49,838 nt of DNA, from IMG/VR virus record IMGVR_UViG_3300037502_001430, positions 1 to 49,838 of that record; one strand, given 5' to 3'. Below are positions 1-49,838 of the stretch, piece by piece; position 1 is the stretch's first letter; the number at the start of each line of letters is the position of its first letter. The position numbers and the translations under genes were made by a program. Source of the DNA: a virus. The notes under the pieces were generated by a model. The model was not told the origin of the DNA and made no database searches. It saw only the letters and a program-made list of their open reading frames with translations.

Positions 1-161
1 CCTATGGGAATGGGTTATTACCTAACCGACATGAATATACTGCACAGGATAGCAGTAAGGGTTGTAAGGGAACTATTTAGCCTAAATTCAGATACCGATG
101 ATTTTTATAAAGATATGGAGATTGGATATGTAAGGGAACAAATTACCCGTACTTTTTTGAT
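1..161. repeat. Terminal direct repeat (circular contig overlap), left copy
   Basis: The first 161 bases recur at 49678-49838. The only difference is T at 127 versus G at 49804. A single exact overlap at contig ends, interrupting a gene that becomes intact when the ends are joined, is what an assembler produces from a circular or circularly permuted molecule. True short terminal repeats are less likely because they would split a gene. The unique genome would be 49,677 bp. Confidence 0.9.
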
Positions 162-255
162 TGAACCAAACGAACAAGGCGAACACATACAACTAGCAGA
201 GGCTATAGTTAACGCAATAAAATATACACAAAATGAAAGTACTAATAGGGTGTGA
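1..255 (+). CDS. C-terminal part of a 127-residue hypothetical protein split by the contig ends
   Basis: The reading frame is open from base 1 and ends at 253-255. It continues a gene that starts at 49549 near the other end: joining the circle gives a 127-residue acidic protein, of which about 85 residues are encoded here. The ATG at position 4 is therefore an internal methionine, not a start. The 3' end overlaps the start of the next gene at 233 by 23 bp, which suggests one operon. I recognise no family. Compared with the copy at the right end, codon 126-128 reads Tyr here and Asp there. Confidence 0.8.
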   Translation, partial: PMGMGYYLTDMNILHRIAVRVVRELFSLNSDTDDFYKDMEIGYVREQITRTFLIEPNEQGEHIQLAEAIVNAIKYTQNESTNRV

Positions 256-871
256 GGAAAGCCAGGCTGTATGTATTGAATTTCGCAAACTTGGTCATGA
301 GGCGTATAGTTGTGATATACAAGAATGTAGCGGTGGGCATCTCGAATGGCATATACAAGGGGATGTTATTGAAGCAATAAAGTCTCAAAAATGGGATTTT
401 ATAGGATTGCACCCAATGTGTACAGCTATGACATTATCAGGCAATAGAACCTATGCACCAGGTAAAGAAAAGCATCATTTAAGATTGCAGTCTGTAGAAT
501 GGACTATTTCTTTATGGAAATTAGCAACATCGTTATGCGGGAAAGTATATATGGAAAACCCTATGGGTGCTATGAACCCCGATAAAAGGCTACCCAAACC
601 ACAAATAGTACAACCTTATTATTTCGGGGATGAGGCGCAAAAAACTACATGCTTATGGCTTCACGGTTTGCCACAATTAATACACTATAAGGAAAGCGAT
701 TTATTTAGCCAAAAAACACATGTTTCGCCTGGTGAAATGATAACCACAACAACAGGTAAAACTTTTAATAAATGGTATTGGGATACAAGTAGAAGATGTA
801 AAGATAGGGCTAAAATTAGAAGTAAGACTTTCCCAGGAATAGCAAAAGCAATGGCAGACCAATGGGGTTAA
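233..871 (+). CDS. Phage DNA cytosine methyltransferase-like protein
   Basis: This 212-residue protein resembles the short C5-cytosine-methyltransferase-like proteins common in phages. The N-terminus MKVLIGCEESQAV and the following 'CDIQ' segment fit the SAM-binding motif I and II region. HPMCTAMTLSGNR near residue 60-72 is at the catalytic-loop position, and 'ENPMGAMN' corresponds to the ENV-like motif. The usual Pro-Cys catalytic dipeptide reads Met-Cys here. Length is short for a full C5 enzyme, so the target-recognition domain is minimal. It overlaps the preceding gene by 23 bp and is the last gene of the rightward early operon, followed by a strong terminator. Methylation of phage DNA against host restriction is the inferred role; activity is uncertain because of the altered motif. 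Confidence 0.7.
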   Translation: MKVLIGCEESQAVCIEFRKLGHEAYSCDIQECSGGHLEWHIQGDVIEAIKSQKWDFIGLHPMCTAMTLSGNRTYAPGKEKHHLRLQSVEWTISLWKLATSLCGKVYMENPMGAMNPDKRLPKPQIVQPYYFGDEAQKTTCLWLHGLPQLIHYKESDLFSQKTHVSPGEMITTTTGKTFNKWYWDTSRRCKDRAKIRSKTFPGIAKAMADQWG

Positions 872-932
872 CGCTATACGCTATTTAAGCGAAAATAAGG
901 CGTGATAATCTGATTTATGTATCAACATAAGC

Positions 933-971
933 AAAGCCCCCAAATCGTTGAAATTTGGGGGCTTTTTTTTG
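933..971 (+). terminator. Strong intrinsic terminator
   Basis: A perfect 13-bp stem (933-945 pairing with 953-965) with five consecutive G-C pairs and a 7-base loop is followed by a run of T to 971. It lies between the convergent genes ending at 871 and 991, so it closes the rightward operon. It may also stop the leftward operon, though the A-tract on the other side is short. Confidence 0.92.
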
Positions 972-990
972 TAGACTCAAATGATTCGGG

Positions 991-1227
991 CTATTTAGGC
1001 GTAGCGTAAACCATTTCTTTACTATCTATTGCTTTTCTAATCCAACGCATGTATGTTATTGCTTTGTCAGTTGCTAACATTGATGCTTGCCCTACATCAG
1101 ATATGGGTACAGGAAAAATAAAAACACATTCGTTTGTTGTGTTTTTTACTGAGTAGTACATTACACCTGAACGTAAATATTCAAAGTGTACCATGTTACC
1201 ACTTTTTACAAATTCTGCTACTGTCAT
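991..1227 (-). CDS. Hypothetical protein, 78 aa
   Basis: Last gene of the leftward early block, one base from the stop of its upstream neighbour. The N-terminal MTVAEFVKSGN, the hydrophobic 'FIFPVPISDVG' segment and the helix ending 'MRWIRKAI' give the look of a compact alpha/beta protein. I have seen similar short proteins in Bacteroidota phages but cannot name a function. No signal peptide or membrane segment. Confidence 0.75.
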   Translation of the reverse strand: MTVAEFVKSGNMVHFEYLRSGVMYYSVKNTTNECVFIFPVPISDVGQASMLATDKAITYMRWIRKAIDSKEMVYATPK

Positions 1228-1228
1228 T

Positions 1229-1648
1229 TTAGTTGTTTTTTATTGTTAACTTATACTCATTTACTTTACTATCCAAAAACTTTTGAACACTACCAAAACC
1301 ACTAACAATCATAGCCTTATCGCTAGGGTACATGGTTAGCCCTACGTGCTTTTTAATTTCCTTTACAACTTTTGGCGGTTTGCGTTTATCCTTAGCGGCT
1401 TTAATTTTGCCTTTGCGGATTTGGGTTAGTGCGTCTTGCCATGCAAGGTCGGGAGTTGCTAAACGTGCAGATATTTCACGCCACCTTTTTTCATTTGATT
1501 TTGTAATAGTGTAATTAGTAACGGAAAATACATTGTCATCTAATATTTTGCCGCCATTATCCCAATCAATATCAACATTTTCTATAATTACCGCATCAGG
1601 ATAAACCTTTTTTACTTTAATTTCGTTACTTTCTTTGGGTCGTGCCAT
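1229..1648 (-). CDS. Hypothetical basic protein with KVYPDA domain
   Basis: 139 residues. The N-terminal half contains KKVYPDA near residue 13-19, a strand-rich stretch, then DLAWQDALTQI near residue 88. The same arrangement (KVYPDA, then NAWQNAYNNIL) makes up the whole 63-residue protein at 37345-37536, so the two share a domain. A lysine-rich linker leads to a C-terminal segment 'LTMYPSDKAMIVSGFGSVQKFLD' that could be helical. Function unknown. The ATG lies one base downstream of the stop of a 24-residue membrane peptide, so the two are probably co-translated. Confidence 0.75.
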   Translation of the reverse strand: MARPKESNEIKVKKVYPDAVIIENVDIDWDNGGKILDDNVFSVTNYTITKSNEKRWREISARLATPDLAWQDALTQIRKGKIKAAKDKRKPPKVVKEIKKHVGLTMYPSDKAMIVSGFGSVQKFLDSKVNEYKLTIKNN

Positions 1649-1649
1649 G

Positions 1650-1724
1650 TTAAAAGTTTTGTATTAGTGCCGCCAGTAGCAGCGTGATTAGGAATGTTAT
1701 TAGTTCTTTATATTTTGTTAGCAT
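1650..1724 (-). CDS. Candidate 24-residue membrane peptide
   Basis: An ATG at 1724 opens a 24-residue frame beginning MLTKYKELITFLITLLLAAL. It is one charged N-terminal stretch followed by a single hydrophobic helix. It fills an otherwise empty gap and ends two bases before the ATG of the gene at 1648, the same spacing style as other genes in the block. A second such peptide precedes the MazG gene at 36585-36692. Single-helix peptides of this kind can act as membrane effectors or regulators, but nothing identifies the role here. Confidence 0.5.
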   Translation of the reverse strand: MLTKYKELITFLITLLLAALIQNF

Positions 1725-1763
1725 ATCTGTATTTTTTTCCAAAAAACCGTGAGGGGGGTAAGC

Positions 1764-2087
1764 CTATTCAGCTATTGGCAGGTTAAGTAAATCGGATAGT
1801 GGTATGTAGTGAGTAAAATTTGACAAGTATTGACCATTGCCAAGATAAATAGTAGTATCATCATACCTATTAAGTTCCAAAGTACCTGTAAATATTTGTG
1901 TAGGCTGAATAATATTCATTACTACCACTCTATCAAGTGGCAAATTATCCTTGTCAATCGGTAGCCATTTCGGGTTGGGTGGGGTTGGTTCGCAATACTC
2001 AATTTTCCAGCCGTTATCTATTAATTTATCTTTCGTTTCGGTATCAATATTTACACCTGATGGGAATTTTAATTTTAGTGTGTTCAT
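1764..2087 (-). CDS. DUF551-like hypothetical protein
   Basis: 107 residues from the ATG at 2087. An upstream in-frame ATG at 2123 would overlap the previous gene, whereas 2087 is preceded by the A-rich leader typical of this genome. 'WLPIDKDNLPLDRVVVMN' in the middle and 'THYIPLSDLLNLP' at the C-terminus match the pattern of DUF551-type phage proteins (W-x-P at the start, H-W/Y-x-P-L at the end). No catalytic function is established for that family. Confidence 0.6.
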   Translation of the reverse strand: MNTLKLKFPSGVNIDTETKDKLIDNGWKIEYCEPTPPNPKWLPIDKDNLPLDRVVVMNIIQPTQIFTGTLELNRYDDTTIYLGNGQYLSNFTHYIPLSDLLNLPIAE

Positions 2088-2109
2088 AATTGTTGGTTTG
2101 ATTGTTAAA

Positions 2110-2334
2110 TTAAATTGTTTCATCTGAAAATATTACTATACACCTTTGGTCATTATCTATCTCGGTGTATAACGCTTGTATTTTAGCCCTTAATTCCTCT
2201 CTATACTCTTTGCAATCTTCAAATACTTCTATCAGATTTGCATCTAATCCCATAGTGTAAGAGTAAGGTCGTACACCTACTGAGCTATCACCGTTGAATA
2301 AAATTGTGGCGTAAAATGTTTGGTAAACTTTCAT
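2110..2334 (-). CDS. Hypothetical protein, 74 aa
   Basis: Small soluble protein in the leftward early block. The N-terminal half is strand-rich (MKVYQTFYATILFNG) and the middle is a charged helix 'EDCKEYREELRAKIQALY'. No family recognised. A GC-rich hairpin at 2363-2387 lies in its leader, upstream of the start. Confidence 0.68.
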   Translation of the reverse strand: MKVYQTFYATILFNGDSSVGVRPYSYTMGLDANLIEVFEDCKEYREELRAKIQALYTEIDNDQRCIVIFSDETI

Positions 2335-2362
2335 AATAAATGCTTTTAGTTTGCACCTGCAA

Positions 2363-2387
2363 AGCCGCTCCAGTTACGGTAGCGGCT
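2363..2387 (-). other. GC-rich hairpin in intergenic leader
   Basis: AGCCGCT at 2363-2369 is the perfect complement of AGCGGCT at 2381-2387, giving a 7-bp stem with an 11-base loop between the genes 2410-2637 and 2110-2334. There is no convincing U-tract on either strand, so it is more likely a leader structure or weak attenuator than a full terminator. Confidence 0.45.
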
Positions 2388-2409
2388 GTGGTGTGTGGGG
2401 TGGTGGATA

Positions 2410-2637
2410 TTAAAAATCAGTAGTCCAACTGTGCGACTTCTCTAGTTTTTTAAGTTTTGCAGGTGTTACAATTTCACCATTACCATTAGCCCAACGGATA
2501 TAAATAGGCGACATTTGCAATACCCTAAAATCTACAGTTGCTTTGTGTGCGTCTAATGCTGTAGGCGTATATTTACCCATTGGCATAGCGTCTGATACTT
2601 TTGTAAAAGTTGCGGTGTAAGTTACTGTCTGTGTCAT
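2410..2637 (-). CDS. Hypothetical protein, 75 aa
   Basis: Small protein starting MTQTVTYTATFTKVSDAMPMG, with alternating hydrophobic residues suggesting beta strands, then a basic C-terminus 'AKLKKLEKSHSW'. It has its own upstream promoter at 2665-2695. No family recognised. Confidence 0.68.
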   Translation of the reverse strand: MTQTVTYTATFTKVSDAMPMGKYTPTALDAHKATVDFRVLQMSPIYIRWANGNGEIVTPAKLKKLEKSHSWTTDF

Positions 2638-2664
2638 AACGTTTGTTTTAGTTTGTTTGTGGTG

Positions 2665-2695
2665 TAAAGTTATACAAGTTTATTGAGATTGCAAA
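2665..2695 (-). promoter_or_regulatory. Bacteroidota-type early promoter
   Basis: Read leftward: -33 TTTG (2692-2695), a 19-bp spacer, then -7 TAACTTTA (2665-2672). It shares the flanking words AAAATAGTTTTG at the -33 end and CTTGTATAACTTT at the -7 end with the promoters at 3595 and 4301. It drives the gene starting at 2637. Confidence 0.75.
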
Positions 2696-2724
2696 ACTAT
2701 TTTGAAATTATTTTTTGCAGTTGC

Positions 2725-2946
2725 TCAACATGATTTAAAATAGTTTGGTTCTTTACCTACAACCCAGTTCATAATGTATCTGCAACCGCAATACTCAATA
2801 GTATAATTTGGCTGATTACCGTACAATGCAAGTACCTTGCTTTCATTCTCCATTGGTATGTTGGCTATCATTGGTAGCCCTAAATTACCGTTGTTAAATA
2901 CGTTTATATAAATATCTCCGTTACGTATGATGTTTGTGTATTCCAT
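2725..2946 (-). CDS. Hypothetical protein, 73 aa
   Basis: Soluble 73-residue protein, N-terminus MEYTNIIRNGDIYINVFNNG. Three cysteines lie in the C-terminal third (CGC and a terminal SC). It starts four bases after the stop of the upstream gene, so it is co-transcribed with it. No family recognised. Confidence 0.66.
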   Translation of the reverse strand: MEYTNIIRNGDIYINVFNNGNLGLPMIANIPMENESKVLALYGNQPNYTIEYCGCRYIMNWVVGKEPNYFKSC

Positions 2947-2950
2947 AGCC

Positions 2951-3223
2951 TTAATTTTTGTTTTGTTCCCTTAATGATATTCCACTTTCGGTTATTGACC
3001 ATTTATGTTGGTTCATTGGGTATTTGTGCTGAACTATGTGACCATTGTGTGCAAGTGTTCTAAGAACTTTAGTAAGAAACGGTCTATTATCTTTACCATT
3101 TAACCCACTTGCACACATTTCAAAACAATGCGTACTATGTTCTTTGCCTATTTCAAAATGGCATAGCACCTTTAATATCGTTGATTTATGGTAGTGGTAG
3201 TTTGTACCTTCTAAGATGTTCAT
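2951..3223 (-). CDS. Possible winged-helix protein, 90 aa
   Basis: The sequence 'RPFLTKVLRTLAHNGHIVQHKYPMNQHKWSITESG' has the helix, turn and beta-wing look of a small winged-helix domain, with conserved-looking 'L..L...G.I' and 'W.IT..G' positions. That would fit a DNA-binding regulator, but this is inference from pattern only. Histidine-rich N-terminus (NYHYHKS). Its leader carries a 22-bp repeat that recurs in front of the gene at 3897. Confidence 0.6.
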   Translation of the reverse strand: MNILEGTNYHYHKSTILKVLCHFEIGKEHSTHCFEMCASGLNGKDNRPFLTKVLRTLAHNGHIVQHKYPMNQHKWSITESGISLREQNKN

Positions 3224-3233
3224 ATCGTTTAGT

Positions 3234-3255
3234 TTAATGCAGTGTGAGATGCTGC
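3234..3255 (-). repeat. 22-bp direct leader repeat, copy 1
   Basis: Twenty-two bases here are identical to 3917-3938. Both copies lie 11-20 bases upstream of a leftward start codon (genes at 3223 and 3897) and just after the stop of the preceding gene. The core GCAGTGTGAGATGCTGC can form a small GCAG/CTGC hairpin. Likely a shared cis element or protein-binding site. Confidence 0.7.
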
Positions 3256-3268
3256 ACCCCGAATTGGA

Positions 3269-3565
3269 TTATCCCTTAAATTCATCAAATATTCTACTAC
3301 TTACAGTATATTCACCAAGTAAAACCATATCTGTACTACAATCAGGATTAGTGCCGTAAACAAATTCTATAACCTTTTCTCCTATTTTTTTTATCCCTGA
3401 AAACTTCACACCACTACCATATGGCATACCAGCATTGATGTCTGATTTACCTAATTGCGTAAAGTATGGAGCATATTCTTCAAGTAGATTAACTGTATAT
3501 TGCTTTTTAAGTAGCTCTAATTTTGCTGAATTAACTGGCGTAAACTTTGGATTTAACTTTCTCAT
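3269..3565 (-). CDS. Hypothetical protein, 98 aa
   Basis: I chose the ATG at 3565. The frame extends upstream to 3607, but that would run through the -7 box of the promoter at 3595-3602. The protein starts MRKLNPKFTPVNSAKLELLK, has a helical N-terminus and a strand-rich C-terminus. No family recognised. Confidence 0.66.
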   Translation of the reverse strand: MRKLNPKFTPVNSAKLELLKKQYTVNLLEEYAPYFTQLGKSDINAGMPYGSGVKFSGIKKIGEKVIEFVYGTNPDCSTDMVLLGEYTVSSRIFDEFKG

Positions 3566-3594
3566 TTTGTTTCTTTTTTGGTTTGTTTGTTTAG

Positions 3595-3625
3595 CAAAGA
3601 TATACAAGTATTTCGGAACTACAAA
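3595..3625 (-). promoter_or_regulatory. Bacteroidota-type early promoter
   Basis: Leftward -33 TTTG (3622-3625), 19-bp spacer, -7 TATCTTTG (3595-3602). It shares extended sequence with the promoters at 2665 and 4301. It serves the gene starting at 3565. Confidence 0.8.
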
Positions 3626-3642
3626 ATTATTTTGAATTATTT

Positions 3643-3897
3643 TTAAAATCTTTTTGGTAAGTACTGCATTGCGTTAATGTGATGCTCAAGCCAATTGATA
3701 CGCATGTATTCAATCTTACCACTATCATAGCGCGCTACATACCTACCTTCATTATCTTTACTCCATTCATCTAATACTATCTGATAATATTCACTACTCC
3801 AATCCATGTCGCGCGCTGGTGGTATTGGATTTTCAAGTGTAAAAAATTGTTGGTATCTGCGGTCGTAATACGTGTTACCTGCTTGTATAGTACTCAT
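3643..3897 (-). CDS. Hypothetical protein, 84 aa
   Basis: Acidic and aromatic-rich protein beginning MSTIQAGNTYYDRRYQQFF, with 'NWLEHHINAMQYL' near the C-terminus. No motif recognised. The second copy of the 22-bp leader repeat lies 20 bases upstream of its start. Confidence 0.66.
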   Translation of the reverse strand: MSTIQAGNTYYDRRYQQFFTLENPIPPARDMDWSSEYYQIVLDEWSKDNEGRYVARYDSGKIEYMRINWLEHHINAMQYLPKRF

Positions 3898-3916
3898 TGT
3901 GTTTAGTTTTTTTTAG

Positions 3917-3938
3917 TTAATGCAGTGTGAGATGCTGC
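3917..3938 (-). repeat. 22-bp direct leader repeat, copy 2
   Basis: Identical to 3234-3255 over 22 bases. It sits between the stop of the gene 3952-4272 and the start of the gene at 3897, in the same relative position as copy 1. Confidence 0.7.
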
Positions 3939-3951
3939 TCCCTGTGGTGTG

Positions 3952-4272
3952 TTAGTTTAGCACTGATATTCTTTTGATTTCCTCAAGTGCTATGTACTCT
4001 TTCAATTCTATTTCCGCCATCATTAAAGCCGTTTTCATTTCAGGGCTTTTATAGTTCTTTGCAGCATCTTCAAATGATTTGTAATACTTGCCACCAAATC
4101 TACTAGCAGGGTTATTAGTCATTTTAGTAACTGATACATAATTGCTACTACCAAATACCCACATAATATCCCACATATTACCAGCTACTTTTTTTGTAGA
4201 TGTTGCATACATTGCGTCTTTAGTTCTATGAGTGCGGCAAGCGTTTTCGATTAATTGTTTTTGAGTGTTCAT
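3952..4272 (-). CDS. Hypothetical protein, 106 aa; first gene of the leftward early block
   Basis: N-terminus MNTQKQLIENACRTHRTKDAM. The middle is strand-rich (VAGNMWDIMWVFGSSNYVSV) and the C-terminus is a long helix with 'MAEIELKEYIALEEIKRI'. Function unknown. Being the first gene behind the strongest early promoter (4301-4331), it is a candidate very early host-interaction protein, which is inference from position. Confidence 0.68.
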   Translation of the reverse strand: MNTQKQLIENACRTHRTKDAMYATSTKKVAGNMWDIMWVFGSSNYVSVTKMTNNPASRFGGKYYKSFEDAAKNYKSPEMKTALMMAEIELKEYIALEEIKRISVLN

Positions 4273-4300
4273 ATCCTTTCGGTTTGTTTTAATTACTCCA

Positions 4301-4331
4301 CAAAGTTATACAACTTTTCGATAACTACAAA
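4301..4331 (-). promoter_or_regulatory. Bacteroidota-type early promoter for the leftward block
   Basis: Leftward -33 TTTG (4328-4331), 19-bp spacer, -7 TAACTTTG (4301-4308), about 28 bases before the ATG at 4272. An 8-bp inverted repeat ACTCCACA (4295-4302) and TGTGGAGT (4371-4378) has one arm on the -7 box, which would suit a looping repressor. Confidence 0.82.
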
Positions 4332-4591
4332 ACTATTTTAAACAATTTACAAACATTTATTTTTGTAATGTGTGGAGTATAACAAAACAACTACTAAATT
4401 TGCTATGATACCTGAGCGATGGAACAGATACAATGTGAGTGTCAATCATTGCCAGTCTGACCAGCTGATTACAATTTGACAAAATAAAAGTACCTGTAAA
4501 TTTCGCACTAAATGATTTAAAATCGAGGCGCAAAAATACCAGTTCGTAAAGGGGCTCTGGGGTTCGGTTGGTGCAGAATACTATTTATTAT
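4332..4591. other. Non-coding stretch between divergent blocks; possible cos/pac region
   Basis: I see no credible gene here. A lone -7-like TAAATTTG occurs at 4395-4402 without a good -33 partner. The patch at about 4550-4575 (around GGGGCTCTGGGGTTCGG) is strikingly G-rich against an AT-rich background and lies about 200 bp before the terminase small-subunit gene, where lambda-type phages carry cos. That assignment is only positional. Confidence 0.4.
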
Positions 4592-4666
4592 CAATAGATT
4601 TTATCTATATCATACACGAACATTATAGAGAAATTTTATAGGTACTCCTATAGATTTTTTCTATAG
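4592..4666. promoter_or_regulatory. Three tandem 19-bp palindromic operator-like sites
   Basis: Three sites of the form YTATAGA, five bases, TYTATAG lie at 4592-4610, 4623-4641 and 4648-4666. The third has perfect 7-bp arms around TTTTT; the others differ at a few arm positions. Centre spacing is 31 and 25 bp. They sit just upstream of the late promoter, so they look like binding sites for a dimeric activator or repressor of the structural operon. Confidence 0.7.
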
Positions 4667-4718
4667 CGCAATGGATGAAACCCGCAAAAGAAAGGATGTG
4701 GCATAGAATTTCGACCTT

Positions 4719-4767
4719 TGTTGCCGTTTTTGTTGCTATGTCGGCAACATTTAGTAATTTTGTTGCC
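4719..4767 (+). promoter_or_regulatory. Late-operon promoter with TGTTGCC half-site array
   Basis: A -33 TTG (4733-4735), 19-bp spacer and -7 TAATTTTG (4755-4762) precede the ATG at 4768. Four half-sites overlap it: TGTTGCC 4719-4725, TGTTGCT 4731-4737, inverted GGCAACA 4743-4749 and TGTTGCC 4761-4767. The last two form a 7-11-7 inverted repeat around the -7 box, and the middle two a 7-5-7 repeat. With the -7 box five bases from the ATG, the transcript would be nearly leaderless. A repressor-controlled late promoter is the simplest reading. Confidence 0.65.
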
Positions 4768-5463
4768 ATGTCACTTTTAACCAAACGTTCCTTCGCTGAA
4801 TATTGCGGCATAACTACACGTTACCTATCTGTTGATGTAGGTAGAAACAACGTAGTTATAAATGATGATGGTATGATTGATACTACCAATCCAAAAAACC
4901 AAATTTACATTCAGAAGAAGTTGATGGGGAAAGAACCAAACCCTATTAGCACCCCCGAACCAACAAAGCCGAAAGCAGAAAAGGTAGTAGTGCCTCGTGG
5001 CAATGTTGCACCGTTACCACCTAAAGCAAGTATGCAGCTACCTGATGGAATGACGGAAGGCGAAGTTAACACTGCATTGCAAATGATTGAGGGTATGGAT
5101 TACCAACAATTAGAAATGTTGTATAAATATCTGCAAGGTGAGAAGTTAAAAACAGATATTGAAAAAAACAAGATAGAGATTGAAAAAAAGATGGGCGTAG
5201 TTGTACCTTCAGAACCATTAATACCAATCGTTAAGCAGCACAATCACTTTATTTTACAGGAGCAAAAAAATGCAGACGAAGAGTTACTGTTAACCATGTC
5301 GCATAAGTATGATATTGCACCAAGCGATACCGCTTATTTGCGTGGTGAGTGGATAAGGTTACGGAATGATGCAGTTAACAAGGCTACCAATTTAACAGTC
5401 AAATCTATTGAGGATGTAATAAATGATTATTCAGAAAAGAGGGGAGTAGGACAAAGAATGTAA
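4768..5463 (+). CDS. Terminase small subunit (putative)
   Basis: 231 residues from the ATG at 4768. Longer in-frame starts from 4675 would translate through the operator and promoter, and give an implausible N-terminus. The N-terminal SLLTKRSFAEYCGITTRYL looks like a DNA-binding helix-turn-helix, as in terminase small subunits of Bacteroidota phages. A Pro/Lys-rich linker follows, then a helical and coiled-coil centre with 'EKNKIEIEKKMG', and a helical C-terminus. It lies two bases before the large subunit. Role: recognise the packaging site and load the large subunit. Confidence 0.72.
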   Translation: MSLLTKRSFAEYCGITTRYLSVDVGRNNVVINDDGMIDTTNPKNQIYIQKKLMGKEPNPISTPEPTKPKAEKVVVPRGNVAPLPPKASMQLPDGMTEGEVNTALQMIEGMDYQQLEMLYKYLQGEKLKTDIEKNKIEIEKKMGVVVPSEPLIPIVKQHNHFILQEQKNADEELLLTMSHKYDIAPSDTAYLRGEWIRLRNDAVNKATNLTVKSIEDVINDYSEKRGVGQRM

Positions 5464-5465
5464 CT

Positions 5466-7496
5466 ATGCTTAACGACAACAATCTACTATACTTACCGCA
5501 ATTAGAACGGATATTAACGCAAGGTAAGGCGCAAATATCTACTATACTACCTGCTGATTGGGCTGAGGCTAATATGATAATGGATAAGCCAAGACCAGGA
5601 GCATTAAGGTACAATCAAACACCATACACAAAGGAAATAATTAACAGGTTTTCACCGTATGATGATGCTAGGGTAGTGGCGGTAATGAAAGGTGCGCAGA
5701 TTGGATTTAGTACAACTGTATTAGTACCTGCTATTGGTTGGATGATAGTAAATAACCCAGCTAATAGCTACCTTATGGTAGGCAGCCCCGATTTGATACC
5801 GAAGGCTAGTGAGCGTGTAGACAAGATGATTGATAGTGCAGGCATAGCGAGTTATATACGTTCACAATCGGCACGTAGGGCAAATAGAAAGACAGGAGAT
5901 ACAGACACTAAGAAAGATTTTGCAGGTGGTTATGTTTCAATAGGCAGCGCAAACAATCATAAAAATATTGCTCAGGTAGATTTGCAATATATATTACTTG
6001 ATGACTTAGACCAAATGAAAGGTGAAAGCAAAACAAGTGGTAATTTATTAAAGTTGATTGAGAAACGTGCCGCAGCGTATAAGGATAGTTATAAAATGTT
6101 TCTTATATCTACGCCAATGGAAAAACATAAGTCGCTTATACTACCTGCATATCTCGAAGGTGATAGGCGGCACTACTACATACAGTGCCAATGTTGCCAT
6201 GAGCCTATATTGATTAAGTGGGATATAAGAGAGGGTGAAATTATTAACCCATTAACGGGAGAGGTAGCTAACAATAGAGGCGGTATAACATGGGATGTAG
6301 ACCCTATAAGCGGTGAGTTGATAGACAAGTCTGTAGGATATTGTTGTTATAAGTGTGGTGGCTGGTTTAGTGATAAAAATAAATATGATTTTTTGAATGG
6401 TGGGATATGGCAACCAACAGCAAGAGCGCAAAGACCACAATATTACAGCTATCATATTTCGTCATTATACGCCCCTTTATGGATGTTTGATTGGAAACAT
6501 AGTGTAAGGGATTGGATTAAGGCACACCCCGAAGGAGATAAGCGAGATGAGCGAGAATATCAGGTATTTGCTAATACTGTACTAGGTGAATGTTATGAAG
6601 GTGAGGCGATAGAAACAAGTAGTAAGAACATACAACGCAATAGGCAAGATTACCCAGCAGGTATAATACCTGAAAGTTTAAGCAGACAGTACGGGAACGG
6701 TGATATAGTTATGTTAACATGCAGTGCGGATTTGAACGGCATGATAGATGATGCAAGGCTAGACTATGAGGTAGTAGCATGGGATAGATTGGGTGCAAGT
6801 TGGAGCGTTATACATGGTAGTATTGGTACTTTTCAGCGTGGAGATAGTGCCAATAAGGATAGACCTAAGATGAGTTATGAATATGGCAAAGAAAATAGCG
6901 TATGGAAACAGTATGAAAAGGTATTAGATACTGTTTGGCAAGTTGATACAGGCAGGCAAATGAAGATAATTGTAAGCGGTTTAGATACATCTAACTTTAC
7001 TACGTATGCTTATGAATTTATGGATAGAACAAACCATTATATTTTAGGCATAAAAGGCGATACAGAAAGTAAATTTAAGCGCAAAGCGGCAGATGTTGCA
7101 CTTTTTAAGAGGGGTGCAAGCCGTTCTGATATGTGGATATTGGAGGTAAACGCTATTAAGGACATAAACAGTGAGTATATGGCTTTAAAGTGGGATAAGT
7201 CGGAAGATAGCCAGCCCATAGGGTTTATGAATTTTCCAAATACAAGCGATACAAGCATTTACAATAAAGTCAATTTTTTTGACCATTTTGAGGCGGAAGA
7301 GTGCATTATATCGGTGAATAGTGTGGGTGAAACGGTTAGTAAATGGCAGAAAAAGCATAGTAAAGTAGCTAACCACATGCTAGATTGTAGGATTTATAAC
7401 ATAGCGGTAAGGGATATAGCAGTATATATATTTGGTGTTAAGATGAAAAAGGGTAAGGAGTTTAGTTGGATAGACTATTGTAATATGATTAAATAA
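5466..7496 (+). CDS. Terminase large subunit, GpA family
   Basis: 676 residues, normal for the lambda GpA family. The N-terminal ATPase has a deviant Walker A KGAQIGFST at 75-83, as usual in this family, Walker B YILLDDLD at 175-182 and the coupling motif MFLISTP at 211-217. A family-typical zinc-ribbon follows with C-x2-C at 241-244 and 294-297. The C-terminal nuclease half contains acidic positions in 'SADLNGMIDD' and 'SGLDTSN'. It packages concatemeric DNA into the prohead and makes the end cuts; GpA enzymes are usually cos-type. The tail-sheath gene follows after a 75-bp gap, rather than the portal, which is an unusual order. Confidence 0.93.
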   Translation: MLNDNNLLYLPQLERILTQGKAQISTILPADWAEANMIMDKPRPGALRYNQTPYTKEIINRFSPYDDARVVAVMKGAQIGFSTTVLVPAIGWMIVNNPANSYLMVGSPDLIPKASERVDKMIDSAGIASYIRSQSARRANRKTGDTDTKKDFAGGYVSIGSANNHKNIAQVDLQYILLDDLDQMKGESKTSGNLLKLIEKRAAAYKDSYKMFLISTPMEKHKSLILPAYLEGDRRHYYIQCQCCHEPILIKWDIREGEIINPLTGEVANNRGGITWDVDPISGELIDKSVGYCCYKCGGWFSDKNKYDFLNGGIWQPTARAQRPQYYSYHISSLYAPLWMFDWKHSVRDWIKAHPEGDKRDEREYQVFANTVLGECYEGEAIETSSKNIQRNRQDYPAGIIPESLSRQYGNGDIVMLTCSADLNGMIDDARLDYEVVAWDRLGASWSVIHGSIGTFQRGDSANKDRPKMSYEYGKENSVWKQYEKVLDTVWQVDTGRQMKIIVSGLDTSNFTTYAYEFMDRTNHYILGIKGDTESKFKRKAADVALFKRGASRSDMWILEVNAIKDINSEYMALKWDKSEDSQPIGFMNFPNTSDTSIYNKVNFFDHFEAEECIISVNSVGETVSKWQKKHSKVANHMLDCRIYNIAVRDIAVYIFGVKMKKGKEFSWIDYCNMIK

Positions 7497-7571
7497 ATTT
7501 ACCGTTAATGTCGGCATAATGTGTAGCATTGGTATTATAGGTGGCTAAATTTACACCCAAAGCAAATAATT

Positions 7572-9089
7572 ATGTCAAATATAGGAGTAGGAGCAGAAAG
7601 GTTAAGTAGAATAGTCGGCTATAATGTTAGTGCAGGCAATAAAGCTACCAGTTCTGCCAATCTGCCAATATCAATAGCCATATTGAGCCAAATAAACAAC
7701 TCAAATGAAAGTGGCTTTGATTTTACAGTACCTTATACAGTCACATCGGCACAACAGGCAGGTGATTTGTTTGGTTACGGTTCGCCAGCGCATCGAATTA
7801 TGTCAATTTTACGCCCTCAAAATGGTGGCGTTGGTGGTATTCCTACAATAGTTTATCCAATTGCAAAGGCAGATGGTTCAACAAACAACATAAAGTCAAT
7901 TACCCCAACAGGTACGGCTACAGCAAACACAACACATACTATTGTAATAGCAGGTAGAAGGGCTACAGATGTACGCTATGACATAAATATTGAAACGGGT
8001 GATACGCCAGCCGACATATCAGCTAAGATATTTGATATGGTTGGTAGTTCATTGAACATTCCCGTTACCGCATCATTAGATAGCCCTGTCACATTATGTA
8101 ATCTTACCGCCAAATGGCGTGGATTGTCATCAGCATTTGAATTAAGTGTAGATACAAACGGCAATGCGGCAGGTATAACTTATGCAATAGCGGAAACAAC
8201 AGCAGCAAGCGGCACACCTTCGATTACGGCAGCATTGGCAATGATTGGCAACCGTTGGGATAATGTTGTAATTAATGCAATAGGCAGCGATGACACTACA
8301 CTCTCAGCATTTGAAACATGGAACGGCATACCTTCACAGACAGCACCAACAGGGCGTTATACAGGCATTATAATGCGCCCAGCAGTGGTATTTACAGGAA
8401 GTAAAGCAGAAAATCCAAGTTCACTTACAAGCGCAAGGCGTAATAATTGCACTATATGTATTGCCCCAGCACCAAATAGTAAAGGTTTCCCATTTGAGGC
8501 GGCTGCAAACATGGTAGCATTATATGCACCAATAGCACAAAGCAATCCGCATATAGGTGCAGGTGGTTTAAATTACCCCGATATGCCAGTGCCAGCAGAC
8601 GGGGTGATAGGTGTAATGAGCGATTATAACGAACGTGACGCAATAGTTAAATTAGGTTGTTCTACAGTTGATTTGGTTGCAGGTGTTTATCAGATACAAG
8701 ATATGGTAACTACTTACAGACCAATAGGCGATGCAGACCCGAAGTTTAGGTTTGTACGTGATTTGTTTGTTGATTGGAATATCCGTTATGCTTACTACCT
8801 TAGAGAACTGTTATATGTAGTTGATAAGGTTATAACAAGCGATGGAGCGCAGGTAGCGGTCGGTAATACTATCACGCCTAAAAAGTGGAAGCAACTACTT
8901 GCAGCATTAGCGAATGAGTTTGAGCGTAGGGCGTTGATTGCAAGGGCTAGTTACATGATAGAAAATACTACAGTAGTGGTAAATTCTACTAACCCTAATC
9001 GTTTAGATACGGAGTTTGCTTACGAGCGTACAGGCGTAGCTAACATATCAAGTACAATGGCATTCGCTAATTCATATTTCGGAGAATAA
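7572..9089 (+). CDS. Contractile tail sheath protein (Mu gpL-like)
   Basis: 505 residues. It resembles Mu gpL-type sheath proteins: the N-terminus with 'PISIAILSQINNS' and 'GSPAHRIMSILRP' (subunit crossing a ring sector), a central strand-rich insertion with 'TGRYTGIIMRPAVV', and the C-terminal domain with 'VDLVAGVYQIQDMVTTY' and 'FRFVRDLFVDWNIRYAY'. The sheath contracts to drive the tube through the envelope, so the phage has a myovirus tail. The tube gene follows after 26 bp. The upstream gap has only a partial -7-like TAAATTTA. Confidence 0.88.
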   Translation: MSNIGVGAERLSRIVGYNVSAGNKATSSANLPISIAILSQINNSNESGFDFTVPYTVTSAQQAGDLFGYGSPAHRIMSILRPQNGGVGGIPTIVYPIAKADGSTNNIKSITPTGTATANTTHTIVIAGRRATDVRYDINIETGDTPADISAKIFDMVGSSLNIPVTASLDSPVTLCNLTAKWRGLSSAFELSVDTNGNAAGITYAIAETTAASGTPSITAALAMIGNRWDNVVINAIGSDDTTLSAFETWNGIPSQTAPTGRYTGIIMRPAVVFTGSKAENPSSLTSARRNNCTICIAPAPNSKGFPFEAAANMVALYAPIAQSNPHIGAGGLNYPDMPVPADGVIGVMSDYNERDAIVKLGCSTVDLVAGVYQIQDMVTTYRPIGDADPKFRFVRDLFVDWNIRYAYYLRELLYVVDKVITSDGAQVAVGNTITPKKWKQLLAALANEFERRALIARASYMIENTTVVVNSTNPNRLDTEFAYERTGVANISSTMAFANSYFGE

Positions 9090-9115
9090 AACTAAAACAA
9101 TAAAAATATTATACA

Positions 9116-9523
9116 ATGGCAGTAATAGGCGGTGATATTGTCGATATATCGGTAGCACATGATACGGTAGGGGTGTTTTCTCTACGTGCAAAAAGTAACG
9201 AAGATGGCACAAGAGATTTGGGAGGTTTCCGTAATAATGATGACACTAACGGCATAGATGGCGGTGGTCAGAATATCATTATTAAAAATCGTTTTCGTTG
9301 GATGTTTGAGGCTACTATATCAAGTGATGATAATGTAGCTGAAGATATGTTTAAGATAGTGGATGTGGCAGCTAGTCCACTTGAAGCTAACTTTACATTT
9401 ACCTTTGCATCAGGTGTCACAATGGGTGCTACAGGTACATTTGTTGGTGACATTCAAGATGCTACCAATACCGCTACTATGACAATTAAAATGTCAGGTG
9501 CAGGTCAACTAATCAAACTATAA
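9116..9523 (+). CDS. Tail tube protein
   Basis: 135 residues directly after the sheath, the usual Mu/P2 order. It is a beta-rich, Gly/Thr-rich protein with 'NRFRWMFEATISSDDNVAEDMFKIVD' and a C-terminal 'NTATMTIKMSGAGQLIKL', matching the fold expected for tubes built from hexameric rings. It forms the inner channel for DNA ejection. The assignment rests on order, length and composition; motif recognition is moderate. Confidence 0.75.
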   Translation: MAVIGGDIVDISVAHDTVGVFSLRAKSNEDGTRDLGGFRNNDDTNGIDGGGQNIIIKNRFRWMFEATISSDDNVAEDMFKIVDVAASPLEANFTFTFASGVTMGATGTFVGDIQDATNTATMTIKMSGAGQLIKL

Positions 9524-9531
9524 TTAAGTAT

Positions 9532-9924
9532 ATGAACACACAAATCAATAAGGAAACAGCAACCGAAGAGGTAAACAAGTGGCTTGAAACTATGCGTATT
9601 GCACCACGTAAGCGTGATGGGAAAACGGAGCAAATTAACAAGCTAATTGAAATGGTAATGTATGGTGAGGTAAGGTTTAATGAACAAGGTAACCCAGTTC
9701 AGAAACTAGAAGAGCCACTACCAAATTATGAAGAGTTGGTATATGCAAATAGGATTAAGGTAGACGGGTTAATTTCAAAAGGTAAGTTAGAGAGCAGCGC
9801 AGACGCATTTACCACGACATGTATTATGATTTCAAGTGCAACAGGTATATCGGTGTCATTGGCTAAGAAATTGGATATGAAAGATTTGGAAGTGCCAAGT
9901 GTTATTTTATCTTTTTTTCAATAA
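9532..9924 (+). CDS. Tail assembly chaperone, short form
   Basis: 130 residues, located between tail tube and tape measure, as for lambda gpG and P2 gpE. Helical and charged, with 'KQINKLIEMVMYGEVRF' and 'LEEPLPNYEELVYANRIKVDGLISKGK'. The 3' end has a T-heptamer at 9912-9918 two codons before the stop. That allows a -1 frameshift to make the longer form described separately. The short form is thought to coat the tape measure during tail assembly. Confidence 0.75.
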   Translation: MNTQINKETATEEVNKWLETMRIAPRKRDGKTEQINKLIEMVMYGEVRFNEQGNPVQKLEEPLPNYEELVYANRIKVDGLISKGKLESSADAFTTTCIMISSATGISVSLAKKLDMKDLEVPSVILSFFQ

Positions 9925-10097
9925 ACCCCGAAGACATAAACAACGCTATCAAAACAGTAGTTAGAGAGCATCACTGGAAGCCTGCCGTAATAGGTGGGCT
10001 TTTTTTAGATAATTGGGATTTTCGGGGGCTATATTATTGGTATGATGACATTGTAGCGGTTAATGAGGAGATAAAAGCACAAACAAAAAAGAAATAA
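9532..10097 (+). CDS. Tail assembly chaperone, -1 frameshift extended form
   Basis: Slippage at T TTT TTT (9912-9918) shifts ribosomes into the -1 frame, giving 188 residues. The added 59-residue tail is 'SINPEDINNAIKTVV' followed by 'HHWKPAVIGGLFLDNWDF' and a W-x-D-x-I helix, a plausible gpT-like domain. The extension stops at 10095-10097, overlapping the tape-measure ATG in a TAATG arrangement. Position, heptamer and the lack of any independent start for the extension all match the conserved frameshift of tailed phages. Frameshift efficiency cannot be read from the sequence. Confidence 0.82.
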
Positions 10098-12067
10098 TGA
10101 ACATAGCAGCATTAACCATACCAGCGATATTTACGGCAGTAGACAGGCTAACAGCACCATTCAAGCATATGAATAGTTCTGTTAGTGGGTTTGCCCGTAA
10201 TGCTGAGGTAGCGGCTGCAAGGGCGGATAGGGCTTTTAATAAAATGTTACCTTCTTTTGGCAAAAAAACTAGCGAGGTTATAGAGTATGCGAAAGGGATA
10301 GTAGGCGTACAAAGTGCTATTGAAGCTATTAAATTTAGTGCTACATCTATACTTGATTATGAAGATGCCGTATTGTCATTTAGAACTATTGTATCTGATT
10401 TAACAGACAATGAATTTGCAGCGTATGAAAAGCAAATAGGCATAGTAGCAGACATTACAAAAAAGTCTAGTGTAGATATTGCTAAGTCATTTGAAGTAAT
10501 TGCAGGGCTTAACGCTGAATTTGCAAGTACAGCAGAGGGGTTAGGATTGGTTACTCAAAGTGTTAGTACATTAGCTAAGGCAAGCCGTATGGATATGGGT
10601 GCGGCTGCTGAAAGTCTGATAGGCATAATGAACCAATTTAATTATAGTGTTGAGGAGTCAGATAGAGTTATAAATGTATTAGCGGCAGGTCAGGCAGTAG
10701 GTGCGGCAAGTATAAACCAAACAGCAGACGCATTAACTAATTTTGGTGCAGTTGCTAAGGGTGCAAATATTACTATTGAGCAAAGCACAGGGCTAATACA
10801 ATTATTGGCTAGTAAAGGGCAACTAGGTGCAGAGGCAGGTAGTAGGTTAAGGGCTGCAATAGTAAAGCTACAGGCGGCAGGTGTTGGTTATGCGTCAGGG
10901 GTATTTAATATTAATGACGCATTAACAGAATTAAAAGGGCAATATGATGCACTAAGTACACCAATGGAACGTGATGCAATGCTATCTAAAACATTTGGAC
11001 TTGAAAGTATAACTACAGGTTCAATATTACTAAATAATATAGATACTTATAAGCAATTTACTACAGCAGTTACAGGTACAAGTGAGGCGCAAAAAGCGGC
11101 AGAGATAAATAGCAAAAGTCTAAGGGCTAAGTTAGCTGAGTTAGTAAATACGTTTGTTACTGCAATAAGCACAGCAGATAGCACAAAGGGCGGTATAGGT
11201 TTATTAAGTGGTGCGATTAGTTGGCTAACTGATAATATGGGTTGGCTGTTAGACATAGCAGTTCCATTAATAGGGGTATTGCTAAGTGTTAAGGCTGCAA
11301 TATTAGGCATGGCGTTAGTTGCTAAATTAGCCGCTATGCGTATGTGGGCATTAGAATTTGTTGCAGGTGTGGCAACGGTAGCAAATAGGGTATATGCTAC
11401 CTCTTGTTTTGCTACTGAGGCTGGAATGTATGGCATGGCTACAGCATCATTTTTTTTAGAAACAAGTTTGTTAGGATTGTCTTTAGTTACAGGTGGCGTA
11501 GTTGTGGCGTTAGGGCTTATAACATTTGCATTTATAGAAGGATATGATGCAAATGTTAACTACTTAGAGCAAATTAAAAAAACAAAAGACGGGTTATATG
11601 AACTTCCCAAAGCATTAAGTACGGCTGAAATTGCTTTAAAAGAGTATACTAAGGCGTATGAAGAATATATAGAATTGCAAAACTTTAAAGCATATCTTGA
11701 TTATCAAAAAGGTAAGGGAGGTATGACTCCATTTTTAACAAATTTAACGGCTGCTTTTACGCACCCAATAATGTATAATAAAGCAATTACAGAACAACAA
11801 AGTAGAAATAAAAATTTATTAGCACCTAATCTGTCTGATTTTGGGTTGACTCCTTCACAAGTTAAAGATATGAGTCAAAAAAGTACAATGCCAGCAGTTA
11901 ATAATAAAGTAACGGAGCAAAACGTATTATTTGAGCGTATACAGGAAAACAGCCAAAAAGAGAAAATAGAATTATCTTATAACAACATGCCGAGCAATGT
12001 TAATGTATCAGCAACGGCAGGGATAGCAGTAAAGGGAACTACTACAATGATGGGGGGTAATGTATGA
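10097..12067 (+). CDS. Tail tape measure protein
   Basis: 656 residues. The N-terminal region is Ala-rich and helical, with the TP901-type tape-measure core: 'SILDYEDAVLSFRTIVSDL', 'LNAEFASTAEGLGLVTQSVSTLAKAS', 'GIMNQFNYSVEESDRVINVLAAG' and 'GAEAGSRLRAAIVKLQ'. Three or four hydrophobic membrane-compatible segments follow (about 370-495). It sets tail length and probably helps DNA cross the inner membrane. It is short for a tape measure, predicting a modest tail of about 100 nm by the usual 1.5 angstroms per residue rule. It overlaps gp46-like at 12064 by 4 bp. Confidence 0.9.
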   Translation: MNIAALTIPAIFTAVDRLTAPFKHMNSSVSGFARNAEVAAARADRAFNKMLPSFGKKTSEVIEYAKGIVGVQSAIEAIKFSATSILDYEDAVLSFRTIVSDLTDNEFAAYEKQIGIVADITKKSSVDIAKSFEVIAGLNAEFASTAEGLGLVTQSVSTLAKASRMDMGAAAESLIGIMNQFNYSVEESDRVINVLAAGQAVGAASINQTADALTNFGAVAKGANITIEQSTGLIQLLASKGQLGAEAGSRLRAAIVKLQAAGVGYASGVFNINDALTELKGQYDALSTPMERDAMLSKTFGLESITTGSILLNNIDTYKQFTTAVTGTSEAQKAAEINSKSLRAKLAELVNTFVTAISTADSTKGGIGLLSGAISWLTDNMGWLLDIAVPLIGVLLSVKAAILGMALVAKLAAMRMWALEFVAGVATVANRVYATSCFATEAGMYGMATASFFLETSLLGLSLVTGGVVVALGLITFAFIEGYDANVNYLEQIKKTKDGLYELPKALSTAEIALKEYTKAYEEYIELQNFKAYLDYQKGKGGMTPFLTNLTAAFTHPIMYNKAITEQQSRNKNLLAPNLSDFGLTPSQVKDMSQKSTMPAVNNKVTEQNVLFERIQENSQKEKIELSYNNMPSNVNVSATAGIAVKGTTTMMGGNV

Positions 12068-12450
12068 CGGATATAGAACTATTTGAAAGCGGTAACGGTG
12101 GCGAAATAAGGCTAAACGGCAGCGACATAAATACGGTTGAGGGGATAACCAACATGCCGTACTTATCGTGCTTTGGTGGGGCTGATTGGTGGGGTAATGC
12201 ACTATTACCCGAAGATGTAGGGCAACAGCACACAGCTACTACAGAAGAAACGCTAAGAGTAACACCGTTAAGTAGTTTGGGTAGACCAGTAATTGAACGT
12301 GCGGTTAGTAACGATTTAGCATACCTTACAGAACAGATTGCAAGTACTACCGTAGTAGTTAGTAGTAGCATACCGCAGACAAACAGAATAGACATGAGTG
12401 TTAATATCAATGGAGAGGAAGTATTTTTAATGTGGCAACCTAATTTATAA
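12064..12450 (+). CDS. Baseplate wedge protein, Mu gp46/gp25-like
   Basis: 128 residues. 'MTDIELFESGNGGEIRL...' with an internal 'ADWWGNALLPED' matches GP46-type baseplate proteins, which carry a conserved WWG(N/D) near an early loop. The C-terminus 'DMSVNINGEEVFLMW' is the expected closing beta element. The protein joins the tail tube to the wedge ring. ATG overlaps the tape-measure stop, and gp47-like follows after one base. Confidence 0.8.
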   Translation: MTDIELFESGNGGEIRLNGSDINTVEGITNMPYLSCFGGADWWGNALLPEDVGQQHTATTEETLRVTPLSSLGRPVIERAVSNDLAYLTEQIASTTVVVSSSIPQTNRIDMSVNINGEEVFLMWQPNL

Positions 12451-12451
12451 A

Positions 12452-13630
12452 ATGGCAACGATAAAAACAAAACAACAGATATATGATGAAATAGTACTTG
12501 ACTTAGAAAATAAGTTAGGTATTACATTATCGACATTTGGCAGGGTGTTACTTAGAATACTTGCATTAGTTTATGCAGGTGCGTTAAAATTGGTTTATTT
12601 GTCTATTGGATTTGTGCAAAAGAATGTAGCACCTGACTTAGCAGACCCCGAAGAAAAGGGCGGCACGTTAGATAGGTTTGGATTGTTGAAATTAGGTCGT
12701 AGGCGTTTCCCAGCTACACAAGCGCAATACACAGCTACAGTTACAGGAACAACGGCAGCAGTGATACCAGCAGGCACAACATTTAAAAGCGATAGCAACG
12801 CTTTAAATGCGGGCTTTTTGTTTATCCTAGATAATGCCTACACTATGCCAGCAGGCACAGGAACGATAACAATACGGGCGTTAACAGCAGGCAGCGAAAG
12901 TCGGTTAGTAGTAGGTAACACATTGACAGCTACAAGCCCTATAAACGATGTAAATAGGGGGATTACAGTAGCTACAGAAACAGTTATACCACAGGCGGCA
13001 GAAACGGTTGAAGAGTATAGGGCTAAGATAATACAAGCGTACAGGATTGAGCCACAGGGGGGTAGTAAGGGTGATTATAGATTGTGGGGCTATGATGCAC
13101 AGGGTACAAGGGAAATATACCCGTATGCAAGTAGTGGTAATAATAACGAAGTAGATATATATGTTGAGGCTACCATTGCAGATAGTACAGACGGTAGAGG
13201 TACACCAACACCAGCAATATTAACAGATGTAGAAGATGTAATTGAAGCCAGCCCCGATGTAACCCTAACACTTGCCGAGCGGTCACGTAGACCGTTAGGC
13301 GTATTTCTAGTAAATGTTTACCCGATAGTACTAAAAGAAATAGATATTAATATTGCATCATTTACAGACCTTACGGCAGGCAAACAAGCTACAATATTAG
13401 CAGCTATTACAGAGGCGTTGTATAGTGTTAGACCGTTTATTGCAGGTATTGACATTGTGGCAGACCGAAACGATATATTTGATACTAATAGGATAGGTGC
13501 GATAGTATTGGGAGCGTTGGCAGGTAGTAGTTTTGGTACTATTACGCTAAGGGTTGATGGTGTCATAATGTCAAGCTATCAATTTGATAATGGTGAAATT
13601 CCATATCTTGACACAATAACTTACGTATAA
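12452..13630 (+). CDS. Baseplate J-like protein (Mu gp47-like)
   Basis: 392 residues. Typical features are the early 'DPEEKGGTLDRFGLLKLGRRR', 'AVIPAGTTFKSD', then 'AETVEEYRAKIIQAYRIEPQGGSKGDYRLWGYDA', characteristic of the Baseplate_J family. The C-terminal 'IVADRNDIFDTNRIGAIVL' also fits. It forms the wedge arms that trigger sheath contraction. Its last base is the A of the next gene's start codon. Confidence 0.9.
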   Translation: MATIKTKQQIYDEIVLDLENKLGITLSTFGRVLLRILALVYAGALKLVYLSIGFVQKNVAPDLADPEEKGGTLDRFGLLKLGRRRFPATQAQYTATVTGTTAAVIPAGTTFKSDSNALNAGFLFILDNAYTMPAGTGTITIRALTAGSESRLVVGNTLTATSPINDVNRGITVATETVIPQAAETVEEYRAKIIQAYRIEPQGGSKGDYRLWGYDAQGTREIYPYASSGNNNEVDIYVEATIADSTDGRGTPTPAILTDVEDVIEASPDVTLTLAERSRRPLGVFLVNVYPIVLKEIDINIASFTDLTAGKQATILAAITEALYSVRPFIAGIDIVADRNDIFDTNRIGAIVLGALAGSSFGTITLRVDGVIMSSYQFDNGEIPYLDTITYV

Positions 13631-14343
13631 TGGGAGATAAGATATTTAGGTTATTAAGGTTACTATATCCGAGAGGTAGGGCTTTTAAATTGCCCTATCT
13701 CGGTACGTTTTGGAAGTTAACCGATGCACTTAGTTTGTCATTAGCAAGGGCGGCAAGTGATGGCGTAAGTATATTGGATAGCATTATACCTGACAATACT
13801 AATTTTACGGCACAAGATGCAACAGATTGGGAGCGTAGGTTAGGTATGATTACTAATAGTACCGTATCATTGACTGATAGGAAGTTGGCTATATATCGCA
13901 AGATGGCACACCCAAACGGACAGCCTGCAAGACAGCACTATCTATTTATTGAATTTCAGTTAAGGTTAGCAGGATTTGATGTACGACTATATGAGAATAG
14001 GTTTTTAGTCGGTTCACCTGCGGTAATGGAAACCAAAACACCTAGCGATATATTAGGTATTCCGATAGGGTTAGCAATTTACGGTGATATTACTTATGGT
14101 GAAACTGCTTATGGTAGCGGGTGGATAGATGAGGGTATTACAATTATAGCAAATAATTTAGAAGCGGTAAAAGATGCAACATTTAGCTTTGGTGCAAATT
14201 ATCGCAGTACATTTTACATTGCAGGTAGCACAATTACTACCTTTGCTAATGTAGATGCAGATAGGGAAATTGAATTTAGGGAATTAGTATTAAAATTAAA
14301 GCCAGCGCAAACCGTTGGCATAGCATTTGTAAACTATATATAA
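13630..14343 (+). CDS. Baseplate/tail protein, Mu gp48/P2 gpI-like
   Basis: 237 residues starting MGDKIFRLLRLLYPRGRAF, with 'WERRLGM' followed by 'RKLAIYRKMAHPNGQPARQHYLFIEFQLRLAGFDVRLYEN'. These are hallmarks of the YmfQ/gp48 family (P-x-G-x-A/x-W near the N-terminus, then W-E-x-x-L-G). It links the wedge to tail fibres. Directly after the J-like gene, as in Mu. Confidence 0.85.
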   Translation: MGDKIFRLLRLLYPRGRAFKLPYLGTFWKLTDALSLSLARAASDGVSILDSIIPDNTNFTAQDATDWERRLGMITNSTVSLTDRKLAIYRKMAHPNGQPARQHYLFIEFQLRLAGFDVRLYENRFLVGSPAVMETKTPSDILGIPIGLAIYGDITYGETAYGSGWIDEGITIIANNLEAVKDATFSFGANYRSTFYIAGSTITTFANVDADREIEFRELVLKLKPAQTVGIAFVNYI

Positions 14344-14347
14344 TATT

Positions 14348-15256
14348 ATGGCACGTAAAATAACAGATTATAACGGTACAGTAGTTGCGGTAGGTGGTGC
14401 ATATCCTTACGGAGATATTAAGGATAATCCAAGTGGTACGATTATAGACCGTAAGAGTAATGCAGATTTGCAACAGTTTTTTCAAAAGTTGGCAGACAGC
14501 GCAGGCATAACGCTTAACAGTTTAGCCGATAATTCCACTAATGGGTTTCAGCTAACAGAGGCGTTAAGTAAGGTTATAGGCAACCATGCAGCGCAGATAG
14601 TGGTCAGTTTAATTGGTGGTGCGTATGACCCTACAAAGGTTTATATTTTGTGGGGGTGTGCTACTAGGTCGGATAGCGGTTTTGCTATGTATGATGGAGA
14701 GTTATATTATATACAAGGTAATGCAGGTTCGGCATGTGGTGGCTCTTTAGTGGATATAGTTACGGTTTTTAGCCCAGTTTTATACACTAATGGCGTACAA
14801 ACATTGCAGATTGCATGCGGTACAAGCGGTACAGGTATTGCAAATTTTGCGAATGTTATATATGTGAATAAGTGGGTAGATGTACGCACAACGATAACAA
14901 TAGGCAGTGGCGCAGGGGGTTCATTCACCGTTGATTTACCAGATATAATTTACGCTAAATACTTGTTACGCGGCAAAACTGTAACTTTTCAAATGTTGCT
15001 AAGGGATTTTAGTATAACAAGCAACCCATCATTTATGAGTGTAACTTTCCCGTTTTTACCTAGTGATATAACCGAACAAATGTATTATTCAGGTGGTATT
15101 TACTCATCTGCTGCTGGTTTTATTAAAGAGCCATTGGTTGTAGAAACTCAAAACGGAACGCCTGAATTTATAAAAATATATCCACCTGCAAGCGGATGGG
15201 TAGCAGGTACAGACGATAGCGGAATGTGTATTTCAATTACTTTCGAGATAGTCTAA
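14348..15256 (+). CDS. Putative tail fibre or baseplate appendage
   Basis: 302 residues in the position of the Mu fibre gene, right after the gp48-like gene. The N-terminus has 'DIKDNPSGTIIDRKSNADLQQFFQKLADSAGITLNSLADNSTNGFQLTEAL', a pattern I associate with fibre N-termini of Bacteroidota phages. The rest is Gly/Ser/Thr-rich and strand-rich, with no enzymatic motif. Probably a receptor-contact protein distinct from the long fibre at 28685. The 3' end overlaps the convergent lipoprotein gene by 4 bp. Confidence 0.6.
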   Translation: MARKITDYNGTVVAVGGAYPYGDIKDNPSGTIIDRKSNADLQQFFQKLADSAGITLNSLADNSTNGFQLTEALSKVIGNHAAQIVVSLIGGAYDPTKVYILWGCATRSDSGFAMYDGELYYIQGNAGSACGGSLVDIVTVFSPVLYTNGVQTLQIACGTSGTGIANFANVIYVNKWVDVRTTITIGSGAGGSFTVDLPDIIYAKYLLRGKTVTFQMLLRDFSITSNPSFMSVTFPFLPSDITEQMYYSGGIYSSAAGFIKEPLVVETQNGTPEFIKIYPPASGWVAGTDDSGMCISITFEIV

Positions 15257-15579
15257 CGCCAGTAGGTAAACGGTGCATTTGGGTGGTGCAAAGTAGGGTA
15301 CAGCCTAAGTGTGTCGTTTACCAACAAATAACCATACTGTGCAAACTTGCTACCATCATCAAGCAGATAGTAGATTGAATCAGTAGATACGGCATAAGGA
15401 TAGAATGGCTGTCTGTCTACAGACATTAAACTGTCAGTAAAGCAGAGTGAGCCATACGAAGACGACCAACACCCACTATTTATTTTAGTAGGTACAGGTG
15501 GATTAACAGGATTACAAACAGGTTTCTTAGTACAAGAAACAAAAGAGATTAAAGCGATTGCAAATAGTGTGTGTTTCAT
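15253..15579 (-). CDS. Antisense lipoprotein (moron candidate)
   Basis: 108 residues from the ATG at 15579. The N-terminus MKHTLFAIALISFVSC is a lipoprotein signal with lipobox F-V-S-C. After the Cys the protein is soluble, with three further Cys and a C-terminal strand-rich region. It is transcribed against the late operon from its own promoter at 15598-15628 and fills a gap between the two baseplate blocks. A phage-made surface lipoprotein expressed independently is a classic candidate for superinfection exclusion or receptor masking, but that is inference. No family recognised. Confidence 0.75.
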   Translation of the reverse strand: MKHTLFAIALISFVSCTKKPVCNPVNPPVPTKINSGCWSSSYGSLCFTDSLMSVDRQPFYPYAVSTDSIYYLLDDGSKFAQYGYLLVNDTLRLYPTLHHPNAPFTYWR

Positions 15580-15597
15580 TTTTAGTTTAGTTTTGTG

Positions 15598-15628
15598 CAA
15601 ACATAATGAATGTATTTCTAAATATCAA
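15598..15628 (-). promoter_or_regulatory. Promoter for the antisense lipoprotein
   Basis: Leftward -33 TTG (15626-15628), 20-bp spacer, -7 TATGTTTG (15598-15605), ending 18 bases before the lipoprotein ATG at 15579. It overlaps the first codons of the rightward gene at 15606. This independent promoter marks the gene as a separate transcription unit. Confidence 0.78.
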
Positions 15629-16346
15629 TAGTAGCGAAGTTGTAACATATACGGCAAGGCTAGAACGTATGCGTAAATCAGCGTTACCAAATGCTATAAG
15701 AAATACATTGAGTAAGGCGGCATTAGATGTGAAACAAAACACCATGCCAAAGAGCGCAAAGCGTACATTTATACAACGTAAGCCACAGTTCTTTAAGGCA
15801 GCTAGTACAGTTGTATTTGCGAAGGGTAGCAACATATCGCAAATGAAGTCAGCAGCAGGTTTCAAGCAATTACCGAATGATAAAGGTAGGGCGGTTGATG
15901 ACTTAAAGCAGCAAGAATTTGGGGGCAAAATAGGCGGTAGAGATTACGTAGCGTTAAAGGGTGCAAGGTCGGCAAAATCATGGCATAAAGGGGTAAGAAA
16001 AGACCTTAGAATTGCGGCACTTGATAGGATGGTAGACAGTGATAAAGCAAGCGGTAAAAATGACAAACAAAAATTTGTTAAATCTGCAATTCACGCAGGT
16101 AAAGGCGGTTTAGTAAGGGGTAATATTAAAAATAGTAGTGGGGCAAGGACTATCTACTTAGTAAACAAAGTAATGCGTAAAGGCAAAGACATGGTAATAG
16201 GTAAGACCGCAGTTTATAGCGAAAAAGACAATAGGCAGGTAAAGCCACCTGCAACGCACTTTATGGGTAAAGCGGCAGAACAAAGCAGTAAGAGAGTAGA
16301 ACAAATATTTATTAATGAGGCGGCAAAACAATTAGCTAGAATATGA
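15606..16346 (+). CDS. Putative tail completion protein (gpZ / HK97 gp10-like)
   Basis: 246 residues, strongly basic (many Lys/Arg). The N-terminus 'LNINSSEVVTYTARLERMRKSALPNAIRNTLSKAALDVKQ' has the look of minor tail protein Z and HK97 gp10-type proteins, where an early 'A...ALN..A..v' helix is followed by a basic R-rich region. These proteins finish the tail tube at the head-proximal end. Assignment rests on pattern and operon position. It overlaps the next gene by 4 bp. Confidence 0.5.
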   Translation: MNVFLNINSSEVVTYTARLERMRKSALPNAIRNTLSKAALDVKQNTMPKSAKRTFIQRKPQFFKAASTVVFAKGSNISQMKSAAGFKQLPNDKGRAVDDLKQQEFGGKIGGRDYVALKGARSAKSWHKGVRKDLRIAALDRMVDSDKASGKNDKQKFVKSAIHAGKGGLVRGNIKNSSGARTIYLVNKVMRKGKDMVIGKTAVYSEKDNRQVKPPATHFMGKAAEQSSKRVEQIFINEAAKQLARI

Positions 16347-17578
16347 GTTGGATTGAAAAGATGGCACAGCCATACGTTATTAAAATGGGTGACGGTGCAG
16401 AATACCGACCGAAGTACATACCTACTCAAATTCAGCAGGCGTTTAATATGTCTTTATTTGAATTTCCAAACGTAGCAGGTACAGTAGTTGAGCGTAAGAA
16501 TGTAAAGGGTGAGCGGTATTCGTTAGATGTATATTTTGATGGTGATAATCATTTGGATTTGATGGAACGGTTTAAACAATCGGCACGTAATCCAAAGTAT
16601 TGGACAGTTCAGCACCCGATGTACGGCACATTGTATGTACAGCCATTAGAACTAACATACGACAATAAAGACTATAATGTTAGCCATATTACAGGGGTAA
16701 TGATTGCAACGGTTATAGGCAAAAAACCAACAAAAAAAGATGCACAAAGTAAGATAGTAGCGGATAAACTTGCTATTGATAAGTTGCAAGCCGATACGTA
16801 TGCAGTGGATATACAGACCCCAACATTAGCCGATGTACAAGAGTATAAGGGTAATCTATCAAAGATGTATAATGATGGCGTAAATGGCGTAGGAACTACA
16901 TTAGATGCACAGGTGTACTTTAATGCTTTTACCGCAGCCAATACAGGGCTTAACAATCTTATAGCAAAGCCAGCAGCAGCAGTAAGATTAGCACAAAGAA
17001 TGATTGAAGCCCCTTATAACTTTGCCCAAACTGTAAAGGCTAGAATGATGCTATTTTTACAGCAAATCAATACATTAAATAGAAGTTTAGATACTATACT
17101 TAACAGGAAACAAAAGCGGCAGTATGAAACAAATGTAGGGGCTATAATTACCGCAATGGCTAAGACTACGGTAACTAATACCGATGGCAGTTACAGGAAT
17201 AGACCCGATGCGATTGCCATAGCCGATATACTTGCAAATGCGTATAACGGTTATATAATTAATCTTGATAGCTTACAAACTGCTACAGGTGGTAGTGCCG
17301 ATGGGTATATACCCGATTATGATAGCGTGTCAGGTATTACAGAATTGATTACCTTTGCTATAAATAATCTTTATAATGTTGCGGCAGATGGTAGGCTACA
17401 GGTTACATTTAGATTAGAAGAAGATACCGACCCGATTAACCTAACACAAAGGCTATACGGTGCAGACCCTACAGATGAGTTTTTGAATGAGTTGTTAGAT
17501 GCTAACATGATAGGATTAAGCGAGATATTTATAATACCAAGAGATAGGTTAATCACATACTACGAAAATGCAAATTAA
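16343..17578 (+). CDS. DNA circularisation family / Mu gp43 (N)-like baseplate hub protein
   Basis: 411 residues. The N-terminal domain 'FEFPNVAGTVVERKNVKGERYSLDVYFDGDNHLDLMERFKQSA' and 'WTVQHPMYGTLYVQPLEL' match the Mu N / DNA-circulation N-terminal domain, a LysM-like strand-rich module seen in contractile tails. The remainder is helical. It probably caps the tape measure at the hub. It overlaps the gp44-like gene by 11 bp, the same order as Mu 43-44-45. Confidence 0.78.
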   Translation: MSWIEKMAQPYVIKMGDGAEYRPKYIPTQIQQAFNMSLFEFPNVAGTVVERKNVKGERYSLDVYFDGDNHLDLMERFKQSARNPKYWTVQHPMYGTLYVQPLELTYDNKDYNVSHITGVMIATVIGKKPTKKDAQSKIVADKLAIDKLQADTYAVDIQTPTLADVQEYKGNLSKMYNDGVNGVGTTLDAQVYFNAFTAANTGLNNLIAKPAAAVRLAQRMIEAPYNFAQTVKARMMLFLQQINTLNRSLDTILNRKQKRQYETNVGAIITAMAKTTVTNTDGSYRNRPDAIAIADILANAYNGYIINLDSLQTATGGSADGYIPDYDSVSGITELITFAINNLYNVAADGRLQVTFRLEEDTDPINLTQRLYGADPTDEFLNELLDANMIGLSEIFIIPRDRLITYYENAN

Positions 17579-18704
17579 GATTGAAGATGTTGTTATTGAT
17601 ACATACACAAACCTTAGACTAACAGTAAGGTATGATAGCCTTGTATCTGATTTTCAATTTTCGGTATTATACAATCCTAACAATGCCACACATAGACGCA
17701 TATATAAGCCGTTAGGTTATCAGCGAATAGTTATCAGCGATGGCGGCAGTAGATTGCTAACAGGTACGGTATTAAATATTGAGTATGAGGATAGCCCCGA
17801 ACCTACACTAATAACATTGTCAGGGTATAGCCGTACAGGTGTATTAGAAGATTGCCAAATACCACTAGAAGAACCGCAACAATGGTTTACATCAAACCTT
17901 AAAGAGATTACAGAAAAGTTAATAGAACCATTTGATTTGAAGTTGGTTATAGACCCACTAATAGCGCAATATGTAAATATAAATTACGCAAATGTTGAGG
18001 CTAAAGAAACACAAAGTATAAAAGACTTTTTAGCCAAAATAGCCAGTCAGAAACACGTTATTCTTACACATGATGAATTTGGAAACGTAAGATATACAAA
18101 GGCTAGAGTAGGCAGTGAAACAACTACAGATGATACACTAACAACGGTTACAGTTACACCAGTGGCGGCAGACATAGACGGTGCGGCAGACTATAACGCA
18201 CAAAGAATAGTAACGGTTACTTATGAGCCAGTATTTACATTTAATGGCACTAATCCAAATACTAAAATAAAGCTAGTTACTAACGGTCAAAACATGCACA
18301 GCACTATATCGGTGGTAAAGCAAAGTGATGTGGTAGATGTGCAACAGGTAGTAGATGCTACTATTCCTAACCCATACGTGCAATCAGTTTACAGACCTAA
18401 TGTAAGCGTACAATCTGCAAGTACAGGGGGCGATGTACCAATTACGGCAAGAAATATTTTATCAGAAGAATTAAAAAATATATCTTTAACTATTGAAAGT
18501 AATAGTTGGTATTTTGGAAAGACATTAGCAAAAGTTAATAACATGGTAAATGTAATTAGTCCTAACTGTTTTCTATTTACAAAAACATTATTTTTTATAC
18601 GTGAGGCAACATATAGCGGTGATGCTGAAAAACAAATACTAACTTTGAATTGTTGTTTGCCTGATGTATTTACAGATGGTGAGCCTAAAAATATATTCGG
18701 ATAA
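17568..18704 (+). CDS. Baseplate hub protein, Mu gp44 (P)-like
   Basis: 378 residues. The N-terminal 'DTYTNLRLTVRYDSLVSDFQFSV', 'LLTGTVLNIEYEDSPEPTLITLSGYSRTGVLEDC' and central 'SIKDFLAKIASQKHVILTHDEFGNVRYTKA' correspond to the gp27/gp44-type hub, where a 'G.S.tg.L.d' motif recurs. It forms the trimeric hub holding the spike. The stop codon overlaps the start of the spike gene. Confidence 0.85.
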   Translation: MQIKIEDVVIDTYTNLRLTVRYDSLVSDFQFSVLYNPNNATHRRIYKPLGYQRIVISDGGSRLLTGTVLNIEYEDSPEPTLITLSGYSRTGVLEDCQIPLEEPQQWFTSNLKEITEKLIEPFDLKLVIDPLIAQYVNINYANVEAKETQSIKDFLAKIASQKHVILTHDEFGNVRYTKARVGSETTTDDTLTTVTVTPVAADIDGAADYNAQRIVTVTYEPVFTFNGTNPNTKIKLVTNGQNMHSTISVVKQSDVVDVQQVVDATIPNPYVQSVYRPNVSVQSASTGGDVPITARNILSEELKNISLTIESNSWYFGKTLAKVNNMVNVISPNCFLFTKTLFFIREATYSGDAEKQILTLNCCLPDVFTDGEPKNIFG

Positions 18705-19198
18705 TGTTTCTAGCAAATGTATTAAGTAGCGTAATTAGGGGTACTAGGCGAATAGTACAGGTATCGCTATTTAAAAAAGCTAGGGAAATACCACAGGCAC
18801 TACCGTATGGAGTTGACAGCGCACCAGTTAGGGAAATGGTAGCGGTGTATGCTAATACGGCAGATATGGGTAATAGTGTGATAGTTGGGTATGTGTATAA
18901 AGATGCAGTTGCAGAAGTTGGTAGTATAAGGTTGTATAGTGAGAATGGTTATGTATATTTGAGGGCTAACGGTAATTTGGAGCTATTAGGGGATAGTAAG
19001 CACATGGTAAGGTATGAGGAACTAGAAACAGGCTTTAACAGTTTAAAGCAGTCGGTTACGGATTTGACACTTCTGTTTAATGCGCACGTACATGTAACGG
19101 TAACAAGTCTAGGAACGCCAACGCCACCAACGCCCACAGCTATACCACCAACAGCAACAATAACAGGGGCTAAAATAAACGAAATAAAAACATTATGA
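18704..19198 (+). CDS. Baseplate spike protein, Mu gp45-like
   Basis: 164 residues. An N-terminal OB-like part with 'RIVQVSLFKKAREIPQALPYGVDSAPVREM' is followed by a short beta-helix, then the tip 'NAHVHVTVTSLGTPTPPTPTA'. The H-x-H just before the Pro/Thr-rich tip is the metal-binding pattern known from P2/Mu-type spikes. The protein punctures the outer membrane at contraction. Confidence 0.85.
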   Translation: MFLANVLSSVIRGTRRIVQVSLFKKAREIPQALPYGVDSAPVREMVAVYANTADMGNSVIVGYVYKDAVAEVGSIRLYSENGYVYLRANGNLELLGDSKHMVRYEELETGFNSLKQSVTDLTLLFNAHVHVTVTSLGTPTPPTPTAIPPTATITGAKINEIKTL

Positions 19199-19506
19199 TA
19201 GAATATAGCAACGCATTAATGTACGTAACAACAGCCGCTACCATTCAGGATAGGTTGGTTAAGATACGCTTAATCATAGACAAACTTTATATCCTTGCAT
19301 CAAGTACAAGCGATGCAGGGAATGGCATATATGAGAGTTACGAACTTGATGACGGTCAAGTAAAGATAGCTGCTAAGTATCGCAGTTCAAAACAGATACA
19401 AGCGGATATAATAGCGTATGAGAGAATGGAAAATAGGTATCTTGCACAGTTAAACGGCAGAAGGTACATTTTACGTGACGGTCAAAACTTTAGAAGAGTA
19501 TGTTAA
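19195..19506 (+). CDS. gpW-like head-tail joining protein (putative)
   Basis: 103 residues immediately before the portal gene, where lambda has gpW. A helical N-terminus is followed by 'GQVKIAAKYRSSKQIQADIIAYERMENRYLAQLNGRRYILRDG', resembling the gpW pattern of a beta-turn with paired helices. If correct, it plugs the portal and joins head to tail. It overlaps the spike gene by 4 bp and the portal gene by 7 bp. Confidence 0.5.
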   Translation: MIEYSNALMYVTTAATIQDRLVKIRLIIDKLYILASSTSDAGNGIYESYELDDGQVKIAAKYRSSKQIQADIIAYERMENRYLAQLNGRRYILRDGQNFRRVC

Positions 19507-21083
19507 AGATATTTGGATTTGAGATTGGTAAAGCAAAGCCTGAAAAACAGGCAGTAAGCACACGCCCCGTAAGGCGTTTTTACCAATACGACATTTTTGA
19601 TGGTGAAAAAAATGCAGGTGCAGTCGGACCAGTAAAGGATTATTTTTTAGATACGCAAGTATTAAGGGCAAGGTCATGGCAGTTGTATTTGGAGAGTGAA
19701 ATATGTTCAATGGCTATTAACCGTCTTGCAAGGTGGGTAATAGGCAAGGGGCTTGATTTGCGTTCTATCCCTGAAACATCATATCTTGCTACCGAAGGGA
19801 TAAAGCTAAATAGCGAGACATTTAATAATGTAGTTGAAAGTAGGTGGCAAGTATTTGCTAATAGTTGCACTGCTGATTACAGCAACAAACGTAATTTACA
19901 CGAGTTGGCTAATGATGCGTTAGTAAATGCTAAGGTAGGGGGCGATGTGTTGGTAATATTGCGTATTATAAATGGTTCGCTAAGGGTACAGCTAATAGAC
20001 GGTGCGCACGTAAGCAATCCAATGTCTACAGGTGTAGCTATCACAGGTGCAGATTTTATTTATAATGGCAATATAGTACGTGACGGTGTAGAGATAAACA
20101 GCGAAGGTAAGCCAATAGCATACCATGTAAAATTTGAGCCGTTTAATTGGGAAAGAATAGAAGCGTACAATAATAAGACAGGTCAAAAGATGGCATGGCT
20201 TTATAGTGGCAATCAGTTTAGGCTTGATGATTATAGGGGCTTAGCTATGTTGGCTACAGTAATAGAAAGTGCCAAAACACTAGACCGATACAAAGAGGCT
20301 ACAGTTAGCAGTGCAGAGGAAAGGGCTAAAATAGCCTACTATATTAAACATGGTACGCAATCAGATGAAGAAGATATATTTGCTAAAAATGCTACTAAGA
20401 TAAGCAACTATAACGACCAAGATGATGTACCAGTTGATAAGTTCGGTACTATGTTAGCCGAAAACATATACGCTACTACCAACAAACAAACATTTAACAT
20501 GCCGAGAGATACGGCTATTGAAAGTTTAGAGAGTAAACAAGAATTACATTTTAAGGATTTCTTTATGACTATATCAAACGATATATTTAGTGCGGTAGGA
20601 ATACCCCCGAATGTAGCACGTATGATGTACGATAGTAATTTCAGCGCAAGTCGTGCAGCCCTAAAGGATTGGGAACATACACTAGATGTTGAGCGTAGAA
20701 ACTTTGTTAATGGCTTTTACTTGCCTATTTATTCGGTATGGTTAGATATTGAGGTAGCAAAAAATAAAGTACAGGCACAAGGATATTTAAGGGCTTTAAT
20801 GTCAAAGGATTATTTAACTTTGGAAGCGTTTAAGGCAAGTGCATGGAGAGGTGCAAATGTGCCGCATATAGACCCAGTTAAAGAGGTAACAGCCGAGAGA
20901 TTAAAGCTAGGTAAGATGTTTGAGGATAAGCCCCTTACCACACTTGAAAATGCTACTATTAACGTTAACGGTGGCGATAGTGAGGATAACATGGAGCAAG
21001 CCGCAAAGGAAATAGAGCAAGCGGAAAACTTAGGATTAAAATACATAGAACCGATAGTAGTACCAATAAACACAAATCCGTAA
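19500..21083 (+). CDS. Portal protein, lambda gpB family
   Basis: 527 residues, typical length. Family features are 'LRARSWQLYLESEICSMAINRLARWVIGKGL' near the N-terminus, 'HVSNPMSTG', the hinge 'VKFEPFNWERIEAYN', 'DDYRGLAMLATVIESAKTLDRYKEATVSSAEERAKIAYYIKHG', and 'GIPPNVARMMYDSNFSASRAALKDWEHTLDVERRNF' (stem and crown). It forms the dodecameric DNA gate and docks the terminase. It is 12 kb from the terminase genes, an unusual separation. A methyltransferase gene starts one base after its stop. Confidence 0.92.
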   Translation: MLKIFGFEIGKAKPEKQAVSTRPVRRFYQYDIFDGEKNAGAVGPVKDYFLDTQVLRARSWQLYLESEICSMAINRLARWVIGKGLDLRSIPETSYLATEGIKLNSETFNNVVESRWQVFANSCTADYSNKRNLHELANDALVNAKVGGDVLVILRIINGSLRVQLIDGAHVSNPMSTGVAITGADFIYNGNIVRDGVEINSEGKPIAYHVKFEPFNWERIEAYNNKTGQKMAWLYSGNQFRLDDYRGLAMLATVIESAKTLDRYKEATVSSAEERAKIAYYIKHGTQSDEEDIFAKNATKISNYNDQDDVPVDKFGTMLAENIYATTNKQTFNMPRDTAIESLESKQELHFKDFFMTISNDIFSAVGIPPNVARMMYDSNFSASRAALKDWEHTLDVERRNFVNGFYLPIYSVWLDIEVAKNKVQAQGYLRALMSKDYLTLEAFKASAWRGANVPHIDPVKEVTAERLKLGKMFEDKPLTTLENATINVNGGDSEDNMEQAAKEIEQAENLGLKYIEPIVVPINTNP

Positions 21084-21084
21084 A

Positions 21085-21684
21085 ATGGACACACTAAGCC
21101 AATTAGCAGAAATATATAAAACAGATAAGGGGATGTGGCATCATGGCTACACCCCTATTTATAATATGTATTTTGAGGCACTAAAAGACAAACAAATAAC
21201 ACTTTTAGAAATTGGCATAGGTGGTTATGAGTATGTAAATAAAGGCGGTGAGAGTTTAAAAATGTGGCGTGATTATTTTAGCAATGCTAATATAATTGGA
21301 TTTGATTTTTACAAAAAGGAATTAAATATAAAAGGTGTTTCTATTTATCAAGGTAGTCAAATAGACAATGACTTTTTAAAATCATTACCTGCTCCATTTG
21401 ACATAATTATTGATGATGGCAGCCATGTTAGTAGCCACATAATAAGCACGTTTGACACACTATTTTGCAAGCTAAATAGTGGCGGTATATATGTAGTTGA
21501 AGATACAGAAACAAGCTATTGGAGTGAGCATTACGGTGGCGGTACATTACCAACAGACACAACATCAATGAATTTTTTTAAGGGGTTATGCGATACGCTA
21601 AATCCTGAATATGGAGTTGAGGACATTTACGGAATTAAAACAATACACTTTTATAGCGGTTTAATATTTATCTTTAAGAAGTAA
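21085..21684 (+). CDS. SAM-dependent O-methyltransferase-like protein
   Basis: 199 residues. 'TDKGMWHHGYTPIYNMYFEALKDKQITLLEIGIGGYE...GGESLKMWRDYFSNANIIGFDF' resembles the macrocin/mycinamicin O-methyltransferase type, with the SAM motif LEIGIGG near residue 40 and the acidic 'GFDF' strand. 'FDIIIDDGSHVSSH' supplies the metal and catalytic Asp-His positions of that family. Such enzymes methylate sugar hydroxyls. It is the first gene of a four-gene cassette between portal and protease, so a glycan is a reasonable substrate. Confidence 0.75.
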   Translation: MDTLSQLAEIYKTDKGMWHHGYTPIYNMYFEALKDKQITLLEIGIGGYEYVNKGGESLKMWRDYFSNANIIGFDFYKKELNIKGVSIYQGSQIDNDFLKSLPAPFDIIIDDGSHVSSHIISTFDTLFCKLNSGGIYVVEDTETSYWSEHYGGGTLPTDTTSMNFFKGLCDTLNPEYGVEDIYGIKTIHFYSGLIFIFKK

Positions 21685-21686
21685 CT

Positions 21687-22247
21687 ATGCCAACAGATAC
21701 AGGAATATGGGAACAGCACGAAGCAAATCAATATCATGATTTTAGTTACAGATTAGCGCAATACATAGGTCAATATTTCCCTAAAAATAAACAGGTTATA
21801 GATTTAGGTTGTGGGCTTGCTACATATTTACGATATTTTCATGATATAGGGTTTACTAATTTACTAGGGGTTGAAGGCACAAAGCTAACTAACTTTGAAT
21901 TTGGCAATGTATTAGTACATGATTTATCTACACCTATTGAGTTAGACAAAAAAGGTAATGTAATTTGTTTAGAAGTAGGGGAGCATATAGCAAAAGAATA
22001 TGAAGATGTGGTAATAGATAACATTTGCAAATTATGTGCTGATGACGGATTTATTATTATGTCGTGGGCTATTCCTACACAAGATGGTATAGGTCATGTA
22101 AATTGCCAGCATAACATTTACATTTTAGATAAGATAGTAAAAAAAGGGTTTAGTCTATTGTTAGATGATACATTAAAGGTAAGAGGAGTTGTGGAAGATA
22201 GGCTAAACTATTTTCGTAACACACTAATGGTATTTAAAAAGCTATGA
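21687..22247 (+). CDS. Class I SAM-dependent methyltransferase
   Basis: 186 residues. Motif I is 'VIDLGCGLATYL' (residues about 36-47), the acidic strand ends 'GVEGTK', and motif IV is 'NVICLEVGEHI', as in many small-molecule and sugar methyltransferases. The N-terminus has 'WEQHEANQYHDFSYRLAQYIGQYF'. It starts two bases after the previous stop and overlaps the next start by 4 bp. Substrate unknown; the adjoining glycosyltransferases suggest capping or trimming of a glycan. Confidence 0.78.
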   Translation: MPTDTGIWEQHEANQYHDFSYRLAQYIGQYFPKNKQVIDLGCGLATYLRYFHDIGFTNLLGVEGTKLTNFEFGNVLVHDLSTPIELDKKGNVICLEVGEHIAKEYEDVVIDNICKLCADDGFIIMSWAIPTQDGIGHVNCQHNIYILDKIVKKGFSLLLDDTLKVRGVVEDRLNYFRNTLMVFKKL

Positions 22248-23761
22248 TAACATTTAGCAAGTTTGGCAACTATGGCAGATTAGGTAATCAGCTATTTCAA
22301 TATGCGTCATTAATTGGTTTAAGTGAAACATTTGGCAAAGATGTTGTTTTACCTAAATGCGATTTTGCGGAATATTTAGAAAACAAACCAAACATTAAAG
22401 ACGTTTCAGATTGTAAATTGGTACAGGAAAAGTACTATCACTATGATGTTAAACAATTTAATGTAGTTGGCAATATTGATATTGTTGGTTGGCTGCAATC
22501 TGAAAAGTATTGGCAACACTGCAAGGATAAAGTAAAAAAAGCATTGCAGTTTAACGCTAAAAAGTGCAATGAATTACAAGGCTATCAACAAAAGTTTTTT
22601 GGTAAACAATCAATAGCAATATCTGTAAGGCGTGGTGATTATGTAGATAATTCTAACTATGCACAGTTAGGTGCTGATTACTACTACCTTGCTATGATGC
22701 AACATATCCCTAATTGGCAAGATTGCAACATACTGATATTTTCAGATGATATAGAGTATTGCAAGGTGCATTTTGAGTGCTTGCCTAATGTGCATTTTAT
22801 TGAGGATTTAACCCCTATGCAACAGTTAATAGTAGGTTCTTGTTGCGACCATTTTATAATTGCAAATAGTACGTTTAGTTGGTGGTTAGCTTATTTTGGA
22901 GAAAAAAAACATAGCAAAGTAATTAGACCTAATTATTTGTTTGAAGGTAATTTGTTAAAGCAAAATGATAGCAAAGATTTTTACCCCGAAAGATGGATTT
23001 GCTATGACCACAAAAAAAGTAAAATAGACCTAAAAGATACTACATTTATTATACCAGTTAGCATAGATAGTACAGACAGAATAGAAAATATCAATACTTG
23101 CATATCATACATTAACACATATTTTGACACTAACATTATTATAGGTGAGCAAGGAACTGATGATATAAAGCATAGTAAGGTAAAATTCAATTATCCTAAA
23201 TTTCACCGCACTAAAATGCTAAATGAAATGACTAAACAAGCTAACACGCCAATAGTCATTAACTATGATGCTGATGTGTTTTTACCACCTTTGCAAATAT
23301 GGTTATCAGTGCATTATATACGCACCAATGTATCTGATTATGTTTATCCTTATGACGGTCAATTTGCAAGGGTTGGCAGAGGATATTACAACCTAATAAA
23401 TGACAAAAAAGATTTAGGCAGACTAAGCAAATACACATTTAAAGGTACGTTTAAAAATGACCCAAACACGCCTAAAAGCGTAGGCGGAGCAATAGCATTT
23501 AACAAACAAGCGTATACCGAAATAGGATTAGAAAATGAAAGGTTTATTAGCTATGCACCCGAAGATATAGAGCGATTTTATAGAATGGCTAATACACGAA
23601 GATTAAAGCGAATAAAAGGCGTGATATATCATCTTGACCATGAAGTAACAATTAATAGTAGTATAGGGCATGCAGACTATGCAAATAATGTAAAGGTATG
23701 CAATGAGTTAACAGGTTTAACCATGAACGAACTATGGAGGCTTATAAGACAGTATCAATAG
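22244..23761 (+). CDS. Two-domain glycosyltransferase: GT11 fucosyltransferase fused to GT-A transferase
   Basis: 505 residues. Residues 1-255 are a GT11 alpha-1,2-fucosyltransferase: 'GRLGNQLFQYA' at 11-21, the GDP-fucose motif 'SVRRGDYV' at 127-134, and 'ANSTFSWWLAYFG' at 206-218. Residues 262-505 are a GT-A fold transferase with DAD (341-343) as the metal-binding DxD, 'KSVGGAIAF', and 'APEDIERFYRMA' as the likely acceptor-site acidic motif. The fusion could add two sugars in sequence. It sits inside the head operon, so it is probably expressed late and acts on virion proteins or on host surface glycan. Confidence 0.82.
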   Translation: MITFSKFGNYGRLGNQLFQYASLIGLSETFGKDVVLPKCDFAEYLENKPNIKDVSDCKLVQEKYYHYDVKQFNVVGNIDIVGWLQSEKYWQHCKDKVKKALQFNAKKCNELQGYQQKFFGKQSIAISVRRGDYVDNSNYAQLGADYYYLAMMQHIPNWQDCNILIFSDDIEYCKVHFECLPNVHFIEDLTPMQQLIVGSCCDHFIIANSTFSWWLAYFGEKKHSKVIRPNYLFEGNLLKQNDSKDFYPERWICYDHKKSKIDLKDTTFIIPVSIDSTDRIENINTCISYINTYFDTNIIIGEQGTDDIKHSKVKFNYPKFHRTKMLNEMTKQANTPIVINYDADVFLPPLQIWLSVHYIRTNVSDYVYPYDGQFARVGRGYYNLINDKKDLGRLSKYTFKGTFKNDPNTPKSVGGAIAFNKQAYTEIGLENERFISYAPEDIERFYRMANTRRLKRIKGVIYHLDHEVTINSSIGHADYANNVKVCNELTGLTMNELWRLIRQYQ

Positions 23762-24324
23762 TAACCCCTACTACGCAAGACAGGCAAGTATTTAATGAGC
23801 GTATTTTTACTATTGCGAAGTTGCAAGATTACCCATACATAGTAGAACATCTATTTGATTACTCAGATAGTATAATAGGAACTAAGCGAAATAAATTAGT
23901 ATCTAAAGCTATTGGGGATATTATAATCCACATGGATAGTGATGATGTGTATGCTACGGATTGGGTAAGTAAATGTGTACAGGCGTTACAAGATAACCCA
24001 ACAGCCGACATAGTAGGACTATCACAATTCTATGCTACAGGTGGCTTTAAATATGTAGGGTCAAACAACAGCAAAACCGTATGGGGTGCTACAATGGCAT
24101 ACCGAAAAACATTTTGGGAAAGTAACAATTTTAAAGACATACAAGTAGGTGAAGATTATTTGTTTTGCAAAAAAGCAAACGTACTTATTAACCCATATAC
24201 AAACGGATTTTTAGCCACTATACATAGTGGAAATACAAGCCCAAAAAATACATCTAACAGCGCATGGGTTAATCTTTGTCGCAAGGATATTCCCGATAGT
24301 CCTTTGGGTACTGCTGAATTATAA
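23734..24324 (+). CDS. GT2-family glycosyltransferase
   Basis: 196 residues. 'VSIVTPTTQDRQVFNERIFTIAKL' is the N-terminal nucleotide-binding strand of GT-A enzymes, and 'IIIHMDSDDVY' (64-73) carries the DxDD metal site. 'VWGATMAYRKTFWE' and 'VGEDYLFCKKA' (E-D) fit the acceptor and catalytic-base region. It is short for GT2, close to a minimal catalytic domain. It overlaps the preceding gene by 28 bp, and its 3' end overlaps the antisense regulator gene by 56 bp. Confidence 0.75.
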   Translation: MEAYKTVSIVTPTTQDRQVFNERIFTIAKLQDYPYIVEHLFDYSDSIIGTKRNKLVSKAIGDIIIHMDSDDVYATDWVSKCVQALQDNPTADIVGLSQFYATGGFKYVGSNNSKTVWGATMAYRKTFWESNNFKDIQVGEDYLFCKKANVLINPYTNGFLATIHSGNTSPKNTSNSAWVNLCRKDIPDSPLGTAEL

Positions 24325-24442
24325 CATGCAAATTCTTTTTTACCAATTCACCCATACTACAGCCTACATGAGATGCAATGTTTTTAATCTCTGTATGTTG
24401 CTTAGTTGATATGTTATTGACCCTTACATCTTTCTTATCCAT
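24269..24442 (-). CDS. Small ribbon-helix-helix (Arc-like) DNA-binding protein
   Basis: 57 residues from the ATG at 24442. 'DVRVNNISTKQHTEIKNIASHVGCSMGELVKKNLHVIIQQYP' fits an Arc/MetJ ribbon-helix-helix: a short strand, helix A, then helix B. It is antisense to the late operon, overlaps the end of the GT2 gene, and has a near-perfect promoter with its -7 box three bases from the ATG, so the mRNA may be leaderless. It could repress late genes or the glycan cassette; the palindromic arrays at 4592-4767 are possible targets. Confidence 0.68.
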   Translation of the reverse strand: MDKKDVRVNNISTKQHTEIKNIASHVGCSMGELVKKNLHVIIQQYPKDYREYPCDKD

Positions 24443-24445
24443 ACG

Positions 24446-24478
24446 CAAATTTAATAATTTACCGACAATAACGGCAAA
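24446..24478 (-). promoter_or_regulatory. Promoter for the antisense RHH protein
   Basis: Leftward -33 TTTG (24475-24478), 21-bp spacer, -7 TAAATTTG (24446-24453). This fits the Bacteroidota consensus exactly. Only three bases separate the -7 box from the ATG at 24442, implying a start site at or near the start codon. Confidence 0.82.
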
Positions 24479-24519
24479 CCTTTGTAATGTTTTTTTTAGG
24501 TGCGTTATTTTACAAGCGA

Positions 24520-25494
24520 ATGAAAGAAATAATACTATATAATTACCTCTATGACGCATCGGCTGCTAACTTTATAGCGCAGCTAGAGGCGTATAAAGAT
24601 GATGATGTAGTTATTCGTATGAATACAGGTGGTGGCAGTCCTGAAAGTACATTTGGTATGATTGCCAAACTTTCAGAGCGTACCAAAGCAACTAAAATAA
24701 AGGTTGACGGTAAAGCACATAGTATGGGTGCATTTATGTTAGCTTATACCCAAGATAACGAAGCGTTAGATGTATCGGAAATATTAGTACATCGTGCCGC
24801 TTATCCTTCATGGGTAGAAAAAGACCCCAACATAATGACTGCTGAAATGTGGGCATCATTGAATAGGGTTAACGGTAAACTTCGTGAGGCATTAGAGGCT
24901 AAGGTTAATACTACATTGTTTCAGTCTATTACAGGCAAATCAATGGATGATGTGTTTAGCACTGATACCCGTATAGATGTGCTACTTACAGCGAAACAAG
25001 CAAAAGAAATAGGGCTAATAAACAAGGTAGTAAATATTACCCCTACAATGCAAGCGGAACTAAAAGGACATTATGCAATGGCAGCACAAACAGGATTTGA
25101 AGTAATGCCATTTTCAATACCTGAAATTAAAGAGGCTAATACAACAATAACAATAAAAAACAATAAAATGACAGTAACAGAATTAAAGGCACAGCACCCT
25201 AATTTGGTAGCTGAAATAGTTGCCAGCGAGCGTGATAGAGTTAATTCGTTCCTTGTATTTGCGCATCTTGATTTGGATGCTTGCAAAAAAGGTATTTCAG
25301 AAGGTAGCGCACTATCTGCTACACAAATGGCAGAATTTAGCCTAAAAGCAGCACAAGCGCAATTTATGGTAAACGCTGAAACAGGTAGCCCTGCAAGCGT
25401 TACACCTGCAAAGGTTGAAGCACCACAAGGCACAGAAAAGAAAGCAGAAGAAGATTTTTGGAAAGAGGCAATCGAAAACGTAAACATTAAATAA
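24520..25494 (+). CDS. Head maturation protease (ClpP-type) with C-terminal scaffold
   Basis: 324 residues from the ATG at 24520; the earlier ATG at 24487 gives a less typical N-terminus. The S14-like domain has the oxyanion 'NTGGGSPESTFGM', nucleophile Ser68 in 'AHSMGAF' and His91 in 'ILVHRAAYP', followed by 'LTAKQAKEIGLINKV'. The C-terminal 108 residues are helical and Ala/Glu-rich like lambda Nu3. An in-frame ATG at 25168 behind an A-rich leader could make this scaffold alone. It cleaves scaffold and possibly portal during prohead maturation. Confidence 0.88.
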   Translation: MKEIILYNYLYDASAANFIAQLEAYKDDDVVIRMNTGGGSPESTFGMIAKLSERTKATKIKVDGKAHSMGAFMLAYTQDNEALDVSEILVHRAAYPSWVEKDPNIMTAEMWASLNRVNGKLREALEAKVNTTLFQSITGKSMDDVFSTDTRIDVLLTAKQAKEIGLINKVVNITPTMQAELKGHYAMAAQTGFEVMPFSIPEIKEANTTITIKNNKMTVTELKAQHPNLVAEIVASERDRVNSFLVFAHLDLDACKKGISEGSALSATQMAEFSLKAAQAQFMVNAETGSPASVTPAKVEAPQGTEKKAEEDFWKEAIENVNIK

Positions 25495-25502
25495 TTTAAG
25501 AC

Positions 25503-25967
25503 ATGGCAAATCCACAGATAGCGAATTTTGATACCTCGAAATTATTTCTAGGTCGCAACTATTACGATACCGCTACATACACTAATTCAAGTGGTAGCGA
25601 AGTTACAATTTCGGCAGGTCGTTTGCTCGGTCGTGTTGGTTCTAGTAACCTTATAGCACTCCAAGACAAAGACAATACAAACGGTAGTCAAATACCATTG
25701 GGCGTATCTGCTGATACTTATGTAGTAGCAAACGGTGCAAGCGCAACAATTACCTATGCAATAGCAGGTAGAGTAGCAAGCGAGTTGTTAGGTTTTGCGT
25801 CAGGCGAAACACTTGCAACAGTTGTAAACTACATCGGTACAGATGGTTCAAGCCCAGCAGGCGTAGCTACAGTGCCAGCAGGTACTATTAAAGATGTAAT
25901 GCAGCGTTCAGGGTTTCAGATAATCACTTCTACTGAATTAACAGCAATCGATAACCCACAATCTTAA
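25503..25967 (+). CDS. Head decoration protein (lambda gpD-like)
   Basis: 154 residues between protease and major capsid, the lambda position of gpD. Ala/Gly/Thr-rich, beta-type, with 'SAGRLLGRVGSSNLIAL', 'IPLGVSADTYVVANGASATITYAIAGRV' matching the gpD family pattern. It would stabilise the expanded capsid at three-fold axes. Confidence 0.8.
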   Translation: MANPQIANFDTSKLFLGRNYYDTATYTNSSGSEVTISAGRLLGRVGSSNLIALQDKDNTNGSQIPLGVSADTYVVANGASATITYAIAGRVASELLGFASGETLATVVNYIGTDGSSPAGVATVPAGTIKDVMQRSGFQIITSTELTAIDNPQS

Positions 25968-25991
25968 TTAACAACGTAAATAACTTATAAA

Positions 25992-27044
25992 ATGGCAATA
26001 CCCAGTTCATTAATACGGTCAACAATTACCACCAAGTTCTTAGCATTGTGGAAAGAGCGTCTACGCCCTACTACATTCCTTGCAACATGGTTTCCCGACA
26101 CTACCCCAACTGCTACACGTTACGTAAGTATCGAAGTACAGAGAGGTAAAGAAAAGATTGCAGTAGATGTGCTACGCAATGCAGAAGGCAATCATAATAA
26201 GTTTGAAAAGTCTACACAAAAAGACTTCGACCCTACTTACTTTGATGAAAACTTTACAGTTGATTCATTGCGTATGTACGACCGCCTAATCGGTAGCGGT
26301 TCAGTTGATGCAGGCGTTGTAACTGCTATCCTTAATGAGGGTACAGAGAAAATGCAAATGCTCGCTGATAAGATTGAGCGTAGATATGAGTTGCAGAGAG
26401 CGCAAGCCCTACAGACTGGTATAGTAACTGCTACATCTACTGAAAACATTGATTTTCAGCGTAAAGCATCTATGATGCTTGCTTACAATTCAGCGCACAA
26501 TTTCGCAGATAATGCAGTGAGCATATCGTCTTTTTTAGGCACATGGGGTAGCCTTATGCGTTCAGTTGGTAAAGTTGGTACAGGTACATTTGATTTGTTG
26601 ATGGGTTCATCTGCATATCAGGCAATGATAGCTAACACGAAATTCCAAGCCGAAGCGGATATACGCAGAATAACACTTACAGACATTGTAAGCCCAGTTA
26701 AGAATACAGAAGGTGCTGATTATATGGGTATGTTTAGCGCAGGTACTTGCAACTACCGTATATGGGTTTATGACCAATATTATGAAGATGCAAGCGGTAC
26801 ATTGCAGCCTTACATCGACCCAAAGAAAATAATCATACTACCCCCTAACCCAGCCTTTATGATGGCTTATGCAGGTGTGCCACAGTTGATAGATGAAGAT
26901 AACCCAGTAGTACGTACAGGTAAATTCATATACTATAGCTACACAGATGAGCGCAGACGTTCAAGAGTGTACGGTGTACAGTCAGCAGGTTTGCCAATAC
27001 TACTAGAAGTAGACAAACTGTTTACAGCTACAGTACTAGCATAA
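25992..27044 (+). CDS. Major capsid protein, lambda gpE family
   Basis: 350 residues, matching gpE length (341). Features include the N-terminal 'RPTTFLATWFPDTTPTATRYVSIEVQRGKEKIA', 'EGTEKMQMLADKIERRYELQRAQALQTGIV' and the C-terminal 'VPQLIDEDNPVVRTGKFIYYSYTDERRRSRVYGVQSAGLPIL', as in PF03864 proteins. HK97-fold shell subunit. A hairpin terminator lies 23 bp downstream and would raise capsid output over later genes. Confidence 0.92.
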   Translation: MAIPSSLIRSTITTKFLALWKERLRPTTFLATWFPDTTPTATRYVSIEVQRGKEKIAVDVLRNAEGNHNKFEKSTQKDFDPTYFDENFTVDSLRMYDRLIGSGSVDAGVVTAILNEGTEKMQMLADKIERRYELQRAQALQTGIVTATSTENIDFQRKASMMLAYNSAHNFADNAVSISSFLGTWGSLMRSVGKVGTGTFDLLMGSSAYQAMIANTKFQAEADIRRITLTDIVSPVKNTEGADYMGMFSAGTCNYRIWVYDQYYEDASGTLQPYIDPKKIIILPPNPAFMMAYAGVPQLIDEDNPVVRTGKFIYYSYTDERRRSRVYGVQSAGLPILLEVDKLFTATVLA

Positions 27045-27066
27045 CATACAATTTAACTTTAACTTT

Positions 27067-27103
27067 AATAGCCATGCCGCTTCATAATGGCATGGCTATT
27101 TTT
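27067..27103 (+). terminator. Intrinsic terminator after the capsid gene
   Basis: Perfect 12-bp stem AATAGCCATGCC (27067-27078) with GGCATGGCTATT (27089-27100), 10-base loop, then TTT. The T-tract is short (about five T including the stem end), so partial read-through to the connector genes is likely. Confidence 0.8.
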
Positions 27104-27115
27104 AATTTACACAAA

Positions 27116-27325
27116 ATGGAAAAGCAATACAAGGTTATACCAATCGCAATAACAGGTAGTGGTAACAAGATACACTATGCAGGAGATGTAGTTACTCAAA
27201 ATATGTTAGCTACAAGCGTAGATATATTGGTTAAAGGTGGGTACATTTGCGAAATAGTTCCTGAATTAGCCCCCGAAGTAGTAGAGGTGGCAAAAGATAC
27301 CAAACCGAAAAAACAAAGCAAATGA
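27116..27325 (+). CDS. Small head protein, hypothetical
   Basis: 69 residues from the ATG at 27116. A start at 27074 would lie inside the terminator stem and is rejected. The sequence has an acidic to basic C-terminal tail (VVEVAKDTKPKKQSK) after a beta-rich core 'YKVIPIAITGSGNKIHYAGDVV'. Such short proteins often follow capsid genes and fill connector roles, but there is no recognised family. It overlaps the next gene by 4 bp. Confidence 0.6.
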   Translation: MEKQYKVIPIAITGSGNKIHYAGDVVTQNMLATSVDILVKGGYICEIVPELAPEVVEVAKDTKPKKQSK

Positions 27326-27690
27326 GCCTACTAGAATTGGCAAGGCGTGATATTGCAAACATTAGTAGTAATGCTAGTGGTTTTGGCGTGTCTATGTCAT
27401 TCATTTCACCCGACAGCCCACCTGAAACATGCACCGTTAATGGTTTGTTTTCTAGACATCACATAGATGTAAGTAGGCAAGGTGTAGCGTTCAATAATAG
27501 AATGGCACACGTATCGGTATCGGAAGATGTATTTGATGAAGCCAATTACACTATACGCAATGCAAACGGTGAAGTAGATTTGAAAGGGCATAAGGTAACG
27601 GTTGAAAATATACAGTATATAGTTAATCAATGGTTTCCGTCTGATACATGTAAATTAATCACAATCATACTAGGCAAATATGGCACTTAA
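27322..27690 (+). CDS. Putative head-tail stopper/adaptor (gpFII-like)
   Basis: 122 residues, in the place where lambda has FI/FII. 'MSLLELARRDIANISSNASGFG' is a short helix, followed by beta-strand segments such as 'TVNGLFSRHHIDVSRQGVAFNN' and 'DLKGHKVTVENIQYIVNQW'. This beta-rich arrangement resembles head completion proteins. Assignment is from order and general pattern. It overlaps the next gene by 11 bp. Confidence 0.5.
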   Translation: MSLLELARRDIANISSNASGFGVSMSFISPDSPPETCTVNGLFSRHHIDVSRQGVAFNNRMAHVSVSEDVFDEANYTIRNANGEVDLKGHKVTVENIQYIVNQWFPSDTCKLITIILGKYGT

Positions 27691-28336
27691 TGGAGTTATA
27701 GCACCGCAGAAATACGAACTAATCAGAGATAGGATAGGTGCTATATTATTTGCTGAATTTGCAAACCAATTCACTTTATCAAGTGGCACTACACCTAACC
27801 CCACATTCTATTGTGAGCGTATAGTACAATTTGACCACACAGAAGCACCGTCAGTTAATGTAACGCTACAACGTGCTGATTATGATAATCGTGATAGGCA
27901 TCAAGTTAACGGTATATACTTGTTTACTATTGATGTATATACCGCAGCACATGCCACTAATAATGTACGTGGTGATTATCGTGGAGCAGTAGAAATGCAC
28001 CGTATTTTAGGCATGATAAGGGCAATATTTGAAAGCCCTGAATATAGAGAGTTATTGTACGGATTTGGCAATCTTTGCCGTACAGCCATTAAGTCAATAT
28101 CTATACCTGATGCCCCTAATAATAATGAAAGTGTATTTGAGGCTACAGGGCGAATAGAATATGAGGTAACAGTACCCGAAACGGTTGAATTACAGGAGGG
28201 CGTACCGCTTGAATTAGCTACTACTATAGTTAGACTATACAACACAGATAAGGGCTATTTATGGGGTGCAGAAAGCGCACCACCGCCAAACTTATTTATA
28301 GATGAAATTGCAATTAATTACTTCATAGCAGAATAG
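27680..28336 (+). CDS. Putative tail terminator protein
   Basis: 218 residues. 'YELIRDRIGAILFAEFANQ', 'YCERIVQFDHTEAPSVNVTLQRADYDNRDRHQVNGIYLFTIDVYTA' and 'EMHRILGMIRAIFES' resemble tail terminator/gpU-type proteins, where an N-terminal helix is followed by a mixed sheet. It would cap the tube and sheath and mate with the head. Evidence is position and fold pattern only. Confidence 0.52.
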   Translation: MALNGVIAPQKYELIRDRIGAILFAEFANQFTLSSGTTPNPTFYCERIVQFDHTEAPSVNVTLQRADYDNRDRHQVNGIYLFTIDVYTAAHATNNVRGDYRGAVEMHRILGMIRAIFESPEYRELLYGFGNLCRTAIKSISIPDAPNNNESVFEATGRIEYEVTVPETVELQEGVPLELATTIVRLYNTDKGYLWGAESAPPPNLFIDEIAINYFIAE

Positions 28337-28343
28337 CAACGAT

Positions 28344-28688
28344 ATGCCAAATATTAAATTTTCAGAATTAAATACAGCCCCCGACTTATCGGAGTTAGAT
28401 TATATTGTTGGTATTCGGTACAATGAAGAAACGGAACTATACGAAAACTATACGTACCCAGCAAATACATTTAAAGAGTATGTAAAAGCATTATCAAGGA
28501 AAATAATTACAGTTAGTGAGGATGGTAATTCAATTACAGATAACAACTTTACGGGTAATGAGGTACAGGCATTACTAACTGATAATCAAGTTTATATAAG
28601 AGATGTAGATTTTACCCAAGATGAGGACACAATAACAGGATTAATTATTTCATTTTACACATCACAAAAAATATTAGTATTATTATGA
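28344..28688 (+). CDS. Fibre-associated or adaptor protein, hypothetical
   Basis: 114 residues beginning MPNIKFSELNTAPDLSELDYIVGIRYNEE. I recognise this opening as common at the front of fibre-associated proteins in Bacteroidota phages ('FSEL..A..L...DYIVG'), but the function is not established. The stop overlaps the fibre start by 4 bp, so it is probably a fibre adaptor or chaperone. Confidence 0.5.
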   Translation: MPNIKFSELNTAPDLSELDYIVGIRYNEETELYENYTYPANTFKEYVKALSRKIITVSEDGNSITDNNFTGNEVQALLTDNQVYIRDVDFTQDEDTITGLIISFYTSQKILVLL

Positions 28689-31129
28689 GGATTATTATTA
28701 CAGTGGCATTATTGATAGCCATATCAATAGGGGCAAGCGCACAAAGGATAGTACCAATAGGGGGAAGTAGAACAACAGATACAGGGCTGATAGTTGGTAG
28801 CTTAAAGGTAGATAGTGTGTTGATATTACCAAATTACAGGACTACTAATACCAACATGGTTTTAGGATTTGACAGCAGAGGTAAGGCAGTATTAAGGATA
28901 AACAACGATAGCCTTATTTATGCAACACGTAGATATGTGGATAGTGGATTTAATGCGATTTCAGCAGGTAGCGTAGATAGCAGTATATATAGTACTGTTA
29001 CACGCCTTGCAGATAGTTTACGTGACTTACGTGGCTACGTAGACAGCAACAACACAATAATATACGGCAATATAGCCACCTTGCAAAGTGATGTGGTAGT
29101 ATTAGATAGTGCGGTAGGTGTGGCATTTGGGGCTATAGCTGCATTATACGACACTTTACCAAACTATGTAGATACCGCAATGCTCAATGATAGTTTACAG
29201 GCTATTAAGGCGGCTTATGTACCGTATGTAGGGGCTACAACAGATGTAAATATAGGTACACACAATCTACTTACTAACAGCGTACGGCTATCCACATCGC
29301 CTACAGGTACACTTACCAACGTAGGTCAGTTATACTTTGATGCTACAAATGTTACACCCTCAATACCATTAAATGCAAATGTAACCTTACAGATAGGGCA
29401 AGAGGAACACATACGTGCAAGGAATAATACAGGTGTTCAAATTAATGATGGGCAAGTAGTTTATATAAATTCGGCTCAGGGTAACAACCCTACTATTGCA
29501 CTTGCTAATTCTGATAGTGTAAATACAAGTGAGGTAATAGGGGTAGCGACTGAAAATATAGCTGATAATGGTACAGGCTTTGTTACTACATACGGTACGG
29601 TAAATGGGATAAATACAAGCGCATTTAATGTAGGCGATATACTGTATTTATCTGCTACAAATGGTACAATAACAAATGTTGTACCTACACCACCACATAA
29701 CGTAGTAAAGATTGGTGTTGCTTTGAATGACATCCCTAACGGCAGAATATTTGTTAAGCCTAGTCAAGCGATTGGGCAAGATACCACATTCGCAGCACCT
29801 TATAACAGTAACAAGGTAGCACCTACACAAAGGGCTATAGGTACTTATGTACGGAATATAACTAAAGATACTGCAAGTGCTTTGAGAGGTGCAATAAATA
29901 CAAAGTTGAATAGTAGTGATACGGCTAGTTTAAGCAATCGTATTAACCTCAAATACGGCACAAGTGATACAGGTAGGGCAGCAACTAATATTGTTACAGG
30001 TGGTAGCCTAAATAAAGTGCGTGATAGCCTTAATACTTTAATTGCTGCTAAGGGTAGTGGTACAGTTACATCTATACAATTAGTAGGTGGTACAAACGTG
30101 ACTATAACACCTACAACAGCTATTACTACAAGTGGGGTATATACTATTAGTGCAACTGGTGGTAGCAGCACAATAGTAAAAGCTAATGAGTTTAATATGT
30201 TGTATAAAGCAAATGGAGATACAACAATTCGTGGCACAACAAAAGTACGAGTAGATACAACTGATTTGCGCATGGAATTTGCCTATGATAGTACTACTAC
30301 ATCAGTTACCACCGACCCACATGGAGGGATTAAGATGTGGGGTAGTAATCGCATGGGTATGGGTGCAGTAAGAATTAATGATACAGTAAGTATACCAGCA
30401 TCATTGCAGAGGGCTATAAATGCACAGATAACGAGTACTATATTGCCAGGAGAAGGAATAAGGTTTACCAACAATTTTATTTACGGTGGTATGGTTCAAA
30501 CTAGCGGAACTGTATCGCCTATAGCATTTGCTTCTTACAGTTCTACTAGCACACAGTCTTGTTATAACAGAATTACTTACTTAGCATCGGCAGCAGCCAA
30601 TCAGTCAGCAGGGTTAAGAATTGGCAATGCGGCATTGTCAGCAGGTATCATATGTGGGAATACAAAATTTGGAGGTGGCGGCGGTAGAGGCACCATAATA
30701 TTCTCCTTGCCAGTATATAACAGTGGGCAAAGAATTTATGCAGCATACACAACAAGTCTATCAATGCTATTAATTGACCCAGGTGCGCTAAGTGCGGCTG
30801 CATTTTTAGCAGTTGGCAAGGATGCAGGAGATGCGTTTATGTCGTTTTACCACAATGATAATTCTGGTAGTGCTATAAAAGTTCCATTGCCAGTTACGCC
30901 AAACAGTGACGATGTGTATAGATTTACCGTTTACATTGCGCCCAATAGCACCTATTACATGCAACTAGAGGTTATAAGCAAAACGGGTATTTCGGTGTAC
31001 ACATTAAACCCAACTAGCGACATACCACCAATCAACACACGTTTACAAATGCAGACATGCGTAAATTCAGCATCTACAGGTGTGGGTGTGCAGTTGGGAA
31101 TTATCCAAATAACAGAAGAAATTTATTAA
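28685..31129 (+). CDS. Long tail fibre-like protein with an N-terminal signal peptide
   Basis: 814 residues, the longest gene in the window. The N-terminus MRIIITVALLIAISIGASAQ looks like a classic Sec signal peptide with an A-S-A/Q cleavage site, odd for a virion protein made in the cytoplasm. The body has collagen-free, low-complexity Ser/Thr/Asp/Asn repeats such as 'RYVDSGFNAISAG', 'LADSLRDLRGYVDSN' and 'RGAINTKLNSSDTASL', suggesting trimeric coiled-coil and beta structure, and a C-terminal Gly-rich, beta-rich domain likely to bind receptors. Architecture resembles host-secreted Chitinophagaceae proteins as much as fibres. It could be a fibre derived from one. Confidence 0.65.
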   Translation: MRIIITVALLIAISIGASAQRIVPIGGSRTTDTGLIVGSLKVDSVLILPNYRTTNTNMVLGFDSRGKAVLRINNDSLIYATRRYVDSGFNAISAGSVDSSIYSTVTRLADSLRDLRGYVDSNNTIIYGNIATLQSDVVVLDSAVGVAFGAIAALYDTLPNYVDTAMLNDSLQAIKAAYVPYVGATTDVNIGTHNLLTNSVRLSTSPTGTLTNVGQLYFDATNVTPSIPLNANVTLQIGQEEHIRARNNTGVQINDGQVVYINSAQGNNPTIALANSDSVNTSEVIGVATENIADNGTGFVTTYGTVNGINTSAFNVGDILYLSATNGTITNVVPTPPHNVVKIGVALNDIPNGRIFVKPSQAIGQDTTFAAPYNSNKVAPTQRAIGTYVRNITKDTASALRGAINTKLNSSDTASLSNRINLKYGTSDTGRAATNIVTGGSLNKVRDSLNTLIAAKGSGTVTSIQLVGGTNVTITPTTAITTSGVYTISATGGSSTIVKANEFNMLYKANGDTTIRGTTKVRVDTTDLRMEFAYDSTTTSVTTDPHGGIKMWGSNRMGMGAVRINDTVSIPASLQRAINAQITSTILPGEGIRFTNNFIYGGMVQTSGTVSPIAFASYSSTSTQSCYNRITYLASAAANQSAGLRIGNAALSAGIICGNTKFGGGGGRGTIIFSLPVYNSGQRIYAAYTTSLSMLLIDPGALSAAAFLAVGKDAGDAFMSFYHNDNSGSAIKVPLPVTPNSDDVYRFTVYIAPNSTYYMQLEVISKTGISVYTLNPTSDIPPINTRLQMQTCVNSASTGVGVQLGIIQITEEIY

Positions 31130-31130
31130 C

Positions 31131-31382
31131 ATGAGAAATATAGAGCCTAAAATTACACCTCAGGGGGTGGCGGTTTCACTATCCGCAATTTGCGTTAACA
31201 ATGCAATGTTACAAAATGATGAAGGTTACGCATCATTTAGTTATAGCTTATTCGACAAAGACGGCAACTTACTATCTAGTGGTGGCGTAAATGTCGGCGG
31301 TGATTTTTGCGCTACATGGGATGGTAATTACAATGATGCATATAATTACATAGCTAATTATTTGGGGGTTGTAATAATTTAA
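31131..31382 (+). CDS. Hypothetical protein, 83 aa
   Basis: Small protein two bases after the fibre stop. 'ASFSYSLFDKDGNLLSSGGVNVGGDFCATWDGNYNDAYNYIANYLGV' indicates a beta-hairpin and a C-terminal helix. No motif recognised. Last gene of the structural block, directly before the lysis promoter. Confidence 0.65.
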   Translation: MRNIEPKITPQGVAVSLSAICVNNAMLQNDEGYASFSYSLFDKDGNLLSSGGVNVGGDFCATWDGNYNDAYNYIANYLGVVII

Positions 31383-31391
31383 CTATATTTG
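31361..31391 (+). promoter_or_regulatory. Lysis-cassette promoter
   Basis: -33 TTTG (31361-31364), 19-bp spacer, -7 TATATTTG (31384-31391), 22 bases before the ATG at 31414. The 19-bp inverted-repeat element at 31395-31413 fills the leader, so binding there could control the lysis genes. Confidence 0.85.
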
Positions 31392-31394
31392 TCA

Positions 31395-31413
31395 AAACTA
31401 ATTTAAGTAGCAA
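31395..31413. repeat. 19-bp inverted repeat flanking the lysis region, left arm
   Basis: AAACTAATTTAAGTAGCAA here is the exact reverse complement of 34758-34776. It lies between the -7 box and the ATG of the first lysis gene. The arms bracket 3.3 kb. An extra shared stretch (TTTG, then GAC) adjoins both copies with a small gap. Confidence 0.85.
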
Positions 31414-31662
31414 ATGTCACCTAAAGAGGAAACTGTACTTACAAAAAAGATAACAGGTATAACGTGGGGAGTTATTATTACAATTACCACAATTACAGGC
31501 GGTGTGTTATCAATGGGTTTAAAGGGATATACCAACATTCTATCAGCTATTGAGCGCAATAACAGCGACTACAGGCAAGTGCAGGAGCAAATTAAATACT
31601 TAGGTAATGACGTGAATAGGCATGAGCAGCAGATACAATATTTAATGACCACAAAAAAGTAA
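31414..31662 (+). CDS. Small membrane protein with coiled-coil tail (holin-associated candidate)
   Basis: 82 residues. Residues 16-38 (GITWGVIITITTITGGVLSMGL) are one membrane helix, then a charged helix 'ERNNSDYRQVQEQIKYLGNDVNRHEQQIQYLM' typical of a coiled coil. This arrangement occurs in lysis modules of Bacteroidota phages. It could be a pinholin, antiholin or spacer protein. First gene after the lysis promoter, 3 bases before the two-helix holin candidate. Confidence 0.6.
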   Translation: MSPKEETVLTKKITGITWGVIITITTITGGVLSMGLKGYTNILSAIERNNSDYRQVQEQIKYLGNDVNRHEQQIQYLMTTKK

Positions 31663-31665
31663 ACT

Positions 31666-31923
31666 ATGAATAATCAGACATTAAAATTTGGTGCAGAAGG
31701 TATCAAAGGTACTACCCCACCATTGCTAAAAACGATTTACAGGTGGTTATTAGCTGCATTAGCTATATGGCAGGTGATTAATATCACCTTTCCCGAAATA
31801 AACGATGTAACGGCTAGTTTAATTAGTCGTGTGTTAGATATTGGCGTTCCTATACTTTACGCTGTAAGTAATGCGTTTGGGTACGTGCCAGCAGAAAACA
31901 ATAATAAAGGTACAGCAGAATAA
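31666..31923 (+). CDS. Holin-like protein
   Basis: 85 residues with two predicted membrane helices (about 21-42 and 55-73), separated by a short loop 'FPEINDVTAS', and a polar C-terminus. This is class II holin architecture. It would form the pore releasing the endolysin or depolarise the membrane. The neighbouring gene and the downstream peptidase support lysis function. Confidence 0.6.
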   Translation: MNNQTLKFGAEGIKGTTPPLLKTIYRWLLAALAIWQVINITFPEINDVTASLISRVLDIGVPILYAVSNAFGYVPAENNNKGTAE

Positions 31924-31968
31924 AATAGTTTATGTACAAATAAAGTAACCAATTTAAAACAAAACAAA

Positions 31969-32259
31969 ATGAGTAATTTAAACTTTGGGCAAGCTATTGA
32001 AGCCCTAAAAGAAAACAAAAAAGTAGCCCGTAATGGTTGGAACGGTAAAGGTATGTTTTTATGGCAAATGGCATGGGCTACATTGCCAATAGAAAAAATG
32101 CAACACGCAGAAACTATTGAAACGGTAAAAAAACTTAATAAGCAAGAAGTTACATTTTTGCCTACAATAAGAATGTTTACCGCTAGTGGCGATGTTCTTA
32201 CGGGTTGGACACCTAATGCGATAGACCTTTTTGCTGAGGATTGGTGTATTGTTGAATAA
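31969..32259 (+). CDS. Tad2-like anti-Thoeris protein (DUF2829)
   Basis: 96 residues. 'LNFGQAIEALKENKKVARNGWNGKGMFLW' and the C-terminal 'GWTPNAIDLFAEDWCIVE' are the diagnostic ends of the DUF2829 family: F-x-x-A-(I/L)-x-x-L-K-x-G/N, R-x-G-W-N-G-K, and the final G-W-x-x-S/N-x-x-D-x-x-A-x-D-W. Tad2 members bind the Thoeris signal gcADPR and block the host's cell-suicide defence. Family membership is firm on pattern; activity is inferred. It sits in the lysis region, outside the early operons where anti-defence genes usually lie, and is closed by its own terminator at 32319-32347. Confidence 0.85.
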   Translation: MSNLNFGQAIEALKENKKVARNGWNGKGMFLWQMAWATLPIEKMQHAETIETVKKLNKQEVTFLPTIRMFTASGDVLTGWTPNAIDLFAEDWCIVE

Positions 32260-32318
32260 TTTACCTACCTTTAAGGCGTTCCTTTGGTTTGGTTCGGATT
32301 GATTTTGGTTTGTGATAG

Positions 32319-32347
32319 CCTCGCTTGTTCTCAAGTGGGGTTTTTTA
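32319..32347 (+). terminator. Intrinsic terminator after the Tad2-like gene
   Basis: Stem CCTCGCTTG (32319-32327) with CAAGTGGGG (32332-32340), two wobble pairs, 4-base loop, then TTTTTT. It ends the first lysis transcript before the promoter at 32363. Confidence 0.8.
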
Positions 32348-32362
32348 TTTCGGATAATGTTG

Positions 32363-32370
32363 TATATTTG
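32363..32370 (+). promoter_or_regulatory. -7 promoter element
   Basis: TATATTTG lies 33 bases before the ATG at 32404. The upstream -33 is T-rich (the terminator's T-tract, spaced 16-17 bp) with no good TTG, so this is a weaker match than the others. Confidence 0.6.
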
Positions 32371-32403
32371 CAGTCCGCAGGTAGCGGTAAAAACTTACTA
32401 AAA

Positions 32404-32694
32404 ATGGGGAAATTATCGGGTGTAGAATTGATTGCGCAAGAAAGACAAGAACAAATAGCGAAACACAACAGAGATGTTAATTTTGACCAAGAAATTAATA
32501 GCAAAGGGCAGCTTGTGTATGCAGCCACATTGCTATTGAATGATGGGCATGACGGTGCAATGGGTGACGAAGGATACCCACTAAATTGGAATGAGGATGT
32601 ATGGCTTAAAATGAGTTCTAAGCCTTACAAAGAAAGATTGATTATAGTGGGGGCGTTAATTGCTGCCGAAATAGATAGAATTAACCTTCCTTAG
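32404..32694 (+). CDS. Hypothetical phage protein with 'ALIAAEIDRI' motif
   Basis: 96 residues from the ATG at 32404; the upstream extension to 32284 crosses the terminator and promoter. 'ELIAQERQEQIAKHNRDVNF', 'GQLVYAATLLLN', 'PLNWNEDVWLKMSSKPYKERLIIVGALIAAEIDRI' is a pattern I have seen repeatedly in phage proteins (E-R-x-x-Q-I, A-A, then G-A-L-I-A-A-E-I-D-R). Function unknown. Closed by a terminator at 32720-32746. Confidence 0.72.
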   Translation: MGKLSGVELIAQERQEQIAKHNRDVNFDQEINSKGQLVYAATLLLNDGHDGAMGDEGYPLNWNEDVWLKMSSKPYKERLIIVGALIAAEIDRINLP

Positions 32695-32719
32695 TTTCCT
32701 TAGTAAGTTCTGAGGACTT

Positions 32720-32746
32720 AGCCCACTTTAATCGGTGGGCTTTTTT
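32720..32746 (+). terminator. Intrinsic terminator
   Basis: Stem AGCCCAC (32720-32726) with GTGGGCT (32735-32741), followed by TTTTTT. It ends the single-gene unit 32404-32694. Confidence 0.8.
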
Positions 32747-32762
32747 ATTTACAAAATATGTG

Positions 32763-32770
32763 TATCTTTG
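32763..32770 (+). promoter_or_regulatory. -7 promoter element
   Basis: TATCTTTG, 22 bases upstream of the ATG at 32793. It follows the terminator T-tract at the same distance as at 32363, suggesting a repeated terminator-promoter arrangement. No clear -33. Confidence 0.6.
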
Positions 32771-32792
32771 AGGTTCACAAAAACCAAACGAA

Positions 32793-33245
32793 ATGGGAGC
32801 AACTAACAAACAGTTACAAGACAAATTAAACATGGCTAACAAAGTGGTAGCCGAGTTGATGAAGGAAGTGCAAACGGTAAAACAATATGCGAAAAAGGTA
32901 GACGCACAAAATGAGATATTGAGGGAAAGTAACGCTGAATTAAATGCTGAAATTGAAACGCTGAAAAAAGAAAAAGATAACTTTGAACGCAACTTTAACA
33001 ACGTAAATGAATGTTACGAAGGTATTTTTGATAGCTACGAAAAATTAAAGGCAGATTACACCGAAGTAAATAAAAACTATAAGGATTTACTTGATAAGTT
33101 TACAGAGATTTTAGCTGAAAACTACGCTTTAAAATCCGAGATTGAGCGCACTAATAGGCATATTAATTTAGCCGAAAATGCTATACATAGAGAGCAACAA
33201 CCGTTAGTAGTCAACCATTATCATAATTGCACTATAAATAAATAA
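32793..33245 (+). CDS. Coiled-coil protein, 150 aa
   Basis: Nearly all heptad-pattern helix: 'LQDKLNMANKVVAELMKEVQTVKQYAKKVDAQNEILRESNAELNAEIETLKKEKDNFERNF', and so on through residue 125. The C-terminus has 'NHYHNCTINK'. No domain recognised. Its location between terminator and the spanin gene suggests a lysis or late accessory role, but I cannot support one. Confidence 0.7.
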   Translation: MGATNKQLQDKLNMANKVVAELMKEVQTVKQYAKKVDAQNEILRESNAELNAEIETLKKEKDNFERNFNNVNECYEGIFDSYEKLKADYTEVNKNYKDLLDKFTEILAENYALKSEIERTNRHINLAENAIHREQQPLVVNHYHNCTINK

Positions 33246-33257
33246 GAACTATATTTG
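33227..33257 (+). promoter_or_regulatory. Promoter for holin-like/spanin unit
   Basis: -33 TTG (33227-33229), 20-bp spacer, -7 TATATTTG (33250-33257), 17 bases before the ATG at 33275. The -33 lies inside the end of the coiled-coil gene. Confidence 0.8.
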
Positions 33258-33274
33258 CACAAACAAACCAAAAC

Positions 33275-33472
33275 ATGATACACTTAATTTACATTTACCT
33301 AATGATTAACTGCTTTATTGCAGGGGTATTAAACGCTATAAATAAAGATGGCGATTACTCAAAAAGTACCGTAATTGGTGGTACATTATTAGCCGTATTG
33401 GTAGGTTTCCCTATTGGTATAGGTGTTTACATTTACCTTAAAAGAAAAGACAAAAAAGAAATAACATTATGA
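33275..33472 (+). CDS. Two-helix membrane protein (second holin candidate)
   Basis: 65 residues with hydrophobic segments at about 3-21 (HLIYIYLMINCFIAGVLNA) and 32-54 (VIGGTLLAVLVGFPIGIGVYIYL), joined by 'INKDGDYSKST'. C-terminal tail 'KRKDKKEITL' is basic, giving positive-inside topology. It overlaps the spanin candidate by 4 bp. Holin, antiholin or spanin partner are all possible. Confidence 0.55.
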   Translation: MIHLIYIYLMINCFIAGVLNAINKDGDYSKSTVIGGTLLAVLVGFPIGIGVYIYLKRKDKKEITL

Positions 33473-34059
33473 CATTCACAGACAACCACCCCAATAACCG
33501 TAATTTCGGGCTAATACTATTTAGTGTGATACTTACCATTGCTGTATGTGCTATAGTGGCGTTAAGCGGCTGCAAATCAACCGAGAAACGCCAAGCCAAG
33601 CTATACGGCAAGTTCGATAAGTTGAAACGCAAAGCAGATGCAGATAGCGTACTAAAGGTAGTGCCTAGTAAATGGAGTTTAGATAATTTCCCTATGAAAT
33701 TAACAGGAACAAAAACAGTCTATTTACCATCTAAGAAAATAATTACACATGATACGGTAATTACTACCAAGACTAAAAATGATACTACTTACATTACTAA
33801 GTACGTTAATAAGTATAGTCATTCGGTAGATACACTACAAACCACCGATACAATAGTAGACAATAGACCATTAACGCAATTACAGACAGATTACAGGGCG
33901 TTAGATGCTAAGTTGATACAAGCTATAACAAAAGCAGAAATAGCCACAGAAACGAAAAATAAACAGCGAGGTAAGATGTTATGGAGTATCGGTTTGAACT
34001 TGCTACTGATAATACTTATTATTGCTTATTTTTTAAGAAAGTTTGGAATATTGAGATAG
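33469..34059 (+). CDS. Candidate unimolecular spanin
   Basis: 196 residues. The N-terminal hydrophobic stretch 13-34 ends in lipobox LSGC with Cys35, giving an outer-membrane lipoprotein after processing. The middle is polar, strand-rich, with 'TKTVYLPSKKIITHDTVITTKTKND' and a helical part. The last 27 residues hold a membrane helix (LWSIGLNLLLIILIIAYF). A lipidated N-terminus plus a C-terminal membrane helix is the architecture of T1 gp11-type u-spanins, which span the periplasm and fuse membranes. It fits the neighbouring holin and endolysin. Family similarity itself is not visible. Confidence 0.6.
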   Translation: MTFTDNHPNNRNFGLILFSVILTIAVCAIVALSGCKSTEKRQAKLYGKFDKLKRKADADSVLKVVPSKWSLDNFPMKLTGTKTVYLPSKKIITHDTVITTKTKNDTTYITKYVNKYSHSVDTLQTTDTIVDNRPLTQLQTDYRALDAKLIQAITKAEIATETKNKQRGKMLWSIGLNLLLIILIIAYFLRKFGILR

Positions 34060-34072
34060 TGTTGTATATTTG
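34042..34072 (+). promoter_or_regulatory. Promoter of the noncoding RNA
   Basis: -33 TTTG (34042-34045), 19-bp spacer, -7 TATATTTG (34065-34072). It is an excellent consensus match lying at the end of the spanin gene. The next long open frame (endolysin, ATG 34291) is 219 bases away, beyond a terminator, so the promoter serves the RNA below. Confidence 0.85.
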
Positions 34073-34078
34073 CAAAAG

Positions 34079-34266
34079 AAATGACGGTCTGCAATCCGTA
34101 CCTTTCGTAATGTTGAACACGTTAACACCTGTCGTAAGATAGTATGCAGATTAAATAAGTTACTACACTCCAATGTAGGTTTAATCATGCCGAAATAATA
34201 TGGGCAATAGGTTGCCTTATGTATGTAACATAGCTTAAAAGCCTACCTTAACTGGTGGGCTTTTTT
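34079..34266 (+). ncRNA. Candidate structured noncoding RNA, about 185 nt
   Basis: Bounded by a consensus promoter and an intrinsic terminator, with no open frame longer than 10 codons. Visible elements are: TCTGCA (34088-34093) pairing with TGCAGA (34145-34150) over about 50 nt; hairpin TGTTGA/TTAACA (34111-34127); GATTAAA (34149-34155) with TTTAATC (34180-34186), enclosing CTACA/TGTAG; GGCAA, tetraloop TAGG, TTGCC (34203-34216); and TATGT/ACATA (34218-34232). An 11-nt direct repeat ACCTKTCGTAA occurs at 34100 and 34127. I recognise no known RNA class. It may act in trans, or be a leader that controls the endolysin gene. Confidence 0.65.
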
Positions 34267-34267
34267 G
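34239..34267 (+). terminator. Terminator of the noncoding RNA
   Basis: Stem AAGCCTACC (34239-34247) with GGTGGGCTT (34254-34262), one wobble, 6-base loop, then TTTTTT. It separates the RNA from the endolysin gene. Confidence 0.82.
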
Positions 34268-34278
34268 TTTTAAATCAC

Positions 34279-34286
34279 TATATTTG
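34279..34286 (+). promoter_or_regulatory. -7 element for the endolysin gene
   Basis: TATATTTG lies four bases before the ATG at 34291, so the message would be leaderless. No good -33 at 19-21 bp; the region there is the terminator stem. Confidence 0.55.
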
Positions 34287-34290
34287 CACT

Positions 34291-34752
34291 ATGAACACAG
34301 CCCCGAAAGACCCAATAACCATAACACGTATAGCAACACTACACCCATTAGTGCGTGATACCTTTACACGCTTCATAGTAGCATCAGAAAATGAGTTAAA
34401 TATTACTTTGAGGGTAACACATGCCTTACGTACAATAGCCGAGCAAAACGCCTTATATGCTCAAGGGCGTACTACATCAGGTAAGATAGTTACCAATGCT
34501 AAGGGTGGGCAATCGTATCATAACGTAGGACTTGCCATTGATGTAGTGGAAATGGTAGGTAAAACTGTAAACTGGAACTTTGATTACAGCAAATTAAAGC
34601 CTATTGCAGACCGTATGGGTATCGAGTGGGGCGGTACATGGAAATTTGTTGATAAGCCACATTTTCAAATAACATTCGGGTATAAAATAGCACAATTAGC
34701 AGCACTACCAAAGGATAAATCGGGATATCCGATTATACCCAATATAAAATAA
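34291..34752 (+). CDS. Endolysin, M15 peptidase (VanY/L-Ala-D-Glu type)
   Basis: 153 residues from the ATG at 34291 (a longer frame begins at 34255 inside the terminator). The zinc-peptidase pattern is present: 'ALRTIAEQNALYAQG', 'QSYHNVGLAIDVV' (H-x6-D), and 'WGGTWKFVDKPHFQI' with the final His of the site (W-x-x-D-x-x-H-F). These are hallmarks of phage M15 endopeptidases that cut peptidoglycan stems. No signal peptide or cell-wall-binding domain, consistent with a Gram-negative host and holin-dependent release. Confidence 0.9.
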   Translation: MNTAPKDPITITRIATLHPLVRDTFTRFIVASENELNITLRVTHALRTIAEQNALYAQGRTTSGKIVTNAKGGQSYHNVGLAIDVVEMVGKTVNWNFDYSKLKPIADRMGIEWGGTWKFVDKPHFQITFGYKIAQLAALPKDKSGYPIIPNIK

Positions 34753-34757
34753 TTTTA

Positions 34758-34776
34758 TTGCTACTTAAATTAGTTT
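34758..34776. repeat. 19-bp inverted repeat flanking the lysis region, right arm
   Basis: TTGCTACTTAAATTAGTTT is the perfect reverse complement of 31395-31413. It is followed by a -7-like TAGTTTTG at 34776-34783, which could form a promoter for the phosphoesterase gene. Confidence 0.85.
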
Positions 34777-34811
34777 AGTTTTGCTGACATTATTAATTAT
34801 AAACACTAATA

Positions 34812-35951
34812 ATGGCTAACCAGCACACAGTATCTAAGTATGAGCAATACAATGATGAACTATTAGAATTAAACAATTTAGGATTAAGCCAATATGAAGT
34901 AAGTAGACGAATAGTAGCAAAATATAACCTTGATTGTAGTGCCGATTCACTTCGCCACCATTTTAAAAAGTTACTAAAAAAACAACAGCACCCACTACTA
35001 TCAGCAGAATGTGATGAACTAGGCATACCTATAGACGATGTAAAGCACTATTGGTATAAGGGTAAATCATTCTCAATTTTCGTTAAAGGTCAACAAGTAA
35101 GCTATGAGGATATACGCAATAGCATTATACAAGATATTAAAGACCATGCACCTAACTACCAACCTTACCAATACACGCAAGACACTAATAGCTACTTGCT
35201 AGTAATAGACCCAGCAGATATACACCTTAACAAGTTATGCAGTGCATTTGAAACAACAGAGGCGTGTAATCACGATATAATTTACAATAGAGTACTAGAG
35301 GGCGTTAAAGGTATTATCGGGTATTGTAGGGGCTTTAAAATCGACCAAATACTATTCGTAGCAGGTAATGACATTCTACACGTTGATAACCCTAAAAACA
35401 CAACTACAAGCGGTACGCCACAAGATGCTTCGTTAATGTGGTTTGATGCCTTTGTTTTAGCACGTAAATTATTAACAGAGTGCATAGAATTACTGCTACC
35501 TATTGCACCTGTACATTTCCAGTATAACCCATCTAACCATGATTTTACAAATGGTTTTTTCTTAGCGCAAACAATACAAGCGTGGTTTACTAACTGTAAT
35601 AGTATCACATTTGATACCACAATGCAGCACCGCAAGTACTTTAAATACGGTCAAAATATCATAGGTACTACACATGGAGATGGAGCGAAAGAAACGGACT
35701 TAGCTTTATTAATGGCACATGAAGTAGGTTCAGCATGGCACGAATGTAAACATAGATACTACTACACACACCACATACATCATAAGAAAAGTAAAGACTA
35801 CATGAGCGTATGTGTTGAGGCTTTACGTTCGCCAAGTGGTACGGACGGTTGGCATCACAGGAACGGTTATCAACATAGCCCTAAAGCGGTTGAGGGGTAT
35901 ATACATAGCAAGGATAATGGACAGATAAGTAGGCTTACGTATATATTTTAA
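34812..35951 (+). CDS. Metallophosphoesterase with N-terminal helix-turn-helix
   Basis: 379 residues. Residues about 15-60 ('LLELNNLGLSQYEVSRRIVAKYNLDCSADSLRHHFKKL') look like a DNA-binding helix-turn-helix. The calcineurin-type core follows: 'DPADIHLNKL' (D-x-H), 'VAGNDILHVDN' (G-[ND]), 'PSNHD' (x-N-H-D), 'GTTHGDG' and 'YYTHHIHHKK' (the final histidine pair). The Asp, His and Asn needed for a di-metal site are present. Homologues occur in many phages and are often called nuclease-like, with no agreed substrate. It is a single-gene unit closed by a terminator. Confidence 0.85.
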   Translation: MANQHTVSKYEQYNDELLELNNLGLSQYEVSRRIVAKYNLDCSADSLRHHFKKLLKKQQHPLLSAECDELGIPIDDVKHYWYKGKSFSIFVKGQQVSYEDIRNSIIQDIKDHAPNYQPYQYTQDTNSYLLVIDPADIHLNKLCSAFETTEACNHDIIYNRVLEGVKGIIGYCRGFKIDQILFVAGNDILHVDNPKNTTTSGTPQDASLMWFDAFVLARKLLTECIELLLPIAPVHFQYNPSNHDFTNGFFLAQTIQAWFTNCNSITFDTTMQHRKYFKYGQNIIGTTHGDGAKETDLALLMAHEVGSAWHECKHRYYYTHHIHHKKSKDYMSVCVEALRSPSGTDGWHHRNGYQHSPKAVEGYIHSKDNGQISRLTYIF

Positions 35952-35981
35952 AATAGCCCACTATTAAGGTAGTGGGCTATT
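35952..35981. terminator. Intrinsic terminator between convergent units
   Basis: Perfect 12-bp stem AATAGCCCACTA (35952-35963) with TAGTGGGCTATT (35970-35981), 6-base loop, then GCTTTTG on the plus strand. It lies between the genes ending at 35951 (+) and 36001 (-), so it probably serves both. Confidence 0.75.
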
Positions 35982-36000
35982 GCTTTTGTGTAGATTGTAA

Positions 36001-36588
36001 TTATTCGCTTTTATTTATTTCCCTTTGCAAGTACCATAATGCTTTTTGTATATCTTGTTCCTTATTGCCTTTCCTATCAGCACGTAGCAGGTACTTTAGT
36101 GCATTACCCATGTTGAAATTAAGCCCAAAAGCATCAATAATATCAATTACCTCAAATCCTTTAACATTGTAGTGTGGGGGGTGGTTTACCATGTCGGGGG
36201 TAGGCTCGGTATTTTGGTTATCCATATACTTTTGCAAATTAGGCGGCTCATAGGTATCAGGCTTAATTATCTTGCCATCTTCACGCTTTAAAACCTTACC
36301 ATCGGGCATCACCTTAGTCATGTTGCTACGATGTACCTCGTTAAATGCAGCCTCTAATTTATCACCTAATCCGTAAGCGTGTGCAGTGCCTAACAATACA
36401 TAGAGTATGTCTGTAATTGCGTCTAATGCGTCAATGTTTGTTTCTGCATACTGTAGTTCGTTTACCTCTTCTATCAGTATGCTATGCCTCATTTGTCTTG
36501 TACCTTCATCTGGTATAGTCGGCACTACATTTACCATTTGACCGCATGCAGTCATAAATTCTTTTACTTTGTTTAGTTCGTTTGTCAT
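36001..36588 (-). CDS. MazG-like nucleotide pyrophosphohydrolase fused to DUF3310
   Basis: 195 residues. The N-terminal half has 'RHSILIEEVNELQYAETNIDALDAITDILYVLLGTAHAYGL', the E-E-x-x-E and D-x-x-x-D metal pattern of the all-alpha NTP-pyrophosphohydrolases, with 'FNEVHRSNMTKV' as in phage PRA-PH/MazG proteins. The C-terminal part 'VNHPPHYNVKGFEVIDIIDAFGLNFNMGNALKYLLRADRKGNKEQDIQKALWYL' is the DUF3310 (SaV-like) domain. It would cleave NTP or an alarmone and keep the nucleotide pool favourable. In most phages the two domains are separate or joined the other way round. Confidence 0.85.
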   Translation of the reverse strand: MTNELNKVKEFMTACGQMVNVVPTIPDEGTRQMRHSILIEEVNELQYAETNIDALDAITDILYVLLGTAHAYGLGDKLEAAFNEVHRSNMTKVMPDGKVLKREDGKIIKPDTYEPPNLQKYMDNQNTEPTPDMVNHPPHYNVKGFEVIDIIDAFGLNFNMGNALKYLLRADRKGNKEQDIQKALWYLQREINKSE

Positions 36589-36692
36589 TTTTTTAGTTTT
36601 TTATTAATATCAATTAGTAGATAAATACCCATTACAGCCAACACCGCATCAAGCAGTAGTAGCGCAAGTATTGTTTGTGGTAGTAGGTGCAT
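36585..36692 (-). CDS. Candidate 35-residue membrane peptide
   Basis: An ATG at 36692 opens a 35-residue frame with one strong hydrophobic helix (LLPQTILALLLLDAVLAV and on) ending in a basic tail KKLKK. Its TGA overlaps the ATG of the MazG-like gene in an ATGA arrangement, strong evidence of translational coupling. It fills an otherwise empty gap. Function unknown; compare the peptide at 1650-1724. Confidence 0.6.
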   Translation of the reverse strand: MHLLPQTILALLLLDAVLAVMGIYLLIDINKKLKK

Positions 36693-36884
36693 TTAATCAA
36701 GTAATTTAAATAAATGAGGGTAATCGGGGCAAAATGTAACCCAACGTTGTACATTATCCTCATCTTCATGACCCCAACAGTCGCCAGCTAAGGCATGATG
36801 TTTTGGGACTAATATATCCCCTTTGATTAGGTGCGTAAAATGTGGCATTCTTGCGGTTACTTCGTATCGGTTTGTGTTATCCAT
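36693..36884 (-). CDS. Hypothetical protein, 63 aa
   Basis: Contains 'ARMPHFTHLIKGDILVPKHHALAGDCWGHEDEDNVQRWVTFCPDYPHLFKLL', with several His and two Cys that could bind a metal. No family recognised. Its stop is one base before the start of the 35-residue membrane peptide, and its start overlaps the upstream gene by 8 bp. Confidence 0.6.
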   Translation of the reverse strand: MDNTNRYEVTARMPHFTHLIKGDILVPKHHALAGDCWGHEDEDNVQRWVTFCPDYPHLFKLLD

Positions 36885-37101
36885 TTTCTAGGCTTTTAAG
36901 GCGTGATTTTAATTCGGTTAGTACTTTGGTATGTGTAGATGTGTATTCAGCTATAAAAGCCCTCAAATGTGCTGCCGTTACGTTCTTATCTGATATACCT
37001 TTTACCATGTTGTACGTTGCTAAATTGCTTAAACGCAATGATGGGTCTTTAATGTTAAGGGCTATCTTAGCTACTTTGGTGTATTTAAGTGTTTCGCTCA
37101 T
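36877..37101 (-). CDS. Hypothetical helical protein, 74 aa
   Basis: Mostly helical: 'LKYTKVAKIALNIKDPSLRLSNLATYNMVKGI' and 'NVTAAHLRAFIAEYTSTHTKVLTELKSRLKSLENG'. No known motif. One base separates it from the paralogous-family gene at 37103. Part of the leftward MazG operon. Confidence 0.66.
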   Translation of the reverse strand: MSETLKYTKVAKIALNIKDPSLRLSNLATYNMVKGISDKNVTAAHLRAFIAEYTSTHTKVLTELKSRLKSLENG

Positions 37102-37102
37102 G

Positions 37103-37348
37103 TTATGCGTTTAAATCTATTTGTGAAATGTGGTGTGTGGGGTATGTGCTAAATCCAGCAACAAGAGTGATTATGTAGTCTAAATTAGCTGAATAAATAC
37201 TAATTAAGTGATTAGTTGCTAAACTTTCGTATGTTGAATCTTTGAACCTATATTTACTTTGAAGTAGGTTCACCACCTCTCTTAATTTCTCATTCGTGCC
37301 ACAATCTATGTAGCAGTCTGTTTTGATAATCTCGCTTAGTTTTATCAT
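37103..37348 (-). CDS. Small protein of a three-member paralogous family
   Basis: 81 residues, starting MIKLSEIIKTDCYIDCGTNEKLREVVNLLQSKYRF. The opening (I, Cys-Tyr-Ile-Asp-Cys, Asn, L-R-E-x-V, L-L) is shared with proteins at 38659-38955 and 45162-45425. The three are diverged duplicates. Function unknown; the compact alpha/beta look suggests a small binding module. Confidence 0.68.
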   Translation of the reverse strand: MIKLSEIIKTDCYIDCGTNEKLREVVNLLQSKYRFKDSTYESLATNHLISIYSANLDYIITLVAGFSTYPTHHISQIDLNA

Positions 37349-37536
37349 TGTTTTTGGTTTAAAATGTTGTTATATGCGTTTTGCCATGCGTTATCTTCTG
37401 AAACTAAACTGTAGCCGTATTGACTTCTAACACCTTCATCATATATGCTATTGATGTGGTAATTGTCATACTTATCTACCCTGCAATACGCATCGGGGTA
37501 AACTTTCAGCACCTCTTGTTTGTGGTTTGTTTCCAT
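37345..37536 (-). CDS. KVYPDA-domain protein, 63 aa
   Basis: Residues 'EVLKVYPDAYCRVDKYDNY' and 'LVSEDNAWQNAYNNIL' reproduce the first half of the protein at 1229-1648, so this is a stand-alone version of that domain. First gene of the leftward operon, with a promoter just upstream. Stop overlaps the next gene by 4 bp. Confidence 0.68.
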   Translation of the reverse strand: METNHKQEVLKVYPDAYCRVDKYDNYHINSIYDEGVRSQYGYSLVSEDNAWQNAYNNILNQKQ

Positions 37537-37556
37537 AATTTGTTTTGTTTGAATTG

Positions 37557-37639
37557 CAAAGTTACACCAACATTCCCGAATAAAAAAATAAAGTTTTACA
37601 AAATAAAGTTTTTTATTTCAACTACTTACCCTATCTTTG
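37557..37639. promoter_or_regulatory. Divergent early promoter region
   Basis: Leftward -7 TAACTTTG (37557-37564), 20 bases before the ATG at 37536, and rightward -7 TATCTTTG (37632-37639), 16 bases before the ATG at 37656. The -33 elements are less clear, lying in A- or T-rich runs. This region separates the leftward MazG operon from the rightward replication operon. Confidence 0.65.
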
Positions 37640-37655
37640 TGGAAAATTAAACGAT

Positions 37656-37844
37656 ATGCAAACAGATAACCACTTCGAGAAACTACAACACCAGTACGAA
37701 GCACAACAGTACCTTGAGAATGAAAACAGTACAGGCGATGTATCTAAAGTAGATAAGTACAAGCCACATAATTACTATTGTGGCAGCTACTCACACAAAT
37801 ACTCGCACTTAGATGCAGACAGTAACGAAGATTTTGATAATTAA
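37656..37844 (+). CDS. Hypothetical acidic protein, 62 aa
   Basis: Begins MQTDNHFEKLQHQYEAQQYL; Asn/Tyr/His-rich with an acidic tail (DADSNEDFDN). Probably partly disordered. First gene of the rightward early operon. No family recognised. Confidence 0.65.
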   Translation: MQTDNHFEKLQHQYEAQQYLENENSTGDVSKVDKYKPHNYYCGSYSHKYSHLDADSNEDFDN

Positions 37845-37870
37845 TTCCTAACCAAATAAAAACCAAAAAA

Positions 37871-38302
37871 ATGAGCGCATTAAACAATTTAATCCAATTT
37901 GCCGAAAGATTAGACGGTGAATTACTTTCAGACTTTCAGCAACGTATCAACGCCTACATGGATGAACGTGACCGCCTACAAAATGAACGTATTGCCACAT
38001 CTCAGGCTACTACAGGCACGTTTGATGTTGTTGCAATAGCAGGTACAGCCGAAACGCTATTGAACGAAATAAACGTGGGCGATACGGTAATATGTGTTGT
38101 CGAATTTGCACTCCCGTATCAATCCCCGTATCAAAATACGGGATTAGATGGGATGATACCACATGGATATACCGCAACAGTAGACGGTGTGTATAATGAG
38201 TGTATATCATTTCATAAATCTGAACATCTATACAAAAAAAGTAACTTCCGCAAAGTATCAACACCAATCGTTAACCCTTTAAATTCAGTTGAAGGATGCT
38301 AG
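37871..38302 (+). CDS. Hypothetical protein, 143 aa
   Basis: Helical N-terminus 'LNNLIQFAERLDGELLSDFQQRINAYMDERDRLQNER', then a beta-rich part 'INVGDTVICVVEF' resembling a small barrel. It ends with Cys; the last codons overlap the start of the 51-residue membrane protein at 38296. No recognised function. Confidence 0.66.
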   Translation: MSALNNLIQFAERLDGELLSDFQQRINAYMDERDRLQNERIATSQATTGTFDVVAIAGTAETLLNEINVGDTVICVVEFALPYQSPYQNTGLDGMIPHGYTATVDGVYNECISFHKSEHLYKKSNFRKVSTPIVNPLNSVEGC

Positions 38303-38451
38303 ACCCAACAAACCCAACGACAGCAGACAGCGCACTTATAATAGCTGCAATAGTAGTAGTAATGGTATTTGTTATGATAGTAAGGGAAAGCATAACCACT
38401 ACCAAGCGCAAAAAAAATCACAATATTTTTGACGAAAACGATATATACTAA
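38296..38451 (+). CDS. Small membrane protein, 51 aa
   Basis: The ATG at 38296 overlaps the previous stop by 7 bp. 'DSALIIAAIVVVMVFVMIV' is one membrane helix, followed by the basic 'TTTKRKKNH' and an acidic tail. Positive charges after the helix predict N-out topology. Tight overlap with neighbours supports a real gene. Function unknown. Confidence 0.6.
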   Translation: MLDPTNPTTADSALIIAAIVVVMVFVMIVRESITTTKRKKNHNIFDENDIY

Positions 38452-38452
38452 C

Positions 38453-38536
38453 ATGGAAGAAATAATGGTAATAGCCTACACGATAGGCATAATAATCGGG
38501 ATTATTTACCTACTAAAAAAAATACACAATGACTAA
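38453..38536 (+). CDS. Membrane peptide, 27 aa
   Basis: The ATG at 38453 is one base after the previous stop. The peptide is almost entirely one membrane helix (IMVIAYTIGIIIGIIYLL) with 'KKIHND' at the end. The stop overlaps the next gene's ATG region. It is the fourth candidate single-helix peptide in this genome. Confidence 0.5.
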   Translation: MEEIMVIAYTIGIIIGIIYLLKKIHND

Positions 38537-38690
38537 GCGACAAAAAAAACACGAACAACTGGTAACACTGTACTACCATAGCAGCGTATTATCCGCAAGG
38601 CGCAGACCTAAAGTAACATACATTCAACTCATTCCTAACTTTTTAAAAGCTATACAAAATGCTTTCACTCAACCAAATCAAACACGATAA
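38529..38690 (+). CDS. Small basic protein, 53 aa
   Basis: The ATG at 38529 overlaps the preceding peptide by 8 bp. Highly basic (MTKRQKKHEQ and SARRRPK), no membrane segment. Could be a small nucleic-acid-binding protein. Its 3' end overlaps the next gene by 32 bp, which weakens the case. Confidence 0.45.
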   Translation: MTKRQKKHEQLVTLYYHSSVLSARRRPKVTYIQLIPNFLKAIQNAFTQPNQTR

Positions 38691-38955
38691 ATTTTACATA
38701 GACTGTCAAGATAACGCAACACTAAGAGAGTGTGTTAAGTTGTTGCCGTATGGTAAGAATTGGGTGCAAATAGCGGTACTATCAGACGGTGGTATAGGGT
38801 TTCAAAATAAAGTAATAGCAGTTGAAAATAACAGCACATACTACACTATCAACGAACCACATGCAATAGAGCCTATCATTTACCACTACTCCCAAATATC
38901 CGAATTTGCACACTTACACTCCAACTGGTACGACACAGTACACATTATGGATTAA
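38659..38955 (+). CDS. Small protein of a three-member paralogous family
   Basis: 98 residues. 'LNQIKHDKFYIDCQDNATLRECVKLLPYG' aligns with the opening of 37103-37348 and 45162-45425 (F/C-Y-I-D-C, N, L-R-E). The C-terminus 'EPIIYHYSQISEF' parallels 'THHISQI' in the other copy. Function unknown. Confidence 0.7.
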   Translation: MLSLNQIKHDKFYIDCQDNATLRECVKLLPYGKNWVQIAVLSDGGIGFQNKVIAVENNSTYYTINEPHAIEPIIYHYSQISEFAHLHSNWYDTVHIMD

Positions 38956-38973
38956 TTTCTATTTGTGCATAAG

Positions 38974-39003
38974 TTGTGAATATCATTTTATTTAGTACCT
39001 TTA
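38974..39003 (+). promoter_or_regulatory. Promoter for the Cys-repeat protein
   Basis: -33 TTG (38974-38976), 19-bp spacer, -7 TACCTTTA (38996-39003), 26 bases before the ATG at 39030. Confidence 0.7.
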
Positions 39004-39029
39004 CATCTCACAATCAAAAACAAACCAAC

Positions 39030-39722
39030 ATGACAAAGATTTTCAATTCTTACTCGGAATTCTTAAACCGCACCGATAAATCGGTAAATGGTGTATCTGC
39101 TGAATTTGCAGAACAATACCAAAACTATGTAGAAGATAACGATAGTAATAAAGGTTGTTGGAATTGCCGTTATTGCCGTTATTGCAGTTCTTGCAGTTCT
39201 TGCAGTTCTTGCAGTTCTTGCAGTTCTTGCCGTTATTGCCGTTATTGCAGTTCTTGCAGTTCTTGCAGTGATTGCAGTGATTGCAGTTATTGCAGTTCTT
39301 GCAGTGATTGCAGTGATTGCAGTGATTGCCGTTCTTGCCGTTATTGCAGTTATTGCAGTTCTTGCAGTGATTGCAGTGATTGCAGTTATTTAACATTCAC
39401 TATAAATAACAACGTAAAATTTACACCACCTACCATTGCTAACATTCATCAATCAATACTTGATGTTACATCTGTAGATTGTGCATTAGATATGTCTACA
39501 TGGCACACATGCGACACTACACATTGCCGTGCAGGTTGGGTAGTTGTGTTAGCTGGTGATGCTGGTAAAGAATTGGAAAGTAAAACAGATACTTGTTTTG
39601 CAGCAATGGCAATCTATAACGCTTCAAGTGAAATAAAGGTATCGCCTACAATGTTTTTTGTGAATAATAAAGAAAGCATGAAGGATATAGTAAGATGTGC
39701 CGAATTAGAGAAAAATATTTAA
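39030..39722 (+). CDS. Cys-X-X repeat protein, 230 aa
   Basis: The ATG at 39030 follows its promoter; the frame upstream to 38976 would cross the -7 box. Residues 43-120 are 26 uninterrupted units of Cys-X-X (X mainly S, D, R, Y), so every third residue is Cys. A C-terminal domain has 'WHTCDTTHCRAGWVVVLAGDAG', which I associate with phage proteins that carry other repeat types such as pentapeptides. A regular 3-residue period can build a narrow helix or ladder lined by thiols, and many C-x2-C pairs could bind metals. I know of no function. Confidence 0.8.
   Translation: MTKIFNSYSEFLNRTDKSVNGVSAEFAEQYQNYVEDNDSNKGCWNCRYCRYCSSCSSCSSCSSCSSCRYCRYCSSCSSCSDCSDCSYCSSCSDCSDCSDCRSCRYCSYCSSCSDCSDCSYLTFTINNNVKFTPPTIANIHQSILDVTSVDCALDMSTWHTCDTTHCRAGWVVVLAGDAGKELESKTDTCFAAMAIYNASSEIKVSPTMFFVNNKESMKDIVRCAELEKNI
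39156..39389 (+). repeat. 26 tandem 9-bp units
   Basis: Units of consensus TGCAGTKMT (variants TGCCGTTAT, TGCAGTTCT, TGCAGTGAT), each giving Cys-X-X. Near-identical neighbouring units suggest growth and loss by slippage. Length may vary between isolates. The complementary strand is also open for 117 codons for the same reason. Confidence 0.95.
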
Positions 39723-39749
39723 TCTAACCAATCAAAAAAACAAAACAAC

Positions 39750-40397
39750 ATGAGCAACGAACTAAAAGTAATCCCACTTGTACAACCCGAACAACTTTCA
39801 TTAGTTGAGAATAACACACTAACAGCTAAACAGCTACAGCATTTACTGAAACACACACCACCACAATACATACATACCCGACCTGCAAAGGGTGGGGGAG
39901 TATGGGAATACGTATCGGGCGGATATGTGCGTAAAGTGCTAAATCTTATGTTTGGATGGAACTGGTCATTCGAGATTATAGACGAAAAAATATTACATGG
40001 TGAAGTAGTAGTAAAAGGTAAATTGACTTGTACAAGTAACGGTGTATCAATAGTAAAAATGCAGTTCGGGAATAAGGATATTATTTACAAAAAGTTGCAG
40101 CAAGGCGAAACGGAGAGAGTACCATTATCAATAGGCAATGACCTAAAAGCAGCAGCTACAGACGCATTAAAGAAATGTGCAGCAGAAATAGGGATAGCAG
40201 CAGACATCTACAACAAACAAGACTTTAAAGCGGTGAATGTTGATGTATCAGAAAACAGCCTACAAGATGTACAAGAGTTGTACGAACTAAAAAAAGATGC
40301 ACTAACAGCAGATGAGCAAGCGCACATAGAACGTATAATAACAGCAAACGAAACCAAATCTTTTAACAAAGTCATAAACCAACTGAAAAACAAATGA
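39750..40397 (+). CDS. Rad52/Rad22-type single-strand annealing protein
   Basis: 215 residues. 'YIHTRPAKGGGVWEYVSGGYVRKVLNLMFGWNWSFEIIDEKI', 'VVVKGKLTC', and 'GNDLKAAATDALKKCAAEIGIAADIY' match the phage Rad52 (Sak) group, where the final K-x-x-A-x-D-A-x-K-x-x-A motif closes the ring core. It pairs complementary strands during recombination-dependent replication. The gene overlaps the YqaJ-type exonuclease by 4 bp, the classic annealase-exonuclease pair. Confidence 0.88.
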   Translation: MSNELKVIPLVQPEQLSLVENNTLTAKQLQHLLKHTPPQYIHTRPAKGGGVWEYVSGGYVRKVLNLMFGWNWSFEIIDEKILHGEVVVKGKLTCTSNGVSIVKMQFGNKDIIYKKLQQGETERVPLSIGNDLKAAATDALKKCAAEIGIAADIYNKQDFKAVNVDVSENSLQDVQELYELKKDALTADEQAHIERIITANETKSFNKVINQLKNK

Positions 40398-41122
40398 GTA
40401 TCATAACCAACGAACAGCGAATAGGTAATTTCACTAGCAGCGAAATACATAAACTACTTAGCCGAGCAAAAAACGGTAAAGACTTAGGTAAACCAGCACT
40501 TACATACATAGAAGAAAAAAACATTGAGCGTGAAATGGGTATCAGCTTAGGTACAGAGGCTACAGCACGTGCGCTCGATTGGGGCAAACACTGTGAACAA
40601 TTTGCATTTGATAACATTTCACTTGCCTATACCATTACCTCAGATGTAACAGTAGTACACCCTGAATACTCATTTTGGGTAGGTAGTGCAGATGGGTATA
40701 ACACTGATACTGTTTTCGACCTTAAATGCCCTATGACTAGAAAATCATTTTTCGGTTTAGTGGCAGGTGAAAACATCTATAGTATGCGTGATGGGTTTGA
40801 GCGCAATACAGCGCAATACAGCGCACATACTGACGCAGACAAGTACTATTGGCAGTTGGTAAGTAATGCGGCTATTTTGGGCAAAAAATACGCAGAATTG
40901 ATAGTATATATGCCTTATCAGTCGGAACTAGAAATTGTAAAGGCGGCTGCAAAAGATATTTACAATTGGATACATTATGCAGCAGATATTGAACTACCAT
41001 ATTTACCCGATGGCGGCAAGTTCAAAAACATAAATATTATTCGCTTTGAAGTGCCACAAGCCGATATAGATTTACTAACAGCCTCAGTAGTTGAAGCATC
41101 TAAACACCTTATACAGCCATGA
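40394..41122 (+). CDS. YqaJ-like exonuclease (lambda Exo type)
   Basis: 242 residues. The PD-(D/E)xK core reads 'WGKHCEQFAF' (E68), 'SADGYNTDTVFDLKCP' (D100, D109, K111) and 'YYWQLVSNAAILG' (the conserved Q). It degrades one strand of duplex ends to make single strands for the Rad52-like partner. The stop overlaps the next start by 4 bp. Confidence 0.88.
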   Translation: MSIITNEQRIGNFTSSEIHKLLSRAKNGKDLGKPALTYIEEKNIEREMGISLGTEATARALDWGKHCEQFAFDNISLAYTITSDVTVVHPEYSFWVGSADGYNTDTVFDLKCPMTRKSFFGLVAGENIYSMRDGFERNTAQYSAHTDADKYYWQLVSNAAILGKKYAELIVYMPYQSELEIVKAAAKDIYNWIHYAADIELPYLPDGGKFKNINIIRFEVPQADIDLLTASVVEASKHLIQP

Positions 41123-41469
41123 AAATAACCGCAAAATACATAGAAGAACAGTTTTGGTTAGAACGTAAATACAAAGGGGTGCTAACAGTAGAGAAAATAG
41201 AAAAGGTTATTTGTAGCCATTTTGGCGTGAGTATCGAACAAGTAAAGAGTACCACACGACTTTACAATATAACCGAATGTAGGCACTTAATATGGTACTA
41301 TGTGCGAAATACAGGCGCAACATTGCAGACCATTACCAATATGTACAACCGCAAAGACCACACAAGCGTAATACATGCAATAAGCAAGATTAACAACCTG
41401 CTACAGAATGACGAGCAAATGAAGTATAATGTAGCAGCAATAAACACACAATTAAATCTAATAAAATGA
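41119..41469 (+). CDS. Free-standing DnaA domain IV protein
   Basis: 116 residues. 'IEKVICSHFGVSIEQVKSTTR' followed by 'ECRHLIWYYVRNTGATLQTITNMYNRKDHTSVIHAISKINNLL' is the DnaA C-terminal DNA-binding domain with its signature R-K-D-H-T-S-V-I-H-A at residues 78-87. The AAA+ ATPase is absent, so it cannot melt an origin alone. It may mark the phage origin or compete with host DnaA for DnaA boxes. It is embedded between exonuclease and helicase genes. Confidence 0.85.
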   Translation: MKITAKYIEEQFWLERKYKGVLTVEKIEKVICSHFGVSIEQVKSTTRLYNITECRHLIWYYVRNTGATLQTITNMYNRKDHTSVIHAISKINNLLQNDEQMKYNVAAINTQLNLIK

Positions 41470-41831
41470 CCACAAACAAAGAACTAGAACTAAAAGGACT
41501 TGCCAAAGATTTACGTAGGTTACTATACCTCAATCAGGCGCAAACGTTCACCATTCAATCAATACTTGCCAATCCAATCTGCCAACCAGTACTCAAAGAC
41601 ATAATAAAAAAGCAAGTTAACGCAATGAATTATGTTAAAGATGAGATTAAAAGTAGAGATAAAAAAGATACATGGCAACCTATACAGAACGAGTTGAACA
41701 GCGATAGAATGCACGATATTGCCCTACACATTGACTTTATAGCAGACATAGCCAACCTTGCAGAAATAACCGACATACTACAGGAACATTACAATGAACA
41801 ACTTAAAGCTAATCAACATGCAGAGGCGTAA
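41466..41831 (+). CDS. Hypothetical helical protein, 121 aa
   Basis: Mostly helical with 'KELELKGLAKDLRRLLYLNQ', 'PICQPVLKDIIKKQV' and 'RMHDIALHIDFIADIANLAEITDIL'. No motif recognised. Overlaps the DnaA-like gene by 4 bp and the next gene by 38 bp. Confidence 0.7.
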   Translation: MTTNKELELKGLAKDLRRLLYLNQAQTFTIQSILANPICQPVLKDIIKKQVNAMNYVKDEIKSRDKKDTWQPIQNELNSDRMHDIALHIDFIADIANLAEITDILQEHYNEQLKANQHAEA

Positions 41832-42621
41832 CGAGATTATAGCAGGTGAAGTAGGGCATACAAAAATAAAGCGTGAGTATGGTATGTTTTCATTGTATAA
41901 ATTGCACGAAGGTGAAATCAGATACCGCAAAATAATGGAAAGTACCGATTATGAAGTACTAAGACCACATAGGCACGAACATAGAAAAAAATATACTTAC
42001 ACGCCACCGCCACCAGTTACAGTAGAGCAAAGTAGAGCAATGCAGATTAAAGCAAAGAAAGGTAAGCAGCAGAAACAGCATACAAAGCCGAAACAACCGC
42101 TACCAATAGGACACGTAAAAGTAAAGGTAGCACGTAATGCGTATCATGTTTTATTGTATATTGGGGATGGACATTATAAAAAAATCAAAACATTGTATAA
42201 GTTTGCAGACACTTTGCCATATCGCAACAATAAAATGATGACGCATAACGGCAAGTTAAAGTACCGAGATTTTGACGAACCAGCACCTAAAGTAAAGCCG
42301 TTACCAATCCCAAAAACACCAGCAGCAAAAAAAGTAGTGCAGACTATGGATACTACTTTAAAGGCAAAAGATAAAGCACTTGAACGAATAGCAAAGCCTG
42401 AAAAGTTGGTTATAAAGGAGCAAAATAGACCGCAAAAAATAGCAGTTCAATTAGATGCTAAAACGAGCGTAATGGTATATCCTGAAATGTTGGAACATGC
42501 TAAAGAACGTTACAGGCAGAGGCACAAACAAAGTCAAGAACAAGCGAACACAAAGCAGCGACAAAGCCCCAACAAAGCAAAAGTTAAACAACCGCAATCA
42601 GAAACAATATTTTTTCACTAA
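41794..42621 (+). CDS. Basic hypothetical protein, 275 aa
   Basis: Very rich in Lys, Arg, Gln and Pro ('KKGKQQKQHTKPKQPLPIGHVKVKVA', 'RYRQRHKQSQEQANTKQRQ'), with beta segments in the middle ('HVLLYIGDGHYKKIKTL'). An alternative start at 41818 gives 267 residues and only a 14-bp overlap. Probably a nucleic-acid-binding factor by charge. No family recognised. Confidence 0.66.
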   Translation: MNNLKLINMQRRNEIIAGEVGHTKIKREYGMFSLYKLHEGEIRYRKIMESTDYEVLRPHRHEHRKKYTYTPPPPVTVEQSRAMQIKAKKGKQQKQHTKPKQPLPIGHVKVKVARNAYHVLLYIGDGHYKKIKTLYKFADTLPYRNNKMMTHNGKLKYRDFDEPAPKVKPLPIPKTPAAKKVVQTMDTTLKAKDKALERIAKPEKLVIKEQNRPQKIAVQLDAKTSVMVYPEMLEHAKERYRQRHKQSQEQANTKQRQSPNKAKVKQPQSETIFFH

Positions 42622-42634
42622 CAAACCAAATAAA

Positions 42635-44002
42635 ATGACTTACGAACAGTTTTTACAAACCAAAAAACATAGTATAGGAGAGTTCGGATTTAAGCCTACA
42701 TTTTTTCCTGATATTGCGTTTGATTTCCAAAAGTACGCAATAGAAAAATCAGTAAACAAAGGGCGTATAGGCGTATTCTTCGATACTGGATTAGGTAAGA
42801 CACTTATACAGCTATCAATAGCCTATAACGTTGTATTACACACTAATAAGCGTGTATTGATACTAACACCACTAGCTGTAGCATTTCAGTTTATTATTGA
42901 GGCTAACAAAATAGGTATAGACGATATAGAATACTCTAAAGATGGTAAGTTTACCAAAAAAATAGTGTTATGCAATTACGAAAGATTGCACTATTTTGAG
43001 CCTAACGATTTCGATTGCGTAATACTTGACGAAAGTAGCATACTTAAAAACTTTGACGGTAAGATAAAAAACCAAATAAATACATTCATCAAAAAAGTAA
43101 AGTATCGTTTTTTGTCAACCGCTACCCCTTCGCCAAATGACTTTATAGAATTGGGTACAAGTAGTGAAGCGTTGGGGTATATGGGTTACATGGATATGCT
43201 TACCAAGTTCTTTAAGAATAATCAAAATTCAGTAGACAGCAATAACAGGAACATAGGCGAAAAGTTTTACCTAAAACCACATGCCGAAAAAGATTTTTTT
43301 GCGTGGGTTAATCAGTGGAGTATCATGTGTAAAATGCCATCAGATTTAGGATTTAGTGATGAAGGTTACATATTGCCACAACTTATAGTTAATGACCATG
43401 TAGTAAAAAATCAAAGCCTAATAGATGTAAACGGTCAGATACAAATGTTTACACCGATTGCAAAATCAATGACAGAGGTTAGGCATGAGCAAAAACAAAC
43501 CGAGCGACAAAGATGTGAATTAGCTATAGAGTTGGCAAGTGGTAAAACTTCTGTATATTGGTGCAATACCAACAACGAAAGCGCAATACTAAAACAACTT
43601 GATAAAGATGCAGTAGAGATAATAGGCAGCCAATCAATAGAGAAAAAAGAAGAGATACTATTAGCGTTTGCAAGCGGTCAAATTAAGCGATTGATTACTA
43701 AAGCTAAAATGACTGGTATGGGTTTAAATTGGCAGCACTGCAACCATTCGGTATTTTTCCCAACATGGAGTTATGAGCAATACTATCAATCAATAAGGCG
43801 TTTTTACAGGTTTGGGCAAAAAAGGGATGTAACTATTGACAGGATAACCTCAGACGGACAAACAAGGGTAATAGATGCCATACAACAGAAAACAGAAAAG
43901 GCAATAGAACTACATACAAATCTTACAGTAAACGTTAACAGAAAATACGAACATTCACAAAGAGAGTTTAACCAATCAATTCAAAAACCAAAATTTATCT
44001 AA
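42635..44002 (+). CDS. SF2 helicase, SNF2-like
   Basis: 455 residues from the ATG at 42635; the upstream frame to 42497 overlaps the previous gene's Lys-rich tail. Motif I 'FFDTGLGKT' (48-56), motif II 'VILDESS' (129-135), motif III 'STATPSP' (161-167), motif VI 'QSIRRFYRFGQKRDV'. The DESS form of motif II is known for phage SNF2-like helicases. Paired with the methyltransferase two bases downstream. Likely works on phage DNA during replication or modification. Confidence 0.88.
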   Translation: MTYEQFLQTKKHSIGEFGFKPTFFPDIAFDFQKYAIEKSVNKGRIGVFFDTGLGKTLIQLSIAYNVVLHTNKRVLILTPLAVAFQFIIEANKIGIDDIEYSKDGKFTKKIVLCNYERLHYFEPNDFDCVILDESSILKNFDGKIKNQINTFIKKVKYRFLSTATPSPNDFIELGTSSEALGYMGYMDMLTKFFKNNQNSVDSNNRNIGEKFYLKPHAEKDFFAWVNQWSIMCKMPSDLGFSDEGYILPQLIVNDHVVKNQSLIDVNGQIQMFTPIAKSMTEVRHEQKQTERQRCELAIELASGKTSVYWCNTNNESAILKQLDKDAVEIIGSQSIEKKEEILLAFASGQIKRLITKAKMTGMGLNWQHCNHSVFFPTWSYEQYYQSIRRFYRFGQKRDVTIDRITSDGQTRVIDAIQQKTEKAIELHTNLTVNVNRKYEHSQREFNQSIQKPKFI

Positions 44003-44003
44003 C

Positions 44004-45011
44004 ATGGTAAAGCAACAGAAACACACAGACCGATACAGCGTATACAATGCTGATTGCATGGATGTAATTAAAGAAATGCCAAACGAAAGTATAGACTTAT
44101 CAACGTACTCACCACCGTTTGCAGGCTTATATAATTACAGCAGCAGCGAAAAGGATTTCAGTAATTGTGAAAGCAAAGAACAGTTTTTAGAGCAATACTC
44201 TTTCCTAGTTGAGCAAATTGCAAGGGTAACAAAAAAAGGTAGGATAACCGCAGTGCATTGCACAGATGTATTTGATAATACTTGCAGACTTTGGGATTTC
44301 CCAAATGAGATTATCAAAATACATGATAAATACGGTTTTGAATATCGCAACAGAATAACGATATGGAAAGAACCGCTAAAGGTGCGTATGCGTACAATGG
44401 TACAATCATTAATGCACAAGTTCATAGTTGAGGACAGCACAAAATGTTTTACCGCTATGCCTGATTATGTACTTGTATTTACTAAAAAAGGTGAAAACGA
44501 AGTTCCAGTAGTTCACCCATTCGGCATAAATCATTATGCAGGTGAAATACCTATTTTGCCAAATATATTAAGGGCGTGGAACAATGCCAACGAAAGCGAC
44601 CTAAACGAAGCACAACTATGGGAACACCTAAATAATATTAATGAGGCTGATAAGATTACAAAGCTAAATCATTATATATGGCAGCGTTACGCCTCAAGTG
44701 TTTGGGATGATATAAGAATTGACAATGTATTACCATTTAAAGATAGCAAAGAAGAAGATGACGAAAAGCACGTACACCCATTGCAATTAGATGTTATTGA
44801 TAGATTGGTTGAATTGTATTCTAATCCCAATGAGATTGTATTTACTCCGTTTATGGGTGTAGGTAGCGAGGTGTTTAGCCCCGTATCAATGGGTAGAAAA
44901 GCAATAGGTATAGAGTTGAAAGATAGTTACTATAAACAGGCTATACTAAACTTAGAAGATGCCGAAAAACGTTTTAGGGTAAACAATGTAGAGCAAAAAA
45001 CACTATTCTAA
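44004..45011 (+). CDS. DNA methyltransferase (N4-cytosine/N6-adenine, SPPF motif)
   Basis: 335 residues. The catalytic motif 'LSTYSPPFAGL' (32-42) is of the S-P-P-F type, common in N4-cytosine and some N6-adenine enzymes, and precedes motif I 'FTPFMGVGSEV' near the C-terminus, so it is beta-class order. The helicase partner is adjacent. It would modify phage DNA against host restriction. Which base it methylates cannot be read from sequence alone. Confidence 0.88.
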   Translation: MVKQQKHTDRYSVYNADCMDVIKEMPNESIDLSTYSPPFAGLYNYSSSEKDFSNCESKEQFLEQYSFLVEQIARVTKKGRITAVHCTDVFDNTCRLWDFPNEIIKIHDKYGFEYRNRITIWKEPLKVRMRTMVQSLMHKFIVEDSTKCFTAMPDYVLVFTKKGENEVPVVHPFGINHYAGEIPILPNILRAWNNANESDLNEAQLWEHLNNINEADKITKLNHYIWQRYASSVWDDIRIDNVLPFKDSKEEDDEKHVHPLQLDVIDRLVELYSNPNEIVFTPFMGVGSEVFSPVSMGRKAIGIELKDSYYKQAILNLEDAEKRFRVNNVEQKTLF

Positions 45012-45012
45012 A

Positions 45013-45159
45013 ATGACCACAGCCGAAATATTACGTTATCGCATCGATATGTACATTAAGTGCCTAGCTAACAATAAACCAGCAGCAGCGAATAAACATG
45101 CCGATGTGATACGTAAGATTTTTGGTGATAAATCTAAACAATCAAAACTAAAATTATAA
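45013..45159 (+). CDS. Hypothetical protein, 48 aa
   Basis: The ATG at 45013 is one base after the methyltransferase stop, and the stop is two bases before the next ATG. Helical and basic: 'TTAEILRYRIDMYIKCLANN', 'KHADVIRKIFGDKSKQ'. The tight packing argues for a real gene. No function recognised. Confidence 0.62.
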   Translation: MTTAEILRYRIDMYIKCLANNKPAAANKHADVIRKIFGDKSKQSKLKL

Positions 45160-45161
45160 AA

Positions 45162-45425
45162 ATGATAGACATTCGCAAAGCACTATCCCAAAGGTGCTAC
45201 ATAATATTTGACAGTAACGAGCAGTTAGTGAAGTTTGTAGGTGATAACCGCCTAAAATATTACCTATGTATAAATGAAAATGAAACAGTAATAAGAATTG
45301 ACCCAACAGACGAAGATGGGCATTTGACTATGACTAAGAATGAAGAAGAAACACCTTCCGAATTCTGTAAGGATTTCCCACGTTACCACCACACACAACT
45401 AACAATAACAGACGATGGAGAATAA
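45162..45425 (+). CDS. Small protein of a three-member paralogous family
   Basis: 87 residues. 'IRKALSQRCYIIFDSNEQLVKFVGDNRL' aligns with the openings of 37103-37348 and 38659-38955 (C-Y-I-x-x, N, L-x-x-x-V). The acidic C-terminal half has no recognised motif. It overlaps the next gene by 11 bp. Confidence 0.66.
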   Translation: MIDIRKALSQRCYIIFDSNEQLVKFVGDNRLKYYLCINENETVIRIDPTDEDGHLTMTKNEEETPSEFCKDFPRYHHTQLTITDDGE

Positions 45426-45603
45426 TAGATACAGGCTAAAGGAAGATAAGGTAATAGGCAAGATTAAGGTAGCCAATAAAGGCGATGTAGTAACCGTAAT
45501 ATCTATGCATGAGGGTGCAGACGGTTTGTTTTGCAAAGTAAGCAGAGAGAAAGACGATAATATGTTTATAGTAGCAACAAAACAATTAACACCAATAATT
45601 TAA
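45415..45603 (+). CDS. Hypothetical protein, 62 aa
   Basis: Compact beta-rich protein: 'KVIGKIKVANKGDVVTVISMHEGADGLFCKVSREKDDNMFIVATKQL', resembling a small KOW/SH3-type barrel ('GDVVTVI..HEG' as in ribosomal KOW turns). This is pattern-level only. Located just before the SSB-like gene. Confidence 0.6.
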   Translation: MENNRYRLKEDKVIGKIKVANKGDVVTVISMHEGADGLFCKVSREKDDNMFIVATKQLTPII

Positions 45604-45629
45604 CCGCCAACAGGCACAAAACAAACAAT

Positions 45630-45941
45630 ATGATAGTAGTTAGTATTGACCTCACAAAGATTGACAAGTCAAAGATTGTAGAAGGTAAAAACGGACAAAA
45701 ATACTACAGCCTAGTAGTAGATGAAGTGCGCACTCCAGACAAGTTTAACAACACTCATACCGTGTACCAAAATCAGACAAAAGAGGAGCGCACCGATAAA
45801 GTAGCAAAGGTATATATCGGTAACGGAAAAGAGTTTAAATTTAACCAACAGAGCGCACCACAGCAACAGGTAGCACCACAACAAGCCCCACAGACAAACC
45901 CTAATCATTCACAACAAGCAATAGACGATTTACCGTTTTAG
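45630..45941 (+). CDS. SSB-like protein with acidic C-terminal tip
   Basis: 103 residues. N-terminal half is beta-rich ('MIVVSIDLTKIDKSKI', 'YYSLVVDEVRTP', 'VAKVYIGNGKEFKFN'), consistent with a small OB fold. A Gln/Pro-rich linker leads to the C-terminal tip DDLPF, almost the SSB tail D-D-x-P-F that recruits replication partners. Short for SSB (about 150-180), but phage versions can be compact. It probably coats single strands and recruits the recombination proteins. Confidence 0.68.
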   Translation: MIVVSIDLTKIDKSKIVEGKNGQKYYSLVVDEVRTPDKFNNTHTVYQNQTKEERTDKVAKVYIGNGKEFKFNQQSAPQQQVAPQQAPQTNPNHSQQAIDDLPF

Positions 45942-45955
45942 CATAACATTAACAT

Positions 45956-46369
45956 ATGTACAGATACTACATAGGCATTGATACTGGTGTTAACACTGGA
46001 TATGCAGTTTACGACAAACAACTAAAGCAACTTACAGTAGTATCTACAGTTATGATACATCAGGCAATGTTAGCATTGTTAGTTATACATAAAGACGGCT
46101 ACAGCAATGAATGTATGGTTATTGTTGAGGATGCAAGGCAGGTAAGGTTCAACACCGATAAGGCTAAATTACAGGGTGCTGGTAGCGTTAAACGTGATGC
46201 TAAGATGTGGGAGGACTTTTTGAAAGACTTAAAATTTCCGTTTCAGATGGTACGACCTAAAAAGGCAATAACTAAATTTGATGCTGATAAATTTAAGGCT
46301 TTAACAGGTTGGGAAGGTAGGACTAATAGTCACGGTAGAGATGCAGCAATGTTAGTATTTGGCAGATAA
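45956..46369 (+). CDS. RuvC-like Holliday junction resolvase
   Basis: 137 residues. 'GIDTGVNTGYAVYD' (Asp9), 'VIVEDAR' (E58, D59) and 'SHGRDAAMLVF' (H126, D129) reproduce the RNase H-fold catalytic set of RuvC-type endonucleases. It resolves branched DNA before packaging. Followed within 5 bp by a promoter and a structured RNA. Confidence 0.85.
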   Translation: MYRYYIGIDTGVNTGYAVYDKQLKQLTVVSTVMIHQAMLALLVIHKDGYSNECMVIVEDARQVRFNTDKAKLQGAGSVKRDAKMWEDFLKDLKFPFQMVRPKKAITKFDADKFKALTGWEGRTNSHGRDAAMLVFGR

Positions 46370-46373
46370 TAAT

Positions 46374-46405
46374 TTTGGTCAATTCGCTGCAAATCAGTAA
46401 TTTTG
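46374..46405 (+). promoter_or_regulatory. Promoter of the pseudoknotted RNA
   Basis: -33 TTTG (46374-46377), 20-bp spacer, -7 TAATTTTG (46398-46405). A start near 46411 would place the whole structure below inside the transcript. Confidence 0.82.
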
Positions 46406-46411
46406 AGGAAT

Positions 46412-46534
46412 AATATTCAGAGGTAGAAGGCTGAATAATTAACGACATTTTAGCCTAATGGGGCTGCTAGTCGGATGTGTACAAAGGTGCATATCCTCTT
46501 CTACCTAGCACTCCCATTAGGCATTTTTATTTTT
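46412..46534 (+). ncRNA. Candidate pseudoknotted structured RNA
   Basis: Hairpin 1: TATTCAG (46414-46420) with CTGAATA (46431-46437), 10-base loop AGGTAGAAGG. Outer stem: GCCTAATGGG (46453-46462) with CCCATTAGGC (46513-46522), perfect 10 bp, then ATTTTTATTTTT. Hairpin 3: GGATGTGTAC (46473-46482) with GTGCATATCC (46487-46496), loop AAAG. Inner stem TGCTAG (46465-46470) with CTAGCA (46505-46510). CTTCTACCT (46498-46506) complements the hairpin-1 loop (46421-46429), forming a long pseudoknot that overlaps the inner stem by two bases. It has its own promoter and a terminator-like end. It may act as a small RNA or as a leader switch for the replication genes at 46535 onward. I recognise no known class. 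Confidence 0.72.
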
Positions 46535-46777
46535 ATGACAGTTCATAACTGCTTACTAATTGACATTACCCCACATCTTTACGGTTCATTCCTTTGCACA
46601 TTTTGCATAAAGCGTGATAAATTCCATTTACCAATACCTAGTAAAATGGCTGCTACATTAAGTACAGGCGAATACTATAACCTTGACTTCGATATAATGA
46701 CAAATGTATTAGCTGGAGTAGGTAATAACTTTTCATTCAATTTTATTAACCTAGCAAAAGATAATAGCCATGATTAA
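46535..46777 (+). CDS. Hypothetical protein, 80 aa
   Basis: I chose the ATG at 46535; the upstream frame to 46475 runs through the RNA's terminator stem. Starts MTVHNCLLIDITPHLYGSFLC, with 'CTFC' early. No family recognised. It overlaps the replication gene by 8 bp, suggesting coupling. Confidence 0.6.
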   Translation: MTVHNCLLIDITPHLYGSFLCTFCIKRDKFHLPIPSKMAATLSTGEYYNLDFDIMTNVLAGVGNNFSFNFINLAKDNSHD

Positions 46778-47471
46778 AGAATATTTTAGCCACGATTATC
46801 ACCCTATAGCTGATGATAAAATGTTTGCAATGGTATCTGAGTGGGGTGCTGTTGGGTACGGTTTATATTGGCATATTGTAGAGAAATTACACATTTCTGA
46901 AGGCAATGTTATAGTATTTAATGCTTATACTAACCTAGCAATTGCTAACCAAATGAAAGTAGATGCTAAGCAAATAGCAGCATTTATTGAAGATTGTGTA
47001 ACCGTTTTTGAATTGTTTAAACGTGAAAATGATAAGGTGTTTTGTGAGCGTGTTTTTAGAAATATTGGTAAAAGAAAAGAAATTACCGAAGCCCGCAAAG
47101 CCGCTGGTAGCAAGGGCGGAGCAGCAAAAGCTAAGCAAACTGTAGCAATTGCTAAGCAAAACACGACAAATAGAAATGAAAATATAAAAGTAAAAGAAAA
47201 AGAAAAGAAAGATATAATTATTGCCGATGCTAACGCATCTGAAAACTATAAAAAGTTTTTTGATTGGGCATATACGCAAAAAAATGCTATTCGGGTTATG
47301 TCAATGGAAAAACCTTTAACAGCAGATGAATACGATAAACTTTTTACCGAGATAGGGAAAGAAGCTATTTTTCAACAAGTACAGGCAATGGAAAATTATA
47401 AGGATTTGCACAAAAAAAACATATCCGCACATTTAACCATTAAGAACTGGCACAATCGCAACAACAAATGA
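46770..47471 (+). CDS. Replication protein, Lin1244/Lin1753-type N-terminal domain
   Basis: 233 residues. 'YFSHDYHPIADDKMFAMVSEWGAVGYGLYWHIVEKLH' is the diagnostic start of DUF4373 (Lin1244/Lin1753), a DnaD-like winged-helix domain. 'FERVFRNIGKRKEITEARKAAGSKGGAAKA' is the usual basic linker, and the C-terminal 'MSMEKPLTADEYDKLFTEIG' domain follows. It likely loads the helicase at the phage origin. Overlaps the primase-helicase by 4 bp. Confidence 0.85.
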   Translation: MIKEYFSHDYHPIADDKMFAMVSEWGAVGYGLYWHIVEKLHISEGNVIVFNAYTNLAIANQMKVDAKQIAAFIEDCVTVFELFKRENDKVFCERVFRNIGKRKEITEARKAAGSKGGAAKAKQTVAIAKQNTTNRNENIKVKEKEKKDIIIADANASENYKKFFDWAYTQKNAIRVMSMEKPLTADEYDKLFTEIGKEAIFQQVQAMENYKDLHKKNISAHLTIKNWHNRNNK

Positions 47472-49342
47472 TTTCAAAATATTCAGAAGACCAAATAAAA
47501 CAAAGGGCAAGTATAGCCGAAGTAGTAGGGGACTATGTGAAGCTAAAAAAGAGTGGTGCAGACTATGAGGCGTGTTGTCCGTTCCACGACGAAAAAACAC
47601 CTTCGTTCAAAGTTCACACCGCTAAACAGATTTTTAAATGTTTCGGGTGTGGTACAAGCGGTGATAGTGTAGCGTTCGTTATGAAACACCAACAAAAAAC
47701 ATACCCAGAAGCACTCGAAATTTTGGCAAAACGGTACAACATTGCAATAGAATACGACACGCCACAGCCAAAACGTGAGTACAAACGCCCACAGATGCCT
47801 AAATTTGGCTTATCTACTACAGCCCTTACCTATCTATCCTCTCGGAAAATATCGCCCGAAATTTGCCAACAATTTAAAGTATCAACTACAACCGAGTGGA
47901 TGCCAAAAGCAAAATTAGAAGTTGAGTGTATCTGCTTTAACTATTTTCGCAAAGATGAATTGATAAATGTAAAGTACCGAGCGAAAGACAAAGATTTTAA
48001 ATTAGCCAAAGATGCTGAATTGATTTTTTACAATTTGGATAGTCTAAAAAATGCTGAATATGCTATAATTGTTGAGGGTGAAGTTGATGCTTTGAGTGTG
48101 GCTGAATGTTATAAAAATAAGCCTAACAAAAAGAAAACAGGTATCGTTTCAGTTCCAAACGGTGCAAACGTGCAAGGGGCTATGAAGTTGGAGTATTTGG
48201 ATAACTGCTACAAAGAATTTGAACACATAAAGCAGATTATACTATTTACTGACAATGATGAAGCAGGGGTAAAGTTACGTGATGAATTAGGTAGGCGTTT
48301 AGGGTATAACAGGTGTTTTATAGTAGTGAATTATAAAGGCTTTAAAGATGCAAATGAGATACTTTGCAAGGCTGGTGAAGAGGATGTAATGAATGCTATT
48401 GCTACAGCTACAGAGTTTCCAATTAAGGGCGTAGTTGATGTAGAAAACATACATAACGACGTACTGAGTTACTATGTACATGGTTATCCTGACGGCTATA
48501 AAATAGGCATACCTAGCTTAGACGATATGTTTAAAATAATGTTGGGTAATCTTACAATCATTACAGGAATTCCGTCAAGTGGGAAAAGTGAATTTACCGA
48601 CTACATGCTATCCGAATTATCTCGAAATCATGGTTGGCGGTGGGGTATTTGTAGTTTTGAAAATCAACCAGTATCACTACACGTTACTAAAGTAATGGAA
48701 AAGTATGTAGGCAAATCATTTAACTATCGGTATGATGAAAACGAGCGAATGAGTAAGCCCGAATTTGATAGTTCATTTAGTTTTGTATCTGAATATTTTA
48801 CCTTTATAGACATTGAAACGGCAGATATAACCATTGACGGATTGCTTGAAAAGTTTGCCGAATTGGTGTTAAGGCGTGGTATAAATGGCGTACTTATTGA
48901 CCCGTGGAACAGGATTGAAAGTAAAAAGCAAAGGGGGCAAAATGAGGGTGAATATATTAACGAATGTCTTACCAAAATAAAAAACTTTGCGTTAAAATAT
49001 AGGGTGCATGTGTTCTTAATTGCGCACCCTACAAAGATGCCAAAGGTTAACGGCAGGTTTGATATTCCTAACCTTTACAGTATCTCAGGTAGCGCACACT
49101 TTTACAATCAAACCGACAACGGTATTACAGTATATAGAGATATAGACGATACTGTTAGCATATTTATTCAGAAAATACGGTTTAGTTGGTTGGGTAAGAT
49201 TGGCGAATGTAAGTTTACATTTGACATAGGTAGGCGCAAATATATTGCAATTGGTGAGCCTGACCCAATGATTAAAATAATACCCGACAACCCACAAGCA
49301 GGTATAAAACAAATAGTAAAATTCCAAGATATCCCATTTTAA
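47468..49342 (+). CDS. Primase-helicase fusion (gp4/Twinkle-like)
   Basis: 624 residues. CHC2 zinc-binding domain with 'CCPFHDEKTPSF' (C37, H40) and 'FKCFGCG' (C58, C61). TOPRIM region 'AIIVEGEVDALS' (E204) and 'LFTDNDEAG' (D262, D264). DnaB/RecA-like helicase with Walker A 'GIPSSGKS' (367-374) and Walker B 'GVLIDPW' (474-480). It primes and unwinds the phage fork. It lies four genes before the circle's joint. Confidence 0.92.
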   Translation: MISKYSEDQIKQRASIAEVVGDYVKLKKSGADYEACCPFHDEKTPSFKVHTAKQIFKCFGCGTSGDSVAFVMKHQQKTYPEALEILAKRYNIAIEYDTPQPKREYKRPQMPKFGLSTTALTYLSSRKISPEICQQFKVSTTTEWMPKAKLEVECICFNYFRKDELINVKYRAKDKDFKLAKDAELIFYNLDSLKNAEYAIIVEGEVDALSVAECYKNKPNKKKTGIVSVPNGANVQGAMKLEYLDNCYKEFEHIKQIILFTDNDEAGVKLRDELGRRLGYNRCFIVVNYKGFKDANEILCKAGEEDVMNAIATATEFPIKGVVDVENIHNDVLSYYVHGYPDGYKIGIPSLDDMFKIMLGNLTIITGIPSSGKSEFTDYMLSELSRNHGWRWGICSFENQPVSLHVTKVMEKYVGKSFNYRYDENERMSKPEFDSSFSFVSEYFTFIDIETADITIDGLLEKFAELVLRRGINGVLIDPWNRIESKKQRGQNEGEYINECLTKIKNFALKYRVHVFLIAHPTKMPKVNGRFDIPNLYSISGSAHFYNQTDNGITVYRDIDDTVSIFIQKIRFSWLGKIGECKFTFDIGRRKYIAIGEPDPMIKIIPDNPQAGIKQIVKFQDIPF

Positions 49343-49354
49343 AACCAAACAATT

Positions 49355-49552
49355 ATGACACACGTACAACCATTCCACACATACCATGAGTATTTGCAGG
49401 GTATGCAGTTAGCGCAAACAATGAGAATAAGAGCCAAGCGGTATAGGTTATCTGAACATGATGAAAAAGAACTAAGATTACTAGAAAATAGGCTGAATAT
49501 TAGCACACCGATATATAACACATTTTTTAACAACACAAACCAAGTGAAATGA
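49355..49552 (+). CDS. Hypothetical protein, 65 aa
   Basis: Mostly helical with 'YHEYLQGMQLAQTMRIRAKRYRLSEHDEKELRLLENRLN', a basic-acidic coiled-coil-like pattern. No family recognised. Its stop overlaps the next ATG (ATGA arrangement). Confidence 0.66.
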   Translation: MTHVQPFHTYHEYLQGMQLAQTMRIRAKRYRLSEHDEKELRLLENRLNISTPIYNTFFNNTNQVK

Positions 49553-49838
49553 CAAACAACGAACTGATAACGGAATTACTAAAGTATGATGAATTTGATT
49601 ATAAAATTGATGAATTAGGAAACTACTCATTTAACATATCAAGCAAAGACACAAGGGAATATGATTGTTGGTTTGAGCCTATGGGAATGGGTTATTACCT
49701 AACCGACATGAATATACTGCACAGGATAGCAGTAAGGGTTGTAAGGGAACTATTTAGCCTAAATTCAGATACCGATGATTTTTATAAAGATATGGAGATT
49801 GGAGATGTAAGGGAACAAATTACCCGTACTTTTTTGAT
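49549..49838 (+). CDS. N-terminal part of the 127-residue hypothetical protein split by the contig ends
   Basis: ATG at 49549, coupled to the previous gene. The frame runs to the end of the window and continues at base 1 to 255 on the circle. Acidic N-terminus MTNNELITELLKYDEFDYKI. The fragment shares its last 161 bases with the left end. Codon 49804-49806 is GAT here versus TAT on the left. Confidence 0.8.
   Translation, partial: MTNNELITELLKYDEFDYKIDELGNYSFNISSKDTREYDCWFEPMGMGYYLTDMNILHRIAVRVVRELFSLNSDTDDFYKDMEIGDVREQITRTFL
49678..49838. repeat. Terminal direct repeat (circular contig overlap), right copy
   Basis: Duplicate of bases 1-161 with one mismatch (49804 G versus 127 T). Confidence 0.9.

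Follow-up and report, generated by a model that had tools for sequence, protein, structure and literature searches.

Results

This study analyzed a set of methyltransferase and glycosyltransferase genes in the head operon of a phage, and the results revealed that the genes lying between the portal gene and one conserved glycosyltransferase gene are exchanged as a block among close relatives. We propose, with the probabilities about evenly balanced, that this mobile, allele-swapping cassette makes a methylated and fucosylated glycan late in infection and that the glycan is most likely placed on virion proteins.

Location and gene content of the cassette

The window, that is, the whole stretch of DNA that was analyzed, is a 49.8-kb virus record of a contractile-tailed phage in which tail sheath, tube, and baseplate genes are present. 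The closest portal among named phages was that of the Ficleduovirus phages of Flavobacterium columnare (36%), and DNA-level comparison with phage records yielded just one 56-nt match. The window phage is related to Flavobacterium phage FCV-1, and its hosts are probably Flavobacterium-like bacteria. Four plus-strand ORFs were verified in the cassette, which spans 21085-24324. The features of the region are as follows.

19500..21083, + strand: lambda-type portal, left border (PF05136, 1.5e-41, 143 bits; phrog_21); its last codons hold the left swap point, 21077
21078..23747, + strand: swapped segment, 2670 bp in the window (from the alignment to relative L016)
21085..21684, + strand: MT1, MycE/TylE-type sugar O-methyltransferase catalytic domain (PDB 3ssm, 8ia9; phrog_21658)
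21687..22247, + strand: MT2, class I methyltransferase with a weak family match (PF13489, 4.1e-5, below cut-off); recurs beside MT1/FT
22244..23761, + strand: FT, fused GT11 and GT-A domains (PF01531, 3.8e-24; GT-A from a model)
23734..24324, + strand: GT2-family glycosyltransferase (PF00535, 9.8e-10, 39 bits); right swap point, 23748
24269..24442, - strand: small ribbon-helix-helix (RHH)-like antisense gene; homologues lie antisense at this position in diverse relatives
24523..25494 (start 24487 or 24523), + strand: ClpP-like head maturation protease, right border (PF00574, 1.3e-12; phrog_133)
25503..25967, + strand: lambda D-like head decoration protein, candidate acceptor (PF02924, 1.3e-5; phrog_5204, 4.4e-9)
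25992..27044, + strand: major capsid protein (MCP; cap_E), candidate acceptor (PF03864, 4.8e-29)
28685..31129, + strand: 814-aa fibre/cement-like protein, possible acceptor (PF09956, 2.4e-7; signal-peptide-like N-terminus; 16 O-glycosylation motifs)

The ORFs and domain searches agreed with a sequence-only reading of this DNA, which had placed two methyltransferases, a fucosyltransferase fused to a GT-A enzyme, and a GT2 enzyme between portal and protease. The overlapping or abutting packing described in that reading held from the portal onward, where the intergenic gaps from portal through MT1, MT2, and FT to GT2 are 1, 2, -4, and -28 nt, but not on the protease side, where 198 nt separate the end of GT2 from the likely protease start at 24523 and the convergent RHH-like gene occupies the junction. 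The cassette thus abuts the portal and does not abut the protease. The antisense gene is itself conserved at the portal-protease junction, and its third-position bias was 3/2/11.

The GC content of MT1, MT2, and FT was 32-33%, that of GT2 was 36%, and that of the other late genes measured was 35-42%. The dN/dS values of the cassette genes, calculated between the window and its relative L014, ranged from 0.06 to 0.28. Transmembrane-like segments were predicted in none of the cassette proteins, and no integrase was detected in the window. Sigma-70-like promoters and terminators around the cassette were not above chance, and a cassette-specific promoter is not claimed.

Predicted activities of the cassette enzymes

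A phmmer search against the PDB matched residues 4-173 of MT1 to MycE (3ssm, E 1.3e-34) and TylE (8ia9, E 1.6e-33), which are macrolide sugar 2-O-methyltransferases. MT1 residues D111, H114, and D140 aligned, with matching spacing, with MycE D275, H278, and D304, the metal-binding aspartates and catalytic histidine of that enzyme (PMC9275233). MT1 has the catalytic domain and the metal and base residues in common with these enzymes, whereas the N-terminal auxiliary domain that makes up the other half of the solved enzymes is absent: MT1 comprises 199 aa, and the match begins at residue 184 of the MycE chain. MT1 is, on these alignments, a catalytic-domain relative of MycE/TylE and not a full MycE; its family predicts methylation of a sugar hydroxyl, and its substrate must differ from theirs. 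For MT2, a weak match to Methyltransf_23 (PF13489, E 4e-5) fell under the Pfam cut-off. Sequence-only PDB searches gave weak matches at best for MT2 and for GT2, the latter of which carries a DSDD motif.

The GT11 domain of FT scored 85.9 bits against PF01531 (cut-off 23.9), and its RRxD motif (R129 R130 G131 D132) was invariant among homologues. The domain is predicted to be of the fucosyltransferase family, and GDP-fucose as donor and an alpha-1,2 linkage are expected for that family. Because the window contains no nucleotide-sugar epimerase, the GDP-fucose would be supplied by the host.

The C-terminal domain of FT (approximately residues 261-505) carries a DxD within NYDADV; Pfam gave this domain no confident family name, and a sequence-only PDB search of the whole FT returned nothing. 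An alignment for the domain was drawn from 79 viral loci, of which 59 sequences were used, homologues with a stop codon (L245, L292) being left out of alignments, and the DxD (D82/D84 of the GT-A domain) was invariant in all 59. The AlphaFold model based on these 59 sequences had a pLDDT of 94.4 and matched GalNAc-T2 with Z 17.8 and rmsd 3.7 over 220 aligned residues. The nearest folds were polypeptide GalNAc-transferases, heparosan/chondroitin synthases, and beta-4-galactosyltransferases (Z 15-18). The model supports a GT-A fold, a likeness that does not reveal the reaction. A whole-FT AlphaFold model built on four sequences was set aside (pLDDT 40), and the C-terminal-domain model was used instead.

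Exchange of the cassette among close relatives

Comparison of the cassette across relatives, which were public viral contigs, was a check that the sequence-only reading had proposed, and it revealed three variants, all of them sets of glycosyltransferases or of glycosyltransferases and methyltransferases. Variant A (window, L014, L021) has the order MT1-MT2-FT-GT2. Variant B (L016, L019, and the partial L018 and L012) has two GT2-family genes, GTx and GTy, followed by the same GT2. Variant C (L028; portal 59%) has a fused GTx-GTy, an FkbM methyltransferase, and a DUF5672 protein, followed by GT2 (49%). GT2 is the sole cassette member kept in all three variants.

Variant B phages and the window have portals that are 99% identical, decoration and major capsid proteins that are 97-99% identical, and GT2 proteins that are 88% identical. 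The alignment of L016 with the window nevertheless breaks off within the final codons of the portal (21077) and restarts at 23748, in codon 5 of GT2; the intervening segment is 2670 bp long in the window and 1189 bp long in variant B, where it holds GTx-GTy. The genes lying between portal and GT2 are thus replaced together, as one block. In the comparison of L014 with the window, 2.3% of sites differ in the A segment and 6.4% in the flanks (Fisher P 1.7e-16), with dS values of 0.03-0.14 in the segment and 0.22-0.28 in the flanks. This lower divergence of the A segment points to a recent transfer.

GTx, GTy, and GT2 differ between variants B and C to much the same degree as the portal (54-63% versus 59%). 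Because the cassette genes of B and C diverged about as much as the portal, the B/C arrangement looks ancestral and variant A derived. Variant C again combines glycosyltransferases with a methyltransferase, which suggests that a glycan function persists in the slot although its chemistry varies.

The portal-protease slot in wider relatives

The junction could be measured in 65 further relatives, and in 53 of these portal and protease are ≤650 nt apart, which leaves the slot nearly empty. Longer junctions in L040, L051, L057, L083, L094, and FCV-1 contained, by inspection, endolysin- or holin-like ORFs, and phiSM carries an annotated endolysin there. Glycosyltransferases occupied this junction only in the clade of the window and in L028 among the relatives examined. 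The position of the cassette had been taken to imply late co-expression with head proteins; since relatives carry lysis genes at the same slot, which therefore accommodates late-expressed cargo, position alone shows late expression and not a function in the head.

Recurrence of the module in unrelated phages

The genes MT1-MT2-FT, in unchanged order, were found in L236, L237, L240, and L241. The order in L237 is head protease, capsid-type protein, 190-aa protein, MT1, MT2, FT, GT25-like gene, and portal, and L240 is arranged in the same way, with MT1-MT2-FT and a GT25-like gene between capsid and portal genes. MT1, MT2, and FT of L237 are 49, 39, and 48% identical to those of the window, whereas BLAST of the L237 and L240 head proteins against those of the window detected no similarity. 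In L152, GT11, GT-A, and MT2 form one ORF between the protein in the MCP position and the terminase, and a GT25 gene is present. MT1 and FT lie just upstream of the terminase and a portal-like ORF in L006, and MT1 overlaps an FT in L107. The order in L106 is glycosyltransferase, GDP-mannose dehydratase (gmd), fucose-synthase-like epimerase, S78 prohead protease, and an MT1 homologue (47%).

Across the non-redundant viral loci, GT11 was joined to a GT-A domain in 44 of 57, and MT1 and/or MT2 lay within 3 kb in 29 of these 44; a GT2-family match was also present in 26 of 28 MT1-bearing viral contigs. A positional test, limited to the 15 contigs with a recognizable terminase or portal (the Pfam models recognize a minority of contigs), found 11 modules ≤6 kb from these genes against 5.9 expected (P 0.005, an optimistic value because the contigs are partly related). 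Contigs with a lone GT-A domain exhibited no clustering near terminase or portal in the same test. The sequence-only idea of a methylated, fucose-containing glycan is well supported by the MT1 catalytic residues, the GT11 domain, and the gmd and epimerase genes of L106.

Comparison with known systems

Mycobacteriophage virions are glycosylated by phage-encoded glycosyltransferases (Freeman et al. 2023, cited by PMC12619734). In Mycobacterium abscessus prophages, MT1 homologues (~40%) neighbor a glycosyltransferase, with terminase and portal following a few genes downstream. Phage-encoded glycosyltransferases are common to both systems, but the mycobacteriophages are other phages with other enzymes, and the predicted system of the window is a block-exchanged methyltransferase-GT11/GT-A-GT2 set in the portal-protease junction.

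Chlorovirus PBCV-1 encodes glycosyltransferases without an ER signal that build capsid glycans containing fucose and a 2-O-methylated deoxysugar; its A064R is a multi-domain enzyme with two glycosyltransferase domains and a methyltransferase domain, and it also encodes GDP-fucose synthesis (PMC7019647). A064R resembles the GT11-GT-A-MT2 fusion of L152 in domain make-up, and the GDP-fucose synthesis has a counterpart in L106. PBCV-1 is, however, a eukaryotic virus with a demonstrated capsid glycan, whereas the glycan of the cassette is predicted.

In the cyanophages P-TIM68, S-SSM7, and S-SCSM1, GT11 and GT-A-type genes are neighbors or are joined, and they align with almost the full length of FT at 27-33% identity, but these pairs lie in large T4-like genomes, and that of P-TIM68 is in a sugar-metabolism island and not between head genes. 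The gtrABC-type serotype-conversion cassettes are likewise phage-borne, swappable glycosyltransferase sets. They include a GtrA flippase, whereas the window cassette has neither GtrA nor membrane proteins. Serotype conversion is therefore disfavored: the GtrA-type flippase PF04138 had no match at E 0.1, and neither transmembrane segments nor an integrase was found.

A literature search for the combination of phage fucosyltransferase, methyltransferase, and capsid, with most subscription papers outside its scope, returned no paper, in line with the earlier suggestion that a cassette at this junction is undescribed. Phage virion glycosylation itself is already known, and the undescribed part is this placement. 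New here are the precise cassette swap, the near-empty or lysis-gene slot, the recurrence of the module in unrelated heads, and the GDP-fucose pairing in L106.

Proposed function and alternative explanations

GT2, the member kept in all variants, may start the chain or add an early sugar in the cytoplasm; the GT-A and GT11 domains would extend it, with GT11 transferring fucose from the GDP-fucose of the host, and MT1, perhaps together with MT2, would O-methylate the glycan. The product would be placed on one or more virion proteins during head assembly. The outer sugars would depend on the swapped genes, and differing cassette alleles could give near-identical particles with different surface glycans and altered adsorption, stability, or recognition. 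We infer a virion-protein acceptor because the module turns up repeatedly in head clusters that are unrelated and because no flippase or membrane component accompanies it. The virion target raised in the sequence-only reading is favored by this recurrence between head genes of unrelated phages and weakened by the lysis genes that fill the slot in other relatives; a further counterpoint is that the head proteins of the carrier phages are unrelated, with no common protein acceptor evident.

The cassette might instead remodel host surface glycans or lipid-linked precursors late in infection (O-antigen, capsule, or Bacteroidota O-glycan, with fucose added or methylated), so that progeny would not stick to debris or superinfection would be blocked. 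This appears rather unlikely, although the bacterial homologues speak for it: the best bacterial GT11 matches were mostly from Flavobacterium, an MT1 homologue immediately precedes GT11 both in Flavobacterium sp. LHD-80 (L159) and in a Limnohabitans MAG (L194), and the L159 pair adjoins, by inspection, NeuA/NeuB-like surface-polysaccharide genes. The phage MT1/GT11 pair probably derived from bacterial surface-polysaccharide loci of this type. Assembly of Bacteroidota O-glycans, moreover, is believed to take place on the cytoplasmic side, and methylation of these glycans is common (PMC12871550), and allele swapping would also suit receptor-glycan diversity. The cassette, however, contains no flippase, ligase, or membrane protein, no GtrA family or integrase was detected, several unrelated phages have the module flanked by head genes, and remodeling would bring little benefit if expression came only shortly before lysis.

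The lysis genes and the nearly empty junctions in 53 of 65 relatives would also fit late-expressed cargo (a moron) without a role in the particle, whose product serves elsewhere, as in small-molecule or exopolysaccharide glycosylation. We consider this improbable because one clade contains three cassette variants, all of them glycosyltransferase or glycosyltransferase/methyltransferase sets, and because the same module lies between head genes of unrelated phages. Modification of phage DNA bases by the glycosyltransferases, as a hypermodification against restriction, is highly improbable. Sugar-O-methyltransferases and GT11 enzymes are not known to take part in DNA glycosylation; the cassette belongs to the late head operon, and thymidylate synthase/hydroxymethylase (PF00303) had no match in the window, which may be incomplete. 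The window phage does carry DNA methylases, and DNA glycosylation by virus-encoded glycosyltransferases is known (as cited by PMC12619734).

If glycosylation of virion proteins by the cassette is true, these phages vary their sugar coat by gene-block swaps while the capsid stays constant, much like bacterial capsule-locus swaps. Near-identical phages differing in the cassette would then be a clean genetic system for what virion glycans do, and the module would also supply compact fucosyl- and sugar-O-methyltransferases. A broader reading, which we offer tentatively as a possibility, is that Bacteroidota phages exchange head-operon glycan cassettes as an allele-swapping virion glycotype system, giving near-identical particles different methylated or fucosylated coats, perhaps alongside exported phage proteins that are rich in sequons and are decorated by host O-glycosylation.

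O-glycosylation motifs in exported phage proteins

A second glycan lead, independent of the cassette, came from the Bacteroidota O-glycosylation motif (as defined in PMC12871550). Signal-peptide-like ORFs of the portal relatives contained 52 motifs versus 25 by shuffling, and the other ORFs contained 647 versus 639. This enrichment suggests that exported phage proteins are O-glycosylated by the host. The 814-aa protein of the window (28685-31129) contains 16 motifs versus 3.8 expected.

O-glycosylation motif in exported proteins

Two exported or membrane-anchored proteins of the window carried far more copies of D[ST][AILMVT], the O-glycosylation motif of Bacteroidota, than expected:
28685-31129, + strand, 814-aa fibre/cement-like protein, 16 motifs versus 3.8 expected
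33469-34059, + strand, 5 motifs versus 1.0 expected

Such phage proteins were likewise enriched in the relatives L007 and L012. In pooled ORFs of the portal relatives, the motif was 2-fold enriched in signal-peptide-like ORFs, and no enrichment was found in the remaining, non-signal-peptide-like ORFs. With their starts taken as predicted, the major-capsid-position ORFs of six contigs (L056:11067, L065:3729, L054:9306, L072:13422, L082:5892, and L152:774) would open with a signal-peptide-like hydrophobic segment.

Antisense gene at the cassette-protease junction

An antisense gene lies between the cassette and the protease, overlapping the 3' end of the GT2 gene:
24269-24442, − strand, ribbon-helix-helix (RHH)-like gene, 57 aa

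Homologues occupy the same antisense junction position in approximately 14 diverse relatives, with the cassette present or absent, and substitutions fall mainly on third codon positions. The sequence TAAATTTG, preceded by TTTG approximately 21 nt before (24446-24478, − strand), is located 3 nt upstream of the RHH-like start; together they resemble a Bacteroidota promoter, a likeness that could be due to chance in AT-rich DNA.

Other replaced blocks

Two more blocks, 10368-11884 and 14876-15465, were swapped out among the near-identical relatives; the first takes in part of the tape measure gene, the second part of a baseplate-region protein of 302 aa.

Follow-up and report, generated by a model that had tools for sequence, protein, structure and literature searches.

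Results

A predicted RNA at the head of a replication module

We analyzed one entire viral contig, 49,838 bases long, which we call the window. Its terminase is closest to those of Flavobacterium and Cellulophaga phages, at about 32%, and the Bacteroidota sigma-A motif TTTG-N19-21-TAnnTTTG occurs in it 8 times versus 1.74 expected (0/100 shuffles). Because of these nearest relatives of the terminase and the excess of promoter motifs, the host of the phage is likely a member of the Bacteroidota. One promoter of this type starts 4 bases past the stop codon of a gene for a Holliday-junction-resolvase-like protein (phrog_1770) and heads the following features.

46374..46405, plus strand: promoter TTTG-N20-TAATTTTG, Bacteroidota sigma-A type (motif excess; kept in relatives)
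46410..46530, plus strand: putative discrete transcript, about 120 nt long, its ends placed from the promoter position and the U-tract (covariance-model matches)
46414-46420/46431-46437, plus strand: hairpin P1, UAUUCAG[AGGUAGAAGG]CUGAAUA, loop at 46421-46430 (7/7 pairs kept in 9 sequences)
46423..46430, plus strand: 5′ strand of the pseudoknot, GUAGAAGG, in the P1 loop (covariation)
46453-46462/46513-46522, plus strand: P2, 10 bp (5/10 pairs change both sides; 100% paired)
46466-46470/46505-46509, plus strand: P3, GCUAG/CUAGC, 5 bp (3/5 pairs change both sides; 100% paired)
46473-46482/46487-46496, plus strand: hairpin P4, highly variable in sequence (in MFE folds)
46497..46504, plus strand: 3′ strand of the pseudoknot, UCUUCUAC (5/8 pairs change both sides; 96.9% of cells paired)
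46523..46534, plus strand: U-rich tract AUUUUUAUUUUU, directly before the ATG at 46535
46535..46777, plus strand: 80-aa ORF at the operon head (predicted OB-fold topology; dN/dS 0.07-0.45, purifying selection)
46770..47471, plus strand: Lin1244_N / replication-initiation-like protein
47468..49342, plus strand: DNA primase-helicase, the common marker of the module

A sequence-only reading of 46374-46534 had proposed a pseudoknotted RNA with its own promoter ahead of replication genes. The four stems and the interleaved loop pairing were indeed found in this interval, the overrepresented sigma-A motif precedes them, and the Lin1244_N / primase-helicase module lies downstream. The promoter is retained among relatives, in two sequence versions. 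Since the Bacteroidota -7 box sits at -12 to -5 relative to the start site (PMC9723704), transcription would begin near 46410, four bases ahead of P1. Downstream of the RNA, the window showed no further exact sigma-A motif before the primase, and on the minus strand at the RNA locus the exact motif was absent; other promoters are possible there.

After P1, a 7-bp stem with a 10-nt loop, come a linker and a long hairpin. The nested stems alone gave an MFE of -50.8 kcal/mol (z -4.8; 0/200 shuffles as good). The loop pairing, first read as 9 bp, comprises 8 bp in the window, the last of them G.U, while the ninth pair, G46422-C46505, competes with P3. An invariant 2-nt AG precedes the pseudoknot strand in the P1 loop, zero loop bases follow it, and the 3′ strand abuts the 3′ arm of P3 with no gap. 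Therefore, P1, the pseudoknot, P3 and P2 could stack coaxially into a single rod. The internal loop between P2 and P3 is short (GCU/AMU) and almost invariant. As for the U-rich tract that had been noted behind the structure, it is present, with the correction that, together with P2, it has the shape of an intrinsic terminator, a GC-containing stem followed by a U-tract, and the terminator stem is thus part of the fold. Throughout the window family, 11-12 nt separate this stem from the ATG.

We found no conserved strong antiterminator. Among the conserved pairings, only a 5-bp hairpin, AGCCY..RGGCU, clearly excludes P2, at -5 to -7 kcal/mol versus about -40 for the P2-P4 hairpin. A pairing of the purine-rich P1 loop with the U-tract, possible in all sequences, was rejected, as it arises by composition only and shows no double changes. 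The near-palindromic arms of P2 let the opposite strand fold as well. A search for tRNA or tmRNA returned none.

Compensatory changes in the window family

Relatives were gathered via neighboring proteins and DNA patterns, and nine contigs, including the window, have the RNA before the 80-aa ORF; a covariance model matched the eight further contigs. We scored covariation in P1, P2, P3 and the pseudoknot, leaving out P4, whose alignment is unsure. In a first alignment of eight distinct rows, 99.2% of cells pair and 11 pairs show changes on both sides; shuffled and slid controls were far worse. With L179, a more distant contig that brings covariation to P1 (3 pairs with both-side changes), the nine sequences pair in 99.3% of cells, and 16 of the 30 pairs change on both sides, 5 of them in the pseudoknot. 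A model-free list of all conserved helices yielded P2, the pseudoknot, P1 and P3. Covariation was thus seen in every helix scored, so the refuting condition named by the sequence-only reading, an absence of covariation among related phages, does not hold, and the arrangement, which that reading had judged very unlikely by chance, exceeds chance. Across the family, cells with G.U outnumber those with A.C by 20 to 2, which favors the plus strand as the folded molecule.

Both A.C cells belong to L004 (317-448), the sole member of the family with a broken pseudoknot (2/8 pairs, both A-C); its loop appears to come from one relative and its strand from a different one. In L011 (3900-4503), an unrelated ORF replaces the gene before the RNA, and the RNA and the 80-aa ORF remain. 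The covariance model gave E values of 1e-18 for L179, 4e-4 for L148 and 0.0025 for L180. Several of its matches were discarded: a single one among 395 Bacteroidota genomes (L057), which is the terminator stem only; those on the opposite strand, which come from the near-palindromic P2 arms; and weak internal matches in the window at 34188 and 32675, which are terminators.

The genes behind the RNA

The 80-aa ORF is strongly conserved in its N-terminal half and was found only alongside the window RNA family. It has no family match (Pfam, none at E up to 10), and its genome matches (L036, L037), antisense to a Cas9-like ORF, were dismissed as chance. An AlphaFold2 model shows a b-b-b-a-b order at a modest pLDDT of 70.7; Foldseek E values exceed 0.03, and the best match is VIA at Z 8.6, followed by numerous SSB/PriB rows with Z near 7, where values under 9 may reflect a common arrangement. 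The first ORF behind the RNA varies: it is the 80-aa ORF, another ORF or, in L048, a Lin-like gene whose product is related to the window Lin1244_N protein. The primase-helicase module, by contrast with this variable position, lies downstream of the RNA in every contig that reaches far enough.

Elsewhere in the window, a short protein (41119-41469, plus strand) corresponds to the DnaA C-terminal DNA-binding domain; Cellulophaga phi10:1 likewise has a DnaA-like gene near its primase. A second candidate non-coding RNA lies at 34042-34273 (plus strand). A sigma-A motif, TTTG-N19-TATATTTG, at 34042-34072 heads an ORF-free stretch of about 195 nt with an MFE z of -3.4 and a terminator, AGCCUACC..GGUGGGCUUUUUUG, and a peptidase-like ORF follows, with its ATG at 34288. 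Rfam returned no match for this candidate; in some contigs with related ORFs, the similarity is confined to about 47 nt close to its 3′ end, at 81-83%. A 248-aa ORF at 38976-39722 (plus strand) carries a long Cys/Ser/Asp-rich repeat (CRYCSSCSDCSDC...), with the open frame mirrored on the other strand. ORFs at 22244-24324 (plus strand), between portal-like and protease-like genes, look glycosyltransferase-like.

The same architecture in unrelated sequences

Contig G429 (IMGVR 3300020160_000949) shares a structural-module gene with the window at 68% and the primase at 41%, and lacks the 80-aa ORF. The equivalent position carries TAATTTAG, then a hairpin, AUUAGUUG[CUGGCA]CAACUGAU, and a strand, GUGCCAGC, within a terminator hairpin ahead of the ATG of another ORF. 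The covariance model built from the window family alone scores it at E 4e-4. A descriptor scan added L014, with an 11-nt pairing, and L048, with an 8-nt pairing, and a primase-alignment scan yielded a second group of eleven contigs. In this group 2, the hairpins are AAUUCG[GGUCGCAG]CGAAUU or GUUGG[AGUCGAGG]CCAGC, with matching internal strands; P1 and the pseudoknot have 3 double-change pairs each, and every pseudoknot cell pairs. As judged from the alignments, the covariation of group 2 is independent of that of the window family.

Applied to 80 primase loci, a strict descriptor located 20 coding-strand sites, each lying 0.7-1.5 kb ahead of the primase, whereas the opposite strand gave 2 and the two reversed-sequence controls 1 each. 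Since many of the 20 are interrelated, they do not amount to 20 independent events but represent three sequence groups, to which L014, L048, L180 and cultured phages are added. A relaxed descriptor was abandoned because it barely beats reversed sequence, where it found nearly as many sites (33 vs 26), and we relied on the strict version alone. Loops are complementary to their own strands over 6-11 nt (mean 8.4) and to those of mismatched combinations over a mean of 3.95 (0/100,000 permutations attained the observed sum), the descriptor controls being the fairer test because some of the permuted loops had been picked for matching. When the loops of the window, L011 and L003 are swapped, 4-5 nt fit versus 9 for their own.

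Cultured phages have gaps free of annotated genes before the ORFs that precede the primase: 177 nt in Cellulophaga phi10:1, 189 nt in Nekkels_1 and 149 nt in Tenacibaculum JQ. The phi10:1 gap contains AGUUGC[GUACGACUUAAA]GCGACU, with GUCGUAC adjoining CUCAA; that of JQ contains AGUUAC[AGCAUCCUACUUAAA]GUAACU, with GUAGGAUG adjoining CUCAA; and that of Nekkels_1 contains GUCUAAC, with GUUAGAC adjoining CUACA, and no clear P1. In all three, the second strand lies in a terminator-like hairpin. In the Nekkels_1 version (L261, 2922-3110), a second loop pairing, AUUGGAA/UUCCAAU, is possible besides GUCUAAC/GUUAGAC. As in the window, the pseudoknot strand abuts P3 in L048, phi10:1, JQ and Nekkels_1. 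No sequence matches to the RNA were found in named phages or plasmids. Taken at the level of sequence, one predicted architecture recurs before the primase modules of Bacteroidota-type phages despite nearly complete sequence turnover. Its presence in Cellulophaga and Tenacibaculum phages that are in culture makes the element amenable to direct testing.

Discussion

Rfam 15 returned no family at gathering score for the window or for nine loci with other members, in agreement with the initial impression that the RNA matches no known class; at relaxed thresholds, the best sub-threshold matches of the window were chance-like. We found no description of this RNA in the open-access literature, where absence is no proof. 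In the pistol ribozyme, a 5′ hairpin loop pseudoknots into a downstream stem, as it does in the window RNA, with a different order of elements; the model search, in which no Rfam model matched the window RNA, also separates the two.

Other known systems share parts of the arrangement. Type III toxin-antitoxin loci (ToxIN) likewise combine a promoter, a pseudoknotted RNA, a terminator hairpin and an ORF, but their antitoxin is a tandem array and is accompanied by the ToxN nuclease (PMC8860590), whereas the window has a single unit, with no tandem repeats at 46300-46800 (score 30). A ToxN search of the window record came back empty, and its control gave no signal either. STAXI motifs, too, are pseudoknotted and neighbor genes of DNA-binding proteins, SSB among them, but consist of 2-3 tandem pseudoknots (PMC2864571), and the window RNA has no Rfam match.

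Closer parallels come from replication-gene leaders. In the rep leaders of IncI-alpha (ColIb-P9) and IncL/M plasmids (cited in PMC10724649), an upstream hairpin loop pairs with a strand immediately ahead of the replication gene, and the loop letters diversify among relatives, as in the window RNA, which similarly stands before a replication initiator (Lin1244_N / primase module). These leaders need an antisense RNA from the opposite strand and act on translation (cited in PMC10724649); at the window locus, no exact antisense sigma-A motif was found. The pT181-type rep attenuator likewise has an intrinsic terminator in a replication-gene leader, but its switch is run by a countertranscript (cited in PMC10724649), and none is seen in the window. 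The leader of gene 32 in T4, T2 and RB69 also combines a phage replication gene, a coaxially stacked pseudoknot and an A/U-rich unstructured stretch between the pseudoknot and the start codon (PMC3014915, PMC535899); a 2010 review considered T4 gene 32 possibly the sole viral pseudoknot in translation autoregulation (PMC3014915). As a further parallel, the protein behind the window RNA is predicted to be OB-like. The T4 pseudoknot, however, is H-type, about 28 nt, and has no terminator (PMC3014915, PMC535899), whereas in the window the pseudoknot strand is inside the terminator hairpin and the next gene varies among phages. By analogy, the window RNA appears most like pseudoknotted replication leaders such as those of T4 gene 32 and ColIb-P9 repZ, minus their tested regulators.

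The terminator near the start codon, the promoter just upstream and the lack of another exact motif before the primase suggest a gate for the replication operon, and we tentatively favor the reading that the RNA is a promoter-leader-terminator element acting in cis. The host sigma-A promoter, as read from the sequence, would start transcription just ahead of P1, and the plus-strand RNA would fold into P1, P2, P3 and the pseudoknot between loop and internal strand, for which the compensatory changes argue. The pseudoknot may form early during transcription, stack end to end on P3 and lock a terminator-competent shape. The long P2/P3 stem and its U's would serve as the intrinsic terminator, placed 11-12 nt ahead of the first start codon, such that most transcripts would stop as a stable RNA of about 120 nt, and read-through alone, from its own promoter or from upstream genes, would supply the replisome-organizer and primase genes. 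Candidate relievers of termination are a phage protein, the DNA replication state and an antiterminator. The persistence of the primase-helicase module behind a changing first ORF speaks for this reading; the lack of a conserved strong antiterminator and the two mismatched pseudoknot pairs of L004 speak against it. There is no indication of metabolite sensing, since most helix letters turn over and there is no large conserved unpaired core.

The main rival, possible though less probable, is a stable small RNA acting in trans, by binding a protein or as a decoy, whose gene happens to head the module, with the genes behind it expressed by read-through from upstream. The promoter and terminator hug the fold, leaving little of the predicted transcript unstructured, as in a stand-alone sRNA gene; the ORF behind it is interchangeable; and Bacteroides has intra-operonic and intergenic sRNAs with their own start and intrinsic terminator (PMC7366714). 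Nevertheless, the RNA always lies directly before the start of an ORF ahead of the primase module and nowhere else in the searched contigs, its antisense complementarity within the phage is not above shuffles, and the pairing loop is already engaged within its own molecule. Its location before the replication module in several versions of unrelated sequence favors a leader or an operon-linked role.

The P1 loop of the released RNA might instead pair with the matching strand of other nascent leaders and lower operon output as genomes accumulate, in the manner of plasmid loop-loop systems, a control of copy number or timing that we regard as improbable. The site before replication genes parallels plasmid rep leaders, and the loops of close relatives no longer cross-fit, as would be expected of private specificities, but neutral compensatory drift of an intramolecular helix gives the same pattern. 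The 2-nt and 0-nt links and the stacking on P3 favor an intramolecular pseudoknot, and no antisense sigma-A motif was found at the locus. An extended form of this idea, to which we give similarly little credence, is that a widespread, uncatalogued class of phage RNA uses a private, rapidly re-invented pairing of loop and strand to gate the replication operon and to sense genome copy or timing between RNA copies, like plasmid copy-number RNAs.

Autogenous control, in which the pseudoknot would be bound by the product of the 80-aa ORF, in analogy to T4 gp32 and its leader, was initially favored, on the OB-like topology of the model and the co-occurrence of RNA and ORF in 9/9 contigs of the window family. 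It was weakened by the finding of phages that have this RNA architecture ahead of unrelated first ORFs and, with the modest pLDDT, the Foldseek E values and the Z scores cited above, now seems very unlikely. Least probable is a chance fold or a DNA-level element such as an origin hairpin, which the adjoining replication genes and the folding of the opposite strand might suggest, but which fits poorly with the compensatory changes in P1, P2, P3 and the pseudoknot, the G.U to A.C ratio and the correctly placed promoter and U-tract.

On the sequence evidence, the RNA comes close to a new RNA class, and it would count as one if it proves to act on its own. Given its near-complete sequence turnover, sequence-based catalogues would miss it. 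Structured leaders that control the start of replication are well known in plasmids and rare in phages, and the tentatively favored cis-acting leader could show how Bacteroidota-type phages time their replication.
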